A stretch of 64,000 nt of DNA from Schumannella sp. 10F1B-5-1 (GTDB lineage Bacteria > Actinomycetota > Actinomycetes > Actinomycetales > Microbacteriaceae): contig NZ_VHQH01000039.1 of the NCBI RefSeq assembly GCF_006517535.1, positions 1 to 64,000 on the forward strand, written 5' to 3'. The notes under the pieces are model-generated. The model saw nothing but the letters and a program-made list of their open reading frames with translations, searched no databases and was not told the DNA's origin. Position 1 is the stretch's first letter. Each line of letters begins with the position of its first letter. A program made the position numbers and the translations under genes. Shown here piece by piece: positions 1 through 64,000 of the stretch.

Positions 1-41
1 CCTACCGCACCGTCACCAACCTGCTGACCGAGTACATCTAG
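1..41 (+). CDS. C-terminal end of an unidentified protein (5' part outside window)
   Basis: The last codons of a gene entering from the left read YRTVTNLLTEYI and stop at TAG 39-41. Too little remains to identify the family. In many actinobacteria the gene before smpB is ftsX (cell-division ABC permease), so FtsX is a guess from gene order only. The peptide is not a clear match to the usual FtsX C-terminus, so I give no symbol. A gap of about 120 bp follows before smpB. Confidence 0.45.
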   Translation, partial: YRTVTNLLTEYI

Positions 42-161
42 CCGCCGGCGGGTGGACCGGGCCGAGCTCGAGCTAGACTGACGGGCTGCGCGCTCGCCCG
101 ACGCTCCGACGTCGACCGGCGAGGCGCGCGTCCGCAGTCGGCACGAGCTCAGGAGGCGATC

Positions 162-650
162 ATGGCCAAGAAGGACGAGGGCACCCGCAACAAGGTGGTC
201 GCCTCGAACCGCCGTGCGCGCCACGACTACCTCATCGAGGACACCTACGAGGCGGGTCTCGTGCTCACGGGCACCGAGGTGAAGTCGCTGCGCGAGGGCC
301 GCGCCTCCCTCGTCGACGGCTACGCCTTCGTCGACGACCGCGGCGAGGCCTGGCTCGACGCCGTGCACATCCCCGAGTACCTCGAGGGGACCTGGAACAA
401 TCACGCCCCGCGCCGCAAGCGCAAGCTGCTTCTGCACCGGGCGCAGATCATCAAGATCACGCACAAGACGAAGGAGGGCGGCTACACGCTGGTGCCGCTC
501 TCGATCTACTTCACCGAGGGGCGCGCGAAGGTCGAGCTCGCGGTCGCGAAGGGCAAGCGGGAGTACGACAAGCGCCAGACCCTGCGCGAGCGGCAGGACC
601 GCCGCGAGGCGGAGCGGGCGATCTCGAGCCGCCGGCACCTGGGCGAGTAG
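162..650 (+). CDS. smpB: SsrA-binding protein SmpB
   Basis: SmpB binds the tRNA-like part of tmRNA and delivers it to stalled ribosomes for trans-translation. The 162-residue protein has the normal family length. It opens with a basic segment, then the oligonucleotide-binding beta-barrel with the family motifs [22 protein letters not shown] and [10 protein letters not shown], and ends in a basic tail ending RRHLGE. The ATG at 162 is preceded by a strong ribosome site, AGGAGG, six bases upstream. Its RNA partner ssrA lies in the same window at 5111, an arrangement often kept close in actinobacteria. Identification is secure. Confidence 0.97.
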
Positions 651-678
651 TCGCGGGCCGCGTCGCGATCCGCGTCCG

Positions 679-695
679 GGTCGCGGCTCGCGACC
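679..695. terminator. Possible short hairpin between convergent smpB and monooxygenase genes
   Basis: GGTCGCG and CGCGACC form a 7-bp stem with loop GCT between the stop codons of two convergent genes. There is no T-tract, and the surrounding sequence is very GC-rich, so this may be chance. Confidence 0.3.
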
Positions 696-709
696 TCGCG
701 GGACCCGGG

Positions 710-1762
710 TCAGAGCGCGTCGATGAGCCCGCGCAGCCCCTCGAGCTGCTGGATGCGCGCTCCCCGCGTCGGCGCGAGCGGCTGCGCCGTCAGCGTCGTC
801 ACGCCCGAGTCGACGAGCGCCTGCAGCCGCTCGCGCACGTGCGTCTCGCTGCCGATCAGCGAGGTGCCGACGAGCAGCTCCTCGGGCACGGCCTCGGCGG
901 CGGCCTTCTTCTCGCCGGCCAGGTAGAGCTCCTGGATGCGCGCCGCCGCATCCTCGAAGCCATAGCGCACCGCGAGGTCGTTGTAGAAGTTCGCGCCCTT
1001 GGCGCCCATGCCGCCGACGTAGAGCGCGACGCGGTCGCGATAGACCTCGAGCGCCTGGTCGGTGTCGTCGGCGATGAGCAGCGGCGCCTGCGCCTGCACG
1101 TCGAGCTCGCTGAGCGACGGGTCGCGGCGCTCGAATCCCGCGTCGAGCGCGTCGCCCCAGGCGAGGTGCGCGCGACCAGGGAAGTAGAACAGCGGGATCC
1201 AGCTCTCCGCGATCTCGGCCGCCTGCGCGACGGCCTTGGGCGTCAGCGCGGCGATCGCGATCGGGATGCGCTCGCGGCGCGGGTGGTTGATGAGCTTGAG
1301 AGGCTTGCCGAGCCCGGTGCCGCGGTCGGCGGGCAGCGGGATCGGGTGGTCGCGGCTCTCGGAGACGACCGGCTCACGGCGCCACAGCATCCGGCACACG
1401 TCGACGGTCTCGCGCAGGCGCGCGAGCGGGCGGTGGAATGGCACGCCGTGGAAGCCCTCGATGACCTGCGGACCCGAGGAGCCGAGCCCGAGCTCGAACC
1501 GGCCGCCGCTGACGTCGTCGAGGCCGGCCGCGGTCATGGCGATCATCGTGGGTGTGCGCGAGAACAGGGGCATGATGCCGCTCGCGAGGGTGATCCGCTC
1601 CGTCACCGCGGCGAGGTAGCCGAGCCGGCTGACGGCGTCGAAGCTGTAGGCCTCGGCGGCGGCGACCACGTCGACGCCGACGCGCTCCGCCTCCACCACC
1701 TCCTCAGCGATCTCGCGGAAGTCGTCGGAGTAGTCGGCCACGATGCCGAGACGAAGGGTCAT
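710..1762 (-). CDS. LLM-class (luciferase-like) flavin-dependent oxidoreductase
   Basis: A 350-residue TIM-barrel monooxygenase of the bacterial luciferase superfamily, probably using FMNH2 or reduced F420. Visible family features are the opening strand TLRLGIVADYSDD, the segment VAAAEAYSFDAVSRLGYLAAVTERITLASGI that lines the flavin site, and GGRFELGLGSSGPQVIEGFHG for phosphate binding. The substrate cannot be read. The gene is probably leaderless: a TAGCGT hexamer (complement of 1769-1774) lies six bases before the ATG and no ribosome site is present. It diverges from the MFS gene at 1851, whose promoter lies in the same 88-bp gap. Confidence 0.85.
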   Translation of the reverse strand: MTLRLGIVADYSDDFREIAEEVVEAERVGVDVVAAAEAYSFDAVSRLGYLAAVTERITLASGIMPLFSRTPTMIAMTAAGLDDVSGGRFELGLGSSGPQVIEGFHGVPFHRPLARLRETVDVCRMLWRREPVVSESRDHPIPLPADRGTGLGKPLKLINHPRRERIPIAIAALTPKAVAQAAEIAESWIPLFYFPGRAHLAWGDALDAGFERRDPSLSELDVQAQAPLLIADDTDQALEVYRDRVALYVGGMGAKGANFYNDLAVRYGFEDAAARIQELYLAGEKKAAAEAVPEELLVGTSLIGSETHVRERLQALVDSGVTTLTAQPLAPTRGARIQQLEGLRGLIDAL

Positions 1763-1850
1763 GGGGCCACGCTACGACAGCTTCGGGCCAGCTGAGCGTG
1801 AGCCCGGCGCGCTCGGCGCGGTGTCGCCGCCCGGTTCTAGGCTGGATCCG
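1763..1850. promoter_or_regulatory. Divergent leaderless promoters for monooxygenase and MFS pump
   Basis: On the minus strand TAGCGT (1769-1774) lies 6 nt before the monooxygenase ATG. On the plus strand TAGGCT (1838-1843) lies 7 nt before the MFS ATG at 1851. Neither start has a Shine-Dalgarno sequence. Convincing -35 boxes are not visible. Confidence 0.5.
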
Positions 1851-3398
1851 ATGAGCGAACCCGACGCCGCGCCGCCCGCCCCGCCGAGCGAGGAGCCCGC
1901 ATCGCCCTGGCGCGCGTTCGCCGTCTGCGTGTCGGTCGCCGCCCTCACGATCCTCGATCTCTCCAAGGTCAACGTCGGCCTGCCGTCAATCGAGAGCGCG
2001 CTCGATGCCGGCCCGACGTCGCTGCAGCTGATCGTCGCCGGCTACGCCCTCGCCTTCGGCCTGGTGCTCGTGCCGTCGGGCCGGCTCGGCGACCTGAAGT
2101 CGCGGCGCACCATGTTCCTGGTCGGGCTGACCGTGTTCGCGCTCGCGAGCCTCGCCTGCGCGCTCGTGCCGACGGTCGAGCTGCTCGTGGTCGCGCGCAT
2201 CGTGCAGGGTGTGGCGGCGGGCATCCAGATGCCGCAGGTGCTGGGCATGGTGCAGCAGCTCTTCGTCGGCCCCGAGCGCGGCCGCGCCTTCGGGCTGTTC
2301 GGCGCGATCATCGGTCTCTCGACCGCCCTGGGGCCGACGCTCGGCGGCCTGCTCATCCTGCTCGGCGGCGAGCAGAGCGGCTGGCGACTGCTGTTCTGGA
2401 TGAACGTGCCGCTCGCCGCGATCCTCTTCGTACTGGCGTGGCGGCTCCTGCCGCGACGTCAGCGCACGGCCGCGGCCGACGCCTCGCTCGATCCCGTCGG
2501 CATCGTGCTGCTCGGGGTCAGCGTGCTCGCGCTCATGCTCCCCTTCGTGCTGACGACCGGGAAGGACGACCCGCCGGCGCGCTGGCTCATCCTCCTCATG
2601 TTCGGGGCCGCATTCGCGGGCTTCGTGCTCTGGGAGCGCCGCTACCGGGCCCGCGGACGCACGCCGATCGTCGACTTCACGCTGTTCCGGCGGGCGAGCT
2701 TCCGCAACGGCACGCTGATCGCGGCGGCGTACTTCGCGGCCATGCCGGCCACCTTCCTCACGGTCACGCTCTTCCTGCAGCAGGGCCTCGAGCTCGCCCC
2801 CGTCTTCGCGGGCATGATCACGATCCCCTTCGCCGTGGCGTCGGCGATCAGCGCCTGGATCTCGGGGCGTCTGGTCGGCCGGATCGGCCGGCCGCTCGTG
2901 CTGGGCGGGCTCGCGATCGTCGTGATCGGGTTCACGGCGCAGATCGCGCTGGCGGTCATCCTGCCTCCCGAGGTCGCGCCGTACGGCATGGCGGCGGCCA
3001 TGCTGGTGGCGGGCATCGGCGGCGGCGCCGTCATCTCGCCCAACCAGACGCTCACGCTCGCCGAGGTGCCGGTCGAGGAGGGCGGCGTCGCGGGGTCGAT
3101 CGGGCAGCTGGGGCAGCGCATCGGCACGGCGATCGGCCTCGCCGCCGGAACCGCCCTCTTCTATGCGGTGATCGCCGGGGAGAGCGGTGGCAGGATCGAG
3201 GTGTACCACGACGCCTACCGCTCGGTGGGCTTCGTGACCATCGGATTCGTGGTGCTGGCGCTCGTGTTCGCGATCGCCGATCAGTGGAGCCGGGCGCGCG
3301 GGCGCGTCGGCGTCACCGGCACCGGGACCGCACCGGGCGACGCCGCCCGGAACGGGGCCCGCGGGGATGCGATCCCGGCGGGGGAGGGGAAGGAGTGA
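1851..3398 (+). CDS. MFS transporter, DHA2 (14-TMS drug efflux) family
   Basis: A 515-residue multidrug/proton antiporter of the EmrB/QacA type by length and motifs. TM1 carries ALTILDLSKVNVGLPSIESAL, equivalent to the DHA2 signature after TM1. The loop 2-3 motif is GRLGDLKSRRTMFLVG, and motif C in TM5 reads GLSTALGPTLGGLL. About fourteen hydrophobic segments are present, followed by a Gly/Ala-rich hydrophilic tail. I start at ATG 1851 because TAGGCT ends seven bases upstream; an upstream in-frame ATG at 1743 would place the promoter inside the gene. It is followed closely by the rhodanese gene. The substrate is unknown. Confidence 0.85.
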   Translation: MSEPDAAPPAPPSEEPASPWRAFAVCVSVAALTILDLSKVNVGLPSIESALDAGPTSLQLIVAGYALAFGLVLVPSGRLGDLKSRRTMFLVGLTVFALASLACALVPTVELLVVARIVQGVAAGIQMPQVLGMVQQLFVGPERGRAFGLFGAIIGLSTALGPTLGGLLILLGGEQSGWRLLFWMNVPLAAILFVLAWRLLPRRQRTAAADASLDPVGIVLLGVSVLALMLPFVLTTGKDDPPARWLILLMFGAAFAGFVLWERRYRARGRTPIVDFTLFRRASFRNGTLIAAAYFAAMPATFLTVTLFLQQGLELAPVFAGMITIPFAVASAISAWISGRLVGRIGRPLVLGGLAIVVIGFTAQIALAVILPPEVAPYGMAAAMLVAGIGGGAVISPNQTLTLAEVPVEEGGVAGSIGQLGQRIGTAIGLAAGTALFYAVIAGESGGRIEVYHDAYRSVGFVTIGFVVLALVFAIADQWSRARGRVGVTGTGTAPGDAARNGARGDAIPAGEGKE

Positions 3399-3400
3399 CG

Positions 3401-4237
3401 ATGACGTCACCGCTGATCGAGGTCGACGAGCTGGCCGAGCGGCTGCAGGCGGGCCGGGTGACGGTCGTGCTGGATGCGCGCTGGCAGCTGGGCGCGAGCG
3501 ACGGACACGAGCGCTACGTCAGCGGGCACATCCCGGGCGCGCTGTTCGTCGACCTGGAGACCGATCTGGCCGACCCGCCCTCGCCCGAGCGCGGCCGGCA
3601 TCCGCTGCCCTCACGCGAGCGCTTCCAGGCTCTGCTGCGTCGCCTCGGCATCGACGCCGGCGATCACGTCGTGGTCTACGACCAGGCGCACGGCGTCTCG
3701 GCGGCACGGTTCTGGTGGATGCTGCGCAACGCCGGCATCACGACTGTGCGCGTGCTCAACGGCGGCCTGCGGGCCTGGGGCGAGGCCGGCGGACGGCTCG
3801 AAGGCGGCGAGGGCGTGCTGCCCGACGACGGCACGATCGAGATCGGCTGGGATCGGATGCCGCAGCTCGACATCGACGAGGCCGCGGCGTTCCCGGATCG
3901 CGGCGTGCTGCTCGACGCGCGGGCCCCGGAGCGCTTCCGCGGCGAGGTCGAGCCGGTCGACCCGCGCGCCGGGCATATCCCCGGGGCGACCTCGGCTCCG
4001 ACGGCGGGCAATCTCGACGAGAACGCCCGCTTCCTCGCCCCCGAGGTGCTCGCGGCCCGGTTCGACGCCCTCGGTGCGGCCGAGGACGCGCAGATCGGCG
4101 CCTACTGCGGCTCCGGCGTGACGGCGGCCCACGTCGTGCTGGCGCTCGAGCTGGCCGGGCGCCGCGCCGCGCTGTTCCCCGGTTCGTGGTCGCAGTGGTC
4201 GAACGACCCGGAGCGGCCCGTGGCGACCGGCGCCTGA
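3401..4237 (+). CDS. sseA: Thiosulfate/3-mercaptopyruvate sulfurtransferase (tandem rhodanese)
   Basis: A 278-residue two-domain rhodanese that transfers sulfane sulfur from thiosulfate or 3-mercaptopyruvate to a thiol or cyanide acceptor. The inactive N-terminal domain covers about 5-135 and the catalytic domain about 150-270. The active loop is CGSGVTA with nucleophile Cys236; this loop is typical of mercaptopyruvate sulfurtransferases. The ATG at 3401 has AAGGAG at a spacing of five; a GTG two codons earlier overlaps the MFS stop. The 2-bp gap to the MFS gene points to co-transcription. Confidence 0.9.
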   Translation: MTSPLIEVDELAERLQAGRVTVVLDARWQLGASDGHERYVSGHIPGALFVDLETDLADPPSPERGRHPLPSRERFQALLRRLGIDAGDHVVVYDQAHGVSAARFWWMLRNAGITTVRVLNGGLRAWGEAGGRLEGGEGVLPDDGTIEIGWDRMPQLDIDEAAAFPDRGVLLDARAPERFRGEVEPVDPRAGHIPGATSAPTAGNLDENARFLAPEVLAARFDALGAAEDAQIGAYCGSGVTAAHVVLALELAGRRAALFPGSWSQWSNDPERPVATGA

Positions 4238-4278
4238 GGCCCCGCCGCGCCGCGTTGCACCGCGCTGCGCTGTACCGC

Positions 4279-4968
4279 TCAGCTCGCGTGCAGCCGCACG
4301 TCCACCTGCGCCGCCACCCGGATGCGCTCGGGCGTGAGGTCGAGCTGCGGCGGCTCGCCGCCGCCGGCCGCGCCGCGCGAGCGCGCCATCAGGGGCGCCG
4401 CGGCGCCGGCGAAGACCCCGCCGCCACCCGACGACGGGCTGGCGTCGCCGAGCATCCCGGGGTCGGCGATCGCGAGCGGGGCGACGTTCTCGAGGCCGAC
4501 GGCGCGGGCGTAGACCTTGCCCTTCTCGAGCGCGGCCCGCACGGCCGCACCGCGCACGGTCGCGAGGGCGGCGCGGCGGGTCTCCTCCGAGAGGTCCCAG
4601 CGGATGCCGGCGATCGTGACGCCGTCGGCGTCGGAGAGCCGGGCGATGACGTCGGCGAGCGCATCCCGGTCGCGGAACCGCGCGCGCACGCCGACTGAGG
4701 TCGAGTGCACGAGGGGGAGTCGCTTGCCCTGGTTGTTCCAGGGGCGCTGCGCCGTGACGCGCACCCGGTCGGCCGACCACCGGGTCACGGCGCCGCTCGC
4801 GTGCAGCGGCTCGATCAGCGCCGTGAGGGCCGCGGCCGTCTCGGTCGCGCGGCGGAACACCGGCTCGCGCTCGGGCCCGTCGACCGCGACGACGAGCTCG
4901 AGCGTCGCGCGCTCCGCCTCGTGCCAGCTCTCGTGCTCGCCCTGCACCGTGATCGTGATCGCATCCAT
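4279..4968 (-). CDS. SIMPL-domain (DUF541) protein
   Basis: A 229-residue protein with the SIMPL/DUF541 fold: start MDAITITVQGEHE, repeated beta-alpha units, and the closing strand RIRVAAQVDVRLHAS. Family members in Gram-negatives are periplasmic and linked to oxidative stress or scaffold roles. Here no signal peptide or membrane anchor is seen, so it is probably cytoplasmic and of unknown function. I start at ATG 4968; a longer reading frame upstream (to 5079) begins with a Pro/Arg-rich stretch unlike the family. A Gly/Ala-rich insert (ASPSSGGGGVFAGAAAPL) interrupts the domain near residue 185. Confidence 0.8.
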   Translation of the reverse strand: MDAITITVQGEHESWHEAERATLELVVAVDGPEREPVFRRATETAAALTALIEPLHASGAVTRWSADRVRVTAQRPWNNQGKRLPLVHSTSVGVRARFRDRDALADVIARLSDADGVTIAGIRWDLSEETRRAALATVRGAAVRAALEKGKVYARAVGLENVAPLAIADPGMLGDASPSSGGGGVFAGAAAPLMARSRGAAGGGEPPQLDLTPERIRVAAQVDVRLHAS

Positions 4969-5110
4969 GGGCTCATCCTGCCCCACCGGTGCGCAGGTCG
5001 GCGGTTGTCGCTTAGTATGGAAGGCCGCCCGGATCCCGGGCGGACTTGGCAACTCCACAGCGCGCGACACGGCCCGCACCTGGCTCTCCTCGAGAGCGGA
5101 TGCGCAGCAC

Positions 5111-5480
5111 GGGGATGATCGGTTTCGACATTGCCTGTGACCCTGCGAGAAGCGGGCCGAGGATGCAGGGTTATCTCGTTAACGCTCTCTGCAACCTATA
5201 GGTGCCAATTCCAAGCGCACCGACTTCGCCCTCGCTGCCTAAGCAGGGTTGAAAGTCCGTCAGACCGGGTTCGCCTTCGCCCCGGACCCTGGCGTCAGCT
5301 AGAAGGCTCGCTGCGGTGTCGTGTCTCAGGGCACCGCGGGACTTGCACTGAGACTGGGCCCGTCGATCTAGGCGTTCGTGACAAAGATCGGGGCCGAGCA
5401 GAACGTCTCCACGGACTACGCCCGTAGAAGGCGCAGCCTTGCAGCAGTGGACGGGGGTTCGATTCCCCCCATCTCCACCA
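5111..5480 (+). ncRNA. ssrA: tmRNA (transfer-messenger RNA)
   Basis: A 370-nt one-piece tmRNA. The 5' end GGGGATGATCGGTTTCGACA pairs with the 3' end CATCTCC followed by A-CCA, giving a seven-pair acceptor stem with one G-U. The T-arm GGACGGGGGTTCGATTCCCCC precedes the 3' end, and CCA is encoded. The tag reading frame is at 5205-5243. A possible -10 box TAGTAT lies at 5013-5018, which would give a precursor with a 5' leader of about 85 nt for RNase P to trim. The 3' end lies about 60 bp before the aldo/keto reductase gene. Confidence 0.97.
5205..5243 (+). other. tmRNA-encoded degradation tag ANSKRTDFALAA
   Basis: Within ssrA, translation resumes at GCC 5205 and ends at TAA 5241-5243, giving ANSKRTDFALAA. 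The ALAA ending is the ClpXP/ClpAP recognition tail conserved in actinobacterial tags. Whether the first Ala is encoded or supplied by the charged tmRNA depends on the resume codon, so the encoded part may begin one residue later. Confidence 0.85.
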
Positions 5481-5542
5481 CAGGATGCTCCGGCATCGGT
5501 CGTGTCGCGCGCTGGGAGTCGCCGCACCCGTCTCACGTCTGG

Positions 5543-6550
5543 ATGCGCATGCCCGAGGCCGATTCCGACCGGTCGATCGCGGCCGCGCCCGGCGGCGCCC
5601 CGGGCGTCACCGGCGGTGATGCCGTCGCGCGCCTCGGCCTCGGTCTGGCCGCGCTCGGCCGCCCGGCCTACATCACGACGCACCGCGACGCCGACCTCGG
5701 CGATCCCGCGCACCGCACGGTCGAGTGGATGCGCGCCCACGCGCACGAGCTGCTCGATGCGGCGTGGGCCGCGGGGATCCGCTACCTCGACGCGGCCCGG
5801 TCGTACGGGCTCGCGGAGGAGTTCCTCGGATCGTGGCTGGCCGCGCATCCGGAGCGCCGCGCCGAGCTGACGGTCGGCTCGAAGTGGGGCTACGCCTACG
5901 TGGGCGACTGGCAGATGGATGCGGCGGTGCACGAGCGCAAGGAGCACAGTCGCGCGCAGCTCGACCGGCAGTGGCCCGAGACCCTCGACGCCCTGGGCGG
6001 AGCACCCGACGTCTATCTCGTGCACTCGGTCACGCCCGACAGCCCGGCGCTCGACGACGCGGCCCTGCTCGACGGACTGCGCGCGATCGCGGCCGACGGA
6101 GTGCGCGTGGGCTTCTCGACCAGCGGGCCGGAGCAGGCCGCCGTGATCGATCGCGCGCTGACGCTCGCCGACTCGCCGTTCTCGGTCGTGCAGTCGACCT
6201 GGAACCTGCTCGAGCCGAGCGCCGGCGGCGCCCTCGCCGCGGCTCACGACGCCGGCTGGCTCGTGGTCGTCAAGGAGTCGCTCGCCAACGGACGCCTGGC
6301 GCCCGGGTCGGCGCCCGCTCCGCTCGATCGCGCGGCCGGCGAGCTCGGGATGAGCGCTGACGCGCTGGCGATCGGCGCCGTGCTGGCGCAGCCCTGGGCC
6401 GACGTCGTGCTGCTCGGCGCCGTCACCGCAGAGCAGCTCGCCGCCAACACCGCGGCGCGGGCCGTGCCGGAAGCCCCGGCCGACCTGGCCGCTCTCGCGC
6501 AGCCGGCCGCCGAGTACTGGGCCGACCGCTCCGCCCTCGCCTGGCGTTAG
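5543..6550 (+). CDS. Aldo/keto reductase
   Basis: A 335-residue (beta/alpha)8 NADPH-dependent oxidoreductase. Catalytic-tetrad regions are visible: Asp and Tyr in YLDAARSYGLAEEFLG, Lys in TVGSKWGYAYVG, and His in DVYLVHSVTPDSP. The cofactor segment near the C-terminus includes LLGAVTAEQLAANTAA. The 5' boundary is uncertain: ATG 5543 and ATG 5549 are two codons apart, neither has a clear ribosome site, and the open frame runs back into ssrA, where it cannot be coding. It converges on the oxygenase gene at 6577. The substrate is unknown. Confidence 0.85.
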   Translation: MRMPEADSDRSIAAAPGGAPGVTGGDAVARLGLGLAALGRPAYITTHRDADLGDPAHRTVEWMRAHAHELLDAAWAAGIRYLDAARSYGLAEEFLGSWLAAHPERRAELTVGSKWGYAYVGDWQMDAAVHERKEHSRAQLDRQWPETLDALGGAPDVYLVHSVTPDSPALDDAALLDGLRAIAADGVRVGFSTSGPEQAAVIDRALTLADSPFSVVQSTWNLLEPSAGGALAAAHDAGWLVVVKESLANGRLAPGSAPAPLDRAAGELGMSADALAIGAVLAQPWADVVLLGAVTAEQLAANTAARAVPEAPADLAALAQPAAEYWADRSALAWR

Positions 6551-6576
6551 GTACACCGGGCGAGGGCGTCCGCGCG

Positions 6577-7608
6577 TCAGGCCCGGCGGGCCGCCAGCAG
6601 GTCCTGGTGGTGCGCCTCGGCCACGTTCGGGTGCGCACGCAGGCGGTAGCGCAGCGCGTTCTCGCCGTAGACCTCGAGGATCTTCGAGTTCTCGGGGTCG
6701 ACGGTCAGCCCGCGCACCTCGGCGGCGAGCTCGGGAGGCAGCGTGAGCTGCGGCATCCGCGCATCCAGGGCCGGGTTGTAGAAGAACGGCACCGAGATGC
6801 GGTCGGTGCCCTCGGCGGGCGAGAACACGCGGTGCAGGGTCGCCTGCAGGTAGCCCTCGCTCGCAAGCTCGAACATCTCGCCGATGTTCACGACGAAGGC
6901 GCCGGACAGGGCCGGGGCGTCGATCCACTCGCCCTGGTGCTCGACCTGCAGGCCCTCCTTGCCGGGCTCGACCAGCAGCAGGGTCAGCACGCCGCCGTCA
7001 CGGTGCTCGCCGACGCCCTGACCCTCGCGGCCCTCGGGGCTGCCGGGGTAGCGCACGATCTTGAGCATGGGGAACGCGGCGTCGCCGAAGGCGGCGTCGA
7101 AGCTGTCCTCGGGGGCGCCGAGCGAGACGGCCCAGGTGCGCAGCAGGCGCAGCGAGAGGTCGCTCAGCTCGCTCACCCAGCGCTCGACGACCGGCTGCAG
7201 CTCGGGCAGCGCCTCGGGCCACAGGTTCGGGCCCTCGAGGCGCCAGTAGTCGGCGGCGTCCTCGCCGTCGGCGGCCTCGTGCACCGGGCGCTCGGCGCCG
7301 ATGTCGATCTGCTCGCGCCAGTCGACGCGGCCGACCGTGAGCTCCTTGCCGACGCGGGTGTAGCCGCGGAACTGCGGGCTGCGCGTGTTCTCGATCGCGA
7401 GCTTCGCCTCTTCGGGCAGCTCGAAGAACCGGCGCGAGAGGGCCAGGATGTCGTCGATCAGCTCCTGCTCGATGCCGTGGCCGACGAGGTAGAAGAACCC
7501 GACATCGCGGGTGACGCGGCGCAGGTCGGCGCGGAAGGCATCCGCCTCCTCGGGGGAGGCGTCGAGGCGGGAGAGGTCGAGCACGGGCAGCGATTCGAGC
7601 ATGGTCAT
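6577..7608 (-). CDS. Isopenicillin N synthase-like Fe(II)/2-oxoglutarate oxygenase
   Basis: A 343-residue non-haem iron dioxygenase. The N-terminal DIOX_N region starts LPVLDLSRLDASPEE. The double-stranded beta-helix carries the iron ligands His and Asp in GEHRDGGVLTLLL and the distal His in LQATLHRVFSP, and the 2-oxoglutarate-binding Arg/Ser pair in DRISVPFFYNP. All ligands are intact. Bacterial members with this architecture are often annotated as generic oxygenases and the substrate is unknown. The start MTMLES (7608) or MLES (7602) is supported by family alignment. A 12-bp perfect palindrome at 7617-7628 lies just upstream and may be an operator. Confidence 0.85.
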   Translation of the reverse strand: MTMLESLPVLDLSRLDASPEEADAFRADLRRVTRDVGFFYLVGHGIEQELIDDILALSRRFFELPEEAKLAIENTRSPQFRGYTRVGKELTVGRVDWREQIDIGAERPVHEAADGEDAADYWRLEGPNLWPEALPELQPVVERWVSELSDLSLRLLRTWAVSLGAPEDSFDAAFGDAAFPMLKIVRYPGSPEGREGQGVGEHRDGGVLTLLLVEPGKEGLQVEHQGEWIDAPALSGAFVVNIGEMFELASEGYLQATLHRVFSPAEGTDRISVPFFYNPALDARMPQLTLPPELAAEVRGLTVDPENSKILEVYGENALRYRLRAHPNVAEAHHQDLLAARRA

Positions 7609-7616
7609 ATCGTGCC

Positions 7617-7628
7617 CTGTCCGGACAG
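7617..7628. promoter_or_regulatory. Perfect 12-bp palindrome upstream of the oxygenase gene
   Basis: CTGTCCGGACAG is self-complementary and ends nine bases before the oxygenase start codon. Its position between a possible -10 (TAACGT, complement of 7636-7650 region) and the start suits a repressor site. No regulator gene is adjacent. Confidence 0.35.
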
Positions 7629-7714
7629 CACCGGATGACCACGTTACGTCGGGCCGGATCCGGCGGCGCGGCGCGGCCCCGGACGTCACATCCGCGCCGG
7701 GGTCTTGCGCTTGG

Positions 7715-8503
7715 TCAGCGCGCTGTGATCGCCAGGACCTCGTCGTGGATGTGGCCGTTGGTCGCGAGCGCGCTGCCCGTCTCGAGCGAGTCGTCGCCGT
7801 CGAGCGAGCTGAAGCGGCCGCCGGCCTCGCGCACGATCGGCGCGATCGGGGCGAGGTCCCAGGGCTTGAGGTCGTATTCGCCGGCCATGTCGAGGGCGCC
7901 CTCGGCGACGAGCATGTACGACCAGATGTCGCCGATGGCCCGGGTGCGCCAGGCGGCGCGGTTCAGCGCGGTGAGCTGCTCGAGGCGGCCTTCGTCATCC
8001 CAGCCGACGAAGGAGTTGTAGCTGATGTTCGCCTCGCCGAGCGTCGCGACGTCGCTGACGTGCAGCGCACGCGGCTCCTCGCCGTGCTGCTGCACGAAGG
8101 CGCCGTGCCCGGTCGCACCCCACCAGCGGCGGCCGAGGGCGGGGGAGCTGACGACGCCCAGCTGCGGCTCGCCGTCGACGACGAGCGCGATCAGGGTGCC
8201 CCAGATCGGCACGCCGCGCAGGAAGTTGGCGGTGCCGTCGATGGGGTCGATGACCCAGACGCGGCCGGCGCCGAGGGTGCCGCCGTACTCCTCGCCGAAC
8301 ACCGTGTCGCCCGGGCGCGCGGCGTCGAGCTGCTCGCGGATGACCTTCTCGACGCGGGTGTCGGCGTCGGTGACGTGCGTGCGGTCGGCCTTGAGCGACA
8401 CGTCGAGGTCGGCGGCGCGGTAGCGGTCGAGCGAGACGAGATCCGCCTCGGCGGCGAGCGAGAGGGCGACGGCGAGGTCGTCGGCGAGGCTGTACGCGGT
8501 CAT
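7715..8503 (-). CDS. hisN: Inositol-monophosphatase-family phosphatase, probably histidinol-phosphatase HisN
   Basis: A 262-residue Mg2+-dependent phosphatase of the IMPase family. Metal ligands are Glu71/72 in FGEEYGG, Asp86 and Asp89 in WVIDPIDGTANF, and the C-terminal Asp in PWDLAPIAPIVREAGG. In actinobacteria the copy next to rsgA and aroA is the one assigned to histidinol-phosphate dephosphorylation in histidine synthesis; that assignment rests on gene order and general similarity, and inositol phosphates cannot be excluded. TAGGCT (complement of 8510-8515) lies six bases before the ATG, so it probably has its own leaderless promoter inside the aroA-rsgA-hisN group. Confidence 0.85.
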   Translation of the reverse strand: MTAYSLADDLAVALSLAAEADLVSLDRYRAADLDVSLKADRTHVTDADTRVEKVIREQLDAARPGDTVFGEEYGGTLGAGRVWVIDPIDGTANFLRGVPIWGTLIALVVDGEPQLGVVSSPALGRRWWGATGHGAFVQQHGEEPRALHVSDVATLGEANISYNSFVGWDDEGRLEQLTALNRAAWRTRAIGDIWSYMLVAEGALDMAGEYDLKPWDLAPIAPIVREAGGRFSSLDGDDSLETGSALATNGHIHDEVLAITAR

Positions 8504-8555
8504 GGGTCGAGCCTATTCCGCGCCGGTGAGTGTCCGGCGGCCGTGGACGCCGGCG

Positions 8556-9623
8556 TCAGTCCGCCCTGCTGATACCGGGGCGCAGGGTCGCGAGCAGCCG
8601 TCGCATCGAGTCGACCCGCTCTGCCGTGAGGCGCCCGTCGGCGACGGCCTCGTCGAGGGCGCAGTCCGGGGCGTCGGCTAGATGCGTGCATCCTCGGGGG
8701 CAGTCTTCGGCGACCGCCGCGAGGTCGGTGAAGCCGCGGATGACGTTGTCGGGATCGACGTGGCCCAGGCCGAAGGAGCGCACGCCGGGGGTGTCGATGA
8801 TCCAGCCGCCGCCCGGCAGCTTCAGCGACACGGTCGACGACGAGGTGTGGCGGCCGCGGCCCGTGACGGCGTTGACGACGCCCGTGGCGCGGGCGGCGCC
8901 GGGCACGAGGGCGTTCACGAGCGTCGACTTGCCGACGCCCGAGTGGCCCACGGCGACCGTGCTGCGGTCACGCAGCACCGGCTCGAGCTCGGCGAGCGGC
9001 GCGGCGCCCTTCGCGCTCGTGAAGACGGGGATGTCGAGTCCCTCGAAGTTCGCCAGGAACGGCGCCGGGTCGGCCAGGTCGGTCTTGGTGACGACCAGCA
9101 ACGGGTGGATGCCGGCGTCGTAGGCGGCGACGAGGTAGCGGTCGACGAGGCGGGCGCGCGGCTCGGGATTCGCGGCCGCGACGACGATGAGCAGCTGCTC
9201 GGCGTTCGCCACGACGACGCGCTCGACGGCATCGCTGTCGTCGGCGCTGCGGCGCAGCAGCGTGCGGCGCGGGCGGATGCGCACGATGCGCGCGAGGGAG
9301 CCCTCGTCGCCGGAGGTGTCTCCCACCACATCCACCTCGTCGCCGTTGACGATCGCCTCCTTGCGCAGCTCGCGCGCCCGGGTGCAGGTGATCTCGCGCT
9401 GCTCGCCGTCGCCGGGACCGGAGTCGCCCGTCGCCCCCGCGCCGACCAGCACGCCATAGCGCCCGCGATCGACCGTGACGACGCGGCCGACGACCGAGTC
9501 GGCGTGCTCGGGGCGGCGCTTCGTGCGCGGTCGGTTCGCCTTCGGGTTCGGGCGCGCGCGGTACGACGAGTCGTCCCAGGCGTCGAGCGCGTCGTCCTCG
9601 TCGTCGGGCGGCAGCCAGCTCAT
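8556..9623 (-). CDS. rsgA: Ribosome small-subunit-dependent GTPase A
   Basis: A 355-residue circularly permuted GTPase that checks late 30S maturation. The N-terminal OB fold (about 40-110) is followed by G motifs in permuted order: TKTDLAD (G4), then GHSGVGKSTLVNAL (G1, P-loop) and DTPGVRSFGL (G3). The C-terminal zinc motif CPRGCTHLADAPDCAL has the expected Cys-His-Cys spacing. The very acidic start (DDEDDALDAWDD) followed by a basic run is common in actinobacterial homologues. It lies 43 bp after aroA on the same strand. Confidence 0.95.
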   Translation of the reverse strand: MSWLPPDDEDDALDAWDDSSYRARPNPKANRPRTKRRPEHADSVVGRVVTVDRGRYGVLVGAGATGDSGPGDGEQREITCTRARELRKEAIVNGDEVDVVGDTSGDEGSLARIVRIRPRRTLLRRSADDSDAVERVVVANAEQLLIVVAAANPEPRARLVDRYLVAAYDAGIHPLLVVTKTDLADPAPFLANFEGLDIPVFTSAKGAAPLAELEPVLRDRSTVAVGHSGVGKSTLVNALVPGAARATGVVNAVTGRGRHTSSSTVSLKLPGGGWIIDTPGVRSFGLGHVDPDNVIRGFTDLAAVAEDCPRGCTHLADAPDCALDEAVADGRLTAERVDSMRRLLATLRPGISRAD

Positions 9624-9666
9624 GCGACCGCGTCCTCGCGCAGAGCGCGACGCGCGCGCCGGGAGC

Positions 9667-11100
9667 TCAGAGCAGCCCCGCCGGGTCGAGGCTCACGCCG
9701 CCGGCGCCCGCAGCGCCCGCGACCGGGCCGTGGCCGAGCATCCGCTGCCACAGCTCCGGGAACTGGGGGAGCGTCTTCGCCGTCGCGCCGATGTCGTCGA
9801 CCGTGACGCCCGGCACGGCGAGTCCGACGATCGCACCCGCCGTGGCGATGCGGTGGTCGTCGAAGGCGCGCCAGGGGCCGGCGTGCAGCGGATGCGGCTG
9901 GAAGGCGAGTCCGTCATCCACCTCGGTCACCTGGCCGCCGAGGTCGGCGAAGAGCGCCGCGAGCGCGGCGAGGCGGTCGGTCTCGTGTCCGCGCAGGTGC
10001 GCGATGCCGGTGATCGACGACGCGCCCTCGGCGAAGGCGACCAGCGCCGCGATCGAGGGGGCGAGCTCGCCGCCCTCGCTGAGGTCGAGATCGAGTGCCG
10101 GGATGCGCGTCCCGCCGATCACGCCCGCGCCGCCGTCGATCGTGAGAGCGCCGCCCTCGCGCCGCACGGCGGCGCCGTAGCGCGGCAGGATCTCGCCGAG
10201 CGAGTCGCCCACCTGGGTCGTGGCGGCGGGCCAGCCGTCGATCGTGACGGTGCCGCCCGCGATCAGCGCCGCGACCAGGAACGGCGCCGCGTTCGACAGG
10301 TCGGGCTCGATGTCGACGTCGAGCGCGCGGATCGGCGCGTTCGGCACGACCCAGACGCCCGGCTCGGGCGAGGTCACCTCGACGCCGCGGGCCGCGAGGG
10401 TCGCGATCGTCATCTCGATGTGCGGCATGCTCGGCAGTCGCTCACCCGTGTGACGCAGCGTGAGGCCGTTCTCGAAGCGCGGGGCCGCGAGCAGCAGACC
10501 CGAGACGAACTGGCTGGAGGCCGAGGCGTCGATCTCGAGCTCGCCGCCGGCGATGCGGCCCGTGCCGTGAACGGTGAAGGGGAGCGCGCCACGCCCCTCG
10601 TCGGCGACGTCGACGCCGAGCGCGCGCAGCGACTCGATCGTCGTGCGCATGGGGCGCTTGCGGGCGTGCGGGTCGCCGTCGAACACGACAGGACCGAGCG
10701 CGAGTGCCGCGAGCGGCGGCACGAAGCGCATGACCGTGCCGGCGAGACCGCAGTCGATCGAGCTCGAGCCGCTCAGCTCCTCGGGCGGGGTGATGCGCAG
10801 GTCGGGGCCGAAGTCGCCGTCACCCGGCACCTCCTCGATCTCGACGCCGAGCTCGCGCAGCGCCTCGATCATGAGCGCCGAGTCACGCGAGTGCAGGGGA
10901 CGCCGCAGCAGCGACGGGCCGTCGGCGAGAGCGGCGAGCACGAGCTCGCGGTTCGTGAGGCTCTTCGATCCGGGGAGCGTGAGGCGCGCATCCAGCGGAC
11001 CGGTCGCGGTCGGCGCCGACCACGGACCCGGTTCGGGCGTCTCGGGGGCGCGATCGCCGTAGGGATCGAAGTCGGGCGCGGAATACGTGGAGAGCTGCAT
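9667..11100 (-). CDS. aroA: 3-phosphoshikimate 1-carboxyvinyltransferase (EPSP synthase)
   Basis: A 477-residue enzyme of the shikimate pathway joining shikimate-3-phosphate and phosphoenolpyruvate; the target of glyphosate. Motifs seen are [18 protein letters not shown] (PEP and S3P site), [52 protein letters not shown] and [14 protein letters not shown]. It carries about 40 extra N-terminal residues rich in Pro and Asp. I start at ATG 11100. A TATCCT hexamer (complement of 11110-11115) lies nine bases upstream and may be its -10. The start codon region overlaps the SigR-type promoter of the divergent sigR. Confidence 0.95.
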
Positions 11101-11105
11101 CGGTT
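11080..11105 (+). promoter_or_regulatory. SigR/SigH-type promoter upstream of sigR
   Basis: GGAAT at 11080-11084 and GTT at 11103-11105 are separated by exactly 18 bases, matching the consensus GGAAT-N18-GTT of actinobacterial SigR/SigH-type sigma factors. It points toward sigR and would start transcription about 100 nt before its ATG. The -35 element sits inside the first codons of aroA. A second, housekeeping-like -10 (TAGACT, 11200-11205) lies 8 nt before the sigR ATG. Confidence 0.6.
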
Positions 11106-11213
11106 CACCAGGATATCGCCCGTCATCCCGGGCGAGGAGGAGCGCTGGTGGCTGTACTCGAAGCACCCGTCGTCCGCCGTCGATCCGACCGGGCGCAACT
11201 AGACTCGTCGCCG

Positions 11214-11966
11214 ATGAACAGGGAAGACGAGGAGACCGTCGACCTCGACGGCGATCGCGAGCTCGACAGCCACGACGACGCGTCCGGTCAGGATGCCGCC
11301 GTCGACGCCGAGCGCGATGACGACGCCGATCTGGCCGGCGCCGACGAGGACCTCAACGGCCGCCTGCGCAGCGCGCTGCCGCCGGAGGAGCTGCGCCGCC
11401 TCTTCGAGGAGCAGGCGCTGCCGTACATGGACCAGCTCTACGCGGCCGCCCTGCGCATGACGCGCAACGCCGCCGATGCCGGCGACCTGGTGCAGGAGAC
11501 CTTCGTGAAGGCCTTCAGCGCCTTCGCGCAGTTCCGCCAGGGCACCAACCTGAAGGCCTGGCTCTACCGCATCCTGACCAACACCTTCATCAACAGCTAC
11601 CGCAAGAGCCAGCGGCAGCCGTACCAGAACGCGATCGACGAGCTCGAGGACTGGCAGCTCGGGTCGGCCGAATCGCTCACGCAGGGTCGCACCACCCGCT
11701 CCGCCGAGGCGGAGGCGATCGACCACCTGCCCGACAGCGACGTCAAAGAGGCGCTGCAGTCGATCCCGGAGGACTTCCGGATGGCCGTCTACCTCGCCGA
11801 TGTCGAGGGATTCGCCTACCAGGAGATCGCCGACATCATGAAGACCCCCGTCGGCACCGTGATGAGCCGACTCCACCGAGGGCGCCGCCTGCTGCGCGAG
11901 CGCCTCGCCGACTACGCACGCGACCGCGGATACGTCGTCGCGGACACCCCGAGGAGAGGACGATGA
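11214..11966 (+). CDS. sigR: ECF RNA polymerase sigma factor, SigR/SigH type
   Basis: A 250-residue group 4 sigma factor controlling the thiol-oxidative stress regulon. An acidic N-terminal extension (residues 1-45) precedes region 2 ([26 protein letters not shown]) and region 4 ([26 protein letters not shown]). It is followed at once by a ZAS anti-sigma gene overlapping by four bases, which defines the SigR-RsrA pair. The ATG at 11214 is supported by TAGACT eight bases upstream. A longer frame from 11148 would cross that promoter. The distal GGAAT-N18-GTT site predicts positive autoregulation. Confidence 0.92.
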
Positions 11967-12196
11967 CCGACTGCGGTTGCGACAAAGCGAAGGCGGAGCT
12001 CGAGGAGTTCCTGCACCGTGAGCTGAGCGACGACGACTTCCGGGATGTGTCCGAGCACCTGGAGAGCTGCGTCGACTGCGAGACCGAGGCCACGGTCGGC
12101 CTCACGCTCATGCAGAAGGTGCGCAGCGCCTGCCAGGAGAAGGCTCCCGAGGAGCTGCGCGAGGCGATCCTCGCGCGACTCAGCGCCCACGCCTGA
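11963..12196 (+). CDS. rsrA: Mycothiol-system anti-sigma factor, RsrA-like (ZAS)
   Basis: A 77-residue zinc-associated anti-sigma factor. It has the His-x3-Cys-x2-Cys motif in HLESCVDCE and an additional pair of N-terminal cysteines in [10 protein letters not shown]. In homologues these residues bind zinc and form a disulfide on oxidation, releasing SigR. The start ATGA overlaps the sigR stop, so translation is coupled. A further Cys in VRSACQEK lies after the motif. Length and gene order agree with RsrA/RshA. The protein is soluble with no membrane segment. Confidence 0.92.
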
Positions 12197-12242
12197 GCGC
12201 CGCCCCCCGGAGGCCCCGATCCCGAGCGCGCACGATCGGATC

Positions 12243-12275
12243 GGCGCGGACCGTCAGAGTCGACGGCTCCGCGCC
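12243..12275. terminator. Bidirectional hairpin terminator between rsrA and TPR gene
   Basis: GGCGCGGACCGTC (12243-12255) pairs with GACGG-C-TCCGCGCC (12262-12275), a 13-bp stem with one bulged base and a 6-nt loop. It lies between convergent genes. No U-tract follows, as is usual in high-GC actinobacteria. Confidence 0.6.
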
Positions 12276-12345
12276 CGTCCGACCCGTCTCGTGCTGAATG
12301 GATGCGCGGCGAGCGTCGTGCCGGGGGGATCCGCGCGGCCGGCGC

Positions 12346-13398
12346 TCACGCGCCGAGCGCCTCGCGCTGCCGGCGCAGGCGACGACGCCGCACGAGCACC
12401 AGGATGACGCCCGTGATCACGAGCGCACCGCCGGCGCCGATGAGCACCGGCCAGGCCGCCACGGGCGTCGCCCCGACGACGAGCAGCAGCACCAGAGCGA
12501 GACCCATCACGGCGACCCAGGCCACGAGCAGCCGGTCGCTGTGCAGCGCGAGCTGGGCGAGCGGACGCAGACGCGCTCCGAGGCGCCGACGCGCCCGCAC
12601 GTAGAGCACGGCCACGCCACCGAGAGCGAGCAGGCCGAGGGCGATCAGCACACCGCGCTCCACCTCGACCGTCACGCCGTCGAAGCGCAGCACCTGGTAG
12701 GCGATGAAGAAGGCGACGAACACGACCGAGTGCGCCTGGGTGACGACATTGCCGATCGCGACCAGCAGGTTGTGCCGGGCGAGGCCGCCCGCCGCATCCA
12801 CGGCGCTCAGCCGCGAGAGCTCCAGCGCCGCGCCGTGCGGGTCGCGCTGCAGCTGCACCACCGCGAGGTTGTGCTGGGCGCCCTCGTCGTGCGGGTCGAG
12901 GGCGAGCACGGCGCGGTACTCGTGCTCCGCCGCCTTCCAGTTCTGCTTCTCGAGGTAGGCGTTGCCGAGCACGAAGTGCGCCTGCGGCTCCCCGGGGGCG
13001 AGTCGGCAGGCGGTGATGCCCGCCTGGATCGCCACGTCGCGGTGCCGCGGGATCTCGGCCGCCACGATCGACACCGTGGCGTGACTGGCCCACTCGTTCG
13101 GGGCGAGGTCGGCGCAGCGGATCGCCGCGTTCAGGCCCTCGTCGCGCCGCCCCACGGCGGCCAGCGCGTGCGCGAGCACCCGCCACGCGTCGGGATCGTC
13201 GGGCAGGCGCGCGGCCGCGCTCGAGGCCAGGCGCAGCGCATCCTGGGCATGACCGGCCTGGCGGTGCGCGTCGGAGCCGATCAGCATCGCCCACGGATCG
13301 TCGGGGTATTCGGCCAGGTGCGCGCCGACCTCGGCGATCGCGTCATCGGGCCGGCCGGCGGCGAGCAGCGCCTGCGCCCGGCCGAGCCGGTCGCTCAC
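12346..13398 (-). CDS. TPR-repeat protein with C-terminal membrane domain
   Basis: A 350-residue protein whose first two thirds are tetratricopeptide repeats (for example AQALLAAGRPDDAIAEVGAH, AWRVLAHALAAVGRRDEGLN and ALDPHDEGAQHNLAVVQL) and whose last third has about four hydrophobic helices, ending in a very basic tail. The repeats are predicted to face the cytoplasm as a docking platform. The GTG at 13398 overlaps the stop of the AAA+ gene upstream, so the two are translated as a unit and probably work together. No enzyme motif is seen and the cellular role is unknown. Confidence 0.8.
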   Translation of the reverse strand: MSDRLGRAQALLAAGRPDDAIAEVGAHLAEYPDDPWAMLIGSDAHRQAGHAQDALRLASSAAARLPDDPDAWRVLAHALAAVGRRDEGLNAAIRCADLAPNEWASHATVSIVAAEIPRHRDVAIQAGITACRLAPGEPQAHFVLGNAYLEKQNWKAAEHEYRAVLALDPHDEGAQHNLAVVQLQRDPHGAALELSRLSAVDAAGGLARHNLLVAIGNVVTQAHSVVFVAFFIAYQVLRFDGVTVEVERGVLIALGLLALGGVAVLYVRARRRLGARLRPLAQLALHSDRLLVAWVAVMGLALVLLLVVGATPVAAWPVLIGAGGALVITGVILVLVRRRRLRRQREALGA

Positions 13399-14747
13399 AG
13401 GCGCTTCGCCTTCTTGAGGTAGCCCTTGAGCTCGTCGAAGGTGCCGTCGTCGTCGCCGAACAGCACGACGTTGCGGGCGGCGTCGAGCCAGGCGCCCGTC
13501 GACGGCGTGACCTCGCGCAGCGCACCGAGCAGGTCGGGCATGCCGATCATGCGGGCGGTGCCGGTGCGTACGCTGTCCATGAGCGCGCGCTCCGAGGCCA
13601 GCTCGGCGACGTAGGCGATGTCGGCGCCCGTGAGTCCGTCGGAGCGGCGTGCGAGCTCGGCCAGATCGATCGACTCGACCGGGCGGTCGCGCAGGTGCAC
13701 GCGGAAGATCGCCTCGCGCGCGGGGGCGTCGGGCGGCAGCACGAGCAGCGTGCGGTCGAGGCGACCCGGGCGGCGCAGCGCGGGGTCGATGTCCCACGGC
13801 TGGTTCGTCGCCGCGAGCACGAACACGCCCTCGTTGTCGGCGCCGATGCTGTCGAGCTCCTGCAGCAGCTGCACGACGATGTTGCGCATGCCGCTGTGCC
13901 GGGTCTGCGTGCGGCGCACGCCCAGCGCATCCAGCTCGTCGAGGAAGACGACGCAGGGCGCGTTGCGGCGCGCCAGCTGGAACAGCTCGTGCAGATTCCG
14001 CTCGCTCGAGCCCATGTAGGGGTCGAGGATGTCGGAGACGCCCGCCGAGATGAAGGCGGCGCCCAGCTCTCCCGCGACCGCCCGGGCGAGGAAGGTCTTG
14101 CCGCAGCCGGGAGGTCCGTAGAGCAGGAGCCCACCGCGGAGGCTCTTGCCGTAGAGCCGGCGCAGCTCCTCATTGCGCATCGGCGCGAGGAACGCGGCCT
14201 GCAGGCGCTCCTTCACGTGCTGCATGCCGCCGACGTCGGCCAGGCTCGCACCGGCGCGTTCGACGTCGAAGGCGCCGCTCTCGGGCTCGTCGCCGTCGCC
14301 GCCGACGAACATCGGATCGACGAGACCGTCGACCTGCGCCTCGGCGGCGGCCCAGTCGAAGGACGCCGCACCCGCGTCCGGGGGAGTCGTCGGCGGATCC
14401 GTGGGGGCGCCGCTCGGCGGCGCGTTCGATGGTGCGGTCGAGGGTGCGCTGGGGGCGCCGCTCGGCGCCGCGGGAGGCGCGTCGGCGCCGTCGGAGCCCG
14501 CGGGCGGCGTCACGGCCGGCGACGGCTCGTCGGCGTCGTCCCGCGCGCCGGCGACCGCCGCAGCGAGCAGCTCCGACGCCGCCGCGTCGCCGGGTTCGCC
14601 GGCGAGCAGCGTGCTCAGGTGGGCGATCGCCTCGGAGCCGAGGCCCGCATCCACGAGGGTGCGGGCCAGGTGCAGCCGCAGAGCGCGGTCGTCGGGGGAT
14701 GCGGCGACGGCGCGGCGCAGGGACGTCAGGATCAGCTCGTGGTCCAT
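13395..14747 (-). CDS. AAA+ ATPase with N-terminal helical repeats (CDC48/SpoVK-like)
   Basis: A 450-residue single-ring AAA ATPase. Residues 1-60 look like a TPR-like helical hairpin (ALRLHLARTLVDAGLGSEAIAHL). A Pro/Ala/Ser-rich linker follows to about 125. The AAA module carries Walker A GPPGCGKTFLARA, the pore-loop region SDILDPYMGSSERNLHELF, Walker B VVFLDELDAL, sensor-1 LAATNQPWDID, and arginine-finger RRPGRLDRT. All catalytic residues are intact. Such proteins remodel or unfold client proteins. The client is probably linked to the translationally coupled TPR membrane protein downstream. It resembles no named bacterial AAA family closely enough for a symbol. Confidence 0.85.
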   Translation of the reverse strand: MDHELILTSLRRAVAASPDDRALRLHLARTLVDAGLGSEAIAHLSTLLAGEPGDAAASELLAAAVAGARDDADEPSPAVTPPAGSDGADAPPAAPSGAPSAPSTAPSNAPPSGAPTDPPTTPPDAGAASFDWAAAEAQVDGLVDPMFVGGDGDEPESGAFDVERAGASLADVGGMQHVKERLQAAFLAPMRNEELRRLYGKSLRGGLLLYGPPGCGKTFLARAVAGELGAAFISAGVSDILDPYMGSSERNLHELFQLARRNAPCVVFLDELDALGVRRTQTRHSGMRNIVVQLLQELDSIGADNEGVFVLAATNQPWDIDPALRRPGRLDRTLLVLPPDAPAREAIFRVHLRDRPVESIDLAELARRSDGLTGADIAYVAELASERALMDSVRTGTARMIGMPDLLGALREVTPSTGAWLDAARNVVLFGDDDGTFDELKGYLKKAKRL

Positions 14748-14790
14748 CCCGCCCCCGCGTCCGCGCCGTCGTGCGCTCGTCGTGCCCGGC

Positions 14791-17700
14791 TCAGCCGAGC
14801 TGGAACGCGCGCTCGGTGAACTCGGCCTGCTCGGCCGCGCTGCGCTTCGTCGACCCCGCGGCCGGCGACGCCGACGCGGGGCGCGAGATCACCGTGATCG
14901 GGCGGTCGAGGTGGCGGGCCAGCTCCTGGTTGATGAACGGCCAGGCGCCCTGGTTCTCGGGCTCGTCCTGCACCCACACCAGGTCGGCGTTCGGGTAGCG
15001 GCCGAACACCGACTGCAGCTGCGCGGTCGGCAGCGGGTAGTACTGCTCCAGCCGCACCAGGGCGACCTGGTCGCCGGTCTGGCGCTTCTCCACCTCGCCC
15101 AGCAGGTCGTAGTGCAGCTTGCCGGCGTGCAGCAGCACGCGCTTGACGGCGTTCGGGTCCTGGATGCGCGCGTCGTCGATCACCGGCTCGAAGCGACCCG
15201 ACGTGAACGCCGCGACGTCGCTCGTGGCGCCGCGCAGACGCAGCATCGACTTCGGAGTGAAGACGACCAGCGGGCGGCGCGGACGGGCGTAGGCCTGGCG
15301 GCGCAGCAGGTGGAAGTACGACGCCGGCGTCGACGGACGCGCGATCGTCATGTTCTCCTCGGCGGCGAGCTGCAGGAATCGCTCGATGCGCGCCGACGAG
15401 TGGTCGGGTCCCTGGCCCTCGTAGCCGTGGGGGAGCAGCATGACCACGCTCGAGCGCTGGTTCCATTTCTGCTCGGCGGCCGAGATGAACTCGTCGATCA
15501 CGGTCTGGGCGCCGTTGACGAAGTCGCCGAACTGCGCCTCCCACAGCACGAGCGCGTCCGGGCGCTCGACCGAGTAGCCGTACTCGAAGGCGAGAGCCGC
15601 GAACTCGCTCAGCAGCGAGTCGTAGATCCAGAACTTGGCCTGGTTGTCGGCGAGGTTGCCCAGCGGCAGCCACTCCTGGCCGTTCTCGCGGTCGTGGAAG
15701 ACCGACTGGCGCGACGAGAAGGTGCCGCGGCGCGCATCCTGACCCACCAGGCGCACCGGGGTGCCCTCGGTCAGCAGCGAGCCGAACGCGAGCAGCTCGG
15801 CGAAGCCCCAGTCGATGCCGCCCTCGCGGGTCATCGTCTGGCGCTTCTTCAGCAGCTGCTGCAGCTTCGGGTGCACGGTGAAGCCGCTCGGCGGGCTGAC
15901 GTGCGCGTCGCCGATCAGCTGCACGACCGACTCGGCCACGGCGGTCGACTCGGGCTCGCCGACGCGCTCGTCCTGCTGCGAGTCGGGGCGCTCGAGGTCG
16001 CGCTCGGTGGCGCCCTCGGGGATCACCGGCAGGGTGCCGGTCTGCGCCGCGTGCGTCTCGGCGAAGGCGCGCTCGAGGCGGTCCTGGAAGTCCTGGTGCG
16101 TCGCCTCGTACTCCTCCTGGGTGATGTCGCCGCGACCCACGAGCGCCTCCATGTAGAGGGTTCGGGTCGAGCGCTTCGCCGAGATGAGGTTGTACATGAG
16201 CGGCTGCGTCATCGAGGGGTCGTCGCCCTCGTTGTGGCCGCGGCGGCGGTAGCAGACGAGGTCGATCACGACGTCGCGCTTGAACTTCTGGCGGTAGTCG
16301 AAGGCGATCTCGGCCACGCGGATGACGGCCTCGGGGTCGTCGCCGTTCACGTGGAAGATCGGCGCCTGGATCGTCTTGGCGACATCGGTCGAGTAGACCG
16401 AGCTGCGCGCATCCACCGGGGAGGTGGTGAAGCCGATCTGGTTGTTCACGACGACGTGGATGGTGCCGCCGGTCTTGTAGCCGCGCAGCTGGGAGAGCTG
16501 CAGCGTCTCGACCACGACGCCCTGGCCTGCCATCGAGGCGTCGCCGTGCACGAGCACCGGCAGGGTCGCGAACTGGCCGTCGGCCTTGCGGTCCTGCTTG
16601 GCGCGCACGACGCCCTCGAGCACGCCGTTGACGACCTCGAGGTGCGAGGGGTTCGCGGCCAGGTAGACGGCGATCTGCGATCCGTCGCCGCCCGTGAAGG
16701 TGCCCTCGGTGCCGAGGTGGTACTTCACGTCGCCCGAGCCGTGCTGCGTGCGCGGGTCCTGGGTGCCCTCGAACTCGCGGAAGATCTGACCGTAGGTCTT
16801 GCCCGCGATGTTGGTGAGCACGTTGAGGCGACCGCGGTGCGCCATGCCGATCGCGACCTCGTCGAGGCCCTCCTCGGCGGCGCCCTGCAGGATCTCGTCG
16901 AGCAGCGGGATGAGCGACTCGCCGCCCTCGAGGCTGAAGCGCTTCTGGCCGACGTACTTGGTCTGCAGGAAGGTCTCGAAGGCCTCGGCCTCGTTGAGCT
17001 TCGCGAGCACGCGCAGCTGCTCGTCGTGGCCCGGCTTCTCGTAGGGGCGCTCGAGGCGCTCCTGGAACCAGCGCCGCTGCTCCGGGTCCTGGATGTGCAT
17101 GTACTCCACGCCCACCGTGCGGCAGTAGGAGTCGCGCAGCACGCCGAGGATGTCGCGCAGCAGCGCGGCGCGCTTGCCGCCGAAGCCGCCCGTGACGAAC
17201 TCGCGGTCGAGATCCCAGAAGGTCAGCCCGTGGGTCGCGATGTCGAGGTCGGGGTGCGAGCGCTGCCGGTACTCGAGCGGGTCGATGTCGGCCATGAGGT
17301 GGCCGCGCACGCGGAAGGAGTTGATGAGCTCCTGCACGCGGCTGGTCTTGCCGACGCGCTCCGAGAGGTCGACGTTGATGTCGGGGGCCCAGTGGATCGG
17401 GTCGTACGGGATGCGCAGCGCCGCGAAGATGCCCTCGTAGAAGCCGTGCTGCCCGATCAGGCGCTCGTGCACCTTTTTGAGGAACTCGCCCGAGCCGGCG
17501 CCCTGGATGACGCGGTGGTCGTAGGTCGAGGTGAGCGTGATGGTCTTGCCGATGCCCAGCTCGGCGAGCGTCTTCGGCGCGGAGCCCTGGAACGCGGCCG
17601 GGTACTCGAGGGCGCCGGCGCCGATGATGCAGCCCTGGCCCTTCATGAGGCGGGGCACCGAGTGCTCGGTGCCGATGCCGCCCGGGTTGGTGAGCGAGAC

Positions 17701-18570
17701 GGTCACGCCCTGGAAGTCGCCGGGGGTGAGCTTGTTGGTGCGGGCGCGAGCGACCACATCCTCGTAGGCGGCGAGGAACTCGCCGAAGCCCATCGTGTCG
17801 GCGCGCTTGATGCCGGGCACCAGCAGCGAGCGGGTGCCGTCGGGCTTGGGCAGGTCGATCGCGATGCCGAGCGTGATGTGCGCCGGGGCGACGACCGAGG
17901 GCTTGCCGTCGACCTCGCCGTAGAAGACGTTCTGGCTGGGGAACTCCTTGAGCGCCTCGACCATGGCCCACGCGATCAGGTGGGTGAAGGAGACCTTGCC
18001 GCCGCGGGCGCGACGCAGGTGGTTGTTGATGACGATGCGGTTGTCGATCATCAGCTTGGCCGGGATGGTGCGCACGCTCGTCGCGGTCGGGACCGTGAGG
18101 CTCGCATCCATGTTGGTCGCGATGGTCTTCGCGAGACCGCGCAGCGGCGTCACCACGTCGGCGGTCTCGGGCTGCTCGGCGACGGGGGCCGTCGCGGGCG
18201 CGTCGGCCGGGATCGGCTGCGGCTTGGCCGGCGTCGCGGTGGTGCGGGCGACCGGGGTCGTGCCGGTCGTGGTGGCGGGCTCGGCCGGCGCCGGCGCCGG
18301 CGCGGCGGGCTGCTCGGCCGCGGGGGCCGGGGCGGGAGCCGCACTCGCCTCGCTCACGACCGGGATGGCCGTGGTCGGCGTCGGATCGGCGGCTCCGGTG
18401 TCGGAACCGGAGGCCTGCGCGTGGCGGGCCTCGAGGATCGGCCACCAGCTCCGATCCACCGATTCCTTGTCGACGAGGTATCGCTCATACAGCTCATCGA
18501 CGAGCCATTCGTTGGCTCCGAACGCCCCGGAGTCGCCCTCCGGAGTAACACCGGTCACGTGGCTCGACAC
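14791..18570 (-). CDS. kgd: Multifunctional 2-oxoglutarate decarboxylase/dehydrogenase E1-E2 fusion
   Basis: A 1259-residue actinobacterial Kgd/OdhA protein of the TCA cycle. An N-terminal helix (EWLVDELYERYLVDKESVD) and a Pro/Ala-rich linker (about 55-135) precede a dihydrolipoyl-succinyltransferase-like catalytic domain (about 140-375) with active-site DHR at 351-353. The thiamine-diphosphate E1 part follows, with GMAHRGRLNVL, the Mg/ThDP loop GDASMAGQGVV...NNQIGFTT, and the C-terminal E1 domain. No lipoyl domain is present, as in the family, which borrows lipoyl groups from pyruvate dehydrogenase E2. A TAGGCT -10 (complement of about 18660-18665) implies a leader of about 85 nt. Confidence 0.95.
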   Translation of the reverse strand: MSSHVTGVTPEGDSGAFGANEWLVDELYERYLVDKESVDRSWWPILEARHAQASGSDTGAADPTPTTAIPVVSEASAAPAPAPAAEQPAAPAPAPAEPATTTGTTPVARTTATPAKPQPIPADAPATAPVAEQPETADVVTPLRGLAKTIATNMDASLTVPTATSVRTIPAKLMIDNRIVINNHLRRARGGKVSFTHLIAWAMVEALKEFPSQNVFYGEVDGKPSVVAPAHITLGIAIDLPKPDGTRSLLVPGIKRADTMGFGEFLAAYEDVVARARTNKLTPGDFQGVTVSLTNPGGIGTEHSVPRLMKGQGCIIGAGALEYPAAFQGSAPKTLAELGIGKTITLTSTYDHRVIQGAGSGEFLKKVHERLIGQHGFYEGIFAALRIPYDPIHWAPDINVDLSERVGKTSRVQELINSFRVRGHLMADIDPLEYRQRSHPDLDIATHGLTFWDLDREFVTGGFGGKRAALLRDILGVLRDSYCRTVGVEYMHIQDPEQRRWFQERLERPYEKPGHDEQLRVLAKLNEAEAFETFLQTKYVGQKRFSLEGGESLIPLLDEILQGAAEEGLDEVAIGMAHRGRLNVLTNIAGKTYGQIFREFEGTQDPRTQHGSGDVKYHLGTEGTFTGGDGSQIAVYLAANPSHLEVVNGVLEGVVRAKQDRKADGQFATLPVLVHGDASMAGQGVVVETLQLSQLRGYKTGGTIHVVVNNQIGFTTSPVDARSSVYSTDVAKTIQAPIFHVNGDDPEAVIRVAEIAFDYRQKFKRDVVIDLVCYRRRGHNEGDDPSMTQPLMYNLISAKRSTRTLYMEALVGRGDITQEEYEATHQDFQDRLERAFAETHAAQTGTLPVIPEGATERDLERPDSQQDERVGEPESTAVAESVVQLIGDAHVSPPSGFTVHPKLQQLLKKRQTMTREGGIDWGFAELLAFGSLLTEGTPVRLVGQDARRGTFSSRQSVFHDRENGQEWLPLGNLADNQAKFWIYDSLLSEFAALAFEYGYSVERPDALVLWEAQFGDFVNGAQTVIDEFISAAEQKWNQRSSVVMLLPHGYEGQGPDHSSARIERFLQLAAEENMTIARPSTPASYFHLLRRQAYARPRRPLVVFTPKSMLRLRGATSDVAAFTSGRFEPVIDDARIQDPNAVKRVLLHAGKLHYDLLGEVEKRQTGDQVALVRLEQYYPLPTAQLQSVFGRYPNADLVWVQDEPENQGAWPFINQELARHLDRPITVISRPASASPAAGSTKRSAAEQAEFTERAFQLG

Positions 18571-18747
18571 AGCCGACCGCCCACTCTCACTTGCTCGCTG
18601 CGAATTGGTTCAGGACTCGGCGCGACGCGGTGACAGTCGACAGCGCTCGCACCGCCATCAAGCCTATCGCCCGCCGACGGGGCGCTCGTGCCGTCGGGCG
18701 GGTGTCGGCCCGATACTTTCGGGGGTTTCTACGGTTACCGTGAGGTC

Positions 18748-20187
18748 ATGCGGTTCGTCAGAGATCTGCCCTCCCACGATCTGACCTACTCGGACGTGTT
18801 CCTCGTGCCGAGCCGGTCGGCGGTCACGAGTCGACTCGACGTCGATCTCGCCCCCGACGACGGCACCGGGGCCACGATCCCGATCGTCGCCGCGAACATG
18901 AACTCCGTCACCGGGCCGCGGCTCGCCGCCTCGCTCGCCCGGCGCGGCGGGCTCGGCGTGCTGCCCCAGGACATGCCGCTGCAGGACCTGGATGCGGCGA
19001 TCCGCTGGGTCAAGGACCAGCCGGTGCGCTGGGACACGCCGATCCGCCTCCACGAGGACGCGACGGCCGCCGACGCGCGGGCGCGCATCCCGGCTGTGCC
19101 CGGCTACGGCGTGGTGGTGCGGAATGCCGCCGGCGACGACCTGGGCGGCATCCCCGCCGAGCGTCTGGCGCACACGCTCGCCGACGCGCGGCTGGGCGAT
19201 CTCGTGCAGGCCGACGTCGCCTCGCTCGACGAGGAGGACATCGACACCCCGCGGCGGGCCTTCGACCTGATGGTGGATGCGCAGACCGAGTTCGCGCTGG
19301 TGCGGCGCCACGGCGGCGTGATCGGCACCCTCGGCCGGCGCAGCGCCCTGCGCAGCGCGCTCTATGCGCCGGCGGTGGATGCGGGCGGCCGGCTGCGCGT
19401 CGCCGCCGCGGTCGGCGTGAACGGCGACGTCGCCGCGAAGGCGCAGGCGCTCGTCGCGGCCGGCGTCGACGTGCTCGTGGTCGACACGGCGCACGGACAC
19501 CAGGAGCAGATGCTGCGCGCGCTGCAGGCCGTCGCCGGTCTCGGGCTCGACATCCCGATCGCCGCCGGCAACATCGTGACCGCCGACGGGGTGAAGGACC
19601 TCGTCGACGCCGGGGCCGACATCCTCAAGGTCGGCGTCGGCCCGGGCGCGATGTGCACGACGCGTATGATGACCGCCGTCGGCCGTCCGCAGTTCTCGGC
19701 CGTGCTCGAGACCGCCGAGGCGGCCCGCGAGCTCGGCGCCGCCGTCTGGGCCGACGGGGGAGTGCGCTACCCGCGCGACGTCGCCCTCGCCCTCGCGGCC
19801 GGCGCCGCCTCGGTCATGGTCGGCTCGTGGTTCGCCGGAACCGTCGAGGCGCCCGGCGAGCTCGAGACCGACGCCGACGGCCGCGCCTTCAAGCAGAGCT
19901 GGGGCATGGCCTCGACGAAGGCGGTGCACGCGCGCTTCGGCCGGCTCGACCCCTGGGAGCTCGCCCGCAAGGAGCTCTTCGCCGAGGGCATCTCGAGCTC
20001 GAAGATCTATCTCGACCCGCTGCGCCCCTCGCTCGAGGACCTGCTCGACATGATCACCTCGGGCGTGCGCAGCTCCTTCACCTATGCGGGAGCGACGAGC
20101 CTCGCGGAGTTCCGCGAGCGGGCCGTGGTCGGCGTGCAGAGCGCGGCCGGCTATGAGGAGGGCAAGGCGCTGCCGGTCTCCTGGTGA
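18748..20187 (+). CDS. guaB1: GuaB1 family protein, probable GMP reductase (IMPDH-related)
   Basis: A 479-residue IMP-dehydrogenase/GMP-reductase family TIM barrel with a central CBS-pair insert (about residues 90-210). The catalytic loop is [20 protein letters not shown], and the phosphate-binding segment is [21 protein letters not shown]. Genes of this GuaB1 type are often labelled IMP dehydrogenase; the mycobacterial member has been shown to be a GMP reductase, returning GMP to IMP in purine salvage. I infer the same here. TACCGT at 18736-18741 lies six bases before the ATG, suggesting a leaderless mRNA. Confidence 0.85.
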
Positions 20188-20289
20188 CGATCCGCGGCGC
20201 GACGTCGCTGCCGCGGCTCGAGATGTTCTCCCCAGGCGGATCCGCGCACCGGCCGCTCGCGGCCACCCGTCGCTATAGTTGCCGCAATC

Positions 20290-20496
20290 ATGGATGACCC
20301 TCCGTCTCAGACGCCCGTGCCCTCCGCCTCCGCGCCCGCCGCCTCCGCGCCCGCCGCCTCCGCGCCCGCCGCCTCCGCGACCTCCGCCTCCGCGACCGCC
20401 GCCTCCGCGACCTCCGCCTCCGCGACCTCCGGCGCCTCCGACACATCGGAGCCCTCCCATAGTCCTTCGCCGGTGAACGGCGGTGACGCCCGATGA
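20290..20496 (+). CDS. Ala/Ser/Pro-rich leader ORF coupled to the CNNM gene
   Basis: A 68-codon frame whose stop TGA overlaps the ATG of the next gene (ATGA). A good -10 box, TATAGT at 20274-20279, lies ten bases before its ATG, so this would be the first frame on the transcript. Codons 13-47 are a 15-bp tandem repeat giving units ASAPA, ASATS and ASATA. No signal peptide or hydrophobic segment is seen. It may be a short real protein, or a leader whose translation sets expression of the downstream membrane proteins. An alternative is that the transcript's true start codon is 20493 and this frame is not translated. Confidence 0.45.
   Translation: MDDPPSQTPVPSASAPAASAPAASAPAASATSASATAASATSASATSGASDTSEPSHSPSPVNGGDAR
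20326..20430 (+). repeat. Seven 15-bp tandem repeats
   Basis: Seven consecutive units of GCCTCCGCGCCCGCC or close variants (GCCTCCGCGACCTCC, GCCTCCGCGACCGCC). The first three are identical. The unit is a multiple of three, so copy-number change keeps the frame of the leader ORF that contains it. Confidence 0.9.
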
Positions 20497-21869
20497 GCTA
20501 CGAGTGGATCCTGCTCGTCGTCGGGCTCCTGCTCACGGTCGGCACCGGCTTCTTCGTCGCGAGCGAGTTCTCGCTCGTCAACCTCGATCGCGCCGATCTC
20601 GAGCAGCGGCGCGACAAGGGCGAGGGGATGCTCGGACCGGTCATCGGGGCCCTCAAAGTCACCTCGACCCACCTCTCCAGCGCGCAGCTCGGCATCACCC
20701 TGACGACGCTGCTGACCGGCTTCACGCTCGAGCCGGCGTTCAGCCACTACCTCGAGCCGGTCATCACCGCGATCGGCATCCCCGAGGCGGCGGTCGCCCC
20801 GATCGCCACGGTCGTCGCGGTCGCCGTCGCGACGCTCCTCTCGATGATCCTGGGTGAGCTCGTGCCGAAGAACTTCGCGTTGGCCGTGCCGCGCGCGACG
20901 GCGAAGATCGTGATCCCGTTCCAGGTCGGCTTCACGCTCGTGTTCAAACCCTTCGTGGCGCTGCTCAACAATACGGCCAACGGCATCCTGCGCGGCATCG
21001 GCATCGAGCCGAAGGAGGAGCTGAGCTCCGCCCGCACGGCCGAGGAGCTGCGCAGCCTCGTGCGGCGCAGCGCGACGGAGGGCTCGCTCGACCGCGACAC
21101 CGCGACGCTGCTCTCGCGCACCCTCGCCTTCTCGCAGCACTCGGCGACGGATGCGATGACCCCGCGCCCGCGGGTCGCGAGCGTCGACCGCACCCAGACC
21201 GCGCAGGACGTGATCGACCTCGCGCGGCGCACCGGCTACTCCCGCTTCCCGGTCGTCGACGACGACATCGACGACGTGGTCGGGCTCGTGCACCTCAAGC
21301 AGGCGGTGGGCGTGCCGCGCGACCGGCGCGCGCAGGTGCCCGTGTCGGCGCTGCAGACCGAGGCGCTGCGCATCCCCGAGACCATGGGGCTCGACTCGCT
21401 GCTCGGCGAGCTGCGCGGTCGCGGCTACCAGATGGCCGTCGTGGTGGACGAGTACGGCGGCACGGCGGGCGTCGTGACGCTCGAGGACCTGGTCGAGGAG
21501 ATCGTCGGCGAGGTGTCGGACGAGCACGACCGCTCGCGCGCCGACGTCGTGCGCAGTCGCGGCTGGCTGACCTTCCCAGGAGCACTGCGACCCGACGAGC
21601 TGCAGGAGCGGGCGGCGGTCGTGGTGCCCGAGGAGGGCCCGTACGAGACCGTCGCCGGCTGGCTCATGAGCGAGCTCGGCCGGCTCGCGGTCGTCGGCGA
21701 CGAGGTCGAGGTCGAGGCGGGCGTGTTCCGCGTCGAGCGCCTGGACGGCCGCCGGATCGACCGCGTGCGCTTCACCCCGCGCCCGGAGTCCGATCCCGAC
21801 GCTGAGACGACGACGGCCGCCGGCGACGCCGACGGATCGTCGGCCCCGGCGAAGGGAGGCCGGCGATGA
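20493..21869 (+). CDS. CNNM/CorC (hemolysin-C-like) membrane protein with CBS pair
   Basis: A 458-residue protein of the HlyC/CorC group linked to Mg2+/Co2+ transport. It starts with a DUF21/CNNM membrane domain of about four helices (YEWILLVVGLLLTVGTGFFV first), with the motif AQLGITLTTLLTGF. A CBS pair follows (MTPRPRVASVDRTQTAQDVIDLARRTGYSRFPVVDDD region) and then a CorC_HlyC domain beginning after GGTAGVVTLEDLVEEIVGEVSDEHD. The family's exact transport role in bacteria is debated between Mg2+ export and regulation. It overlaps the leader ORF upstream and a paralogue downstream by four bases each. Confidence 0.88.
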   Translation: MSYEWILLVVGLLLTVGTGFFVASEFSLVNLDRADLEQRRDKGEGMLGPVIGALKVTSTHLSSAQLGITLTTLLTGFTLEPAFSHYLEPVITAIGIPEAAVAPIATVVAVAVATLLSMILGELVPKNFALAVPRATAKIVIPFQVGFTLVFKPFVALLNNTANGILRGIGIEPKEELSSARTAEELRSLVRRSATEGSLDRDTATLLSRTLAFSQHSATDAMTPRPRVASVDRTQTAQDVIDLARRTGYSRFPVVDDDIDDVVGLVHLKQAVGVPRDRRAQVPVSALQTEALRIPETMGLDSLLGELRGRGYQMAVVVDEYGGTAGVVTLEDLVEEIVGEVSDEHDRSRADVVRSRGWLTFPGALRPDELQERAAVVVPEEGPYETVAGWLMSELGRLAVVGDEVEVEAGVFRVERLDGRRIDRVRFTPRPESDPDAETTTAAGDADGSSAPAKGGRR

Positions 21870-22903
21870 GCGACGTGTGGGGAATCGTCTGGCTGGTCGT
21901 GCTGCTGGTCGTCAACGCCTTCTTCGTCGGCGCCGAGTTCGCCGTCATCTCGGCCCGCCGGTCGCAGATCGAGCCCCGTGCCGAGGCCGGATCGCGGTCC
22001 GCGCGCACCGCGCTGTGGGCCATGGAGCACGCGACGCAGATGCTGGCCACGAGCCAGCTCGGCATCACCGTCTGCTCGCTGCTGATCCTCAACGTGTCCG
22101 AGCCGGCCATCCATCACCTGCTCGAGGTGCCGCTGGGGCTGACGCCCCTGCCCGAGGGCGTGATCGGCACCGTGGCGTTCGTGATCACGCTGATCGTGGT
22201 CTCGTTCCTGCACGTCGTGTTCGGCGAGATGGTGCCGAAGAACCTCTCGTTCTCGGTGCCCGACCGCGCGGTGCTGCTGCTGGCCCCGCCGCTGGTGTTC
22301 ATCTCGACCGTGTTCCGGCCGATCATCTGGCTGCTCAACGAGACGGCCAACGCGGTGCTGCGGCTGTTCCGCATCGAGCCGAAGAACGAGGCCGCGAGCG
22401 CCTTCACCGTGGATGAGGTGGCCACGATCGTCGCCACGTCGACCCGCGAGGGCCTGCTGACCGACACGACGGGCACGCTCAGCAATGCCTTCGAGTTCAC
22501 CGAGAAGCGGGTGCGCGACATCGCCGTGCAGATGCCGCAGCTCGTCACGCTGTCGGAGGCCGCGTCGCCCGCCGAGGTCGAGCGCGCCGTGGCGCAGCAC
22601 GGCTTCAGCCGCTACGTGCTCGTCGACGACGAGGGCGAGCCCACCGGATATGTGCACCTCAAGGACGTCATCGACGTCGACGACGACGAGTCCGACGACC
22701 CGGTGCCGCCGAAGCGCATCCGCCAGCTCATCTCGATCTACCGCGACTCGGAGCTCGAAGACGCACTGGCGCTCATGCGCCGCTCGGGCCTGCATGTGGC
22801 GCGCGCCTTCGACGAGCACGGGGCGACGCGCGGCGTGGTTTTCCTCGAGGACATCATCGAGGAGCTCGTCGGCGAGGTGCAGGACGCGACCCGACGCCGC
22901 TGA
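21866..22903 (+). CDS. Second CNNM-type membrane protein (shorter paralogue)
   Basis: A 345-residue paralogue of the preceding protein: DUF21/CNNM domain (VWGIVWLVVLLVVNAFFVGAEFAV and SQLGITVCSLLILN), then a CBS pair ending ATRGVVFLEDIIEELVGEVQ. It stops just after this motif, so the C-terminal CorC_HlyC domain present in its neighbour is absent. Tandem long-plus-short CNNM pairs are common in actinobacteria and suggest a heteromeric transporter. It is co-translated with the upstream gene (ATGA overlap) and is followed by a strong hairpin. Confidence 0.87.
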   Translation: MSDVWGIVWLVVLLVVNAFFVGAEFAVISARRSQIEPRAEAGSRSARTALWAMEHATQMLATSQLGITVCSLLILNVSEPAIHHLLEVPLGLTPLPEGVIGTVAFVITLIVVSFLHVVFGEMVPKNLSFSVPDRAVLLLAPPLVFISTVFRPIIWLLNETANAVLRLFRIEPKNEAASAFTVDEVATIVATSTREGLLTDTTGTLSNAFEFTEKRVRDIAVQMPQLVTLSEAASPAEVERAVAQHGFSRYVLVDDEGEPTGYVHLKDVIDVDDDESDDPVPPKRIRQLISIYRDSELEDALALMRRSGLHVARAFDEHGATRGVVFLEDIIEELVGEVQDATRRR

Positions 22904-22916
22904 GTGATCGGACGCC

Positions 22917-22952
22917 GAAGGGCCCCGCTCGCATCGGCGAGCGGGGCCCTTC
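22917..22952. terminator. Strong bidirectional terminator
   Basis: A perfect 16-bp stem, GAAGGGCCCCGCTCGC (22917-22932) against its complement (22937-22952), with loop ATCG. It lies between the stop codons of the convergent CNNM and Old Yellow Enzyme genes. Confidence 0.85.
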
Positions 22953-22970
22953 GCGGTGGTCAGTAGGCGC

Positions 22971-24056
22971 TCACCACGCGTGCGAGGTCTTCGCGCGCAC
23001 GTACTGCGGCGGCCAGGGCGCGAGGCCGGCGCCGAGCTCGTGGGCGGCGCGCAGGGCCCAGTGCGGGTCGCGCAGGGTCGCGCGACCCAGCAGCACCGCG
23101 TCGGCACGGCCCGACTCGACGACGTCGGCGGCCTCGCGCGGCGTGACGATCAGGCCGACCGCGGCCGTCGGGGCGCCGGCCTCGGCGACCTCCTCGGCCA
23201 GGCCGACCTGGTAGAGCGGGCCGACCGGGATTCTGACGCCGCCGACGAGGCCGCCGCTCGAGACGTCGAACAGGTCGGCGCCGTCGTCGTGCAGCCAGCG
23301 CGCGACCTCGACGGTCTGCTGCGCATCCCAGCCGCCCTCGGCCCAGTCGGTGGCCGAGAAGCGCACCAGCACGGGCAGGTCGTCGCCGACCTCGGCGCGA
23401 ACGGCGCGCACGATCTCGCGCAGCAGGCGGGCCCGGTTCTCGAGCGAGCCGCCGTAGGCGTCGTCGCGGAGGTTCGCCAGCGGCGAGAGGAACTGGTGCA
23501 CGAGGTAGCCGTGCGCCGCGTGGATCTCGACCAGGTCGAAGCCGGCGTCGATCGCGCGCCGAGCCGCAGCCCGGAACGCCTCGACGACGCCGGCGATCTC
23601 GTCGAGCTCGAGCGCGCGCGGTGCCGCGTAGCCGTCGAAGGCGACGGCCGACGGCGCGACGGTCGTCCATCCGCCCTGCTCCGCGGGCACGGTGCCGCGG
23701 CCCTCGACGCCCCACTCGGGGAACACCGAGGCTTTGCGGCCGGCGTGGGCGAGCTGGATGCCGCTGGCGGATCCCTGCGAGCGGATGAAGTCGGTCACGC
23801 GGCGCCAGGCCGGGACCTGCTCGTCATTCCAGATGCCGGTGTCGCGGGCCGAGATGCGGCCCTCGGGCACGACGGCTGACGCCTCGGCGATCACGAGACC
23901 GGCGCCGCCGCGGGCGAGGGAGCCGAGGTGCACCAGATGCCAGTCGGTCGGCACGCCGTCCTCGGCGACGACGCTGTACTGGCACATCGGCGGCACCCAG
24001 ACGCGGTTGCGGATGTCGAGCGAGCGCAGGCGGATCGGGTCGAAGAGCGTGGGCAC
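22971..24056 (-). CDS. NADH:flavin oxidoreductase, Old Yellow Enzyme family (YqjM-like)
   Basis: A 361-residue FMN-dependent ene-reductase TIM barrel. Motifs are VPTLFDPIRLRSLDIRNRVWV at the start, PMCQYSV with the Cys that tunes flavin potential in YqjM-type enzymes, IQLAHAGRKAS, and the substrate-site His pair in IHAAHGYLVHQFLSP. The segment DDAYGGSLENRARLL is the OYE signature. I start at GTG 24056, which matches family N-termini; a GTG at 24134 would add a basic, Pro-rich stretch. The physiological substrate is unknown. Confidence 0.88.
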   Translation of the reverse strand: MPTLFDPIRLRSLDIRNRVWVPPMCQYSVVAEDGVPTDWHLVHLGSLARGGAGLVIAEASAVVPEGRISARDTGIWNDEQVPAWRRVTDFIRSQGSASGIQLAHAGRKASVFPEWGVEGRGTVPAEQGGWTTVAPSAVAFDGYAAPRALELDEIAGVVEAFRAAARRAIDAGFDLVEIHAAHGYLVHQFLSPLANLRDDAYGGSLENRARLLREIVRAVRAEVGDDLPVLVRFSATDWAEGGWDAQQTVEVARWLHDDGADLFDVSSGGLVGGVRIPVGPLYQVGLAEEVAEAGAPTAAVGLIVTPREAADVVESGRADAVLLGRATLRDPHWALRAAHELGAGLAPWPPQYVRAKTSHAW

Positions 24057-24149
24057 GGAGCGGGCCTCTCGGGTCGGGGATGGGTCGTGGATCAATGGAG
24101 GGACGGTCGGACGGCCGCGCCGGACCGGCGGCACGCCGGCGGGGTCGGG

Positions 24150-24761
24150 TCAGCGGAGCGCGATGAGGAAGGCGCGCAGCGCCGCCGCGTCGGTGTGCAC
24201 GTGGCCGCGGCCGCCGAGCGCCTCGACACCGCGCACGTTCTCGGCCCGGTCATCGATCATGACGAGGCGCTCGGTCGGCACCCCGACGGTCTCGGCGACG
24301 TGACGGTAGAGGCGCGCATCGGGCTTCAGCAGGTCGTGCTCGGCGCTGACGAAGACGTGCTCGAGCCGCGCGCCGAGCGGGGAGTGCCGGTAGGGCGAGG
24401 CGAAGTCGAAGCCGGCGTTCGAGAGCAGCACGACGCGCGTGCCGCCGGCGAGCAGCTCGTCGACGATCTGCACGGTGGTGGCGTCGACCGTCAGCCAGCT
24501 GCGCAGGTCGGCCGACCAGAGCGCGTGCCGCGTCGCGAGATCCCAGTCCCGGCCGACGCTCGCGCCGATGCGCCGCCAGAACTCGTCGGCGCTCAGCGTG
24601 CCCTGGTCGAGCGGATGCCGCAGCTCGCGGTAGGCGGTCCAGATCGCGTCGCCGACTCCGGCGATCTCCTCGATCCGCGCGCGGTCGGCGGGGGACTGCT
24701 CGAGCGATACCACGCGCCCGTAGTCGAGCACGATGACGTGGTCGGGGATCGAGATCGTCAC
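24150..24761 (-). CDS. HAD-superfamily hydrolase
   Basis: A 203-residue haloacid-dehalogenase-like hydrolase. Motif I is VIVLDYGRVVS with the nucleophilic Asp. Motif II is VVLLSNAGFDF. Motif III Lys is in LLKPDARLYRHVAE, and motif IV is VMIDDRAENVRGVEALG. The helical cap of about 80 residues lies between motifs I and II (subfamily IA, variant 3 type). The GTG start is six bases after TAGCGT (complement of 24768-24773), suggesting a leaderless transcript diverging from the NAD(P)HX dehydratase gene. The substrate is unknown. Confidence 0.82.
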   Translation of the reverse strand: MTISIPDHVIVLDYGRVVSLEQSPADRARIEEIAGVGDAIWTAYRELRHPLDQGTLSADEFWRRIGASVGRDWDLATRHALWSADLRSWLTVDATTVQIVDELLAGGTRVVLLSNAGFDFASPYRHSPLGARLEHVFVSAEHDLLKPDARLYRHVAETVGVPTERLVMIDDRAENVRGVEALGGRGHVHTDAAALRAFLIALR

Positions 24762-24811
24762 GCCTCCACGCTAGAGGGCCGATCGTCACGCGTGCTGGCT
24801 AGGGTGTGCGC
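24762..24811. promoter_or_regulatory. Back-to-back leaderless promoters
   Basis: TAGCGT on the minus strand (24768-24773) and TAGGGT on the plus strand (24800-24805) each lie six bases before a GTG start (24761 leftward, 24812 rightward). Only 50 bp separate the two genes, so the polymerase sites must overlap. Confidence 0.5.
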
Positions 24812-25630
24812 GTGGATGCCCTTCTCGAGCCCGACCAGGCCGCCGAGTGGATCGCCGTCCCCGGCGAGCACGACGACAAGTACTCCCGCGGGGTGCTCGG
24901 GGTGATCACCGGCTCGGTGCGCTATCCGGGCGCCGCGGTGCTGAGCGTCGAGGCCGCCGCGCGCACCGGCGTCGGCATGATCCGCTACCTGGGACCGGGC
25001 CGCGCGACGCGGCTCGTGCTGCAGCGGCGCCCGGAGGTCGTGACGGCCGAGGGGCGCGTGCAGGCATGGCTGGTCGGCTCGGGCCAGGACGCCGCCGACG
25101 ACGACCCGATGCGCGACGAGCGGATCGCCCAGGCGATCGAGCGTGCGGCTCCGACCGTGCTCGACGGCGGCGGGCTCGGTCTGCGGGCGCGCATCCCGGC
25201 ACCCGTCGTTCTCACGCCGCACGCGGGCGAGCTGGCGCGGCTTCTCGGGGTCGAGCGCGACGAGGTGAACACCGACCCGCGCGCCGCCGCCCTCGAGGCG
25301 GCCCGTCGGCTCGACGCCGTCGTGCTGCTCAAGGGGCATACGACCCACGTCGCCGACGCCGCCGGTCGGGTGCTGCTGGCGCGGTCGGCGCCGACCTGGC
25401 TCGCCACCGCGGGCGCCGGAGACGCGTTGGCGGGCGTGCTCGGCGCCCTCGTCGCGACCCACGCCGACGCGGTGGCCGCCGACGCGGGCGTGCTCGTGGA
25501 CCTCGCCGCGACCGCGGCCGTTCTGCACGGACTCGCGGCCGAGCGCGCCTCGCGGGGCGGACCGCTGACGATCCTCGACCTCGCGGCCGAGCTGCCGGCT
25601 GCCGTCGCGGCGCTGGTGCACAACCACTGA
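24812..25630 (+). CDS. nnrD: ADP-dependent NAD(P)H-hydrate dehydratase
   Basis: A 272-residue ribokinase-like enzyme repairing damaged, hydrated NAD(P)H. Motifs are GVITGSVRYPGAAVLSVEAAARTG, VLTPHAGELARLLG, VLLKGHTTHVAD and the nucleotide-binding TAGAGDALAGVLGAL with the catalytic Asp. Only the dehydratase domain is present; the epimerase domain often fused to it in bacteria is missing and must be encoded elsewhere or absent. I start at GTG 24812 because the -10 ends six bases upstream; a GTG two codons earlier is equally in frame. Confidence 0.88.
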   Translation: MDALLEPDQAAEWIAVPGEHDDKYSRGVLGVITGSVRYPGAAVLSVEAAARTGVGMIRYLGPGRATRLVLQRRPEVVTAEGRVQAWLVGSGQDAADDDPMRDERIAQAIERAAPTVLDGGGLGLRARIPAPVVLTPHAGELARLLGVERDEVNTDPRAAALEAARRLDAVVLLKGHTTHVADAAGRVLLARSAPTWLATAGAGDALAGVLGALVATHADAVAADAGVLVDLAATAAVLHGLAAERASRGGPLTILDLAAELPAAVAALVHNH

Positions 25631-25715
25631 GCGCCGGGTCGCTTCGTCACCCTCGCTCGCGGCGGGGCCCGAGCGGCGCACGGGACGCACGGCATCCGCC
25701 GCCTAGGCTGAGCGG

Positions 25716-26975
25716 GTGATGGCGGAGGTCGGGCAGCGGGAGTCGACGCTGCGACGACTGGTCGCGCATCCGCTGCCGCTCTGGACCGTCTTCGTGCTCG
25801 TGCACCTCGTGCTCGGCGCCCTGGCGCTCGGCGGAGCGTCGACCGGGTACCCGCTCGGCGACGTCGAGTGGGTCTACACGCTCTGGACCCGCAACGGGGT
25901 GCTCGGCGGCGACTGGGTCGGCATCGATCAGCCCTTCGTCTACCCGCTGCTGGCGCTCGTGCCGATGCTGATCGCGCGCATCCCGGGGGAGTCGAACTAC
26001 GCCGCCGGCTGGCTGAGCCTGATCATGATCCTCAACGCCGGCGCTTTCGCGATGCTGCTCGGAACCGCGCGCGAACGCGGGCGCGCGATCGCGGCGTGGT
26101 GGTGGCTCGGCTTCCTGCTGCTGCTCGGGCCGATCGCGCTCGGCCGCATCGACTCGGTCACCGTGCCGCTCGCGCTCGTCGGCCTGCTCCTGCTGGCCGC
26201 GCATCCGCGGGCCGCGATCGTCGTGCTGACACTGGCGGCCTGGATGAAGGTGTGGCCCGCCGCGCTCGTCGGCGCCATCCTGGTCGCGCTGCCGCGCCGG
26301 CTGCGCACGTTCGGCTACGCGGTCGGCACCTCGGTCGTGATCGTCGTCATCGCGCTCATCCTGGGCTCGGGCGCGAACGTGTTCAGCTTCGTGACCGAGC
26401 AGGGCAGCCGCGGTCTGCAGATCGAGGCGCCCGTCAGCACCTTCTGGATGTGGGATGCGGCCGCCCACCGCGCCGGGGGCTCCACGGTGTACTACGACAA
26501 CGACCTGCTCACGTACCAGCTGCGCGGCCCCGGAGCCGAGGTCGCGAGCGCGGTCATGACCCCGCTGCTCGTGCTCGTGGTCGCGGTGGTTCTGTTCGTC
26601 GCGGTGCTCGCGCTGCGGCGCGGGGCCGCCGGCGCGGCCGTGCTGCCGCCGCTCGCGCTCGCGGTCGTGATGGCGCTCATCTGCTTCCAGAAGGTGGGTT
26701 CGCCGCAGTTCGTCAGCTGGATCGCGGTGCCCGTCGCGTTCGGACTCGTCGCGCGGGCGCAGGGCGGGCCGTCGTTCCGCATCCCGGCGCTGCTCGCGCT
26801 CGTGATCGCCGGGCTCACGCAGAGCTTCTACCCCTATTTGTACGGCTGGTTCCTCGCTCTCGACCCGGCCCTGCTCGTGCTGTTCACGCTGCGCAACCTG
26901 CTCGACGTCGTGCTGCTCGTGTGGGCGATCGTCGCCCTCGTGCGGGTCCCTCGAGCGCCGGAGCATCTCCTCTAG
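25716..26975 (+). CDS. GT87/DUF2029-type polyprenol-phosphate-mannose mannosyltransferase-like membrane protein
   Basis: A 419-residue protein with about ten to twelve hydrophobic helices. The early loop has YPLGDVEWVYTLWTRN, with acidic residues where GT-C fold glycosyltransferases bind metal and lipid-phosphate donor. LAAWMKVWPAALVGAIL matches the DUF2029/GT87 motif around a conserved Lys. Members build mannolipids or cell-wall glycans on the outer face of the membrane. The precise product is unknown. TAGGCT (25704-25709) lies six bases before the GTG, again a leaderless arrangement. Confidence 0.72.
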   Translation: MMAEVGQRESTLRRLVAHPLPLWTVFVLVHLVLGALALGGASTGYPLGDVEWVYTLWTRNGVLGGDWVGIDQPFVYPLLALVPMLIARIPGESNYAAGWLSLIMILNAGAFAMLLGTARERGRAIAAWWWLGFLLLLGPIALGRIDSVTVPLALVGLLLLAAHPRAAIVVLTLAAWMKVWPAALVGAILVALPRRLRTFGYAVGTSVVIVVIALILGSGANVFSFVTEQGSRGLQIEAPVSTFWMWDAAAHRAGGSTVYYDNDLLTYQLRGPGAEVASAVMTPLLVLVVAVVLFVAVLALRRGAAGAAVLPPLALAVVMALICFQKVGSPQFVSWIAVPVAFGLVARAQGGPSFRIPALLALVIAGLTQSFYPYLYGWFLALDPALLVLFTLRNLLDVVLLVWAIVALVRVPRAPEHLL

Positions 26976-27036
26976 ACTCGTCCCGCTCGACGGCGAGCGG
27001 TCTCCGTCGTCCTCCCATCTGAATCGCAGGTCCTCC

Positions 27037-28281
27037 GTGCCCGGTCTGTCTCCCGCTCGCGTCCGACTCGCGCTGCTCGCCCTGGCGCTGGGCGGCTTCG
27101 GCATCGGCGCGACCGAGTTCGTCGCGATGGGCGTGCTGCCCGAGATCGGCGCCGAGCTGCTGCCCGAGCTGACCCGCAGCGCTCCCGAGGAGGCCATCGC
27201 CCGCGCCGGCATCATGATCTCGGCCTACGCGCTGGGCGTCGTGGTCGGCGCCCCGACGATCGCCGCGCTCTCGGCCAAGCTGCCGCGCCGCGGACTGCTG
27301 CTCGGGCTCGCGATCGCGTTCACGATCGGCACCGTGCTGTCGGCCGTCGCCCCGACGTTCGAGACGGTGGTCGCGGCGCGATTCATCGCCGGACTCCCGC
27401 ACGGCGCGTATTTCGGCGTCGCGTCGCTCGTCGCGGGCGAGCTGATGGGCCCCGGCAAGCGCGGTCGCGGCGTCGCCTTCGTGCTGAGCGGGCTCACGAT
27501 CGCGAACGTGATCGGCGTCCCGTCGATCACGTTCCTCGGCCAGCAGTACGGCTGGCGCGTGGCTTACCTGGTGGTCGCCGGCATCTTCGCGCTCACCGCG
27601 CTCGCGATCGGACTGCTCGTGCCCGCGCATCCCGGTGACCCGACGGCCACGTTGCGACGTGAGCTCGGCGTCTTCGGCCGTGGTCAGATCTGGCTGACCC
27701 TCGCCGCCGGAGCCATCGGCTTCGCCGGCTTCTTCGCCGTCTACAGCTACGTGGCCAAGCTGACGACCGAGGTCGCCGGTCTCGGCACGGGCATCGTGCC
27801 TTTCGCCCTCGCGACCCTCGGCATCGGCATGACCGCGGGCAACGTCGTCGGCGGTCGCCTCGCCGATCGCGGCGCGATGCGCGCGGTGCTGATCCTGCTG
27901 CCGACCATGGCCGTCGCCTGCGCGGCGGTCGCCCTGCTGTCGGTCTGGCCGGTCGGGATGTTCATCGGCCTGTTCCTGGTCGGCGCGGTCTGCGGCGGCG
28001 TCGGACCGGCCGTGCAGACCCGGCTCATGGACGTCGCGGGCGAGGCGCAGACGCTCGCCGCCGCGCTCAACCACTCGGCGCTCAACATCGGCAACAGCAT
28101 GGGCGCGGCGGTCGGCGGTGCGACCATCGCGGCCGGGCTCGGCTACACCTCGCCGGCCTGGGTCGGAGCGATCGTCGCTGCCGCGGGCATGATCTTCGCC
28201 GTCGTCAGCTTCCTTCTCGAGCGCGCGCGGCCCGAGAGCATGTCGCCGACGCAGAACCTCGACCTGACCTCGGCGAGCTGA
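27037..28281 (+). CDS. MFS transporter, DHA1 family
   Basis: A 414-residue twelve-helix efflux protein. It opens GGFGIGATEFVAMGVLPEIG, the TM1 signature of AraJ/sugar-efflux/chloramphenicol-type DHA1 pumps, and has AKLPRRGLLLGLAIAF for the loop 2-3 region and SGLTIANVIGVPSITFLGQQYGWR around TM5. A TAGACT hexamer at 26973-26978 would give a leader of about 50 nt before GTG 27037; no clear ribosome site is seen. The stop codon abuts the stop of the response regulator, with zero spacing. The substrate is unknown. Confidence 0.82.
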   Translation: MPGLSPARVRLALLALALGGFGIGATEFVAMGVLPEIGAELLPELTRSAPEEAIARAGIMISAYALGVVVGAPTIAALSAKLPRRGLLLGLAIAFTIGTVLSAVAPTFETVVAARFIAGLPHGAYFGVASLVAGELMGPGKRGRGVAFVLSGLTIANVIGVPSITFLGQQYGWRVAYLVVAGIFALTALAIGLLVPAHPGDPTATLRRELGVFGRGQIWLTLAAGAIGFAGFFAVYSYVAKLTTEVAGLGTGIVPFALATLGIGMTAGNVVGGRLADRGAMRAVLILLPTMAVACAAVALLSVWPVGMFIGLFLVGAVCGGVGPAVQTRLMDVAGEAQTLAAALNHSALNIGNSMGAAVGGATIAAGLGYTSPAWVGAIVAAAGMIFAVVSFLLERARPESMSPTQNLDLTSAS

Positions 28282-28953
28282 TCAGAAGGTGCCAGTCGGC
28301 GAATCCTGGATCAGGATGCCGTCCTGGATGGCGCGGCGACGCAGGGCGACCTTCGTGCCCACGTCGATGCCGGCCACGCGGTACTTCTCGCGGATGCGCT
28401 TGAGGTAGCTCTTCGCCGTCTCCTCCGAGATGCCGAGCTTGTAGGCCACGGCCTTGACCGGCTCGCCGCCGCCGTAGAGCGCCATGACGCGGCGCTCCTG
28501 CGCGCTGAGCTTGGGGGCGCCGCCGATGTCGGCCGCGTTGATCGCGAGGTCGAGCTCGGCCGAGATGAAGCTCTCGCCCTGCGCGGCCGCGCGGATCGCC
28601 TCGACGATCATCGACGCGTCCTCGCTCTTGACCAGGTAGCCGAGCGCGCCGGCCGCGAGGGCCTCGCGCACGACGTTCGGCTCGGAGTAGGTGCTCATGA
28701 GCACGACCCGCACGCCGGTGGTCTTGAGCGTCGAGATCTTGAGCGCGACCGGGATGTTGTCCTTGAGGTCGAGATCGAGCAGCACGACGTCGACCGGGAA
28801 CTCCGGGTGCGTCAGCAGCTCGGGCCAGGTGGTGACGGCGGCGACCATCTGGATGTCGTCGGCGGCACCTCGGATCCACTCCGTCAGCGCTCCGAGGAGC
28901 ATCTTGTGGTCGTCGACCAGTGCGAGACGGATGCGCTCCGGGTAGTTGCTCAC
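28282..28953 (-). CDS. NarL/LuxR-family response regulator
   Basis: A 223-residue two-component regulator. Receiver residues: Asp pair in ALVDDHKML, phospho-acceptor Asp in VVLLDLDLKDN, Thr/Ser in LMSTYSEP, and Lys in GYLVKSEDAS. The output is a helix-turn-helix (LSAQERRVMALYGGGEPVKAVAYKLGISEETAKSYLKRI region), although the second half is less like classic LuxR than usual. It follows the two membrane proteins of the kinase locus by 41 bp on the same strand and has its own ribosome site GGAAGGA. It is the likely partner of the histidine kinase at 30290. Target genes are unknown. Confidence 0.9.
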   Translation of the reverse strand: MSNYPERIRLALVDDHKMLLGALTEWIRGAADDIQMVAAVTTWPELLTHPEFPVDVVLLDLDLKDNIPVALKISTLKTTGVRVVLMSTYSEPNVVREALAAGALGYLVKSEDASMIVEAIRAAAQGESFISAELDLAINAADIGGAPKLSAQERRVMALYGGGEPVKAVAYKLGISEETAKSYLKRIREKYRVAGIDVGTKVALRRRAIQDGILIQDSPTGTF

Positions 28954-28994
28954 GATGTGCTGTCCTTCCGTTCTCCGGCCCCTCCGACCGGACC

Positions 28995-30293
28995 TCAGTG
29001 CTCCGCCGGGTTGTCGACCAGGCAGTCGATGTCGACCCGCAGGCTCGAATCCTGAGTGCTGTCAGAGTATCGCCCCACTCGGCCGAGGGCGTCCCAGATC
29101 GACGGATCCACACGATTGCGCGGAACACCCGACGAGGTGAGCACGATCGGCACCGAGATCTTGCCCTCGATCGTCGACGCGCCGCCGACGACGGGGCCGA
29201 TCTCGATCGTGAGCGAGCGGGCGGTCGCCTTGGTCGTGTCGTTGACGAGCAGCCAGGTCGCGGCGAGCAGTCCGTCGCGCTGCGCGGCGTCGAGAAGACC
29301 CGCCAGACCGGACTTGTCGATCAGGGTCACGGCGCGGCCGAGCAGCTCGGACTCGCTGACCGCGTGGTAGAGCCAGGTCTCGCGGCGGCCCTCGATCAGG
29401 TGCAGGCGCAGCTCGGTCGCGAGCGAGGCGGCGACCGAGGCGGAGCGCGGGCTGAGCGGCAGGTTCGTGCGCCCTTCGGCGACGCCGTCGAGCAGCTCCT
29501 CGGCGGCGAGGTCGAGGCGGGCGAGCTCCTCGGAGGCGAGCATGCCGACCGCGAAGCGGGGCGCGGACACGGTGCTCTGCACGAGCGAGCGGTCGAGCTC
29601 GGTCTGCACCATCTCGCGGAACCCCTCGACGATCGCGATGCCGATCACCGCCGGCAGAACGGTTCCCGCGATGAGGTACACCTGATCGGGCCAGTTCGCG
29701 GCCGTCACGGGCGTGCCGAGGAAGACGGCGGCGATCAGCACGATCGCGAGCACGGCGGTGGCCGTGATGACCTCGGCGCGGCCGCGCAGGGTGACGATCA
29801 GCAGCATCCCCATGCCGGCGACGGCCGCGGCGGTCGCGTGACCGCCGAGGTCGCCGAAGCCCCAGGTCGCGGTGACGTCGAGCGCGACGGCCGCGCCGAG
29901 ACCCGCCAGGAAGATGCCGAAGCCCCAGGCCGGCAGCCGGTCGCCGACGACCCGCTCGATCACGATGACCGCGGCGAAGGAGGTGAGCAGCACGATCCAC
30001 GCCAGCAGGGCGATGACCGGCTGCGGGTAGTCGCCCCACGAGCCGAGGAACTCGGTGAGGCCGTAGACCGAGCGCAGCCCCACGACGACCGCGGCGCCGA
30101 AGCCGAGGAAGGTCGTGCCGAGACTCGCGCGGTGCGGCGACCCGGGGCGGGTGAGCCGGCGGGCGGTGCCGACGACGGCTCGGCCGGCGCGGCCGACCAC
30201 GATGCCGAGGGTGTTCTCCTCGGGGACGATGCTCTCGATGCCGTTCGCCCCGGCCGCGGTGCCGCCGCCGGTGCGCTTCATGCGCGGGCTCAT
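28995..30293 (-). CDS. Membrane protein partner of the histidine kinase (kinase-like, no catalytic motifs seen)
   Basis: A 432-residue protein with a hydrophilic N-terminus (about 70 residues), five to six membrane helices (about 75-225) and a cytoplasmic domain of about 200 residues. It has the overall plan of the neighbouring sensor kinase. I find no HxDT/E phospho-acceptor motif, no N box, and no glycine-rich G boxes. It starts MSPRMKRTGGG with an ATGA overlap on the kinase stop, so the two are coupled. It may be a pseudokinase or modulator that dimerises with the kinase. This is inference from gene order and plan only. Confidence 0.7.
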   Translation of the reverse strand: MSPRMKRTGGGTAAGANGIESIVPEENTLGIVVGRAGRAVVGTARRLTRPGSPHRASLGTTFLGFGAAVVVGLRSVYGLTEFLGSWGDYPQPVIALLAWIVLLTSFAAVIVIERVVGDRLPAWGFGIFLAGLGAAVALDVTATWGFGDLGGHATAAAVAGMGMLLIVTLRGRAEVITATAVLAIVLIAAVFLGTPVTAANWPDQVYLIAGTVLPAVIGIAIVEGFREMVQTELDRSLVQSTVSAPRFAVGMLASEELARLDLAAEELLDGVAEGRTNLPLSPRSASVAASLATELRLHLIEGRRETWLYHAVSESELLGRAVTLIDKSGLAGLLDAAQRDGLLAATWLLVNDTTKATARSLTIEIGPVVGGASTIEGKISVPIVLTSSGVPRNRVDPSIWDALGRVGRYSDSTQDSSLRVDIDCLVDNPAEH

Positions 30294-31459
30294 CGCGGCA
30301 CCTCCAGCACGACCGTGGTGCCCGCTCCCGGGGCCGAGAACAGGCGGGCGTTGCCGCCGACGTCGCGCAGACGGGCGACGACCGACTCGGCGAACCCGAG
30401 CTTCGCCTCGCCGACGTCGGCGATGTCGAAGCCGACGCCCTGATCGGTGACCATCGCGCGCACCGACGTCGCATCCTCGGTGATCGTGACGTGCGCCTGG
30501 GTCACGCCGGAGTGACGGCGCACGTTCTCGAGGCACTCGGCGAGGGCCAGCAGGAAGGCGTCGAGGATATGGCTGGGCAGCAGCAGCTGGCCGGTGCCGT
30601 GCCAGGTGACCTCGAGCCCCATCCGGCCGAAGCGCGACTTGACCGACTCGAGCGTCGTGCCGAGCTCGGTCTGCTCGACGGGCGTGAGGTTGTAGACGCC
30701 GGCGCTGGCGGGCGCGGGCGTCTGCCCGAGCCGCAGCTGGCGCAGCAGCTTGGCGTCGCCGGCGGCCTGCTCGCGCAGGGCGTCCTCCGAGACGCCGACG
30801 CCGGAGTGGGCGAGCAGCGTCAGCGTGGCGAGCACGGTGTCGTGCAGCAGACGGGCGCCCTGGCGGCGCTGGGCCTCGGTCTCGCTCGCCTGCCGCTCGG
30901 CGCGGTGCGCGCGGCCGATGCTGGCGATGCGGCGCGAGACGCGGGGGAGCCCGGCGCTCAGCCACACCGCGACGAAGGAGGTGACGGCCCAGCCGAGCAG
31001 CACGGGCCCGATCAGACGGAACAGGAAGACCTCGGTCGTGCCGAGCGAGCCCGCGAAGACGGCGATCGTGCCGGCGATCGCGGCGAAGCTCAGCACGAGG
31101 AGCACGATGCGACCGGGGGAGGACGTCAGAGTGAGCGCGACGCTCGCGGTCGCGCCGGCGGCGATCGAGGTCGCGGCGGCGATGGCGCCGGGCACGGTCT
31201 CGACATCGCCCGCGGCCACCAGGGCGACGATCACGCCGGCGCCGCCGAGCACCGCCAGGATGACCCAGAGGGGCGAGCGGCTCGCTCCCACGCGCCAGAG
31301 CGCGACCACCAGGACGAGGAACGGCACGGCGGCGACGGCCAGCGACGTCAGCGGGACGCCGCCCGCCAGGCACAGGAGCGCGACGACGGCGAAGCCGAGC
31401 CCGTAGATCCGCGCGATCCGCTGCAGCAGACCGTCGCGTTCCCGCGTCATCAGTTCCAC
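30290..31459 (-). CDS. Sensor histidine kinase (HisKA_3-like)
   Basis: A 389-residue membrane kinase. Six hydrophobic helices occupy about residues 13-170. The dimerisation helix carries phospho-acceptor His206 in GARLLHDTVLATL. The ATPase domain has the N box ECLENVRRHSG (Asn312), G1 VTDQGVGFDI and G2 APGAGTTVVLEV. No extracellular sensor loop of note is visible, so the signal is probably membrane-borne or passed on by the partner protein. The start is GTG 31459 with AGGAGG upstream; ATG 31450 is possible. It heads a three-gene leftward operon with the partner and the response regulator. Confidence 0.88.
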   Translation of the reverse strand: MELMTRERDGLLQRIARIYGLGFAVVALLCLAGGVPLTSLAVAAVPFLVLVVALWRVGASRSPLWVILAVLGGAGVIVALVAAGDVETVPGAIAAATSIAAGATASVALTLTSSPGRIVLLVLSFAAIAGTIAVFAGSLGTTEVFLFRLIGPVLLGWAVTSFVAVWLSAGLPRVSRRIASIGRAHRAERQASETEAQRRQGARLLHDTVLATLTLLAHSGVGVSEDALREQAAGDAKLLRQLRLGQTPAPASAGVYNLTPVEQTELGTTLESVKSRFGRMGLEVTWHGTGQLLLPSHILDAFLLALAECLENVRRHSGVTQAHVTITEDATSVRAMVTDQGVGFDIADVGEAKLGFAESVVARLRDVGGNARLFSAPGAGTTVVLEVPR

Positions 31460-31505
31460 GCCGGTGAATCCTCCTCAATGTGCGCGCCTGATCCTCCCAG
31501 ACTGT

Positions 31506-31519
31506 CCCCGTTTATGGGG
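31506..31519. promoter_or_regulatory. Inverted repeat CCCC-GTTTAT-GGGG before the kinase operon
   Basis: Read leftward as CCCC-ATAAAC-GGGG, this lies 47 bases before the kinase start codon. Its A/T-rich centre stands out from the very high GC surroundings, which suits a -10 region or operator. The binding protein is unknown. Confidence 0.35.
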
Positions 31520-31564
31520 GTGCCACGCGGGTGCGGCGTGCCGTTAGCGTTGCTCTCGGTAAGA

Positions 31565-31742
31565 GGGGGCCGATCTTCTTCAGATCGGAAGCCACGCTTG
31601 ACCGGACCGAGGTCGACATCCCGCATCGGGGGATGCGCGTCGACCCGCATCGGGGGATGCGGAATCGGTTCGGACGCCGCACATCGGGGGATGAGCGGCA
31701 CCGGGGGAATCACGGAGGGCCGCGTCGGGGGACGCGGCCCTC
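31565..31742. repeat. GGGGG-rich hairpin cluster in a 372-bp gene-free region
   Basis: The gap 31460-31832 contains no gene. On the plus strand six GGGGG runs occur at 31565, 31628, 31652, 31686, 31703 and 31727 (a seventh at 31516). Several form stem-loops with GGGG as the loop: GCATC-GGGG-GATGC twice (31623-31636 and 31647-31660), CATC-GGGG-GATG (31683-31693) and a 12-bp stem at 31715-31742. Another hairpin, CCGATCT-TCTTC-AGATCGG, lies at 31570-31588. A plus-strand TAGCGT (31545-31550) could start an RNA of about 185 nt ending at the last hairpin. Confidence 0.6.
31715..31742. terminator. Hairpin terminator downstream of metX
   Basis: GAGGGCCGCGTC and GACGCGGCCCTC form a perfect 12-bp stem with loop GGGG (CCCC on the minus strand). 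It lies 90 bp beyond the metX stop and on the plus strand is followed by CGATTCCGTT. Confidence 0.65.
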
Positions 31743-31755
31743 GATTCCGTTAACG

Positions 31756-31827
31756 GCCGGATGCGCCGGTCGACCTGAGTGCGCCGGATGCGCCGGTCGA
31801 TCTGGATGCGCCGAATGCCCCGGATGC
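31756..31827. repeat. 27-bp period direct repeat next to the metX stop
   Basis: GCCGGATGCGCCGGTCGA occurs at 31756-31773 and 31783-31800, with a degenerate third copy from 31810 (GCCGAATGCCCCGGATGC). The units contain the hexamer GGATGC that is over-represented throughout the window. Confidence 0.75.
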
Positions 31828-31832
31828 GCCGC

Positions 31833-33038
31833 TCAGGCCGCGAGCAGCCGCGCGATCTCGGCTCCCACGCGCTCGAACTCGATGAGGAACGCGTCGTGTC
31901 CGTAGGGCGACACGAGCTCCACCGCCGCATCGCCGTCGATGTTGCCCGGCACGTGGCGCGCGATCACGCGCTGCCCGCTCAGCGGGAACAGCCGATCCGT
32001 GTCGACGCCGAGCACGAGCGTGCGCGCCGTGACCCGGCCGAGCGCCGCGGCGACCCCGCCGCGGTCGCGGCCGACGTCGTGCGAGTTCATCGCATCCACC
32101 AGCACCAGGTAGCTGTTCGCGTCGAAGCGGCGCGTGAACTTGTTGCCGTGGAAGCCGAGGTAGCTCTCGACCGCGAACACGCCGCCGCCGCCCAGGGGGC
32201 TGATGCCCGACTGCCAGCTGCGCTCGAAGCGGTCGTCGAGCTCGGTCGGCGAGCGGTAGTTGAGCAGCGCCATGCGTCGGGCGAGCGCGAGGCCGTGATG
32301 CGGGCCGGCGCCGTCGGCGCGGTCGTAGTAGTCGCCGTCGGCGAAGGCCGGGTCCATGCGGATCGCCTCGGACTGCACCGAGTTGAGCGCGATCTGGTCG
32401 GCGCCCGACAGCGGCGGCGCGGCCAGCACCGCCAGGCGCTCGACGCGCTCGGGATGCTCGATCGCCCACTCGAGGGCGTGCATCCCGCCCATCGAACCGC
32501 CCACGACGAGCGCCCAGCGGTCGATGCCGAGCTCGTCGGCGAGGCGGCGCTGCACCTCGACCTGATCGCGGATCGTGACGTAGGGGAAGCGCGGACCCCA
32601 TTCGCGCCCGTCCGGCCCGAACGACGCGGGGCCGGTCGTGCCCTGGCAGCCGCCGAGCATGTTCGGCGCGACGATGAACCACTCGGCCGGGTCGAGCGCG
32701 AGCCCCGCGCCGACGACGCCCGACCACCAGCCGCCCGTGGCGTGACCCGCGCCGGCCGATCCGATGACGTGGCTGTCGCCGGTCAGCGCGTGCAGCACGA
32801 GCACGGCGTTGCTGCCGTCGGCGTTCAGCTCGCCCCAGCTCTCCCAGGCGACCGTCACGTGCGGCAGGTGGCCGCCGCGCTCGAGATCGAGCGGGCCGAT
32901 GCCGGTGAATCGGCGGTCGCCGGGGTCGTCCCCGTCGCGCCAGGCGCCCGAGGCGGGCGGGGCTCCGATCAGGGCCCGCCGGTTCGCGTCGGTGACGAAG
33001 GCGGAGGGGACGGCGTCTTCGGGGGTCTGCCAGTCCAC
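31833..33038 (-). CDS. metX: Homoserine O-acetyltransferase
   Basis: A 401-residue alpha/beta hydrolase-fold enzyme transferring acetyl from acetyl-CoA to homoserine, the first committed step to methionine. Motifs are YETWG-equivalent VAWESWGELNADGSNAVLV, HALTGDSHV, the nucleophile elbow VGGSMGGMHALEW, and the catalytic Asp/His near the end, VLGVDTDRLFP and SPYGHDAFLIEF. Acetyl versus succinyl specificity cannot be settled by eye; acetyl is usual in actinobacteria. GTG 33038 is preceded by GGGAG at eight bases. It lies downstream of metY, separated from it by a terminator, so it may have its own promoter. Confidence 0.92.
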   Translation of the reverse strand: MDWQTPEDAVPSAFVTDANRRALIGAPPASGAWRDGDDPGDRRFTGIGPLDLERGGHLPHVTVAWESWGELNADGSNAVLVLHALTGDSHVIGSAGAGHATGGWWSGVVGAGLALDPAEWFIVAPNMLGGCQGTTGPASFGPDGREWGPRFPYVTIRDQVEVQRRLADELGIDRWALVVGGSMGGMHALEWAIEHPERVERLAVLAAPPLSGADQIALNSVQSEAIRMDPAFADGDYYDRADGAGPHHGLALARRMALLNYRSPTELDDRFERSWQSGISPLGGGGVFAVESYLGFHGNKFTRRFDANSYLVLVDAMNSHDVGRDRGGVAAALGRVTARTLVLGVDTDRLFPLSGQRVIARHVPGNIDGDAAVELVSPYGHDAFLIEFERVGAEIARLLAA

Positions 33039-33146
33039 GTCGTCATTCTCCCGGATGCGGTGGGGTCACCCGCGCTCTGTTACGTCGCCGGGCGTCGGCG
33101 GGGGTCGGGCTCCGCCGACGGGCGCCCTGCGACCCGCGAGGACGAC

Positions 33147-33176
33147 GAAGGGGGAGGCCGATCGGCCTCCCCCTTC
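33147..33176. terminator. Strong terminator between metY and metX
   Basis: GAAGGGGGAGGCC (33147-33159) pairs perfectly with GGCCTCCCCCTTC (33164-33176) across a GATC loop. It lies 26 bp after the metY stop on the minus strand. Confidence 0.85.
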
Positions 33177-33202
33177 TCGGGCGCGTGATCGACGCGGCCG
33201 GC

Positions 33203-34522
33203 TCAGGCTCCCGCGGTCGCCTGCGCCGAGACGGCGCGCGCGGCGGCGAAGCCGGCCTCGAGGTCGGCCTTGAGGTCCTCGACGTTCTCGATGCCCACCG
33301 AGAGGCGCACGAGGCCCGGCGTGACGCCGGTCGTGAGCTGCTGCTCGGGCGTGAGCTGCGAGTGCGTCGTCGACGCGGGGTGGATGATCAGGCTGCGCAC
33401 GTCGCCGATGTTGGCGAGGTGGCTGAACAGCTTGACGCTCTCGACGAGCGCGCGGCCCGCATCCACACCGCCCTTCAGCTCGAAGCTGACGACCGCGCCG
33501 ACGCCGAGCGGGGCGTACTTCTGGGCCGCGGCGTGCCAGGGGCTCGACGGCAGACCCGAGTAGTTGACGCTCGCGATGTCGGGGTGCTGCTCGAGCCACT
33601 CGGCGATCGCCAGGGCGTTCGCGGTGTGGCGCTCGATGCGCAGGCTGAGCGTCTCGACGCCCTGCAGCACCGTGAAGGCGCTGTCGGGCGACAGCGACGA
33701 GCCGGTGTCGCGCAGCAGCTGCACGCGCGCCTTGATGACGAAGGCGATGCCGTCGCCGAGCACCGAGGTGTAGCTGGCGCCGTGGTACGAGGGGTCGGGC
33801 TCGGTCAGTCCGGGGAACTTGTCGACGTGCTGGCTCCAGGCGAAGCTGCCGCCGTCGACGATGACACCCGCGATGACCGTGCCGTGGCCGCCGAGGAACT
33901 TGGTGGCCGAGTGCACGACGATGTCGGCGCCGTGCTCGAAGGGGCGGATCAGGTAGGGCGTCGCGATGGTGTTGTCGACGATGAGCGGCACCTCGGCGGC
34001 GTGGGCGACCCCGGCGACGGCCTCGATGTCGAGCACGTTGATGCGCGGGTTGCCGATCGTCTCGGCGAAGAACGCCTTCGTGTTGGGCCGCACGGCGGCC
34101 TTCCACTCCTCGAGGTCGTCCTGGTTCTCGACGAAGGTCACGTCGATGCCGAGCTTGGCGAAGGTGTACTTGAAGAGGTTGTAGGTGCCGCCGTAGATCG
34201 ACGACGACGAGACGATGTGGTCGCCGGCGCCCGCGATGTTCAGGATCGCGTAGTTGATCGCCGCCGAGCCGGACGCGACGGCGAGCGCGGCGGTGCCGCC
34301 CTCGAGCGCGGCGATGCGCTGCTCGAGCACGTCCTGCGTCGGGTTGTTGATGCGGGTGTAGATGTTGCCGAACTCGGCCAGCGCGAACAGGTTCTTCGCG
34401 TGGTCGGCGCTGTTGAAGACGTAGGAGGTCGTCTTGTAGATCGGGGTGGCCCGGGCGTTGGTGACCGGGTCGGGCGCCGCCCCGGAGTGCACCTGTCGGG
34501 TCTCGAATCGCCAGTCGGTCAT
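33203..34522 (-). CDS. metY: O-acetylhomoserine sulfhydrylase / aminocarboxypropyltransferase
   Basis: A 439-residue PLP enzyme of the Cys/Met metabolism family that makes homocysteine from O-acetylhomoserine and sulfide. It begins [19 protein letters not shown]. Motifs include [54 protein letters not shown], and the PLP lysine in [11 protein letters not shown]. The ATG at 34522 has GGGAG four bases upstream. Together with metX it forms the direct-sulfhydrylation route to methionine. Confidence 0.95.
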
Positions 34523-34598
34523 GATGCTCCCTGTCTCGGCGCGGTGGGTCCCGGCGCGGTGTGCGCGCCGGCCGGGCTCGGGCGCCCGGTTGGGGATG

Positions 34599-34627
34599 AG
34601 GCTACGAACGTCGTCGGCACGGGTCAA
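34599..34627 (-). promoter_or_regulatory. SigA-type promoter of metY
   Basis: On the minus strand TTGACC (complement of 34622-34627), 17 bases, then TAGCCT (complement of 34599-34604). This is the best-formed -35/-10 pair seen in the window. Transcription would start near 34592, giving a leader of about 70 nt in which I recognise no riboswitch. Confidence 0.65.
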
Positions 34628-34705
34628 CGCGCCCCGACACGCGGCGTAACCGTGCCGACTCGGCGGGGCACATGCCAGCGCCGCGGCGTGGCGCGGCGTC
34701 GCGCG

Positions 34706-35827
34706 TCAGCGGCGCCGGGAGCCGGTCGGGTCGGTGCGCGGACGCCCCGGAGGACGGGTGTCGCGCTCGCGGAACAGCCAGTCGATCCGCGGCTCGATGA
34801 TCGGTCGGAAGACCCGTCGGATGAACGGGCTCGCGAGCAGCATCGAGATCGCGATCGACGCGAGCACCATGCTGACGAGCCAGGTCGCCGAGGCGTGCTC
34901 GTCCTTCAGGATGCCGGTCTCGCGGATCGGATACAGGATGAACGAGTGCAGCAGGTAGATGTACATCGTCGCCTGCCCGAAGCCGGTGAACCAGGTCTCG
35001 CGCCGCGGCATCCACGCGAAGAAGCACGCCGACAGCAGCACGGCGAAGAGCATGAGGCCGAAACGCAGCAGGCCCGACCACCACTCCTCCTCGCCGAGGC
35101 CCGAGAACGAGTCGTCGTAGAAGAACCAGAACCGCAGGTCGAAGTCGCGGAACGGCGCGATGTTGACGACGACCACGGCGAACCACGCGGCGAAGACCCC
35201 GGCCGCGAGAGCCCGGATGCCCCAGACCACGGTGCTGGATGCGCGGCGCCACCAGTCGACGAGCGGCCACTTGCGCAGGTACCAGCCGAGCAGGAAGAAC
35301 GGGGCGATGCCGATGGCCCGCGAGAGCGAGAACGTGGAGTCGACGTTGTCGAAGTAGCCGACGAAGACGGCGAAGGCGGTCGCCCAGAGCATCGGCCAGC
35401 GCAGCTGCACGAGATACGGCAGCACGACGCGGAAGATCGCGAGCGCCAGCAGGAACCAGAGCGTCCACAGCGGCTGCGTGGGGTTGATGCTCTCCTTGCC
35501 CTCGACGAGCCACTGCACGAGGGTCCAGATCGCCTGCATGACGACGTACGGCACGAGCAGATCGCCGATCAGCCGGCGCATCTGCCGCCCGCTCGGCGGC
35601 TCGGCCTTGGCGAAGTAGCCGCTGATGATCGCGAACGCCGGCATGTGGAACGCGTAGATGAACAGGTAGAGCATCAGCGCGTGGTCGGAGTCGGCCGTCT
35701 GGCGCTGGATCGCGTGGCCGATGACGACGAGCGTGACGGAGGCCCATCGGGCGTTGTCCCAGAGCGGGATGCGCACCTTGGGCTTCGGGGCGGCGGCGGG
35801 CGCGGATGCGTCGGCGGTGGTCGTCAT
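34706..35827 (-). CDS. Acyltransferase-3 family membrane protein (fucose-4-O-acetylase-like)
   Basis: A 373-residue protein with about ten membrane helices. A hydrophilic Ala/Pro-rich start is followed by WDNARWASVTLVVIGHAIQR, which carries the conserved Asp and catalytic-type His of acyltransferase 3. FAIISGYFAKAEPPSGRQMRRL is the family motif with a conserved Arg-containing loop. Family members acetylate sugars of surface polysaccharides or related lipids; the acceptor here is unknown. TACGCT (complement of 35836-35841) lies eight bases before the ATG. It diverges from the SDR gene at 35894. Confidence 0.8.
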   Translation of the reverse strand: MTTTADASAPAAAPKPKVRIPLWDNARWASVTLVVIGHAIQRQTADSDHALMLYLFIYAFHMPAFAIISGYFAKAEPPSGRQMRRLIGDLLVPYVVMQAIWTLVQWLVEGKESINPTQPLWTLWFLLALAIFRVVLPYLVQLRWPMLWATAFAVFVGYFDNVDSTFSLSRAIGIAPFFLLGWYLRKWPLVDWWRRASSTVVWGIRALAAGVFAAWFAVVVVNIAPFRDFDLRFWFFYDDSFSGLGEEEWWSGLLRFGLMLFAVLLSACFFAWMPRRETWFTGFGQATMYIYLLHSFILYPIRETGILKDEHASATWLVSMVLASIAISMLLASPFIRRVFRPIIEPRIDWLFRERDTRPPGRPRTDPTGSRRR

Positions 35828-35893
35828 CGAGGGTCAGCGTAGCGGCGCGGCCTCCGGGCATCCTCACCGCCCGCGTCCGACTAGCGTTGAGGC

Positions 35894-36664
35894 ATGACGA
35901 AGCGCGTGGTCGTGACGGGAGCCAGTTCGGGTATCGGGGAGGCGACCGCACGCCGCTTCGCCGCGAGCGGCTGGGAGGTCGTGGGCGTCGCCCGCCGCGC
36001 CGATCGCCTCGAGGCGCTCCGCGCCGAGATCGGGCTCATCCCGATCGTCGCCGACCTCACGTCCGACGCCGACCTCGCGCGCGCCGCCGACGAGATCGCG
36101 GCGCTCGGGCCCCTCGACGCGCTCGTGAACAACGCGGGCGGCGCCTTCGGCCTCGACCCGGTCGAGACGGGCGACGCGGCCGACTGGCGCGCGATGTTCG
36201 AGATCAACGTCATCGCGGTGAAGCAGCTGATCGGCGCCCTGCTGCCGTCGCTGCGAGCCGGCGCCGCCGAGCACGGCAACGCCGACATCCTGACCATCAC
36301 CTCGATCGCCGCGCAGGTTCCCTACGAGGGCGGCGGCGGGTACAACGCGGCCAAGTTCGCGGCGCACGCGCTCATGGGCGCCCTGCGCCTGGAGCTCTCG
36401 GGCGAGCCGCTGCGCGTGATCGAGATCGCCCCCGGCATGGTCAAGACCGACTTCTCGCTCGTGCGCTTCGCCGGCGACCAGGAGCGCGCCGACGCGGTCT
36501 ACCAGGGCGTCGAGAACCCGCTGAGCGCCGACGACATCGCCGAGGCGATCGTGCACGCGATCGAGCTGCCCGGGCACGTCAACCTCGACGTCGTCACGAT
36601 CAAGCCGGTCGCGCAGGCGGCGCCGCACAAGGTCGCGCGCGGGCCGCTGACGCCAAAGGCCTGA
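35894..36664 (+). CDS. Short-chain dehydrogenase/reductase
   Basis: A 256-residue classical SDR. The nucleotide motif is GASSGIGEATARRFA, the NNAGG motif follows (ALVNNAGGAFGLD), and the catalytic Ser-Tyr-Lys is in ITSIAAQVPYEGGGGYNAAKF. The sequence ELSGEPLRVIEIAPGMVKTDFS is typical of the YdfG/serine-3-dehydrogenase-like subgroup. TAGCGT (35882-35887) lies six bases before the ATG with no ribosome site. It converges on the acyl-CoA ligase gene. The substrate is unknown. Confidence 0.87.
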   Translation: MTKRVVVTGASSGIGEATARRFAASGWEVVGVARRADRLEALRAEIGLIPIVADLTSDADLARAADEIAALGPLDALVNNAGGAFGLDPVETGDAADWRAMFEINVIAVKQLIGALLPSLRAGAAEHGNADILTITSIAAQVPYEGGGGYNAAKFAAHALMGALRLELSGEPLRVIEIAPGMVKTDFSLVRFAGDQERADAVYQGVENPLSADDIAEAIVHAIELPGHVNLDVVTIKPVAQAAPHKVARGPLTPKA

Positions 36665-36713
36665 GCCGGGCGGCACCGGCGGGAGCCGCCCGGCCGCACC
36701 GACCGCTCGTGCC

Positions 36714-38294
36714 TCAGCGCCCGCGCAGCTCCTTGCGCAGGATCTTGCCCGCCGTCGACTTCGGCACGGCGTCGATGAAGGCGACCTGTCGCACCCGCTT
36801 GTAGGGCGCGACATGCTCGGCGGTGAAGTCCATGACGGCCTGCTCGTCGAGCGTCGAGCCCTCGATCCTGACCACGAAGGCCTTCGGCACCTCGCCGGCC
36901 TCCTCGTCGGCGGCGCCGACCACGGCCGCGTCGCTGATCTCGGGATGCGTGAGCAGCAGCGCCTCGAGCTCGGCCGGCGGCACCTGGTAGCCCTTGTACT
37001 TGATGAGCTCTTTGAGCCGGTCGACGATGTAGAACTCGCCGAGCGGTCCGACCTGCGCGATGTCGCCGGTGTGCAGGTAGCCCTCGGCGTCGACGGTCGC
37101 GGCGGTCGCCTCCGGATCGCCGAGGTAGCCGAGCATGATGTTGGGGCCGCGCATCCATAGCTCGCCTGACCGCGACCGGCCGTCGTCGCCGTCGAGCTCG
37201 GTGATCTCGTCGCCGGTCTCGACGTCGATGAGCTTGCACTGCACGTTGGCGATGGGCACGCCGATCGAGCCGATCGGGATGTCGTGCCGGTCGGGCGGGA
37301 TGACGTGCGACACCGGGCTCGACTCGCTCATGCCGTAGCCCTGCTGCACGCGGGCGCCGGTGCGCGCCTGCACGGCCTCGCCGAGCGCGGTGTCGAAGGG
37401 CGCGGCGCCGGACATGAGCCCGCGCACGCTGCTCAGGACGTACTGGTCGACGAGCGGGTGCTTGGCGAGCGCGACGCCGATCGGCGGGGCGATGAACAGG
37501 AACGTGAGCCGCTGGCTCTGGATCAGCTCGAGGAACTGGACGAAGTCGAAGCGCGGCATCGTGACGAGCGCCGCGCGCCGGCTCAGGGCGAGGTCGAGCA
37601 GCACCGTCATGCCGTAGATGTGGAAGAAGGGCAGCACGGCCAGGAGGCGGTCGTCGCGGCGGATGTCGAGCACGGGCGCGCACTGCTGCACGTTCGCCAC
37701 CAGGTTCGTGTGGCTGAGCATGACGCCCTTGGGGTTGCCGGTCGTGCCCGAGGAGTAGGGCATGACCGCGACGTGCGTCGCGGGGTCGAACGAGACCTCG
37801 GGCGCCGGCGCGCCGAGGGCGAGCAGGTCGCGCAGCGAGCGGAACCCCTCGGCCCCGTCGAGCACGACGATCGCCGCGTCCTCGAGTCCGGCCTCGTGCG
37901 CGGCTGCGCGCGCCGCCTCGAGCAGTGGCGACACGGTCAGCAGCAGTCGCGCCCCCGAGCCGCGCAGCTGCTTCACGATCTCCTCGGCGGTGAACAGCGC
38001 GTTCACGGTCGTGGCCGTCGCGCCCGAGCGCAGGATGCCGTGGAACGCCGTCGCGAAGGCGGGACTGTTCGGGCAGTGCAGAGCGACGACGTCGCCGACG
38101 CCGATGCCGTCCTGCGCCAGGGCGCCGGCCAGCGCGAGCACCTGGCCGATCAGCTGACGGTAGGTCGTCTCGGCGCCGCTCGGGCCGTCGATCAGCGCGA
38201 CCCGGTCGAGGTCGTCGTCGGCCACGTCGGCGAACAGGTAGTCGAAGACGCTGACGGCGGGGATGCGCTCGTCGGCGAAGGGACTCGGGAACAT
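36714..38294 (-). CDS. AMP-dependent acyl-CoA ligase, 4-coumarate-CoA-ligase-like
   Basis: A 526-residue ANL-superfamily adenylating enzyme. Motifs are PYSSGTTGNPKGVMLSH (P-loop), QQGYGMSESSPVSH, LWMRGPNIMLGYLGDPEAT, HTGDIAQVGPLGEFYIVDRLKE (hinge), and the catalytic Lys in KSTAGKILRKELRG. The best resemblance is to 4-coumarate/aryl-CoA ligases of plants and actinobacteria; fatty acids are also possible. I start at ATG 38294, which has AAGGAG at a good distance; ATG 38312 overlaps that ribosome site. No catabolic partner genes are next to it. Confidence 0.85.
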   Translation of the reverse strand: MFPSPFADERIPAVSVFDYLFADVADDDLDRVALIDGPSGAETTYRQLIGQVLALAGALAQDGIGVGDVVALHCPNSPAFATAFHGILRSGATATTVNALFTAEEIVKQLRGSGARLLLTVSPLLEAARAAAHEAGLEDAAIVVLDGAEGFRSLRDLLALGAPAPEVSFDPATHVAVMPYSSGTTGNPKGVMLSHTNLVANVQQCAPVLDIRRDDRLLAVLPFFHIYGMTVLLDLALSRRAALVTMPRFDFVQFLELIQSQRLTFLFIAPPIGVALAKHPLVDQYVLSSVRGLMSGAAPFDTALGEAVQARTGARVQQGYGMSESSPVSHVIPPDRHDIPIGSIGVPIANVQCKLIDVETGDEITELDGDDGRSRSGELWMRGPNIMLGYLGDPEATAATVDAEGYLHTGDIAQVGPLGEFYIVDRLKELIKYKGYQVPPAELEALLLTHPEISDAAVVGAADEEAGEVPKAFVVRIEGSTLDEQAVMDFTAEHVAPYKRVRQVAFIDAVPKSTAGKILRKELRGR

Positions 38295-38365
38295 GCGCTC
38301 TCCTTTGAACACGCGTGGGCCGATCCTCGATCAGAACCGGCGTCGCGGCAAGGGATTCGGAGCGA

Positions 38366-39847
38366 TCACACCGCGGGGCTGTGCGGTTCCGCCGGCGTCG
38401 CCACGGGCGGCTGCTCCGCGTCGGAGAAGGCCGAGCGGGGCACGAGCAGCAGCGCGCCGAACGCAGCGAGGGCGCCGATCCCGCAGACGATCCAGACGGT
38501 CAGATAGCCCGCGAGCGAGGCCACCGTGACCCCGGCGCCCGTCGCGAGCACGACGCCGAAGATGCTGGAGGCGAAGCTGCCGCCGATCGTCTTGGTCGTG
38601 TTCGTCAGGCCGGTCGCGACCCCGGTCTGCCCGCGCGGCGCCGCGGCAGCCGCCGCCGAGGGCAGGGCCGCCACGAGCGCGCCGCCGCCGAGGCCCACGA
38701 TCACCATGTTCGTCAGCACCTGCCAGAGCTGCAGGTGGAAGGGCACGAAGAGCAGGTAGCCCGCCGCGACGAGCAGCGCGGCGACGAGCAGCATCGAGCG
38801 CGGCCGCACCCGGCGCGAGAGGGCGGCGAAGACCGCGGCGCCGACGATGAGCGCCACGAGGTAGATGCCGATCACGATCGAGCGATCACCCGCATCCAGC
38901 CCGAGCCCGTAGCCGTTCGCCGGATCGGTGCCGGCGTAGGTCGAGAGCGGCACCTGCGCGCCGAGCACGCTGATGCCGAACAGGCCGGCCGTCAGCTGCA
39001 CCGGCCACATCGCGCGGCGACCGAGCGTGCGCAGGTCGATGCCGGGGTCGGGATGCCGCAGCTCGTGCCGCGCCCACGGCACCAGCACGAGCAGGCCGGC
39101 CAGCATGCACGCCCAGACCCACCAGGCGCCGGGCCCGTTGAGCCGCAGGAACGTCAGCCCGCCCGTGATGAGGATCAGGCTCAGCGCGAGCAGGGCGAAC
39201 CCGCCGCCGTCGAGCCGGCGCCCCGGCAGCGGCTCCGACTCGGGCACGCCGAACAGCACCGCGAAGAACACCAGCGAGACGACGACGGCCGGCGCGACGA
39301 GCGTCGGCGCGACCTGCTCGCCGAGCGCCGAGAACAGACGCCCGCCGCCGAGCGCGCCGGCGATCGCGCCGACCTCGAGGGCGACCACCAGCAGGCCGGC
39401 CGAGCGCCGGGTGGCCGACGCCGCCGTGCCCGTGCGCCGGCCGCGATCGAAGATCAGCGCGACCTCCAGCGGCAGCCAGACGGCCGCCACGCCCTGCAGC
39501 GACCAGGCGATGAGGAAGGTCGTGAAGTCCTGCGCGAGCACGAGCGCCCACGCGGCGAGCGCGGTGACGGCGATCGAGCCGAGCAGCAGCTTGCGGTGCC
39601 CGAACATGTCGCCCAGCTTCGCCAGCAGCGGCACCGTCGCGGCCGCGAGCAGCAGCTGGCCGGCCTCGAACCAGTTGAAGTCGGCGTCGTGGATGCCGAG
39701 ATGCCGCACGATGTCGCTGATCAACGGCACGTAGTAGCCCTGCAGGATGCCGCTCGCCAGCTCGACCAGGAACAGGAACCCGACGAGCGAGAAGGTGACC
39801 GCGCCCAGCCCGCGCGAGGGAGCGACGGGTGGCGGGGTCGTGACCAT
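38366..39847 (-). CDS. MFS transporter (14-TMS type)
   Basis: A 493-residue transporter with about fourteen helices. TM1 begins FSLVGFLFLVELASGILQGYYVPL, and the loop 2-3 motif is AKLGDMFGHRKLLLGSIAV. It resembles DHA2 drug or metabolite exporters but lacks the usual NVALP motif after TM1, so subfamily placement is uncertain. TAGCAT (complement of 39854-39859) lies six bases before the ATG, a leaderless arrangement. It may be transcribed with the ligase gene, which lies 71 bp beyond its stop. Confidence 0.8.
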   Translation of the reverse strand: MVTTPPPVAPSRGLGAVTFSLVGFLFLVELASGILQGYYVPLISDIVRHLGIHDADFNWFEAGQLLLAAATVPLLAKLGDMFGHRKLLLGSIAVTALAAWALVLAQDFTTFLIAWSLQGVAAVWLPLEVALIFDRGRRTGTAASATRRSAGLLVVALEVGAIAGALGGGRLFSALGEQVAPTLVAPAVVVSLVFFAVLFGVPESEPLPGRRLDGGGFALLALSLILITGGLTFLRLNGPGAWWVWACMLAGLLVLVPWARHELRHPDPGIDLRTLGRRAMWPVQLTAGLFGISVLGAQVPLSTYAGTDPANGYGLGLDAGDRSIVIGIYLVALIVGAAVFAALSRRVRPRSMLLVAALLVAAGYLLFVPFHLQLWQVLTNMVIVGLGGGALVAALPSAAAAAAPRGQTGVATGLTNTTKTIGGSFASSIFGVVLATGAGVTVASLAGYLTVWIVCGIGALAAFGALLLVPRSAFSDAEQPPVATPAEPHSPAV

Positions 39848-39923
39848 GAACGGATGCTAGGGCCGAGCAGACCTCAGCCGCACCCTCCGCGCCGATAGCC
39901 TGGCTCGGACGGAAGGAGCCCGG

Positions 39924-40652
39924 GTGAGCATCCATCTGGTGGGCGGAGGCTGGCGCGAGTCCGGCGACCCCGAGGTGTACGGGCGGTTCATCGCCGAGGC
40001 GTCGGCGCGCGCGGCGGGCAGCTCGCGCATGGTGCCGCGGCTCGGCGTGATCGTCGTGGCCGAGGAGGACGCCGATGATGGCGAGGTGCGCCGTTCCTAT
40101 CGCGCCGCGCTCGAGGCGGTCGGCCCGTGCGATCCGATCGTCACGGTCGTCGCCGAGGGGGAGCAGCTGCCGAGCTCGGTGCTCTCGGATATCGACGGCC
40201 TCCTGGTCGGCGGCGGTCTCACTCCGGCCTACCACCACGCCCTCGAACCGCTCTACGACGAGGTGCGGCTGCTCGTGGCCGACGGCCTGCCGTACCTCGG
40301 CTTCTCGGCCGGCGCGATGATCGCCGCCGAGCACGCGCTCATCGGCGGCTGGCGCATCGACGGCATCCCGGTCTGCCCCTCCGAGTCCGCGGAGGACCTC
40401 GAGGAGGTCACGATCGTCTCTGGGCTCGGCCTCGTCGACCTGGCGATCGACGTGCACGCCGCCCAGTGGGGCACGCTCTCGCGGCTCGTCGCGGCGACCC
40501 AGGCCGGCCTGGTTCCCGGCGGCGTCGCGATCGACGAGGGCACGGTGCTGATCGTCGGCGACGAGCTCGCCGTGGCGGGGGCGGGCAACGTCTGGCAGAT
40601 CGTCGAGACCGACGACGGCGTCGCCGTGGCGACGCTCGGGGGAGGCGAGTGA
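39924..40652 (+). CDS. Peptidase S51-like / class I glutamine-amidotransferase-like protein
   Basis: A 242-residue protein resembling dipeptidase E and cyanophycinase. The glycine-rich strand [10 protein letters not shown], the segment [13 protein letters not shown], and the nucleophile elbow [13 protein letters not shown] with Ser128 are the family features. The His partner may be in [12 protein letters not shown]. It could cleave small acidic peptides. GTG 39924 is preceded by AAGGAG. It overlaps ung by four bases, though no functional link with uracil repair is known. Confidence 0.75.
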
Positions 40653-41329
40653 CCGCCGCGCCGCTCGCCGAGCTCGTCGACCCGGGCTGGGCGCGCGCGC
40701 TCGCCCCGGTCGAGTCGCGGGTGCACGAGATGGGGGAGTTCCTGCGCGCCGAGACGGCGGCCGGGCGGCGCTACCTGCCGGCCGGCGACGCCGTGCTGAA
40801 GGCATTCACCCGCCCCTTCGACGCCGTGCGCGTGCTCATCGTCGGGCAGGACCCGTATCCGACGCCCGGTCATCCCATCGGCCTGTCGTTCGCGGTCGAC
40901 CGCGACGTGCGGCCGATCCCGCGCAGCCTCGGCAACATCTACCGCGAGCTGCGCGACGATCTCGGCGTGACCACGCCCGAGCACGGCGACCTCACCGCCT
41001 GGGCCGACCAGGGCGTGCTGCTGCTCAACCGCGTGCTGACGGTGCGGGCCGGCTCGGCCGCCTCGCACCGCGGCAAGGGCTGGGAGGCGGTCACCGAGCG
41101 GGCGATCCAGACGCTCGTCGCCCGACCGCAGCCGCTCGTGGCGATCCTCTGGGGCCGGGATGCGGGCACGCTGCGGCCGATGCTCGGCGACACCCCGATC
41201 ATCGCGTCCGCGCACCCCAGCCCGCTGTCGGCATCGTCGGGGTTCTTCGGGTCGAAGCCGTTCAGCCGAGCGAACGCGGCCCTCGAGGCGCAGGGCGCCG
41301 CGCCCGTGGACTGGCGCATCCCCGGCTGA
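40649..41329 (+). CDS. ung: Uracil-DNA glycosylase, family 1
   Basis: A 226-residue enzyme removing uracil from DNA to start base-excision repair. The water-activating motif is [10 protein letters not shown] (Asp68), the uracil-binding region is [15 protein letters not shown], and the DNA-intercalation loop is [13 protein letters not shown] (His189). The GTG start at 40649 overlaps the stop of the S51-like gene. Length and motifs are standard. Confidence 0.95.
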
Positions 41330-41399
41330 CCGCGTCACCCCGTCCTCATCCCCACGGGATTCCCAGGGCCGCGACCCTGAGCGATGCTTGACTCGGAGC

Positions 41400-42359
41400 A
41401 TGGTCTCTGGCGCCGTCATCGAGTTCTCGCATCTGACCAAGCGCTTCGGCGGCGTCGCGGCCGTCGACGATCTGAGCTTCCGCGTCGAGCCCGGTGTGGT
41501 GACGGGCTTCCTCGGCCCGAACGGCGCGGGCAAGACGACGACGCTGCGGTCGCTGCTCGGCCTCGTGCGTCCGACGAGCGGCAGCGCCACCTTCGACGGG
41601 CGTCCCTACGCTCAGCTCGCCGACCCGCTGCGCGTCGTCGGCACCGCGCTCGAGGCCTCGAGCTTCCACGCCGGGCGCAGCGCGCGCGACCACCTGCGCG
41701 TGGCGGCCGCGGCCGCCGGACTGCCTCTCGCCTCCGCCGACGCCGCGCTCGTCAAGGTCGGCCTCGACTCGGTGGCGCGGCGCCGCGTCGGCGGCTTCTC
41801 GCTCGGCATGCGCCAGCGCCTCGGCCTCGCCTTCGCGCTGCTCGGCGACCCGGGCGTGCTCGTGCTCGACGAGCCCATCAACGGCCTCGACCCCGAGGGC
41901 ATCCGCTGGATCCGCGAGCTGCTGCGCGCTTACGCCGCCGAGGGCCGCACGGTGCTCGTGTCGTCGCACCTGCTGAGCGAGGTGCAGCAGACGGTCGACC
42001 GCGCGGTCGTCATCGCGCGCGGCCGCATCGTCTACCAGGGCGACCTCGCCGCCATGTCGGCCGGGGGCGGTGCGCGGGTGCGCGTGGATGCGGCGGACCG
42101 CCCGGCGCTCGGCGCGGCACTCGCCGGCGCCGTCGTCGCAGCCGGGGCCGACGGCTTCGTCGTCACCGGGCTCGAGCCGGGCGAGATCGGCCTGCGCGCT
42201 CACCGCGCCGGCGTGCCGCTCACCCTGCTCGCCCCCGAACGCGACGGTCTCGAAGATGTCTTCCTTCACCTGGTCGGCGCCGATCCGGCGGCGGCGCATG
42301 CGGCCGGGGGCGATGCGGTCGGACCCTCCGCTCACGGCCCGGGGGAGGTGCGCCGATGA
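41400..42359 (+). CDS. ABC transporter ATP-binding protein (ABC-2 export type)
   Basis: A 319-residue ATPase. Walker A is GPNGAGKTT (39-47), the signature is GFSLGMRQRLGLAFALLGD, Walker B is VLVLDEPINGLDPEG, and the H-loop is VLVSSHLLSEV. The C-terminal 100 residues form the extra domain typical of exporters for antibiotics or lantibiotics (DrrA/BcrA type). It is coupled by an ATGA overlap to its permease. No regulator or substrate gene is adjacent. Confidence 0.9.
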   Translation: MVSGAVIEFSHLTKRFGGVAAVDDLSFRVEPGVVTGFLGPNGAGKTTTLRSLLGLVRPTSGSATFDGRPYAQLADPLRVVGTALEASSFHAGRSARDHLRVAAAAAGLPLASADAALVKVGLDSVARRRVGGFSLGMRQRLGLAFALLGDPGVLVLDEPINGLDPEGIRWIRELLRAYAAEGRTVLVSSHLLSEVQQTVDRAVVIARGRIVYQGDLAAMSAGGGARVRVDAADRPALGAALAGAVVAAGADGFVVTGLEPGEIGLRAHRAGVPLTLLAPERDGLEDVFLHLVGADPAAAHAAGGDAVGPSAHGPGEVRR

Positions 42360-43165
42360 GCGCGCTCCGCTCCTTCCGCTCCGAGCTGATCAAGCTGCGC
42401 ACCGTGCGCTCGACCTGGCTGCTCGCCCTCGTGATGCTGCTCTATGTCGGCGTCAGTGCCGGCGGCTTCGCCGCGATCGCGGGCGCCGCGAGCGACCAGC
42501 AGAACAGCCCCTTCGCGGCCGGCGGCATCGACGTCGCCCCGCTCGTGTACAGCCTGGCGACCTCGGTCGGCTACGTCTTCCTGGTTCTCGTCGGAGCGCT
42601 GGCCGTCACGACCGAGTTCCGGTTCCAGACCCTCACCCCGACGCTGCTCGCGACACCGCGCCGCGCCTCGGTGCTCGTCGGCAAACTCGCGGCGGGAGTC
42701 GTCGTCGGCATCGTCTTCGCGCTGGTCGGCCTCGTCGCGACCGTCGGAATCGGGGGCGGACTGCTCGCGGTGTTCGGCATCGACACCGAACTCGGCGACG
42801 GCGACACCTGGGCGCTGCTCGGCCGCATCGTGCTCGCGATGGTGCTCTGGAGCCTGATCGGCGTCGGACTCGGCACCCTGCTGCCGAATCAGGTGGTCGT
42901 GATCGTGGTCGTGCTCGCCTTCACGCAGTTCATCGAGCCGATCCTGCGTGTCGCGTCGGCCTTCGCCGACTGGACGGCCGAGATCGGCCGCTTCCTGCCC
43001 GGCGCCGCCGGCGACGCGCTGGTCGGGTCGAGTCTCTTCACCTCGATCAGCGGGGGAGCCGCGGATCCGCTCGAGCAGTGGCAAGGTGGTCTCGTGCTCC
43101 TCGGCATCGCCGCGGTGCTCACGATCGCGGGGTCGCTCACCACCTGGCGCCGCGACGTCACCTGA
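42356..43165 (+). CDS. ABC-2 type permease
   Basis: A 269-residue membrane protein with six helices, beginning SALRSFRSELIKLRTVRSTW, the amphipathic start typical of ABC-2 permeases working with a single ATPase. A large extracytoplasmic loop follows TM1 (about 40-60), and a further hydrophilic segment lies after TM5. It partners the ATPase encoded just upstream. The exported substrate is unknown. Confidence 0.87.
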   Translation: MSALRSFRSELIKLRTVRSTWLLALVMLLYVGVSAGGFAAIAGAASDQQNSPFAAGGIDVAPLVYSLATSVGYVFLVLVGALAVTTEFRFQTLTPTLLATPRRASVLVGKLAAGVVVGIVFALVGLVATVGIGGGLLAVFGIDTELGDGDTWALLGRIVLAMVLWSLIGVGLGTLLPNQVVVIVVVLAFTQFIEPILRVASAFADWTAEIGRFLPGAAGDALVGSSLFTSISGGAADPLEQWQGGLVLLGIAAVLTIAGSLTTWRRDVT

Positions 43166-43219
43166 TCACGCCGGCCGCGCGGACATCCCGGCGCTCGGCC
43201 GACCGGCGAGGGGATGCGG

Positions 43220-43798
43220 ATGCTCGAAGAGGAATACAACCCGCGCCGTCAGCTGCCCCGGCACCTGCGCCCGGCCGCTCCGGCCGAGCCGGAGTTCTCC
43301 TACGAGCTGCGCGCCGCCGAGGCGAGCGACGTTCCCGACATGCTCGAGATCTACAACCACTACGTCGCCAACACGACGGTCACCTTCGACGAGGACCCGC
43401 AGACCCTGAAGGAGATGCGGGCGAAACTGGCCGCGGTGCGCAAGCTGGGCTACCCGTGGATCGTCGCCGTGACCCCGTCGAAGCAGCTCATCGGCTACGC
43501 CTACGTCTTCCCGTGGAAGCCGAAGGCGGCCTACCGCTTCACGGTCGAGAACTCGATCTACCTGCGGCCCGCATCCACGGGCAAGGGCCTCGGCAAGGTG
43601 CTGCTGGCCGAGCTCATCACCCAGTCGAAGGCGGCCGGGATCAAGGAGATCATCGCGGTCATCGCCGACCGTGGCGCCGACGCCTCGATCGCGATGCACG
43701 AGCGCTTCGGCTTCAAGCAGATCGGCCACATGGGCAAGGTCGGCTTCAAGTTCGGGCGCTGGCTCGGCACGGTGCTGCTGCAGAAGTCGCTCAAGTAG
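43220..43798 (+). CDS. GNAT-family N-acetyltransferase (phosphinothricin-acetyltransferase-like)
   Basis: A 192-residue acetyl-CoA-dependent acetyltransferase. Residues 28-185 match the PAT group: RAAEASDVPDMLEIYNHYV, then the acetyl-CoA loop RPASTGKGLGKVLL and IAMHERFGFKQIGHMGKVG. The N-terminal 27 residues are an extra basic segment. ATG 43220 is preceded by GAGGGG; ATG 43214 overlaps it. Substrates of this group include phosphinothricin, methionine sulfone/sulfoximine and polyamine-like amines; none can be singled out. Confidence 0.85.
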   Translation: MLEEEYNPRRQLPRHLRPAAPAEPEFSYELRAAEASDVPDMLEIYNHYVANTTVTFDEDPQTLKEMRAKLAAVRKLGYPWIVAVTPSKQLIGYAYVFPWKPKAAYRFTVENSIYLRPASTGKGLGKVLLAELITQSKAAGIKEIIAVIADRGADASIAMHERFGFKQIGHMGKVGFKFGRWLGTVLLQKSLK

Positions 43799-43810
43799 CC
43801 GGATCTCACG

Positions 43811-43851
43811 ACGAGAGGCCCGCATCCGAGGAATGGATGCGGGCCTCTCGT
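43811..43851. terminator. Strong bidirectional terminator
   Basis: A perfect 17-bp stem, ACGAGAGGCCCGCATCC (43811-43827) against 43835-43851, with loop GAGGAAT. It lies between the convergent acetyltransferase and ABC permease genes. The arms also contain GCATCC and GGATGC. Confidence 0.85.
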
Positions 43852-43863
43852 GTGCGGCTCTGC

Positions 43864-44628
43864 TCAGCCGCGGGGCGTCGCCCTCCGCAGCAGCGCCCAG
43901 CCGGCGACCGCGAGCAGCGCGGTGAGCACGAGGCTCCACAGCGCGACCCCGAGCGGACCCGACGCCACAAACCACGCGCCGACGGCCGGCCAGTTCGCGG
44001 TGAGGGTCACGATGAAGCCCAGGCCGACGAGCACGAACGCGAGCCCGACGAGCATGACCGTGACGCCGAGCGCCTTCCAGCGCACGAACACGGCGGCGGC
44101 CGCAGTTCCGGCGAAGAAGAAGAACAGGAACGCGCAGAACACGATCACCGCGCGGCCCACCGGCTCCTCGCCGTAGTAGATCGCCGTGAACATGCGCACG
44201 TTCATGCCCCAGCCGCGCGTCGCCTGCTCGATCGCGCCGAGCACGAGGAACAGGATCGACCAGGCCACCGAGAACAGCACCCAGGTCACGGCCGAGCCGA
44301 GGTAGTAGTCGCGGCGCGTCACGCCGAGCCCGAGGGCGTAGGCGAAGGTCGCGTTCATGGCCTGCACGGCCACGACCATCATGTAGACGAAGATGTAGAA
44401 CGAGGTGCCGCTGTACTGGAACCCCTTCGAGAAGCTCGCGGCCGCCGAGCTGTCGCCGGTGCCGATCACGATCATCAGGGCGATCGCGATCATGACGGCG
44501 AACATCGCGGTGAGCACGAGCAGGGGCACCACGATGACGGTCATCGGGTTGGCCAGGTGCAGTCGCACGATGTCGCCGAGGCGACGCGACAGCCGGGGCG
44601 TGGACGGGGTGAGGGTCGCGGTGGTCAT
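43864..44628 (-). CDS. ABC transporter permease (YtrC/YtrD-like)
   Basis: A 254-residue membrane protein with six helices: a cytoplasmic N-terminus, a TM1 rich in Val/Ile (TVIVVPLLVLTAMFAVMIAIA), and a short terminal tail. The motif ALGLGVTRRDYYLGSAV lies in the loop between TM2 and TM3. It is the last gene of the GntR-ATPase-permease operon, overlapping the ATPase by four bases. The transported compound is unknown; Ytr-type systems respond to cell-wall antibiotics in Firmicutes. Confidence 0.85.
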   Translation of the reverse strand: MTTATLTPSTPRLSRRLGDIVRLHLANPMTVIVVPLLVLTAMFAVMIAIALMIVIGTGDSSAAASFSKGFQYSGTSFYIFVYMMVVAVQAMNATFAYALGLGVTRRDYYLGSAVTWVLFSVAWSILFLVLGAIEQATRGWGMNVRMFTAIYYGEEPVGRAVIVFCAFLFFFFAGTAAAAVFVRWKALGVTVMLVGLAFVLVGLGFIVTLTANWPAVGAWFVASGPLGVALWSLVLTALLAVAGWALLRRATPRG

Positions 44629-45515
44629 GCGCTCTTCTCGAATTCCTTCTCGCTGGTTCCGGTGAGTCGCACGACGAGCTGCTGCAGCGACACGGGGGCG
44701 AGCTCGAGGCCCGCGGCCGCGGCGTCGCGCCGCTCGTCGGCGTCGAGGCCGGCGACGGTCACCGAGGCGAGACCCCCGATGCCCTCGCGGCCGAGCACCT
44801 CGCGGGTGCCCACGAAGGCGTCGACCGCGGTGCGCGGCCCGACGACGGTGGTGGCCGAGCCGCGCAGGGTCTCGGCGTCCTCGTCGACGATGATGCGGCC
44901 GTCGTCGATCACGACGACGTGCTCGAGCAGGTTCGCGACCTCGTCGATCAGGTGCGTCGAGAGCACGATCGTGCGCGGGTGCTCGCTGTAGTCCTCGAGC
45001 AGGCGGTCGTAGAACAGCTGGCGGGCCACCGCATCCAGGCCCAGGTAGGGCTCGTCGAAGAAGGTCAGCGGGGCGCGACCGGCGAGGCCGACGATCACGC
45101 CGACGGCGCTGAGCTGGCCGCGCGAGAGCTTCTTGATGCGGCGCTTCACCGGCAGTCGGAACTCCTCGACGAGGCGGTCGGCGAACTCCTGATCCCAGTG
45201 CGGCAGGAACCGCGGCGCGGTGGCGAGCACGTGGCGCACCTGGAAGTCCTCGGGGTAGCGCTGGCTCTCGCGGATGAACGAGACGTGCGAGAGCACGTCG
45301 GCGTTCTCGACGGGGGACTGGCCGAATACCTCGATCGTGCCGGCCGAGGCGAACTCCTGGCCGGTCAGCAGCGACATGAGTGTCGTCTTGCCCGCGCCGT
45401 TGCGGCCCAGAAGGCCGTGGATGCGGTTCTGCTCGAACTCGATCGAGACGTCGTCGACCGCGGTGACGTCGCCGTAGTGACGGCTGAGTCCGCGGGTTCT
45501 CACGACGGCGGTCAT
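44625..45515 (-). CDS. ABC transporter ATP-binding protein (YtrB-like)
   Basis: A 296-residue ATPase. Walker A is GRNGAGKTTLMSLL, the signature is KLSRGQLSAVGVIVGLAG, Walker B is LTFFDEPYLGLDA, and the H-loop is VLSTHLIDEVANL. The C-terminal 80 residues form an extra domain. The start overlaps the GntR stop and the end overlaps the permease start, so the three genes are translated as a unit. The signature LSRGQ departs slightly from LSGGQ, as in many YtrB-type proteins. Confidence 0.9.
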   Translation of the reverse strand: MTAVVRTRGLSRHYGDVTAVDDVSIEFEQNRIHGLLGRNGAGKTTLMSLLTGQEFASAGTIEVFGQSPVENADVLSHVSFIRESQRYPEDFQVRHVLATAPRFLPHWDQEFADRLVEEFRLPVKRRIKKLSRGQLSAVGVIVGLAGRAPLTFFDEPYLGLDAVARQLFYDRLLEDYSEHPRTIVLSTHLIDEVANLLEHVVVIDDGRIIVDEDAETLRGSATTVVGPRTAVDAFVGTREVLGREGIGGLASVTVAGLDADERRDAAAAGLELAPVSLQQLVVRLTGTSEKEFEKSA

Positions 45516-45922
45516 GAGGTGCTCCTCTCGGTGATCATGGTGCTCAGCTGCTCGGGGGTGATGCCGAGCTTGGCGGCCTCGGCGAGCAGCGGCGTGACGT
45601 ACTGGTCGGCGAAGCGCGTGCGGCGATCGTCGATGAGGCGGGCGCGAGCGCCCTCGGCGACGAACATCCCGATTCCTCTCCTCTTGTAGAGCACGCCGGC
45701 TTCGACGAGCAGATTGACGCCCTTGCCGGCGGTGGCGGGGTTGATGCGGTGGAAGGCGGCGAACTCGTTGGTCGAGGGGACCTGGGTCTCCTCGGGCAGC
45801 TGCCCGGAGATGATGTCGTTCTCGATCTGCTCGGCGATCTGCAGGAAGATCGGGCGACCCTCATCCACGGATCTGCTCGATCCGCGCGCGAACCGTGCAG
45901 CAGCCTTGGCTGGTTGGTTCAT
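45512..45922 (-). CDS. GntR-family repressor, YtrA subfamily
   Basis: A 136-residue regulator with only a winged helix-turn-helix (about 22-90: FLQIAEQIENDIISGQLPEE, PSTNEFAAFHRINPATAGKG) and a short C-terminal dimerisation tail, the length typical of YtrA. These proteins repress the ABC operon they belong to and are released by cell-envelope stress. The predicted operator covers its own start codon (45916-45939), so autorepression of the whole operon is likely. A perfect -35 TTGACA lies at 45959-45964 on the minus strand, though no -10 is obvious at the usual distance. Confidence 0.9.
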   Translation of the reverse strand: MNQPAKAAARFARGSSRSVDEGRPIFLQIAEQIENDIISGQLPEETQVPSTNEFAAFHRINPATAGKGVNLLVEAGVLYKRRGIGMFVAEGARARLIDDRRTRFADQYVTPLLAEAAKLGITPEQLSTMITERSTS

Positions 45923-45939
45923 TAGTCATGTAACGAACC
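45916..45939. promoter_or_regulatory. Palindromic operator over the GntR start codon
   Basis: On the minus strand the order is GGTTC, one base, TTA, six bases, TAA, one base, GAACC, a 24-bp imperfect palindrome. The start codon ATG lies in its downstream half. A TTACAT hexamer within it could be the -10 of a leaderless message. Confidence 0.5.
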
Positions 45940-45986
45940 AATCAGGCGATCGAGGGTCTGTCAACCCCCGGCCCTAGGCTCGACGC

Positions 45987-47402
45987 GTGTTCGAGCTGCA
46001 TCACCTCAGCGCCGTCGACCAGCTCGACTGGCTCCGCCGTGGCGAGATCGCGCCGCGCGAGCTGGTCGATCACTACCTCGCCCGCATCGAGCGCCTGGAT
46101 GCGGGCCTCGGCGCCTTCGTGACCGTCACGCCCGAGACCGCGCGAGCCCGCGCCGAGCAGCTGGCGGCGCAGCCCGGCCGCGCCGCCGCCCTGTGGGGCC
46201 TCCCGCTCGCCGACAAGGACCTCACCGCCCGCGCCGGCGTGCCGACCGGCTACGGCTCCCGCGCCTTCGCCGGCTACGTGCCCGAGAAGAGCGACGAGCT
46301 CGCCGATGCCCTCGACGCGACGGGCGGCATCAGCCTCGGCAAGACCAACGCCCCCGAATTCGGCATGCCCAGCTACACCGAGTCGCTCGCCGCTCCGCCG
46401 GCCCGCACGCCGTGGGACACCACGCGCGGCGCCGGCGGCTCGAGCGGCGGCGCGGCCGTCGCCGTGTCGGCCGGGCTGCTGCCGGTCGCCCCCGGAACCG
46501 ACGGGGGCGGCAGCGTGCGCATCCCGGCCGCCGCCACCGGGCTCGTCGGTCTCAAGCCCTCGCGCGGGCGCATCCCGGCCGGTAGCGGCCTCGACAGCCT
46601 CGGGGGACTCGTCGTGCCCGGCCCGCTCGCGCGCACCGTCGCCGACGCGGCCCTCCTGCTGGATGCGCTGATCGGCGCGAGCGAGCCCGATCACGCGACC
46701 GTCGCCCCCAGCTGGGACGGCGGCGCCTACCTCAACGCCGCCGTGCGCGGCGAGGGGCGGTTCCAGATCGGCGTCACGCGCTGGTCGCCATGGTCGGCGT
46801 CGTACGAGATCGCGCCCGAGCCCGAGAGCGACGACGCCCTCGCGGTCGCGCTGCGCGAGCTGGATGCGCTGGGTCACGGCCTCGAGGAGTTCGACCCCGA
46901 TCCCGAGCCCGACTACGCCGCCGCGTTCCGCGCCGTGTGGCAGGGCGGCGCGGCCGGCATCCCGGTCGAGGGGGAGCGGATGGAGCTTCTGGAGCCGCTC
47001 ACTCGCTGGCTGATCGGCGTCGGCCGCGAGCTGCCCGCCCGCGACCTCGCGCGGGCGCTGTCGTGGCTCAGCGCCTTCGAGCGGCGGGTCATCCGCCGCT
47101 TCGCGAGCTACGACGCCGTGCTCACGCCGACCCTGGCGATGACGCCGCGGCCGCTCGGCTGGTACGACGCGGAGGATCCGGAGCGCAACTTCGCCCAGCA
47201 GTGCGCCTACACGCCGTGGACGAGCTTCGTGAACGTCGTCGGCCTTCCCGCGATCACCCTGCCCGTGCACGAGACCGCCGACGGGCTGCCGATGGGCGTG
47301 CAGCTGATCGGGCGACCCGGGCGGGAGGACGTGCTGCTCGCGATCGGCGCGCAGCTGGAGCGGCGCCTGCACTGGGAGCGACGGCACCCGCCGCAGTGGT
47401 GA
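45987..47402 (+). CDS. Amidase (amidase signature family)
   Basis: A 471-residue Ser-cisSer-Lys hydrolase. The catalytic Lys is in PLADKDLTARAGVPTG, and the signature has GGSSGGAAVAVSAGLLPVAPG and GTDGGGSVRIPAAATGLVGLKPSRG with both serines present. It lacks neighbours gatB/gatC and has the domain edges of a free-standing amidase rather than Glu-tRNA amidotransferase. TAGGCT (45975-45980) lies six bases before GTG 45987, so it is probably leaderless. It diverges from the GntR-ABC operon. The substrate amide is unknown. Confidence 0.87.
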   Translation: MFELHHLSAVDQLDWLRRGEIAPRELVDHYLARIERLDAGLGAFVTVTPETARARAEQLAAQPGRAAALWGLPLADKDLTARAGVPTGYGSRAFAGYVPEKSDELADALDATGGISLGKTNAPEFGMPSYTESLAAPPARTPWDTTRGAGGSSGGAAVAVSAGLLPVAPGTDGGGSVRIPAAATGLVGLKPSRGRIPAGSGLDSLGGLVVPGPLARTVADAALLLDALIGASEPDHATVAPSWDGGAYLNAAVRGEGRFQIGVTRWSPWSASYEIAPEPESDDALAVALRELDALGHGLEEFDPDPEPDYAAAFRAVWQGGAAGIPVEGERMELLEPLTRWLIGVGRELPARDLARALSWLSAFERRVIRRFASYDAVLTPTLAMTPRPLGWYDAEDPERNFAQQCAYTPWTSFVNVVGLPAITLPVHETADGLPMGVQLIGRPGREDVLLAIGAQLERRLHWERRHPPQW

Positions 47403-47480
47403 GCCGGCGCGGACGACGCGGTCGCCGACGTCGCTCCCGGATGCGGCGATCTCCCAGCCGCGACAGGGATGCGGAACAGT

Positions 47481-47499
47481 TTAGGTAAGCCTATACTTG
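47481..47499. promoter_or_regulatory. DtxR/IdeR-like iron box over the -10 of the SIP gene
   Basis: TTAGGTAAGCCTATACTTG matches 16 of 19 positions of the consensus TWAGGTWAGSCTWACCTWA. It covers the -10 hexamer TATACT (47492-47497), which lies nine bases before the ATG at 47507. Iron-loaded repressor here would block the polymerase, so expression is expected in iron starvation. Confidence 0.75.
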
Positions 47500-47506
47500 C
47501 CCCATC

Positions 47507-47863
47507 ATGCTCCTCTCCGACGTCCTGGCCGCTGCCGTCAGCTGGCAGCCCGCCGACGGCGACACGATCCTGCTCGCCGCCGACGAGACGGATCTGCCCG
47601 TGATCGAGACCCTCGTGGCGACGCTGCCGGCTCGGGCCCGCGGCCGTGTCTTCGTCGAGGTCGAGTCGGAGAGCCGCATCGGGCACCTCGAGACGCCGGG
47701 ACGCGTCTGCGTCAGCTGGCTCGTGCGCGAGCGCGGTCAGTCGCTGCGCACCGCGGTCGACGCCTACCTGGCCGAGATGCTGCCGCTGGAGCTCGAGCAG
47801 GAGCACCGCGTCTACGCCTGGATCGCGGGCGAGCGGTCGGCGCACGCCATCACCTCGGCCTGA
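47507..47863 (+). CDS. Stand-alone SIP domain (C-terminal half of a siderophore-interacting protein)
   Basis: A 118-residue protein. DTILLAADETDLPVIETLVATL, ARGRVFVEVESESRIGHLE and RVYAWIAGERSAHAI match the NAD(P)H-binding SIP domain that forms the second half of ferric-siderophore reductases. Those proteins are about 250-290 residues long with an N-terminal FAD barrel; here that half is missing and is not in the flanking DNA. The iron box upstream supports a role in iron release or siderophore metabolism. It may work with a separate flavoprotein, or it may have kept only a regulatory role. It lies convergent to the hydrolase gene. Confidence 0.8.
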   Translation: MLLSDVLAAAVSWQPADGDTILLAADETDLPVIETLVATLPARARGRVFVEVESESRIGHLETPGRVCVSWLVRERGQSLRTAVDAYLAEMLPLELEQEHRVYAWIAGERSAHAITSA

Positions 47864-47909
47864 CCGGGTCGTCGCTCCCGCCGCGCTTGATGCTCCATCG
47901 CGCGGGCGC

Positions 47910-48707
47910 TCAGTCGCGCGTCACGAATTCCACGCCCGCCTGACGGAACTCCCGCGCGACCGGCGCGTTGAAGTGGTTGCGGCGCGGGATCTCGATGAAC
48001 TCGCCCTGCGGTGTCGCGGCAGCGAGCGCGCGCGACTTCTCGATGATGGAGTCCTCGCTGCCGGTCGCGAACAGCACCGGCTGCTGCGGCGGGTCGGCCG
48101 GGTCGGGCTGCAGGCCGCCGCGCATCCCGCCGACCAGCGCGACGAGCGCGGCCAGGTCGTTGCCGGCGACGCCGCCGGCCATCGTCAGATAGGCCTGCGT
48201 GAGCCGATCCCCGACGGGCGTGCCGTGGTCGACGAAGGCGCGGGCCTCATCCACTCGGAACCGGGTGAGCGGGTCGCCGTCGGGGATGCCCCCGAGCACC
48301 AGGCGGGTCAGCCGCTCGGGGATCTCGAGCGCGGCGTGCCAGCCGACGCGGGCGCCGAGCGAGTAGCCGACGTAGGCGCACTCGTCGATCATGTAGGTGT
48401 CGAGCACGTCGACGACGTCATCGACGAGCGCCTGCATCGAGTACGCCTCCGACTCGTGCGGTCGCCCGCTCGCGCCGTGCCCGCGCTGGTCGAGGGCGAT
48501 CACCCGCACCCCGGCTCGACCGAGCTCGCGCACCCAGCCCGTCGCGAGCCAGTTCGCGCGGGCGCTCGAGGCGAAGCCGTGCACGGCCAGCACGGTCGGC
48601 GCGCGCTCGTCGAGGCCCTCGGCCTCGCCGAAGTCGTAGGTCGCGATGGGCAGGCCGTCGCGGGACATCACGGAGCGGGGTGCAGGGCCGTCGGGTACGA
48701 GACTCAC
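47910..48707 (-). CDS. Alpha/beta hydrolase
   Basis: A 265-residue alpha/beta-hydrolase. The oxyanion strand is VLAVHGFASSARANW, the nucleophile elbow is AYVGYSLGARVGWHA (Ser), an acidic residue is in FATGSEDSIIEKSRA, and the catalytic His is in IPRRNHFNAPVA. It resembles carboxylesterases or C-C hydrolases of the 3-oxoadipate enol-lactonase group, but the substrate is unknown. TAGCGT (complement of 48716-48721) lies eight bases before the GTG. Confidence 0.82.
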   Translation of the reverse strand: MSLVPDGPAPRSVMSRDGLPIATYDFGEAEGLDERAPTVLAVHGFASSARANWLATGWVRELGRAGVRVIALDQRGHGASGRPHESEAYSMQALVDDVVDVLDTYMIDECAYVGYSLGARVGWHAALEIPERLTRLVLGGIPDGDPLTRFRVDEARAFVDHGTPVGDRLTQAYLTMAGGVAGNDLAALVALVGGMRGGLQPDPADPPQQPVLFATGSEDSIIEKSRALAAATPQGEFIEIPRRNHFNAPVAREFRQAGVEFVTRD

Positions 48708-48814
48708 AGGCCACCACGCTAGCGGGACTCGTGCGCCGAGACGGGCCGGGCGCCCGGTGTCGCGACGCTCAGCAGGACCGAATCGTGACGTTCAGCGCGA
48801 CCGAGCTGCGGCGG

Positions 48815-49624
48815 TCAGGCCGACGGGATGCGCGCCGCCAGCCGCTCGAGCGACTCCCACAGCCGCGCGCCCTCCGCCGGGTCCTCCGCCTGCGCCGACA
48901 GCCGGCCCTCGGGCTTCAGCCGGTCGAAGTAGGTGCCGTTCGGGATGCCGCCGAGCTCAGCGGTCGCGAGGAAGATCAGCGGCGACGCGCCCTCCTCGGG
49001 GCTGCCGGCGACGCGGGCGACGACCGGGGCGACGACGCTCTGGTCGAGGCCGGCGAAGCGGCTCGCGATGAAGCCGGGGTGGAACGAGTAGCTCTCGAGC
49101 CCCGTGCGCCGCGCGAGCTCCTTTGCGAGCATGATGTCGGCGCGCTTGGCGGCTCCGTAGGCGGGCCAGCCGCGCATCCACGGGCGCCCCGCCCGCCCCG
49201 GATTGACCGGATCGACCGCGCCGAAGCCCTGCGCGACGCTGCCCGTGAAGAGCACGCGCGTGCCGCTCGCGGTCAGGGTCGGCAGCAGCTCGGTCGTCAG
49301 CACGAAGGGCGCGAGCACGTTGCGTTGCCAGGTCACATCGACGCCGTCGGGCGTCTGCTCGCGCACCGGGTGCAGGCCGCCGGCGTTGTTGGCCAGCACG
49401 TCGATGCGCTCGTGGGCCTCGGCGAGCTCGCGGGCCAGACGCCGCACGTCGGCGAGCGAGTCGAAGTCGGCGAGGTGGTGCGTGCCGCCGATCGCCTCGG
49501 CGACCTGACGGGTGCGATCGGGGTCGCGTCCGACGACGACGACCTCGTGCCCCTCGGCGGCGAGCGCGAGCGCGGCGGCGCGCCCGATCCCCGAGCTGGC
49601 ACCGGTGATGACGATCGTGCTCAT
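48815..49624 (-). CDS. Short-chain dehydrogenase/reductase (retinol-dehydrogenase-like)
   Basis: A 269-residue SDR. Motifs are ITGASSGIGRAAALALAAEG, ADFDSLADVRRLARELAE, VLANNAGGLHPV, and the catalytic YxxxK in PAYGAAKRADIMLAKEL. The C-terminus extends past the core as in the retinol-dehydrogenase/protochlorophyllide-reductase group. It overlaps the upstream HExxH-protein gene by four bases and so belongs to the redox operon beginning at 51494. The substrate is unknown. Confidence 0.85.
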   Translation of the reverse strand: MSTIVITGASSGIGRAAALALAAEGHEVVVVGRDPDRTRQVAEAIGGTHHLADFDSLADVRRLARELAEAHERIDVLANNAGGLHPVREQTPDGVDVTWQRNVLAPFVLTTELLPTLTASGTRVLFTGSVAQGFGAVDPVNPGRAGRPWMRGWPAYGAAKRADIMLAKELARRTGLESYSFHPGFIASRFAGLDQSVVAPVVARVAGSPEEGASPLIFLATAELGGIPNGTYFDRLKPEGRLSAQAEDPAEGARLWESLERLAARIPSA

Positions 49625-49989
49625 GCGTAGCCTCCGTCGGCGAGTCCGGCTTCGACCTCGAAGCGATTGGTGCGGGCATCCTGCCCGGCGGCGAGATACA
49701 GCGGGATGAACGCCAGCCCGTAGTGCCGCCACTGCGCGCGGTGCACGGCCTCGTGCCGCAGCACCCGCTCGTCGACGTTATCCCGGGTGAGGTAGATCGC
49801 GCCGATCGTGGAGCCGCCGCGGCCGAACGCCCAGGCGGGCAGCCCGGCGCAGACGACCACGCCCCCGCGCGAGCGCGGCTCGACGGCGAGCAGTATCGCC
49901 GCGCCCCAGATCCACCCGCACGCCGTCGCGAACGCGTAGCCGGGCAGCGCCACGACGGGGGCGAGCAGCAGCGCGCGCAGCCAGCGCAC
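49621..49989 (-). CDS. Small membrane protein with HExxH motif (often mislabelled Fe-S oxidoreductase)
   Basis: About 122 residues from GTG 49989, though the start is uncertain and an alternative upstream CTG/GTG is possible. It begins with one or two hydrophobic segments (LLLAPVVALPGYAFATACGWIWGAAILLAV), followed by AWAFGRGGSTIGAIYLTRD and VLRHEAVHRAQWRHYG. HEAVH fits the zinc-peptidase motif HExxH. A conserved-looking tail AGQDARTNRFEVEAGL holds a Glu that could be the third ligand. Related proteins are widespread in Microbacteriaceae and have no known function. No Fe-S cysteine motif is present. Confidence 0.65.
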   Translation of the reverse strand: MRWLRALLLAPVVALPGYAFATACGWIWGAAILLAVEPRSRGGVVVCAGLPAWAFGRGGSTIGAIYLTRDNVDERVLRHEAVHRAQWRHYGLAFIPLYLAAGQDARTNRFEVEAGLADGGYA

Positions 49990-50069
49990 GCGGGCGACGG
50001 CGACGCAGAGGCGCGCGAGCCGACTCGGGTCGCGCGAGCTCGGCTCGTCGCCCGTCAGGTCGTCGCCCG

Positions 50070-51494
50070 TCAGGTCGTCGGGCGGCCGAACGACTCGAGC
50101 CACCGCAGCCACACCTCGCTCACGGTGGGATACGGCGGCACGGCGTGCCAGAGCCGGTCGATCGGCACCTCGCCGACGATCGCGATCGTGGCGGCGTGCA
50201 GCAGCTCGCCGACCGCCGGACCGACGAGCGTCACGCCGACCAGCAGGCCGCGGTCCTCGTCGACGATCGCACGCGACGCCCCCTGGTAGTCGTCGGACTG
50301 AGTCGACGCGCCGGCGACCCACGCGAGGTCGTAGTCGATCACGCGCACCGCGAGTCCCGCATCCCGCGCGGTCTTCTCGGTGTGGCCGACGGCGGCGACC
50401 TCGGGATGCGCGAACACGACCTGCGGCACGGCGCTGTGGTCGGCCGTGGCGACGTGGACGCCCCACGGCGCGTCGTCGACCGGGCGGCCCTGCGCGCGCG
50501 CGGCGATCACATCGCCGGCGGCGCGCGCCTGGTACTTGCCCTGGTGCGTGAGCAGCGCGCGGTGGTTGACGTCGCCGACGCCGTAGAGCCAGTCGACGCC
50601 GCGCACCCGCAGCGTGTCGTCGACGTCGAGCCAGGCGCCCGGCTCGAGGCCGACCCTCTCGAGTCCGAGGTCCGCGGTGTGCGGCACGCGCCCGGTCGCG
50701 ACCAGCACCTCGTCGGCGGCCACCGTGCTGCCGTCGCCGAGCTCGATGATCTTGTCGGCGCCGTCACGGCGCGCGGCGACGACGTCGACGCCGGTGCGCA
50801 CGGTCGCGCCCAGCTCGCGCAGCCCCGCCTCGACCGCGTCGGCGGCGAAGGCCTCCAGCCCGCCGAGCAGCCCGCCGCGCGCGAGCACGGTCACCTCGCT
50901 GCCGAAGCCGGCGTAGGCGGTCGCCATCTCGACGCCGACCACGCCGCCGCCGATCACGATCAGCCGTCGCGGCACCTCGTGCGCGCTGGTCGCCTCACGG
51001 CTCGTCCACGGCTCGAGCTCGGCGAGGCCGGGCACGTGCGGCAGCAGCGCCGCCGACCCGGTGGCCACGACGACGGCGTGACGCGCCGTGATGACCGTCG
51101 TCGTGCCGTCCTCGGCCGTCACAGTCACCTCGCGCTCGCCGCTCAGCCGCGCGTGGCCGCGCACCAGGTCGATGCCCGCGCCCTGCAGCCACTCGACCTG
51201 GGAGGAGTCGTTCCAGTCGTGGGTCATCGCATCCCGGCGGCGCAGCACGCCCGCGACGTCGAGCTCGCCCGTCACGGCCTGCTTCGCGCCGTCGACCGCG
51301 CGCGCCTCGCGCAGCACCGCCGCGCTGCGCAGCAGCGCCTTCGAGGGCATGCACGCCCAGTAGGAGCACTCGCCGCCGACCAGCTCGGCCTCGACGATCA
51401 CCGTCTCGAGGCCGCCCTGCACGGTGCGGTCGGCCACGTTCTCGCCCACGGCGCCGGCTCCGATGACGATGACGTCGGTCTCGCGTGTCTGCAT
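50070..51494 (-). CDS. NAD(P)/FAD-dependent disulfide oxidoreductase (dihydrolipoyl-dehydrogenase-like)
   Basis: A 474-residue pyridine-nucleotide-disulfide reductase. The FAD motif is VIVIGAGAVGENVADRT, and the redox-active pair is in GGECSYWACMPSKALL (Cys-x4-Cys). The NAD(P) site is LIVIGGGVVGVEMATAY, and the second FAD segment is WLYGVGDVNHRALLTH. The dimerisation domain ends with HAVPPYPTVSEVWL, keeping the His-Pro active-site element. It is closer to mercuric-reductase/Sth-like paralogues than to true Lpd. I start at ATG 51494: TAGCGT (complement of 51502-51507) lies seven bases upstream, and the in-frame GTG at 51503 would overlap that box. Confidence 0.87.
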   Translation of the reverse strand: MQTRETDVIVIGAGAVGENVADRTVQGGLETVIVEAELVGGECSYWACMPSKALLRSAAVLREARAVDGAKQAVTGELDVAGVLRRRDAMTHDWNDSSQVEWLQGAGIDLVRGHARLSGEREVTVTAEDGTTTVITARHAVVVATGSAALLPHVPGLAELEPWTSREATSAHEVPRRLIVIGGGVVGVEMATAYAGFGSEVTVLARGGLLGGLEAFAADAVEAGLRELGATVRTGVDVVAARRDGADKIIELGDGSTVAADEVLVATGRVPHTADLGLERVGLEPGAWLDVDDTLRVRGVDWLYGVGDVNHRALLTHQGKYQARAAGDVIAARAQGRPVDDAPWGVHVATADHSAVPQVVFAHPEVAAVGHTEKTARDAGLAVRVIDYDLAWVAGASTQSDDYQGASRAIVDEDRGLLVGVTLVGPAVGELLHAATIAIVGEVPIDRLWHAVPPYPTVSEVWLRWLESFGRPTT

Positions 51495-51548
51495 GGTCGT
51501 CACGCTACGCGGGTCGGGCGACGCCGCGCCGGGCGTCGGGGGAGTCGT

Positions 51549-52385
51549 TCAGGAACCCGCCGGTCGCGCATCCGCCCCGCCGCGGGCCAGCGCGCCGATG
51601 ATGCGCAGCAGCGTGCCTGCGTCATCGGAGACCGCCTCGGCGTCGGCGGGCGAGTACTGCGTCAGCCCGGCGCCGGCGAGCGTGAAGCGGTCGCGCAGCG
51701 CGCGGATCGCGCTCAGCAGGGTGTCGGTGGTGACGCCGAAGGGCTCGGGGCCGGCGATGCCCTGCAGCTCGGCCGGGTCGAGCACGTCGACGTCGACGTG
51801 CAGGTAGACGCTCGTCGCGCCCGTGGCCGCGACGGCGGCGACGAGCGCCGCCGGGTCGGCGAGGCGATCCGCCCGCACGACCGGCACGTGGTTCTGCGCG
51901 ATCCACTCGTCCTCGGCGTCGTCGACGCTGCGGACGCCGGCGAGCACGACGCGCGCGGGGTCCACGACCCCGTCGTCGGCGAGCGCGCGCAGCACCATCC
52001 CGTTGAAGTCGCCGCTCGGCGAGCTCGCGGCGTCGTTGGCGTCGGGATGCGCATCCAGCCAGACGAGGGCGGGCGGGGCGTCTCCGGCGCGCCGTGCGGC
52101 GTGGGCGACCCCGGCGTAGTCGGCCGCGCAGTCGCCGCCGATCAGCACGACCGGATCTGTCAGGTGCGCCACGGCGTCGGCGAAGCGCTCGCGCACGATG
52201 CGCAGCGAGCTGAAGCGGTGAACGCCCGTGCCCTCGCGATCGCCCGCCTCGAGCGGCACCTCGAGGGTCGTGGTGGCGCCGGGCGGCAGATCGTCGCGGA
52301 TCGCGAGCGCCCCGTCGATGAGGCGCATCGCGCGCGCGGAACCGGATCCCTGCCACTCGGGCACGACGACGAAGCTGACCGCCAT
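51549..52385 (-). CDS. Arginase/agmatinase-family ureohydrolase
   Basis: A 278-residue binuclear manganese hydrolase. Metal-binding motifs are IGGDCAADYAG, VWLDAHPDAND and YLHVDVDVLDP. In the first motif the usual metal-ligand His of GGDH is replaced by Cys. The remaining Asp/His ligands are intact, including the C-terminal Glu region. Substrate specificity (arginine, agmatine, guanidino acids or formiminoglutamate) cannot be read. TACAGT (complement of 52392-52397) lies six bases before the ATG. Confidence 0.8.
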   Translation of the reverse strand: MAVSFVVVPEWQGSGSARAMRLIDGALAIRDDLPPGATTTLEVPLEAGDREGTGVHRFSSLRIVRERFADAVAHLTDPVVLIGGDCAADYAGVAHAARRAGDAPPALVWLDAHPDANDAASSPSGDFNGMVLRALADDGVVDPARVVLAGVRSVDDAEDEWIAQNHVPVVRADRLADPAALVAAVAATGATSVYLHVDVDVLDPAELQGIAGPEPFGVTTDTLLSAIRALRDRFTLAGAGLTQYSPADAEAVSDDAGTLLRIIGALARGGADARPAGS

Positions 52386-52433
52386 CCGCCCACTGTAGGC
52401 CGCTCGGACCGCGCGCGGTCGGCGCGACCCTCG

Positions 52434-53192
52434 TCAGCCGATCGCGACGTCGACGGGCCGGCTCACGACCGCCCGCGTGACGCCGCTGTCGAGCACCACC
52501 CGCACGGCCGCGACGGCGGCGTAGTCGCCCGCGCCGATCGCGCCGGCGGGACAGCCGTCGAGCTCGAGCGAGACGGGGATGTCGAGGCCGGCCCCCGGCG
52601 CCAGATCGACGGCGAGGACCGACTGGATGTCCGGGCTCGTGTGCACCGTGGCGAACCGCCCGCCGGCGGCGAGCCCCGACTGCGCGACGGCGGGCGTGGA
52701 GCCGGTGATCGACGTCGACCCGGTGTTGGTCAGCGTCGCGACGCCGGTCAGCGGCTGGCCGGAAGCCCCGCCGGCAGGAGGATCGAGGCGCAGGACGAGG
52801 GTCAGACCGGTGCCGCCGGGGTCGGGCACCGCCGCGCCGCAGCGCAGCAGCAGGCCGCTTCCGCTCAGCGTGTCGCCGTCGCCATCGCGGTCTCCATCGC
52901 CGCTCAGCGGCTTCGCCGTCGACCGGTCGGGGGCGGCGCCCGCGCCCGAGTCCTCGGCGCGCTCGCTCGCGGAGGAGCCCGCGGATCCGGCGGTCATCGC
53001 CCCGCCACCGAGGCTGAGCGCGCTCACGGCCGGCACCGCGAGCGCCACGACCAGCAGCGCGGCCGCACCGCCCACCAGGGCCACGCGCGGGCGCCGGCGC
53101 GAGCGGGACCGGCGCAGCACCGCATCCAGATCGATCTCGCCGCCGCCGGCGTCGTCATCGCGCAGCCGGGATCTCAGCTCAGACTCGTCCAC
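52434..53192 (-). CDS. Membrane-anchored protein coupled to ECF sigma factor (possible anti-sigma)
   Basis: A 252-residue protein: a short cytoplasmic part ([35 protein letters not shown]), one hydrophobic helix (VALVGGAAALLVVALAVPAVSALS), and an extracellular part rich in Gly/Ser/Asp. The C-terminal 120 residues form a beta-rich domain with two cysteines (CGAAVP, LDGCPAG). It overlaps the sigma gene by 14 bases, the usual place for an anti-sigma factor, but the cytoplasmic segment is short and shows no ZAS motif. GTG 53192 has GGAAGGAG upstream. Function is inferred from gene order. Confidence 0.65.
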   Translation of the reverse strand: MDESELRSRLRDDDAGGGEIDLDAVLRRSRSRRRPRVALVGGAAALLVVALAVPAVSALSLGGGAMTAGSAGSSASERAEDSGAGAAPDRSTAKPLSGDGDRDGDGDTLSGSGLLLRCGAAVPDPGGTGLTLVLRLDPPAGGASGQPLTGVATLTNTGSTSITGSTPAVAQSGLAAGGRFATVHTSPDIQSVLAVDLAPGAGLDIPVSLELDGCPAGAIGAGDYAAVAAVRVVLDSGVTRAVVSRPVDVAIG

Positions 53193-53757
53193 GACGGTCT
53201 CCTTCCCGGCGCCGGGCGCCGTTGCGCGCCGGTCGCGGCGCCGTCCCCGTGCGGTCTTCGGCGGTGCCGTCGTCGGCCAGCGCGATCGCCATCTTCGCCA
53301 GCCCGTCGCTGAGGTAGCGCTTGACGGTCCCCGCGCTGATGCCGAGCGTCGTCGCGATGTCGTCGACCTTGAGGTCGTCGTAGTACCGCAGCACGAGGCA
53401 CGCCCGCTCGCGGGGCGAGAGACGCTCCAGCTCGCGGTGCAGGTCGAGGCGCGCATCCACGCCGCCCGCCGGCGAGGGCTGCTCGTCGGGCCGGTACTCG
53501 AGCGGCGCGATCGCCCTCCACCGAGTGGAGCGCCGCGCCCGGTCGAGCCAGAGCGTCATGATCGCCCGCCGCACATAGGGCTCGGCGTTCTCGACCGTGA
53601 AGCCGTTGCGCAGCCGGCCGAAGGTCTTGACCAGCGCATCCTGCACCAGGTCGGGGGCCTCGTCGCGGCGTCCGCTCACGAGCGTGGCGTAGCGCAGCAG
53701 AGACGCGCCGCGCACGCGCACGAGCTCGGCGACCACCGCCTCCCAGTCCCGCGCCAT
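53179..53757 (-). CDS. ECF RNA polymerase sigma factor, SigE-family
   Basis: A 192-residue ECF sigma factor. Region 2 spans SLLRYATLVSGRRDEAPDLVQDALVKTFGRL, and region 4 spans LSPRERACLVLRYYDDLKVDDIATTLGISAGTVKRYLSDG. The SAGTVKRYLS recognition helix is typical of the actinobacterial SigE-like (SACE/SigM-type) family. ATG 53757 has GGAGG eight bases upstream; GTG 53766 is too close to that site. A matching ECF-type promoter lies upstream (53807-53835), which predicts autoregulation. Confidence 0.88.
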   Translation of the reverse strand: MARDWEAVVAELVRVRGASLLRYATLVSGRRDEAPDLVQDALVKTFGRLRNGFTVENAEPYVRRAIMTLWLDRARRSTRWRAIAPLEYRPDEQPSPAGGVDARLDLHRELERLSPRERACLVLRYYDDLKVDDIATTLGISAGTVKRYLSDGLAKMAIALADDGTAEDRTGTAPRPARNGARRREGDRRGRV

Positions 53758-53806
53758 GCGCCGCACCTCCGTCGTCGAAGCGAGGATCGGACGACCCTCA
53801 CTGTCT

Positions 53807-53835
53807 CAGACGGGTGGATGCGTCGGAACGTTGGG
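53807..53835 (-). promoter_or_regulatory. Possible ECF-type autoregulatory promoter
   Basis: On the minus strand CCCAAC (complement of 53830-53835), 17 bases, then CGTCTG (complement of 53807-53812). An AAC -35 with a CGTC -10 is the usual pattern of ECF sigma factors. Transcription would begin about 40 nt before the sigma gene. Confidence 0.4.
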
Positions 53836-53944
53836 ATGCGGCACCGAGACATGCCGAGCGCCCGGCGACCCGATCGACGCTGATCGGATCACCGGGCTCG
53901 CAGCGGCGGCTCGGCCGCGGCTCGTCCGTGCTCGTTCCCGTCGC

Positions 53945-55888
53945 TCAGGCGGCGCTGGCGTGCTCCGCCCGCGCGGCGGCCACGGCCTCGATGCGCTCGC
54001 GGACCACGGCCAGCTGACGCGACATCGACTCCGGCAGGCGATCGCCGAAGGTCCCGAAGAAGCGCTCGGTGTCGTCGAGCTCGTCGCTCCACGCCGCCGG
54101 GTCGACCTCGAACAGCTTCGCGAGCGCATCGTCGGCGAGATCGAGTCCCTGCACGTTCAGCGCGCCCGGCGTCGGCGTCCAGCCGAGCGGGCCCGGCACG
54201 GCCGGGGCGACGCCGTCGACCCGGTCGAGGATCCACGCCAGCACGCGGCTGTTCTCCGCGAAGCCCGGCCACAGGAAGGATCCGTCGTCGTCTTTGCGGA
54301 ACCAGTTGACCTGGAAGATGCGCGGCACGCGACCGCTGCGCCGCAGCTGGCCCCCCACATCCAGCCAGTGCTGCCAGTGGTCGGCCATGTTGTAGCCGCA
54401 GAACGGCGCCATCGCGAAGGGATCGCGGCGCAGCTCTCCGATGGTGCCCTCGGCGGCCGCCGTGCGCTCAGACGAGATCGTGGCGCCCAGGAAGACACCG
54501 TGATCCCAATCGCGCGCCTCTACCACCAAGGGCACGTTGGTCGCCCGGCGGCCGCCGAAGATGATCGCGTCGATGGTGACGCCGGCGGGGTCCTCCCAGT
54601 CGTCCGACATCGTCGGGCACTGGGCGGCCGCCACCGTGAATCGAGAATTCGGATGCGCGGCAGGGCGGTCCGCGGAGGGCGTCCACGGCTCTCCCTGCCA
54701 GTCCGTGAGGTTCGACGGCGGAGTGTCCGTCAGCCCCTCCCACCACACGTCGCCGTCGTCCTGCAGGGCGACGTTAGTGAAGATCGTGTTGCCCCAGAGC
54801 GTGTCGACCGCGGTCTGGTTCGTCGAGACGCCCGTGCCGGGTGCGACGCCGAAGAATCCGGCCTCGGGGTTGATCGCCTTGAGCCGGCCCCAGGAGTCGG
54901 GGGCGAGCCAGGCGATGTCGTCGCCGACCGTCTCGACCTGCCAGCCGGGGATCGACGGCCGCAGCATCGCGAGGTTCGTCTTGCCGCAGGCGCTGGGGAA
55001 GGCGGCGGCGACGTGGAAGACGCGACCGCGCGGGTTCGTGACCTTGAGCAGCAGCATGTGCTCGGCCAGCCAGCCCTCGTCGCGGGCCATCGCGCTGGCG
55101 ATGCGGAGCGCGAAGGCCTTCTTCGCGAGCAGCGCGTTGCCGCCGTAGGCCGAGCCGTACGACCAGATCTCGCGCGTCTCGGGGAAGTGCGAGATGTACT
55201 TCGTCTCGTTGCTCGGCCAGGCCACGTCGACCTCGCCGGGAGCGAGCGGCGCGCCGACCGTGTGCACGGCGCGCACCCACGAGGTGCCGGGCGTGATGCG
55301 CTCGAGCGCCGCGCTGCCCATCCGGGTCATGATGCCCGTGCTCACGGCGACGTAAGGGGAGTCGGTCACCTGCACGCCGAACCGCGAGAGCGGGCTGTCG
55401 AGCGGGCCCATCGAGAACGGGAGCACGTACATCGTGCGGCCGCGCATGGCGCCCTCGGCGAGACCGGCGAGGGTCGCGCGCATCTCGCCCGGCGCGATCC
55501 AGTTGTTGCTGGGGCCGGCATCCGCCTCATCGTCGCTGCAGATGAAGGTGCGCGACTCGACGCGGGCGACGTCGGCCGGGTGGCTGCGGGCCAGGAAGCT
55601 GTAGGGGCGGTGCTCGGGGTTCAGCTGGATCAGCGTGCCGTTCGCGACCATGAGCCGGTTGAGGCCGTCGCGCTCGCGCACCGAGCCGTCGCACCAGACG
55701 ACGGTGTCGGGCGTGAGCAGATGGGCGAGCTGCTCGACCCACGCCACGATCTCGGGATTCGTGCCCTCTGGAGCGAGCGCCCAGCTCGCGTCGTGCACCG
55801 GCTCGGCGTCGTAGCCGGCGGCCTCCGGGGTGGTGTCGTCGTGCTGGTCGGTCGTCTCGGGGGAGTCGAGCAGGGTCACGCGGGTCAC
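53945..55888 (-). CDS. pckG: Phosphoenolpyruvate carboxykinase (GTP)
   Basis: About 647 residues from GTG 55888; the start is uncertain, since GTG 55879 has AAGGA at a better distance and GTG 55939 is also in frame. The enzyme converts oxaloacetate and GTP to PEP in gluconeogenesis. Motifs are [38 protein letters not shown], the catalytic Cys loop [15 protein letters not shown] (kinase P-loop), and [10 protein letters not shown] for metal binding. The N-terminus carries about 35 more residues than typical. The divergent RamB-like regulator shares its promoter region, suggesting control by acetate or short-chain acyl-CoA status. Confidence 0.93.
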
Positions 55889-55978
55889 ATCCTTCGGCGA
55901 TGAGGGCGGAACGGCGGGAGGTTTCCCGCTTGTCTCCACTCTGACCGCTGATCGAGCGCGGTTCGGGCCGAATTGGTT

Positions 55979-56000
55979 CGAAAGAATCGTGATTCCTTCG
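55979..56000. promoter_or_regulatory. 22-bp palindromic operator of the RamB-like regulator
   Basis: CGAAAGAATC (55979-55988), spacer GT, GATTCCTTCG (55991-56000): ten-base arms with one mismatch. It lies directly before the -10 TATCGT (56002-56007) of the regulator gene at 56014, and covers where its -35 would be. It is also upstream of the divergent pckG. Confidence 0.65.
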
Positions 56001-56013
56001 CTATCGTGACCTC

Positions 56014-57447
56014 ATGCAGGATCTCGTCACCCTGGGGCAGCGGATGCGGCACTTCCGCACCGAGGCCGGTCTCACCCTCGATGCGCTCGGCGCCGACGTC
56101 GGCATCGCCGGCAGTCAGCTCTCGCTCATGGAGAACGGGCGGCGCGAGCCGCGGCTCTCGCTGCTCACCGCGATCGCGCAGCGACTCGGCATCGCCCTCG
56201 CCGATCTGCTCGACGAGCGGCCGCCGAGCGCGCGCGCCGCACTCGAGATCGAGCTCGACCGCGCGCAGAGCAGCGCCGCCTACGCCGAGCTCGGCTTGCC
56301 CGCGATCCGAGCCGGCCGCACGATGAGCGACGAGACGCTGGAAGCGATCGTCGGCCTGCACCGGGAGATCGCCCGCCGCGCGACCGAGGCCGTGGCGACG
56401 CCCGAGGAGGCGCGCCGCGCCAACACCGAGACCCGCGAGTGGATGCGCGAGCGCGACCACTTCGTGCCCGAGATCGACCGCCTCGCCGAGGAGCAGCTGA
56501 AGGCGGCGGGACACACGACCGGCGCGCTGACGCACCGCACGGTCAGTCGCATGGCCGAGCGCCTCGGCTTCCAGCTCGTGCACGTCAACGACCTGCCGCA
56601 CTCGGCGCGCTCGGTCACCGATCTCGAGAACGGGCGCATCTACCTGCCGCCGGCATCCATCCCGGGCGGTCACGGCCTGCGCTCGATGGCGCTGCAGGCG
56701 ATGGCGCACCGGGTGCTCGGGCACACCGCTCCGCGCAGCTACGCGGACTTCCTGCGGCAGCGGCTCGAGATCAACTACTACGCGGCCGCGTGCCTCATGC
56801 CGCTCGCGCAGTCGATCGCGTTCCTGCAGCAGGCCAAGAGCGAGCGCGACATCGCCGTCGAGGACTTCCGCGACGCCTTCGGCGTCACGCACGAGTCGGC
56901 GGCGCTGCGCTTCCTCAACCTGGCGACCGTGCACCTCGACATCCCGGTGCACTTCCTGCGCGTCGGCGACGACGGCGCCGTCACGAAGGCGTACGCGAAC
57001 GACGGGCTGCGACTGCCGGTGGATGTGACGGGATCGACCGAGGGACAGCCGGTCTGCCGCTACTGGGCTGCCCGCACCGCGTTCGCGCGCACGAATCGCA
57101 CGACCGAGTTCTACCAGTACACCGACACGCCCGAGGGCACGTTCTTCGAGTCGAGCCAGACCGGCACGGGCACCCACGACGAGTTCTCGATCACCGTCGG
57201 GGTGCCGTTCGCGCACGCGAAGTGGTTCCGCGGCCGGGAGACGACGCTGCGCGAGACCTCACGCTGCCCCGACGCGAGCTGCTGCAAGAGGCCGCCGGTC
57301 GACCTGGCCGAGCGGTGGAGCGGCCGCGCCTGGTCGAGCGCGAAGGTGCACGCGCACATCTTCTCGCCGCTGCCCGCCGGGCGGTTCCCGGGCGTCGATG
57401 ATCGCGAGCTGTACGAGTTCCTGCAGACGCACGCGGCGGACGCCTGA
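56014..57447 (+). CDS. XRE-family regulator with ImmA/IrrE and ScfR domains, RamB-like
   Basis: A 477-residue regulator. The helix-turn-helix spans about 8-68 (MRHFRTEAGLTLDALGADVGIAGSQLSLMENG). An IrrE-like domain follows (LRSMALQAMAHRVLGHTAPRS), in which the HExxH zinc motif is degraded to AHRVLGH. A C-terminal ScfR/DUF2083 domain with Cys residues (CRYWAARTAFARTN, DASCCKRPPV) closes it. RamB of Corynebacterium, with the same plan and length, represses acetate and glyoxylate genes. Position next to pckG supports a similar central-carbon role. The message is predicted to be leaderless. Confidence 0.85.
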   Translation: MQDLVTLGQRMRHFRTEAGLTLDALGADVGIAGSQLSLMENGRREPRLSLLTAIAQRLGIALADLLDERPPSARAALEIELDRAQSSAAYAELGLPAIRAGRTMSDETLEAIVGLHREIARRATEAVATPEEARRANTETREWMRERDHFVPEIDRLAEEQLKAAGHTTGALTHRTVSRMAERLGFQLVHVNDLPHSARSVTDLENGRIYLPPASIPGGHGLRSMALQAMAHRVLGHTAPRSYADFLRQRLEINYYAAACLMPLAQSIAFLQQAKSERDIAVEDFRDAFGVTHESAALRFLNLATVHLDIPVHFLRVGDDGAVTKAYANDGLRLPVDVTGSTEGQPVCRYWAARTAFARTNRTTEFYQYTDTPEGTFFESSQTGTGTHDEFSITVGVPFAHAKWFRGRETTLRETSRCPDASCCKRPPVDLAERWSGRAWSSAKVHAHIFSPLPAGRFPGVDDRELYEFLQTHAADA

Positions 57448-57490
57448 GTGCGGTGGTGGTCGTGCGACGCGCTGTGGATGACGTGTGAAG

Positions 57491-57563
57491 TGCGTCTGAG
57501 AGGATTCGAACCTCCGACACCCGCCTCCGGAGGGCGGTGCTCTATCCACTGAGCTACAGACGC
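57491..57563 (-). tRNA. tRNA-Arg (anticodon CCG)
   Basis: A 73-nt cloverleaf. The acceptor stem GCGTCTG pairs with CAGACGC and the discriminator base is A. The D arm is GCTCAGTGGATAGAGC, the anticodon stem CCGCC/GGCGG holds loop CTCCGGA (anticodon CCG), and the T arm is GGAGGTTCGAATCCTC. CCA is not encoded. Confidence 0.96.
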
Positions 57564-57624
57564 CGGCGAGCCGAGCCTACCCGATCGCCGGAGTCCGTCG
57601 GCGCGGTCGCGCTAGCGTGGCGGG

Positions 57625-58302
57625 ATGGCCGAGGAACCCGTTCTGCAGCACGGCGACTGGCGTCGTCGGCTGCGGGCGCTGCCGGTGCTCGAGGGCCGTC
57701 TCGACGGTCTCGACGTCGCCGCGCTGCCCGCGCATCCGCTGTCTCTGCTCGAGGAGTGGCTGTCGGCCGCGATCGATGACGGCCTGCCGCAGCCCCATGT
57801 CGCGGCGCTCGCGACGGCCGGCGCCGACGGCGCGGTGGCGAACCGGATGCTGATCGTGAAGGACCTCACGGCCGACGCGGTCTGGTTCTCGTCGTCGGCC
57901 CGCAGCCCGAAGGGCGTCGATCTGGCCGCGAACCCGCGGGCGGCGCTCACGCTGTACTGGCGCGAGCACGGTCGGCAGGTGCGTCTGAGCGGCACGGTGG
58001 ATGCGCCGTCGACCGAGGTGAGCGCGGCCGACTTCCGGGAGCGCAGCACGTTCGCGCGCCGCGAGATGCTGGTGGATCGGCAGAGCTCGCCGCGCACCGA
58101 CGAGGCCGAGGCCGCACGGCTGCTGGAGAGCGCGCAGACGGCGCTCGACGCGGATCCCGAGATCGTGGCGCCGTCGTGGCGCGCCTACCGGCTCACGCCG
58201 GACCGGATGGAGTTCTGGGCCGCCGCGACGGGACGGGCGCACGATCGCGTCGCCGCGACCCGCTCGGGGGAGACCTGGCACTGGGAGCGACTGTGGACCT
58301 GA
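57625..58302 (+). CDS. pdxH: Pyridoxamine 5'-phosphate oxidase
   Basis: A 225-residue FMN enzyme making pyridoxal 5'-phosphate from PNP or PMP. Motifs are NRMLIVKDLTADAVWFSSSARSPKG (FMN phosphate site), AALTLYWREHGRQVRLSGTVD, and the C-terminal PDRMEFWAAATGRAHDR. In E. coli PdxH the last motif reads EFWQG and RLHDR; here the Arg and His remain but the intervening residues differ, so a broader FMN-binding role is possible. TAGCGT (57613-57618) lies six bases before the ATG. It overlaps the transglutaminase-like gene by ten bases. Confidence 0.85.
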   Translation: MAEEPVLQHGDWRRRLRALPVLEGRLDGLDVAALPAHPLSLLEEWLSAAIDDGLPQPHVAALATAGADGAVANRMLIVKDLTADAVWFSSSARSPKGVDLAANPRAALTLYWREHGRQVRLSGTVDAPSTEVSAADFRERSTFARREMLVDRQSSPRTDEAEAARLLESAQTALDADPEIVAPSWRAYRLTPDRMEFWAAATGRAHDRVAATRSGETWHWERLWT

Positions 58303-59135
58303 ACGCGGAGCCGGCATCGGCGCCGGGCGCGTCGCCGGCATCGACCCGCGTGACGGCGCGGATGCAGCTGAGACTGTCCGAGCCCGCCGAGATCGCGCTC
58401 GCGGTCGCCGTGTCGGGCCCGGGGCTGGTCGAGGAGGCGCTGAGGATCGAGAGCGCCGGACGTGCGCTGACGGGCCGGGAGCTGCGCGGGCAGCGCGGGA
58501 CGCGCATCCACCGACTGTCGGCGCCGGCCGGCGATCTGCTCGTCGAGTACGGCGCGCTCGTCGTGAGCCCGACGCCGTCGCCGGAGCAGGGAAGCGATCT
58601 CGAGCTGCTGGAGGCGCAGCGCCCGAGCCGGTACGCCGAGTCGGATGCCCTGGTCGACCTGGCGAGGTCGGAGTTCGCGGGCGTGGCCCCGACGTCGCTG
58701 CCGGCGGCGATCGGCGAGTGGGTGCACGAGCGCCTCGCCTACGAGCTCGGCTCGAGCTCGCCGACCGACGGCGCGCTCGCGACGCTCGACGCGGGACGCG
58801 GCGTCTGCCGCGACTTCGCGCACGTGACCGTGGCGCTGCTGCGCGCGCTCGACGTGCCGGCGCGGCTCGCCGCCGTCTACGCGCCCCAGCTCGAGCCGAT
58901 GGACTTCCACGCGGTCGCCGAGGCGCACGTCGACGGCCGCTGGGAGGTCGTCGACGCGACCCGGCTCGCGCCGCGCGAGGGGCTGGTGCGCATCGCCACC
59001 GGTCGCGATGCCGCCGACACGGCGTTCCTCACGAACTGGGGATCCGACCTCGAGCTGCGCTCGCTGGTCGTGGATGCGCACCGCTCCGTGCGGTTGGCTG
59101 CCGATGAGGGGGCGGGACCGGTGCTGCTCGCCTGA
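58293..59135 (+). CDS. Transglutaminase-like protein
   Basis: A 280-residue protein. The N-terminal half (about 15-130) is a beta-rich domain. The catalytic transglutaminase core follows: Cys in DAGRGVCRDFAHVTVALL, His in MDFHAVAEAHVDGRW, and Asp in EVVDATRLAPREG. No signal peptide or membrane segment is seen, so it is likely cytoplasmic. Actinobacterial proteins of this type probably act as peptidases or amidases rather than cross-linkers. GTG 58293 has GGGAG at five bases and lies within the end of pdxH. Confidence 0.82.
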   Translation: MDLNAEPASAPGASPASTRVTARMQLRLSEPAEIALAVAVSGPGLVEEALRIESAGRALTGRELRGQRGTRIHRLSAPAGDLLVEYGALVVSPTPSPEQGSDLELLEAQRPSRYAESDALVDLARSEFAGVAPTSLPAAIGEWVHERLAYELGSSSPTDGALATLDAGRGVCRDFAHVTVALLRALDVPARLAAVYAPQLEPMDFHAVAEAHVDGRWEVVDATRLAPREGLVRIATGRDAADTAFLTNWGSDLELRSLVVDAHRSVRLAADEGAGPVLLA

Positions 59136-59153
59136 GGTGCTGGCCGGAACCGG

Positions 59154-59732
59154 CTAGGCGACCGCCGCCGCCGCGGAGTCGACGAAGATCTTCGCGTCGA
59201 GCGACTGCCCGAACACGACGGAGGACGCCACGATCCACACGCTCCCCTCGACGGCGGAGGCCGTGCCCACGCCGCCGGAACTGGCGAAGTAGCCGCGGTC
59301 GGCGGCGTAGTCCGCGCTCGCGGTGCCGGCCGTCGCCTCGAGCGCGGCGAGCTGGTCGGCGTCGCGTGCTTCGGCCGAGACGTAGATCAGCACGCCGCTC
59401 GTCGTGTTCTGCCAGGCGCACCCGACACCGCCGTCGGCCTCGGCCTGGGCGGCGGCCGAGCCGGCGGGCAGGTCGGGGTCGTCGAGCAGGACGAAGTTCG
59501 GGTTGAAGTCGTAGACGGTGCCGGCCGACACGAGATCGCCGCAGTCGAGGTCGATGCCGGCGGGGTCCGACGCGGAGGCGGAGGGCGAGGGCGACGCGGA
59601 TGCGGTCTTCGACGGCGAGGGCGACGTCGTGGACGCGGCGTCGTCGTCGCCGGTCGGGGTGCAGCCGACCAGGGCGAGCGCGGCGGCGGCCGCGGTGACG
59701 AGCAGGACAGGGGCGCGGAGGGAACGGCTCAC
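59154..59732 (-). CDS. Secreted lipoprotein of unknown function
   Basis: A 192-residue lipoprotein: positively charged start (VSRSLRAP), hydrophobic stretch, and lipobox LVGC with the Cys at about 26. A Ser/Thr/Pro-rich linker (STTSPSPSKTASASPSPSAS) precedes a folded domain of about 130 residues with two cysteines (LDCGD and VGCAW). It may be a DUF3558-like extracytoplasmic protein, but I do not recognise it firmly. GTG 59732 has AGGA at seven bases. It lies between convergent and divergent neighbours as a single gene. Confidence 0.7.
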   Translation of the reverse strand: MSRSLRAPVLLVTAAAAALALVGCTPTGDDDAASTTSPSPSKTASASPSPSASASDPAGIDLDCGDLVSAGTVYDFNPNFVLLDDPDLPAGSAAAQAEADGGVGCAWQNTTSGVLIYVSAEARDADQLAALEATAGTASADYAADRGYFASSGGVGTASAVEGSVWIVASSVVFGQSLDAKIFVDSAAAAVA

Positions 59733-59855
59733 GCGCACATCCTGCCGCGGTCGCGCGTGGCGGCGGCTCCGGCACGCGGTGGCGGCGGGATGCGATCGTC
59801 GTCGCCGCGCCCACTCGGACAGGGGGACCCGTCGCGGCGAATAGACTCGGTGCCC

Positions 59856-61514
59856 GTGAATCCCGCCGAGCTCTCCGCCGCCATCCTCCGTGTCGTCACC
59901 GCCGCCGCGGAGCGACGCGAGGCCGCCGCCCCGACGGCCGACGGGATCGTGCTCGAGCGCCCGCGCAACCGCGATCACGGCGACTGGACGACGAACGTGG
60001 CGATGCGTCTGGCGAAGCCCTGGGGGCTCGCGCCGCGCGACCTCGCGCAGGAACTGGCCGAGGGCATCCAGGGCATCGACGGCGTCGCCTCGGTCGAGGT
60101 CGCCGGTCCCGGCTTCCTCAACATCCGACTGGATGCGGCGGCCGCGGGTGCGCTCGCGCTGACGATCCTCGAGCGGGGCGACGTCTACGGCCACAACGAC
60201 TCCGCGGCCGGCCAGTCGATCAACCTCGAGTTCGTATCGGCGAACCCGACGGGCCCGTTGCACATCGGCCACACCCGCTGGGCCGCGCTCGGCGACGCGA
60301 TGGCGCGCCTGCTGAAGGCGTCCGGCGCCGATCTGGTCAGCGAGTTCTACATCAACGACGCCGGCGAGCAGATGGACCGCTTCGGCGCCTCGGTGCTCGC
60401 CGCGCTGCGTGGACGCCCCACGCCCGAGAACGGATACCCGGGCGCGTACATCACCGACCTCGCCGCCCGCGTGCTCGAGGCCGAGCCGAGCATCGAGGAC
60501 CTCTCCGACGACGATGCGCTGCCGCGCGCCCGCGAGCTCGGCTACCAGCTGCAGCTCGCCGACATCACGGCGTCGCTCGCGCGCTTCAACGTGCACTTCG
60601 ACGTGTGGTTCAGCGAGCGCGCGCTGCACGCGCCCGACGCGGCGACCGGCGTCAGCCCGGTCGACGGTGCTGTCGAGCGCCTGCGCGAGCAGGGCCACGT
60701 CTTCGACGCCGACGACGCGATCTGGGTGCGCACGACCGAGTTCGGTGACGACAAGGACCGCGTCATCCGCCGCGGCAACGGCATCTACACCTACTTCGCC
60801 GCGGATGCCGCGTACTACCTGTCGAAGACCGACCGCGGCTTCCAGCACAAGATCTACCTGCTCGGCGCCGACCACCACGGCTACGTGCACCGTCTGAAGG
60901 CGATCGCGGGCGCGGCCGGCGACGACCCGCAGAAGGACATCGAGGTGCTGATCGGGCAGCTCGTGACGATCAACGGCGCCCGCCTGTCCAAGCGCGCGGG
61001 CAACATCATCGAGCTCGACGACCTGCAGGCGTGGCTCGGCACCGACGCGCTGCGCTACTCGCTGGCGCGCTACCCGGCCGACTCGCCGATCACGCTCGAT
61101 CCCGAGATCCTGCAGCGCCGCACGAACGACAACCCCGTCTTCTACGTGCAGTACGCGCACGCCCGCACGCAGGCCGTGGCGCGCAACGCCGCCGGGCTCG
61201 GCGTCGAGGCGACGGAGTTCGACGCGAGCCTGCTGGTGCACGAGACCGAGAGCGCGCTGCTCGGCGCCCTGGCCGACTTCCCCCGCGTCGTCGCGCAGGC
61301 GGCCGAGCTGCGCGAGCCGCACCGCGTCGCGCGCTACCTCGAAGAGCTCGCGGGCAGCTACCACCGCTGGTACGACAGCTGCCGCGTCACGCCGATGGGC
61401 GACGACCCGGTCGAGACGGTGCACCGCACGCGTCTGCAGCTGAACTCCGCCACCGGTCAGGTGCTGCGCAACGGCCTCGACCTGCTCGGGGTGAGCGCTC
61501 CCGAGCGCATGTGA
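59856..61514 (+). CDS. argS: Arginyl-tRNA synthetase
   Basis: A 552-residue class I synthetase charging tRNA-Arg. The N-terminal Add-1 domain covers about 1-110, with the adenylation-site motif EFVSANPTGPLHIGHTRWA (HIGH) after it. LSKRAGNIIELDDL replaces KMSKS, as is usual for ArgRS, and the C-terminal anticodon-binding domain ends NGLDLLGVSAPERM. TAGACT (59842-59847) lies eight bases before GTG 59856, fixing the start and predicting a leaderless message. It heads the argS / LmeA-like / lysA / hom cluster. Confidence 0.97.
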   Translation: MNPAELSAAILRVVTAAAERREAAAPTADGIVLERPRNRDHGDWTTNVAMRLAKPWGLAPRDLAQELAEGIQGIDGVASVEVAGPGFLNIRLDAAAAGALALTILERGDVYGHNDSAAGQSINLEFVSANPTGPLHIGHTRWAALGDAMARLLKASGADLVSEFYINDAGEQMDRFGASVLAALRGRPTPENGYPGAYITDLAARVLEAEPSIEDLSDDDALPRARELGYQLQLADITASLARFNVHFDVWFSERALHAPDAATGVSPVDGAVERLREQGHVFDADDAIWVRTTEFGDDKDRVIRRGNGIYTYFAADAAYYLSKTDRGFQHKIYLLGADHHGYVHRLKAIAGAAGDDPQKDIEVLIGQLVTINGARLSKRAGNIIELDDLQAWLGTDALRYSLARYPADSPITLDPEILQRRTNDNPVFYVQYAHARTQAVARNAAGLGVEATEFDASLLVHETESALLGALADFPRVVAQAAELREPHRVARYLEELAGSYHRWYDSCRVTPMGDDPVETVHRTRLQLNSATGQVLRNGLDLLGVSAPERM

Positions 61515-61564
61515 GACGATCTCGGCAGCCGCGACCCCCGCGCGGCGCCGCCGAGAGGATCGAC

Positions 61565-62383
61565 ATGAGCGACCCCGCCGCCACGCCCGACACACCGGTC
61601 GCGACCGCCGAGGCACCCGCGCCGGGATCTCCGCGACGGCGACGCCCGCGCGCGCTGATCGTGGTGGCGGCCATCGTGGTCGTGATGATCGTGCTCGTAA
61701 TCGTCGCCGAGTTCGCGGGTCGCGCGGTCGCCGCCGGCTACGTGCGCGATCGCGTGGTCTCGGCCCTCGACCTGACCAGCAGTCAGCGGGTCGACGTCGA
61801 CCTCGGCGGCGGCTCGATCCTGCTGCAGGCGCTCGCCGGCCGCGCCGACCGGGTCGTCGTCGAGGTGCCCGACGCGAAGATCGCCGGCGTGACGGGTCCG
61901 CTGTCGCTCACGGCCTCCGGCATCCCGATCCGCGGCGGAGGTGCGGCCGAGCGGGTCGCCGCCCGCTTCGTGATCGAGAAGGAGCAGGAGGCCGGCTTCC
62001 AGAGCTACTTCCAGCGCGCGGGATTCGACTCGGTCGCCTTCGACGGCGACCGCGTCGAGATCGCCAGCTCGCTGTCGCTGCTGGAGCAGAGCATCCCGGT
62101 GCAGATCGATCTCTCGCTCGGGGCCGACGGCGGCGCGCTCGTCTTCACCCCGACGACCGTGCACCTCGGCGGCGAGGCGATCGAGCTGGCCGAGGTGGCC
62201 GACAGCCCCTTCGGTCCGGCGCTCGAGCGCTACATCGGTCCCAAGACCTTCTGCGTGAACGAGCAGCTGCCCGCGGGCATCGGCCTGCGCAGCGCCGTCA
62301 TGAAGGACGGCGACATCACGCTGCGCTTCGCGGGCGACGACGTCGCCCTCGCTGGCGGCGCCGCGAAGGGCACCTGCAGCTGA
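61565..62383 (+). CDS. LmeA-like DUF2993 phospholipid-binding protein
   Basis: A 272-residue protein. A Pro/Ala-rich cytoplasmic start and RRRRPR precede one membrane anchor (ALIVVAAIVVVMIVLVIVAE). The outside domain starts GYVRDRVVSALDLTSSQRV, matching DUF2993, related to mycobacterial LmeA, which binds phosphatidylinositol and aids lipomannan elongation. Here the function is inferred by fold only. ATG 61565 has GAGAGGA at five bases. It lies 50 bp after argS and may be co-transcribed. Confidence 0.8.
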   Translation: MSDPAATPDTPVATAEAPAPGSPRRRRPRALIVVAAIVVVMIVLVIVAEFAGRAVAAGYVRDRVVSALDLTSSQRVDVDLGGGSILLQALAGRADRVVVEVPDAKIAGVTGPLSLTASGIPIRGGGAAERVAARFVIEKEQEAGFQSYFQRAGFDSVAFDGDRVEIASSLSLLEQSIPVQIDLSLGADGGALVFTPTTVHLGGEAIELAEVADSPFGPALERYIGPKTFCVNEQLPAGIGLRSAVMKDGDITLRFAGDDVALAGGAAKGTCS

Positions 62384-62511
62384 CGACGCCGCGCGGGTGA
62401 ACGCCGGGCGTCGCGGAGGGGTCCGCGCGATTCGCTAGCATGGATGCGGCTTCAGGGACCAAGCCGGGTCCGCTCGCCTCGATCCGATCATCTCCGACCG
62501 CGAGGCCCAGC

Positions 62512-63966
62512 GTGACCGTGAACCCGCTCGCTCCGGCGTGGCTCGACCACCCGGCCGACGCGAACGCTCTGACCCCCGCCGTGTGGCCGTCCTCGGCCGA
62601 GCGCGACGCCGACGGACGGCTCGTGATCGCCGGCGTGGCCGCGACCGCCCTCGCAGCCGAGCACGGCACTCCGCTCTATGTCGTCGACGAAGTGGATGCG
62701 CGGTCGCGCGCCGCCCGCATCCGCTCGGCGTTCGAGTCGGCCTTCGAGCGCCTCGGCACGACCGTCGGCGTCTACTACGCCGGCAAGGCGTTCCTCAGCG
62801 CCGCCGTGGCCCGGTGGATGCGCGACGAGGGCCTGCGCATCGACGTGTGCAGCGGGGGTGAGCTGGCCGTCGCCCTGGCGGCCGGTGTGGAGCCGGCCGC
62901 GATCGGCTTCCACGGCAACAACAAGAGCCTCGCCGAGATCGACCGTGCGGTCGGCATCGGCGTGGGCGCGCTCGTTCTCGACAGCGTCGTCGAGATCGAT
63001 CGTGTCGCCGAGGCCGCACGTCGTCATGGCCGCACGCAGGCGGTGCGTCTGCGCATCAACAGCGGCGTGCACGCGAGCACGCACGAGTACCTGGCGACCT
63101 CGCGCGAGGACCAGAAGTTCGGCATCCCGATCGCGGATGCTCCCGACGCGGTCGCCCGCATCCGCGCGCACGACGGTCTCGAGTTCCTCGGCCTGCACTC
63201 GCACATCGGCTCGCAGATCTTCGAGTCGTCGGGCTTCGCCGAGGCGGCGCGTCGTCTGCTCGCGCTGCACGCGGAGCTGTCGGCCGCAGCCCCGGTGCCC
63301 GAGCTCAACATCGGCGGCGGCTTCGGCATCGCCTACACGGCCGCCGACGAGGTCATGCCGATCGAGACGATCGCCGACGAGCTCGCCCGGGCCGTCGCGG
63401 GGGAGTGCGACCGGCTCGGCATCCCTGTGCCGCGCATCGCGATCGAGCCGGGTCGCTCGATCATCGGCCCGGCGGGCGTGACGCTCTACGAGGTCGGCAC
63501 GATCAAGGACGTCCGGGTCGGCGACGGCGCCGACGCGGCCGTGCGCCGCTACGTCAGCGTCGACGGCGGGATGAGCGACAACGCCCGTCCGTCGCTCTAC
63601 GGCGCCGACTACTCGGTGCGTCTCGCCGGCCGCGTCTCCGCCGCCGACGCCGCCCTGGTGCGGATCGCCGGCAAGCACTGCGAGTCGGGCGACATCGTGG
63701 TGCAGGCCGACTACCTGCCCGGCGACGTGACGGCGGGCGACCTCGTCGCCGTCCCGGCCACGGGCGCCTACTGCTGGTCGCTCGCCAGCAACTACAACCA
63801 CCTCGGCCGTCCCGCCGTCGTCGCCGTGCGCGACGGCGCCGGCCGCGTCATCGTGCGCGGCGAGGCGATCGACGACCTCCTCGCCCGCGACGTCGACGCC
63901 GCGGCCCCCGCCCTGACCGCCCCTGCGCCGCGATCGGCGGCCGAGACGACAGAGAAGACCGCGTGA
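62512..63966 (+). CDS. lysA: Diaminopimelate decarboxylase
   Basis: A 484-residue PLP enzyme making L-lysine from meso-diaminopimelate. The PLP lysine is in GVYYAGKAFLSAAVA. Further motifs are GFHGNNKSLAEID, LHSHIGSQIFE, LNIGGGFGIAYT, IEPGRSIIGPAGV, and the catalytic Cys in GKHCESGDIV. GTG 62512 (VTVNPLAPAW) matches family starts; an earlier ATG at 62440 lies within the probable -10 TAGCAT (62436-62441), giving a leader of about 60 nt. It overlaps hom. Confidence 0.95.
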   Translation: MTVNPLAPAWLDHPADANALTPAVWPSSAERDADGRLVIAGVAATALAAEHGTPLYVVDEVDARSRAARIRSAFESAFERLGTTVGVYYAGKAFLSAAVARWMRDEGLRIDVCSGGELAVALAAGVEPAAIGFHGNNKSLAEIDRAVGIGVGALVLDSVVEIDRVAEAARRHGRTQAVRLRINSGVHASTHEYLATSREDQKFGIPIADAPDAVARIRAHDGLEFLGLHSHIGSQIFESSGFAEAARRLLALHAELSAAAPVPELNIGGGFGIAYTAADEVMPIETIADELARAVAGECDRLGIPVPRIAIEPGRSIIGPAGVTLYEVGTIKDVRVGDGADAAVRRYVSVDGGMSDNARPSLYGADYSVRLAGRVSAADAALVRIAGKHCESGDIVVQADYLPGDVTAGDLVAVPATGAYCWSLASNYNHLGRPAVVAVRDGAGRVIVRGEAIDDLLARDVDAAAPALTAPAPRSAAETTEKTA

Positions 63967-64000
63967 TCGAATACCGCAACCTCCGCATCGCCCTCCTCGG
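63963..64000 (+). CDS. hom: Homoserine dehydrogenase, N-terminal fragment (continues beyond window)
   Basis: The frame opens VIEYRNLRIALL and runs off the window. This start, together with its place directly after lysA with an overlapping GTGA start/stop, is characteristic of actinobacterial homoserine dehydrogenase. Only 12 full codons are available, so the call rests mostly on gene order and the glycine-rich strand beginning (RIALLG). Confidence 0.75.
   Translation, partial: MIEYRNLRIALL

Follow-up and report, generated by a model that had tools for sequence, protein, structure and literature searches.

Most known small-RNA sponges, which titrate a regulatory RNA by base pairing with its seed, are from Gram-negative bacteria; the sponge formed by a tRNA 3' external transcribed spacer and one from Vibrio are examples of such RNAs. 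A related strategy is seen in the CsrA-titrating RNAs of the CsrB/RsmZ type, which present an array of hairpins with exposed G-rich loops and are often under two-component control. The 6C RNA (RF01066) is found in many actinobacterial genera (PMC4046766) and is the B11 RNA of mycobacteria (PMC10470900; PMC12395582). Its C-rich loops are described as acting on a G-tract that lies within a 5' untranslated region (PMC10470900), and its seed can, in the case described in PMC12395582, be the C-rich loop of its terminator. Our search of the open-access literature returned no report of any RNA that counteracts 6C.

Here we describe a candidate small RNA from the gap between metX and a histidine kinase gene, parts of which are antiparallel complements of 6C. 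The two have homopolymer-loop hairpins in common; however, the candidate has G loops where 6C has C loops, is of opposite sense, lies at a different locus, and carries the reverse complements of the 6C tail, linker and loops. We consider it fairly probable, on the basis of sequence comparison, that the gap gives rise to a small RNA of about 185 nt from its plus strand, one with relatives in 13 genera of the family, whose most likely role is that of a dedicated antagonist (sponge) of 6C. The proposed mode of action, titration of a small RNA through its seed, is the same as that of the sponges described elsewhere. The candidate differs from these in having a gene of its own with a presumed promoter and terminator, in its occurrence in Actinobacteria, and in aiming several hairpin loops at homopolymer loops in addition to a two-site clamp. 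Its array of hairpins with exposed G-rich loops resembles that of the CsrB/RsmZ-type RNAs, but CsrA was not found in its genome (PF02599; present in three of 14 control genomes), and we rejected a CsrA-titrating RNA as its identity.

Anatomy of the metX-kinase gap

The window is the whole stretch of DNA that was analysed, 64,000 nucleotides from Schumannella sp. 10F1B-5-1. On its minus strand the genes run in the order metX (31833-33038; an alpha/beta hydrolase fold protein, named as in the preliminary description of this DNA), a gap of 373 nt, a sensor histidine kinase with an HATPase_c domain (30290-31459), a protein without a Pfam match and, downstream of the kinase, a LuxR-type response regulator with Response_reg and GerE domains (28285-28962). 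The histidine kinase is also present in three other genomes of the genus, with 87% identity in two of them; Schumannella soli is a named close relative, with a kinase identity of 87%. The gap had been described as gene-free, and mechanical reading frames cross it; the four frames that were tested matched no Pfam family, which, together with the single-base gaps between congeners, argues against a coding gene. Rfam gives no match in the gap at its gathering thresholds, in line with the preliminary description, to whose author no RNA family of this form was known.

The gap probably holds a plus-strand small-RNA gene at about 31557-31742, divergent from the kinase and convergent with metX, with a predicted start some 6-7 nt past the -10 element and a predicted end at the terminator. 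The plus-strand TAGCGT at 31545-31550, pointed out previously as a possible promoter element, is -10-like, and the relatives have TACAGT or another TAnnnT at the same place; a generic sigma-70 scan found no promoter for the candidate RNA. Between the presumed divergent promoters lies an inverted repeat, CCCC-GTTTAT-GGGG (31506-31519), a possible operator whose centre is about 44 nt ahead of the presumed start of the RNA.

The RNA would open with the 5' site AAGAGGGGG (31561-31569), in which AAGAGGGG could form 8 bp with CCCCUCUU, the tail of the 6C encoded in this genome; part of AGAGGGG is also predicted to pair inside the candidate RNA itself. This site is followed by the perfect hairpin P1 (CCGATCT/AGATCGG, 31570-31588), which differs by a double change between the two congeners, and by GCCACG (31591-31596), the complement of the linker CGUGGC in that 6C. 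Next come three GGGG-loop hairpins, CGCATCGGGGGATGCG (31622-31637), CCGCATCGGGGGATGCGG (31645-31662) and CATCGGGGGATG (31682-31693), then the segment GGGGGAATC (31703-31711), a 9-bp complement of GAUUCCCCC in 6C loop 1, and finally a terminator-like hairpin with a 12-bp stem and a GGGG loop (31715-31742). No U-run follows this hairpin in the window, while U-runs do follow the terminator on the plus strand of L109 and L103; the hairpin might also serve metX on the opposite strand. Several longer members of the group (L040, L043, L049, L050, L051, L054, L138, L143 and L144) have an extra hairpin with a CACCCGAA-like segment, which is absent from the window.

P1, the 12-bp terminator stem, the four GGGG-loop hairpins and the seven GGGGG runs are all as first reported, the runs starting at exactly 31516, 31565, 31628, 31652, 31686, 31703 and 31727. 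The gap contains the densest 240-nt cluster of runs of five or more G in the window, with seven against three in the best cluster elsewhere. Hairpins with a GGGG tetraloop and four or more Watson-Crick pairs in the stem occur six times on the plus strand of the 64 kb, four of them in this gap. The expectation from mononucleotide shuffling of the window is 10.4 per 64 kb, and single hairpins of this kind are therefore ordinary; the unusual feature is the presence of four inside about 110 nt, in register in two congeners. The genome has five copies of the sequence CATCGGGGGATG, three in this region and two elsewhere.

Conservation beside the kinase

The search for the kinase gave matches in 138 of 199 genomes, at 139 places; upstream DNA was studied for 90 of these (30 automatically, 60 fetched), and after L079, in which neither gene could be placed, had been dropped, 89 kinase loci were counted. 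AGAGGGG preceded by TAnnnT occurs 20 times in these loci, in each case 80-150 nt from the kinase start, a range that was fixed only after the first cases were known; the combination occurs nowhere else within 1,400 nt of the 89 loci. In each of these 20 loci TAnnnT precedes AGAGGGG by no more than 33 nt. The 20 represent 13 genera by the genome labels of the kinase search; AGAGGGG is missing at that position in the remaining 69 of the 89. All counts and tests treat related loci as independent. Four related-looking loci without AGAGGGG (L039, L109, L111 and L007) were excluded from the counts, and L107, which carries CGAGGGG, was included in the 20-locus helix and duplex tests and replaced by L037 in the positional count of 20.

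Downstream of AGAGGGG the order of elements is a hairpin, GCCAC, a variable part, a GGGG-loop hairpin and the terminator. Exact GCCAC follows in 14 of 18 loci, against 0.10 expected from mononucleotide shuffling; the count of 18 excludes L036 and L107, which are without a GCCAC-like site, and becomes 14 of 20 with them. These two were also excluded from one alignment, along with L032 and L033. A GGGG-loop hairpin of at least three pairs is present in 18 of 24 loci. If a response-regulator or lipoprotein-like gene separates metX from the kinase, the RNA element remains with the kinase. In the metX-kinase gaps of L025, L033, L034, L045, L048, L104 and L106, which measure 938-1,197 nt, there is an apparent extra gene, lipoprotein-like by eye. 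The pattern TACAGT-AGAGGGG-GYCACR has nine matches in 398 genomes of the family, against five for its reversed control, and all nine lie divergently upstream of the same kinase. The conserved position of the element, its anatomy, the strand signals and the complementarity are what the sequence comparison shows.

The closest comparison is provided by the congeners L023 and L024, which form a trio with the window. Both share the window's layout, including four AUC-GGGG-GAU hairpins of which the terminator is one, and keep the -10 region, AAGAGGGGG, a P1 hairpin and AAGCCACG. The hairpins stay paired in the congeners through double changes: eight of 74 predicted pairs in the trio show a change on both sides with pairing kept, and in a wider set of loci six of 24 pairs have double-sided changes. 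Comparison with relatives therefore supports what the preliminary description had suggested, a structured RNA read from the plus strand, some 185 nt long and bounded by TAGCGT and the terminator.

The inverted repeat of the window (31506-31519) also has counterparts, in that TGGCACCCCC...GGTGCCA forms in relatives resemble it. In the 60 loci with gaps of 100-1,300 nt, L007 included, on which the gap-based comparisons were made, 27 have GGGGGTG no more than 150 nt from the start of the kinase. Inverted repeats of the TGGCACCCCC...GGTGCCA type recur before the kinase also where AGAGGGG is absent, for example in L026, L027 and L029, and this recurrence suggests an autoregulatory operator.

A covariance model of the 5' module was applied to 13 held-out loci and detected three at E <0.01 (L138, L143 and L144) and three weakly (L034, L033 and L140); it missed seven, the window among them (six of the 12 others), and its best match in the window, at 31266, is probably due to chance. 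Among 119 genomes of the order the model gave one weak match, in G089, which belongs to the same family; this match does not lie at the kinase of that genome and was taken as chance. As the model misses about half of the loci, this result says little about whether the RNA is absent elsewhere.

Complementarity to 6C and a proposed model of antagonism

The 6C RNAs of these genomes comprise a C6-loop hairpin, a linker UGUGGC (CGUGGC in the trio), a second C6-loop hairpin and a tail CGCCCCUCU. A search at E 0.1 recovered them from 29 of 30 genomes, in every case below the Rfam cut-off, and they were recognised by these shared features; the window genome's own 6C (G000:C316:102804) scores 40.8 bits, itself below the cut-off. 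The candidate RNA comprises AGAGGGGC(G), a hairpin, GCCACA (GCCACG in the trio) and the G-loops, and its pieces are the reverse complement of 6C in reverse order, flanking 6C hairpin 2: AGAGGGG matches the 6C tail, GCCAC the linker, and the G-loops the C6 loops. An inverted copy of 6C was rejected, as a linear 6C profile gave no match below E 1; the best match, in L107 (E 1.7), lies on the opposite strand of the RNA, and the other placeable ones lie elsewhere. A second weak 6C-like match in the window genome (G000:C321:271424-271490, 33.9 bits) is without C6 loops and looks like an ordinary GC-rich terminator.

When the 50-nt 5' module was paired with the 6C of its own genome and compared with 300 dinucleotide shuffles, the mean z over 20 loci was -2.95 (range -0.81 to -6.11), with p <0.05 in 15 of 20, values that serve as guides only since the complementarity was noticed once the motifs were known. 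The duplex of the window itself is not above its shuffles (z -0.81, p 0.25), and p also exceeds 0.05 for L031, L033, L036 and L044. In all 20 loci the module pairs more strongly with 6C than with 6C read backwards. Given the weak 5' pairing of the window and its omission by the covariance model, its membership in the group is carried by synteny, motif order and the trio. A sponge should show extended complementarity to the seeds of a single small RNA and retain it in its relatives, and this was found here except for the window's 5' module.

A plus-strand RNA with a different partner is the alternative that we rank next, as an unlikely but serious one: its G-loops would pair with C-rich sites in mRNAs or be bound by a protein, while the resemblance to a 6C complement would be a by-product of setting G-rich against C-rich sequence. 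The loops of most genera read ACC-GGGG-GGU, so that their match to 6C is a bare 6-nt G-run only; no 6C counterpart was noted for the CACCCGAA-like hairpin of the longer members; and the weak 5' duplex of the window points in the same direction. GCCAC, however, is not a G-run and matches 6C too, in the correct order around hairpin 2. Furthermore, when 16 genomes chosen among those with the RNA were searched for the bipartite target site, 6C was the only such site common to all 16 and the sole site in nine of them. The search gave 28 sites against 88 for the reversed control, which means that the bipartite pattern is itself not rare; in the window genome there are three (6C, the opposite strand of the small-RNA gene and one other) against two for the reversed control. 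As for a protein partner, CsrA, which reads GGA loops, was not found in this genome.

Four of the 20 RNA/6C pairs have CCCCCGAU in a 6C loop, and three of these RNAs, the trio and as such one clade, carry AUCGGGGG; the fourth, L107, is without AUCGGGGG although its 6C (G200) has CCCCCGAU. AUCGGGGG is also present in one of the 16 pairs whose 6C is without CCCCCGAU (L025). The variable base of the linker shows no covariation with 6C; it pairs in 15 of 18 cases and is mismatched in G002, G040 and G161. The 6C linker is altered to UACGGC or UGCGGC in G149, G164 and G200, and the tail is altered too (CCCCUUCU) in G149 and G200; the RNAs of these three genomes, at L109, L111 and L107 respectively, lack GCCAC and keep UGGGGGGAA. 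The changed 6C RNAs with their GCCAC-less neighbours are a natural test of co-evolution.

From these data we propose a model for the antagonism of 6C, in which transcription, the promoter, binding, antagonism and control are all read from sequence. The 5' AGAGGGG would pair with the 3' tail of 6C and GCCAC with the linker ahead of the last 6C hairpin; because the two sites lie on either side of it, this hairpin would be clamped from both sides. The GGGG-loop hairpins, four in the window including the terminator, would form kissing contacts with the C6 loops, the parts of 6C that bind G-tracts in mRNAs, and the clamping RNA would compete with the targets of 6C. A 6C molecule occupied in this manner would be unable to repress them. 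The promoter region shared with the kinase, and the inverted repeat within it, suggest that the small RNA may be under the control of the adjoining two-component system, made up of the kinase and the response regulator. The full reading, a Microbacteriaceae family of two-component-controlled anti-6C RNAs that clamp the last 6C hairpin from both sides and offer GGGG-loop decoys to the C6 loops, is one towards which we lean only slightly.

To our knowledge no dedicated antagonist of 6C has been described so far, and an anti-6C RNA would be the first. If the model is correct, the number of loops and their flanks would be tuned to the local 6C; the tandem AUC-GGGG-GAU hairpins of the trio, in which 6C carries CCCCCGAU, would be an instance. 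With a conserved antagonist encoded next to a two-component system, 6C activity would be adjusted by a signal. Such an RNA would also offer a genetic means of manipulating 6C in harmless soil bacteria and bring the Actinobacteria into the range of small-RNA sponges.

Strand of the candidate RNA and possible DNA-level features

The strand was put to the test because palindromes look alike on both strands. A functional minus strand, either a degenerate 6C paralogue or a part of the kinase or metX mRNA (its leader or 3' region) with CCCC-loop hairpins, is in our estimate improbable. This strand carries C-loop hairpins and CCCCTCTT, together with a weak Rfam match to 6C at 31608-31663 (18.6 bits, E 4.9, gathering threshold 47 bits), and the window taken alone folds further below its shuffles there (z -3.40, against -2.30 on the plus strand). 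The trio alignment has some covariation on the minus strand (1.1), but more on the plus strand (3.0). The plus strand is likewise favoured by RNAalifold in the other three of four overlapping alignments (2.8/-0.2, 2.3/0.0 and 0.1/-2.4, plus over minus), the sign of these scores having been set by agreement with the analysis of the wider set. In the terminator and P1 helices of 20 loci, G.U pairs, which form on the plus strand only, outnumber A.C combinations, which would be pairs on the minus strand only, by 16 (9+7) to 5 (2+3); the terminator rule gave no helix for L054 and L103 and chose another hairpin in L043. The same helix list has nine GNRA tetraloops on the plus strand and none on the minus strand. 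Folded singly, 22 of 24 sequences give the lower energy on the plus strand, a comparison in which the G/U-richer strand tends to fold lower anyway. TAnnnT is positioned for plus-strand transcription, and the minus-strand counterpart of 6C hairpin 2 is without a C6 loop. That the region is itself 6C was rejected both on the low score of the Rfam match and on the two stem-loops with about six C per loop by which 6C is described (PMC4046766), as the plus strand has GGGG loops and the minus strand, against which the strand signals speak, CCCC loops.

We think it very improbable that the region is devoid of RNA function and acts solely at the level of DNA, as a terminator working in both directions, an operator for the kinase gene and a set of local GGGG-palindrome repeats. 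The hairpin at 31715-31742 sits past metX and could end its transcript, imperfect GGATGCGCC repeats adjoin it, and CATCGGGGGATG has its two further places in the genome; against this, P1, GCCAC and AGAGGGG recur in many genera outside the terminator and operator, and the changes in the hairpins are compensated. The G-quadruplex suggested earlier can practically be dismissed: despite the seven GGGGG runs and one loose motif on the plus strand with loops up to 12, prediction for both strands found no canonical motif (G3+, loop length 1-7), the starts of the runs are 17-63 nt apart, and several runs are predicted to lie within hairpins.

Two further features of the window were observed, a tmRNA gene at 5111-5480 and imperfect tandem GGATGCGCCGG repeats at 31756-31831, directly past the metX stop codon.
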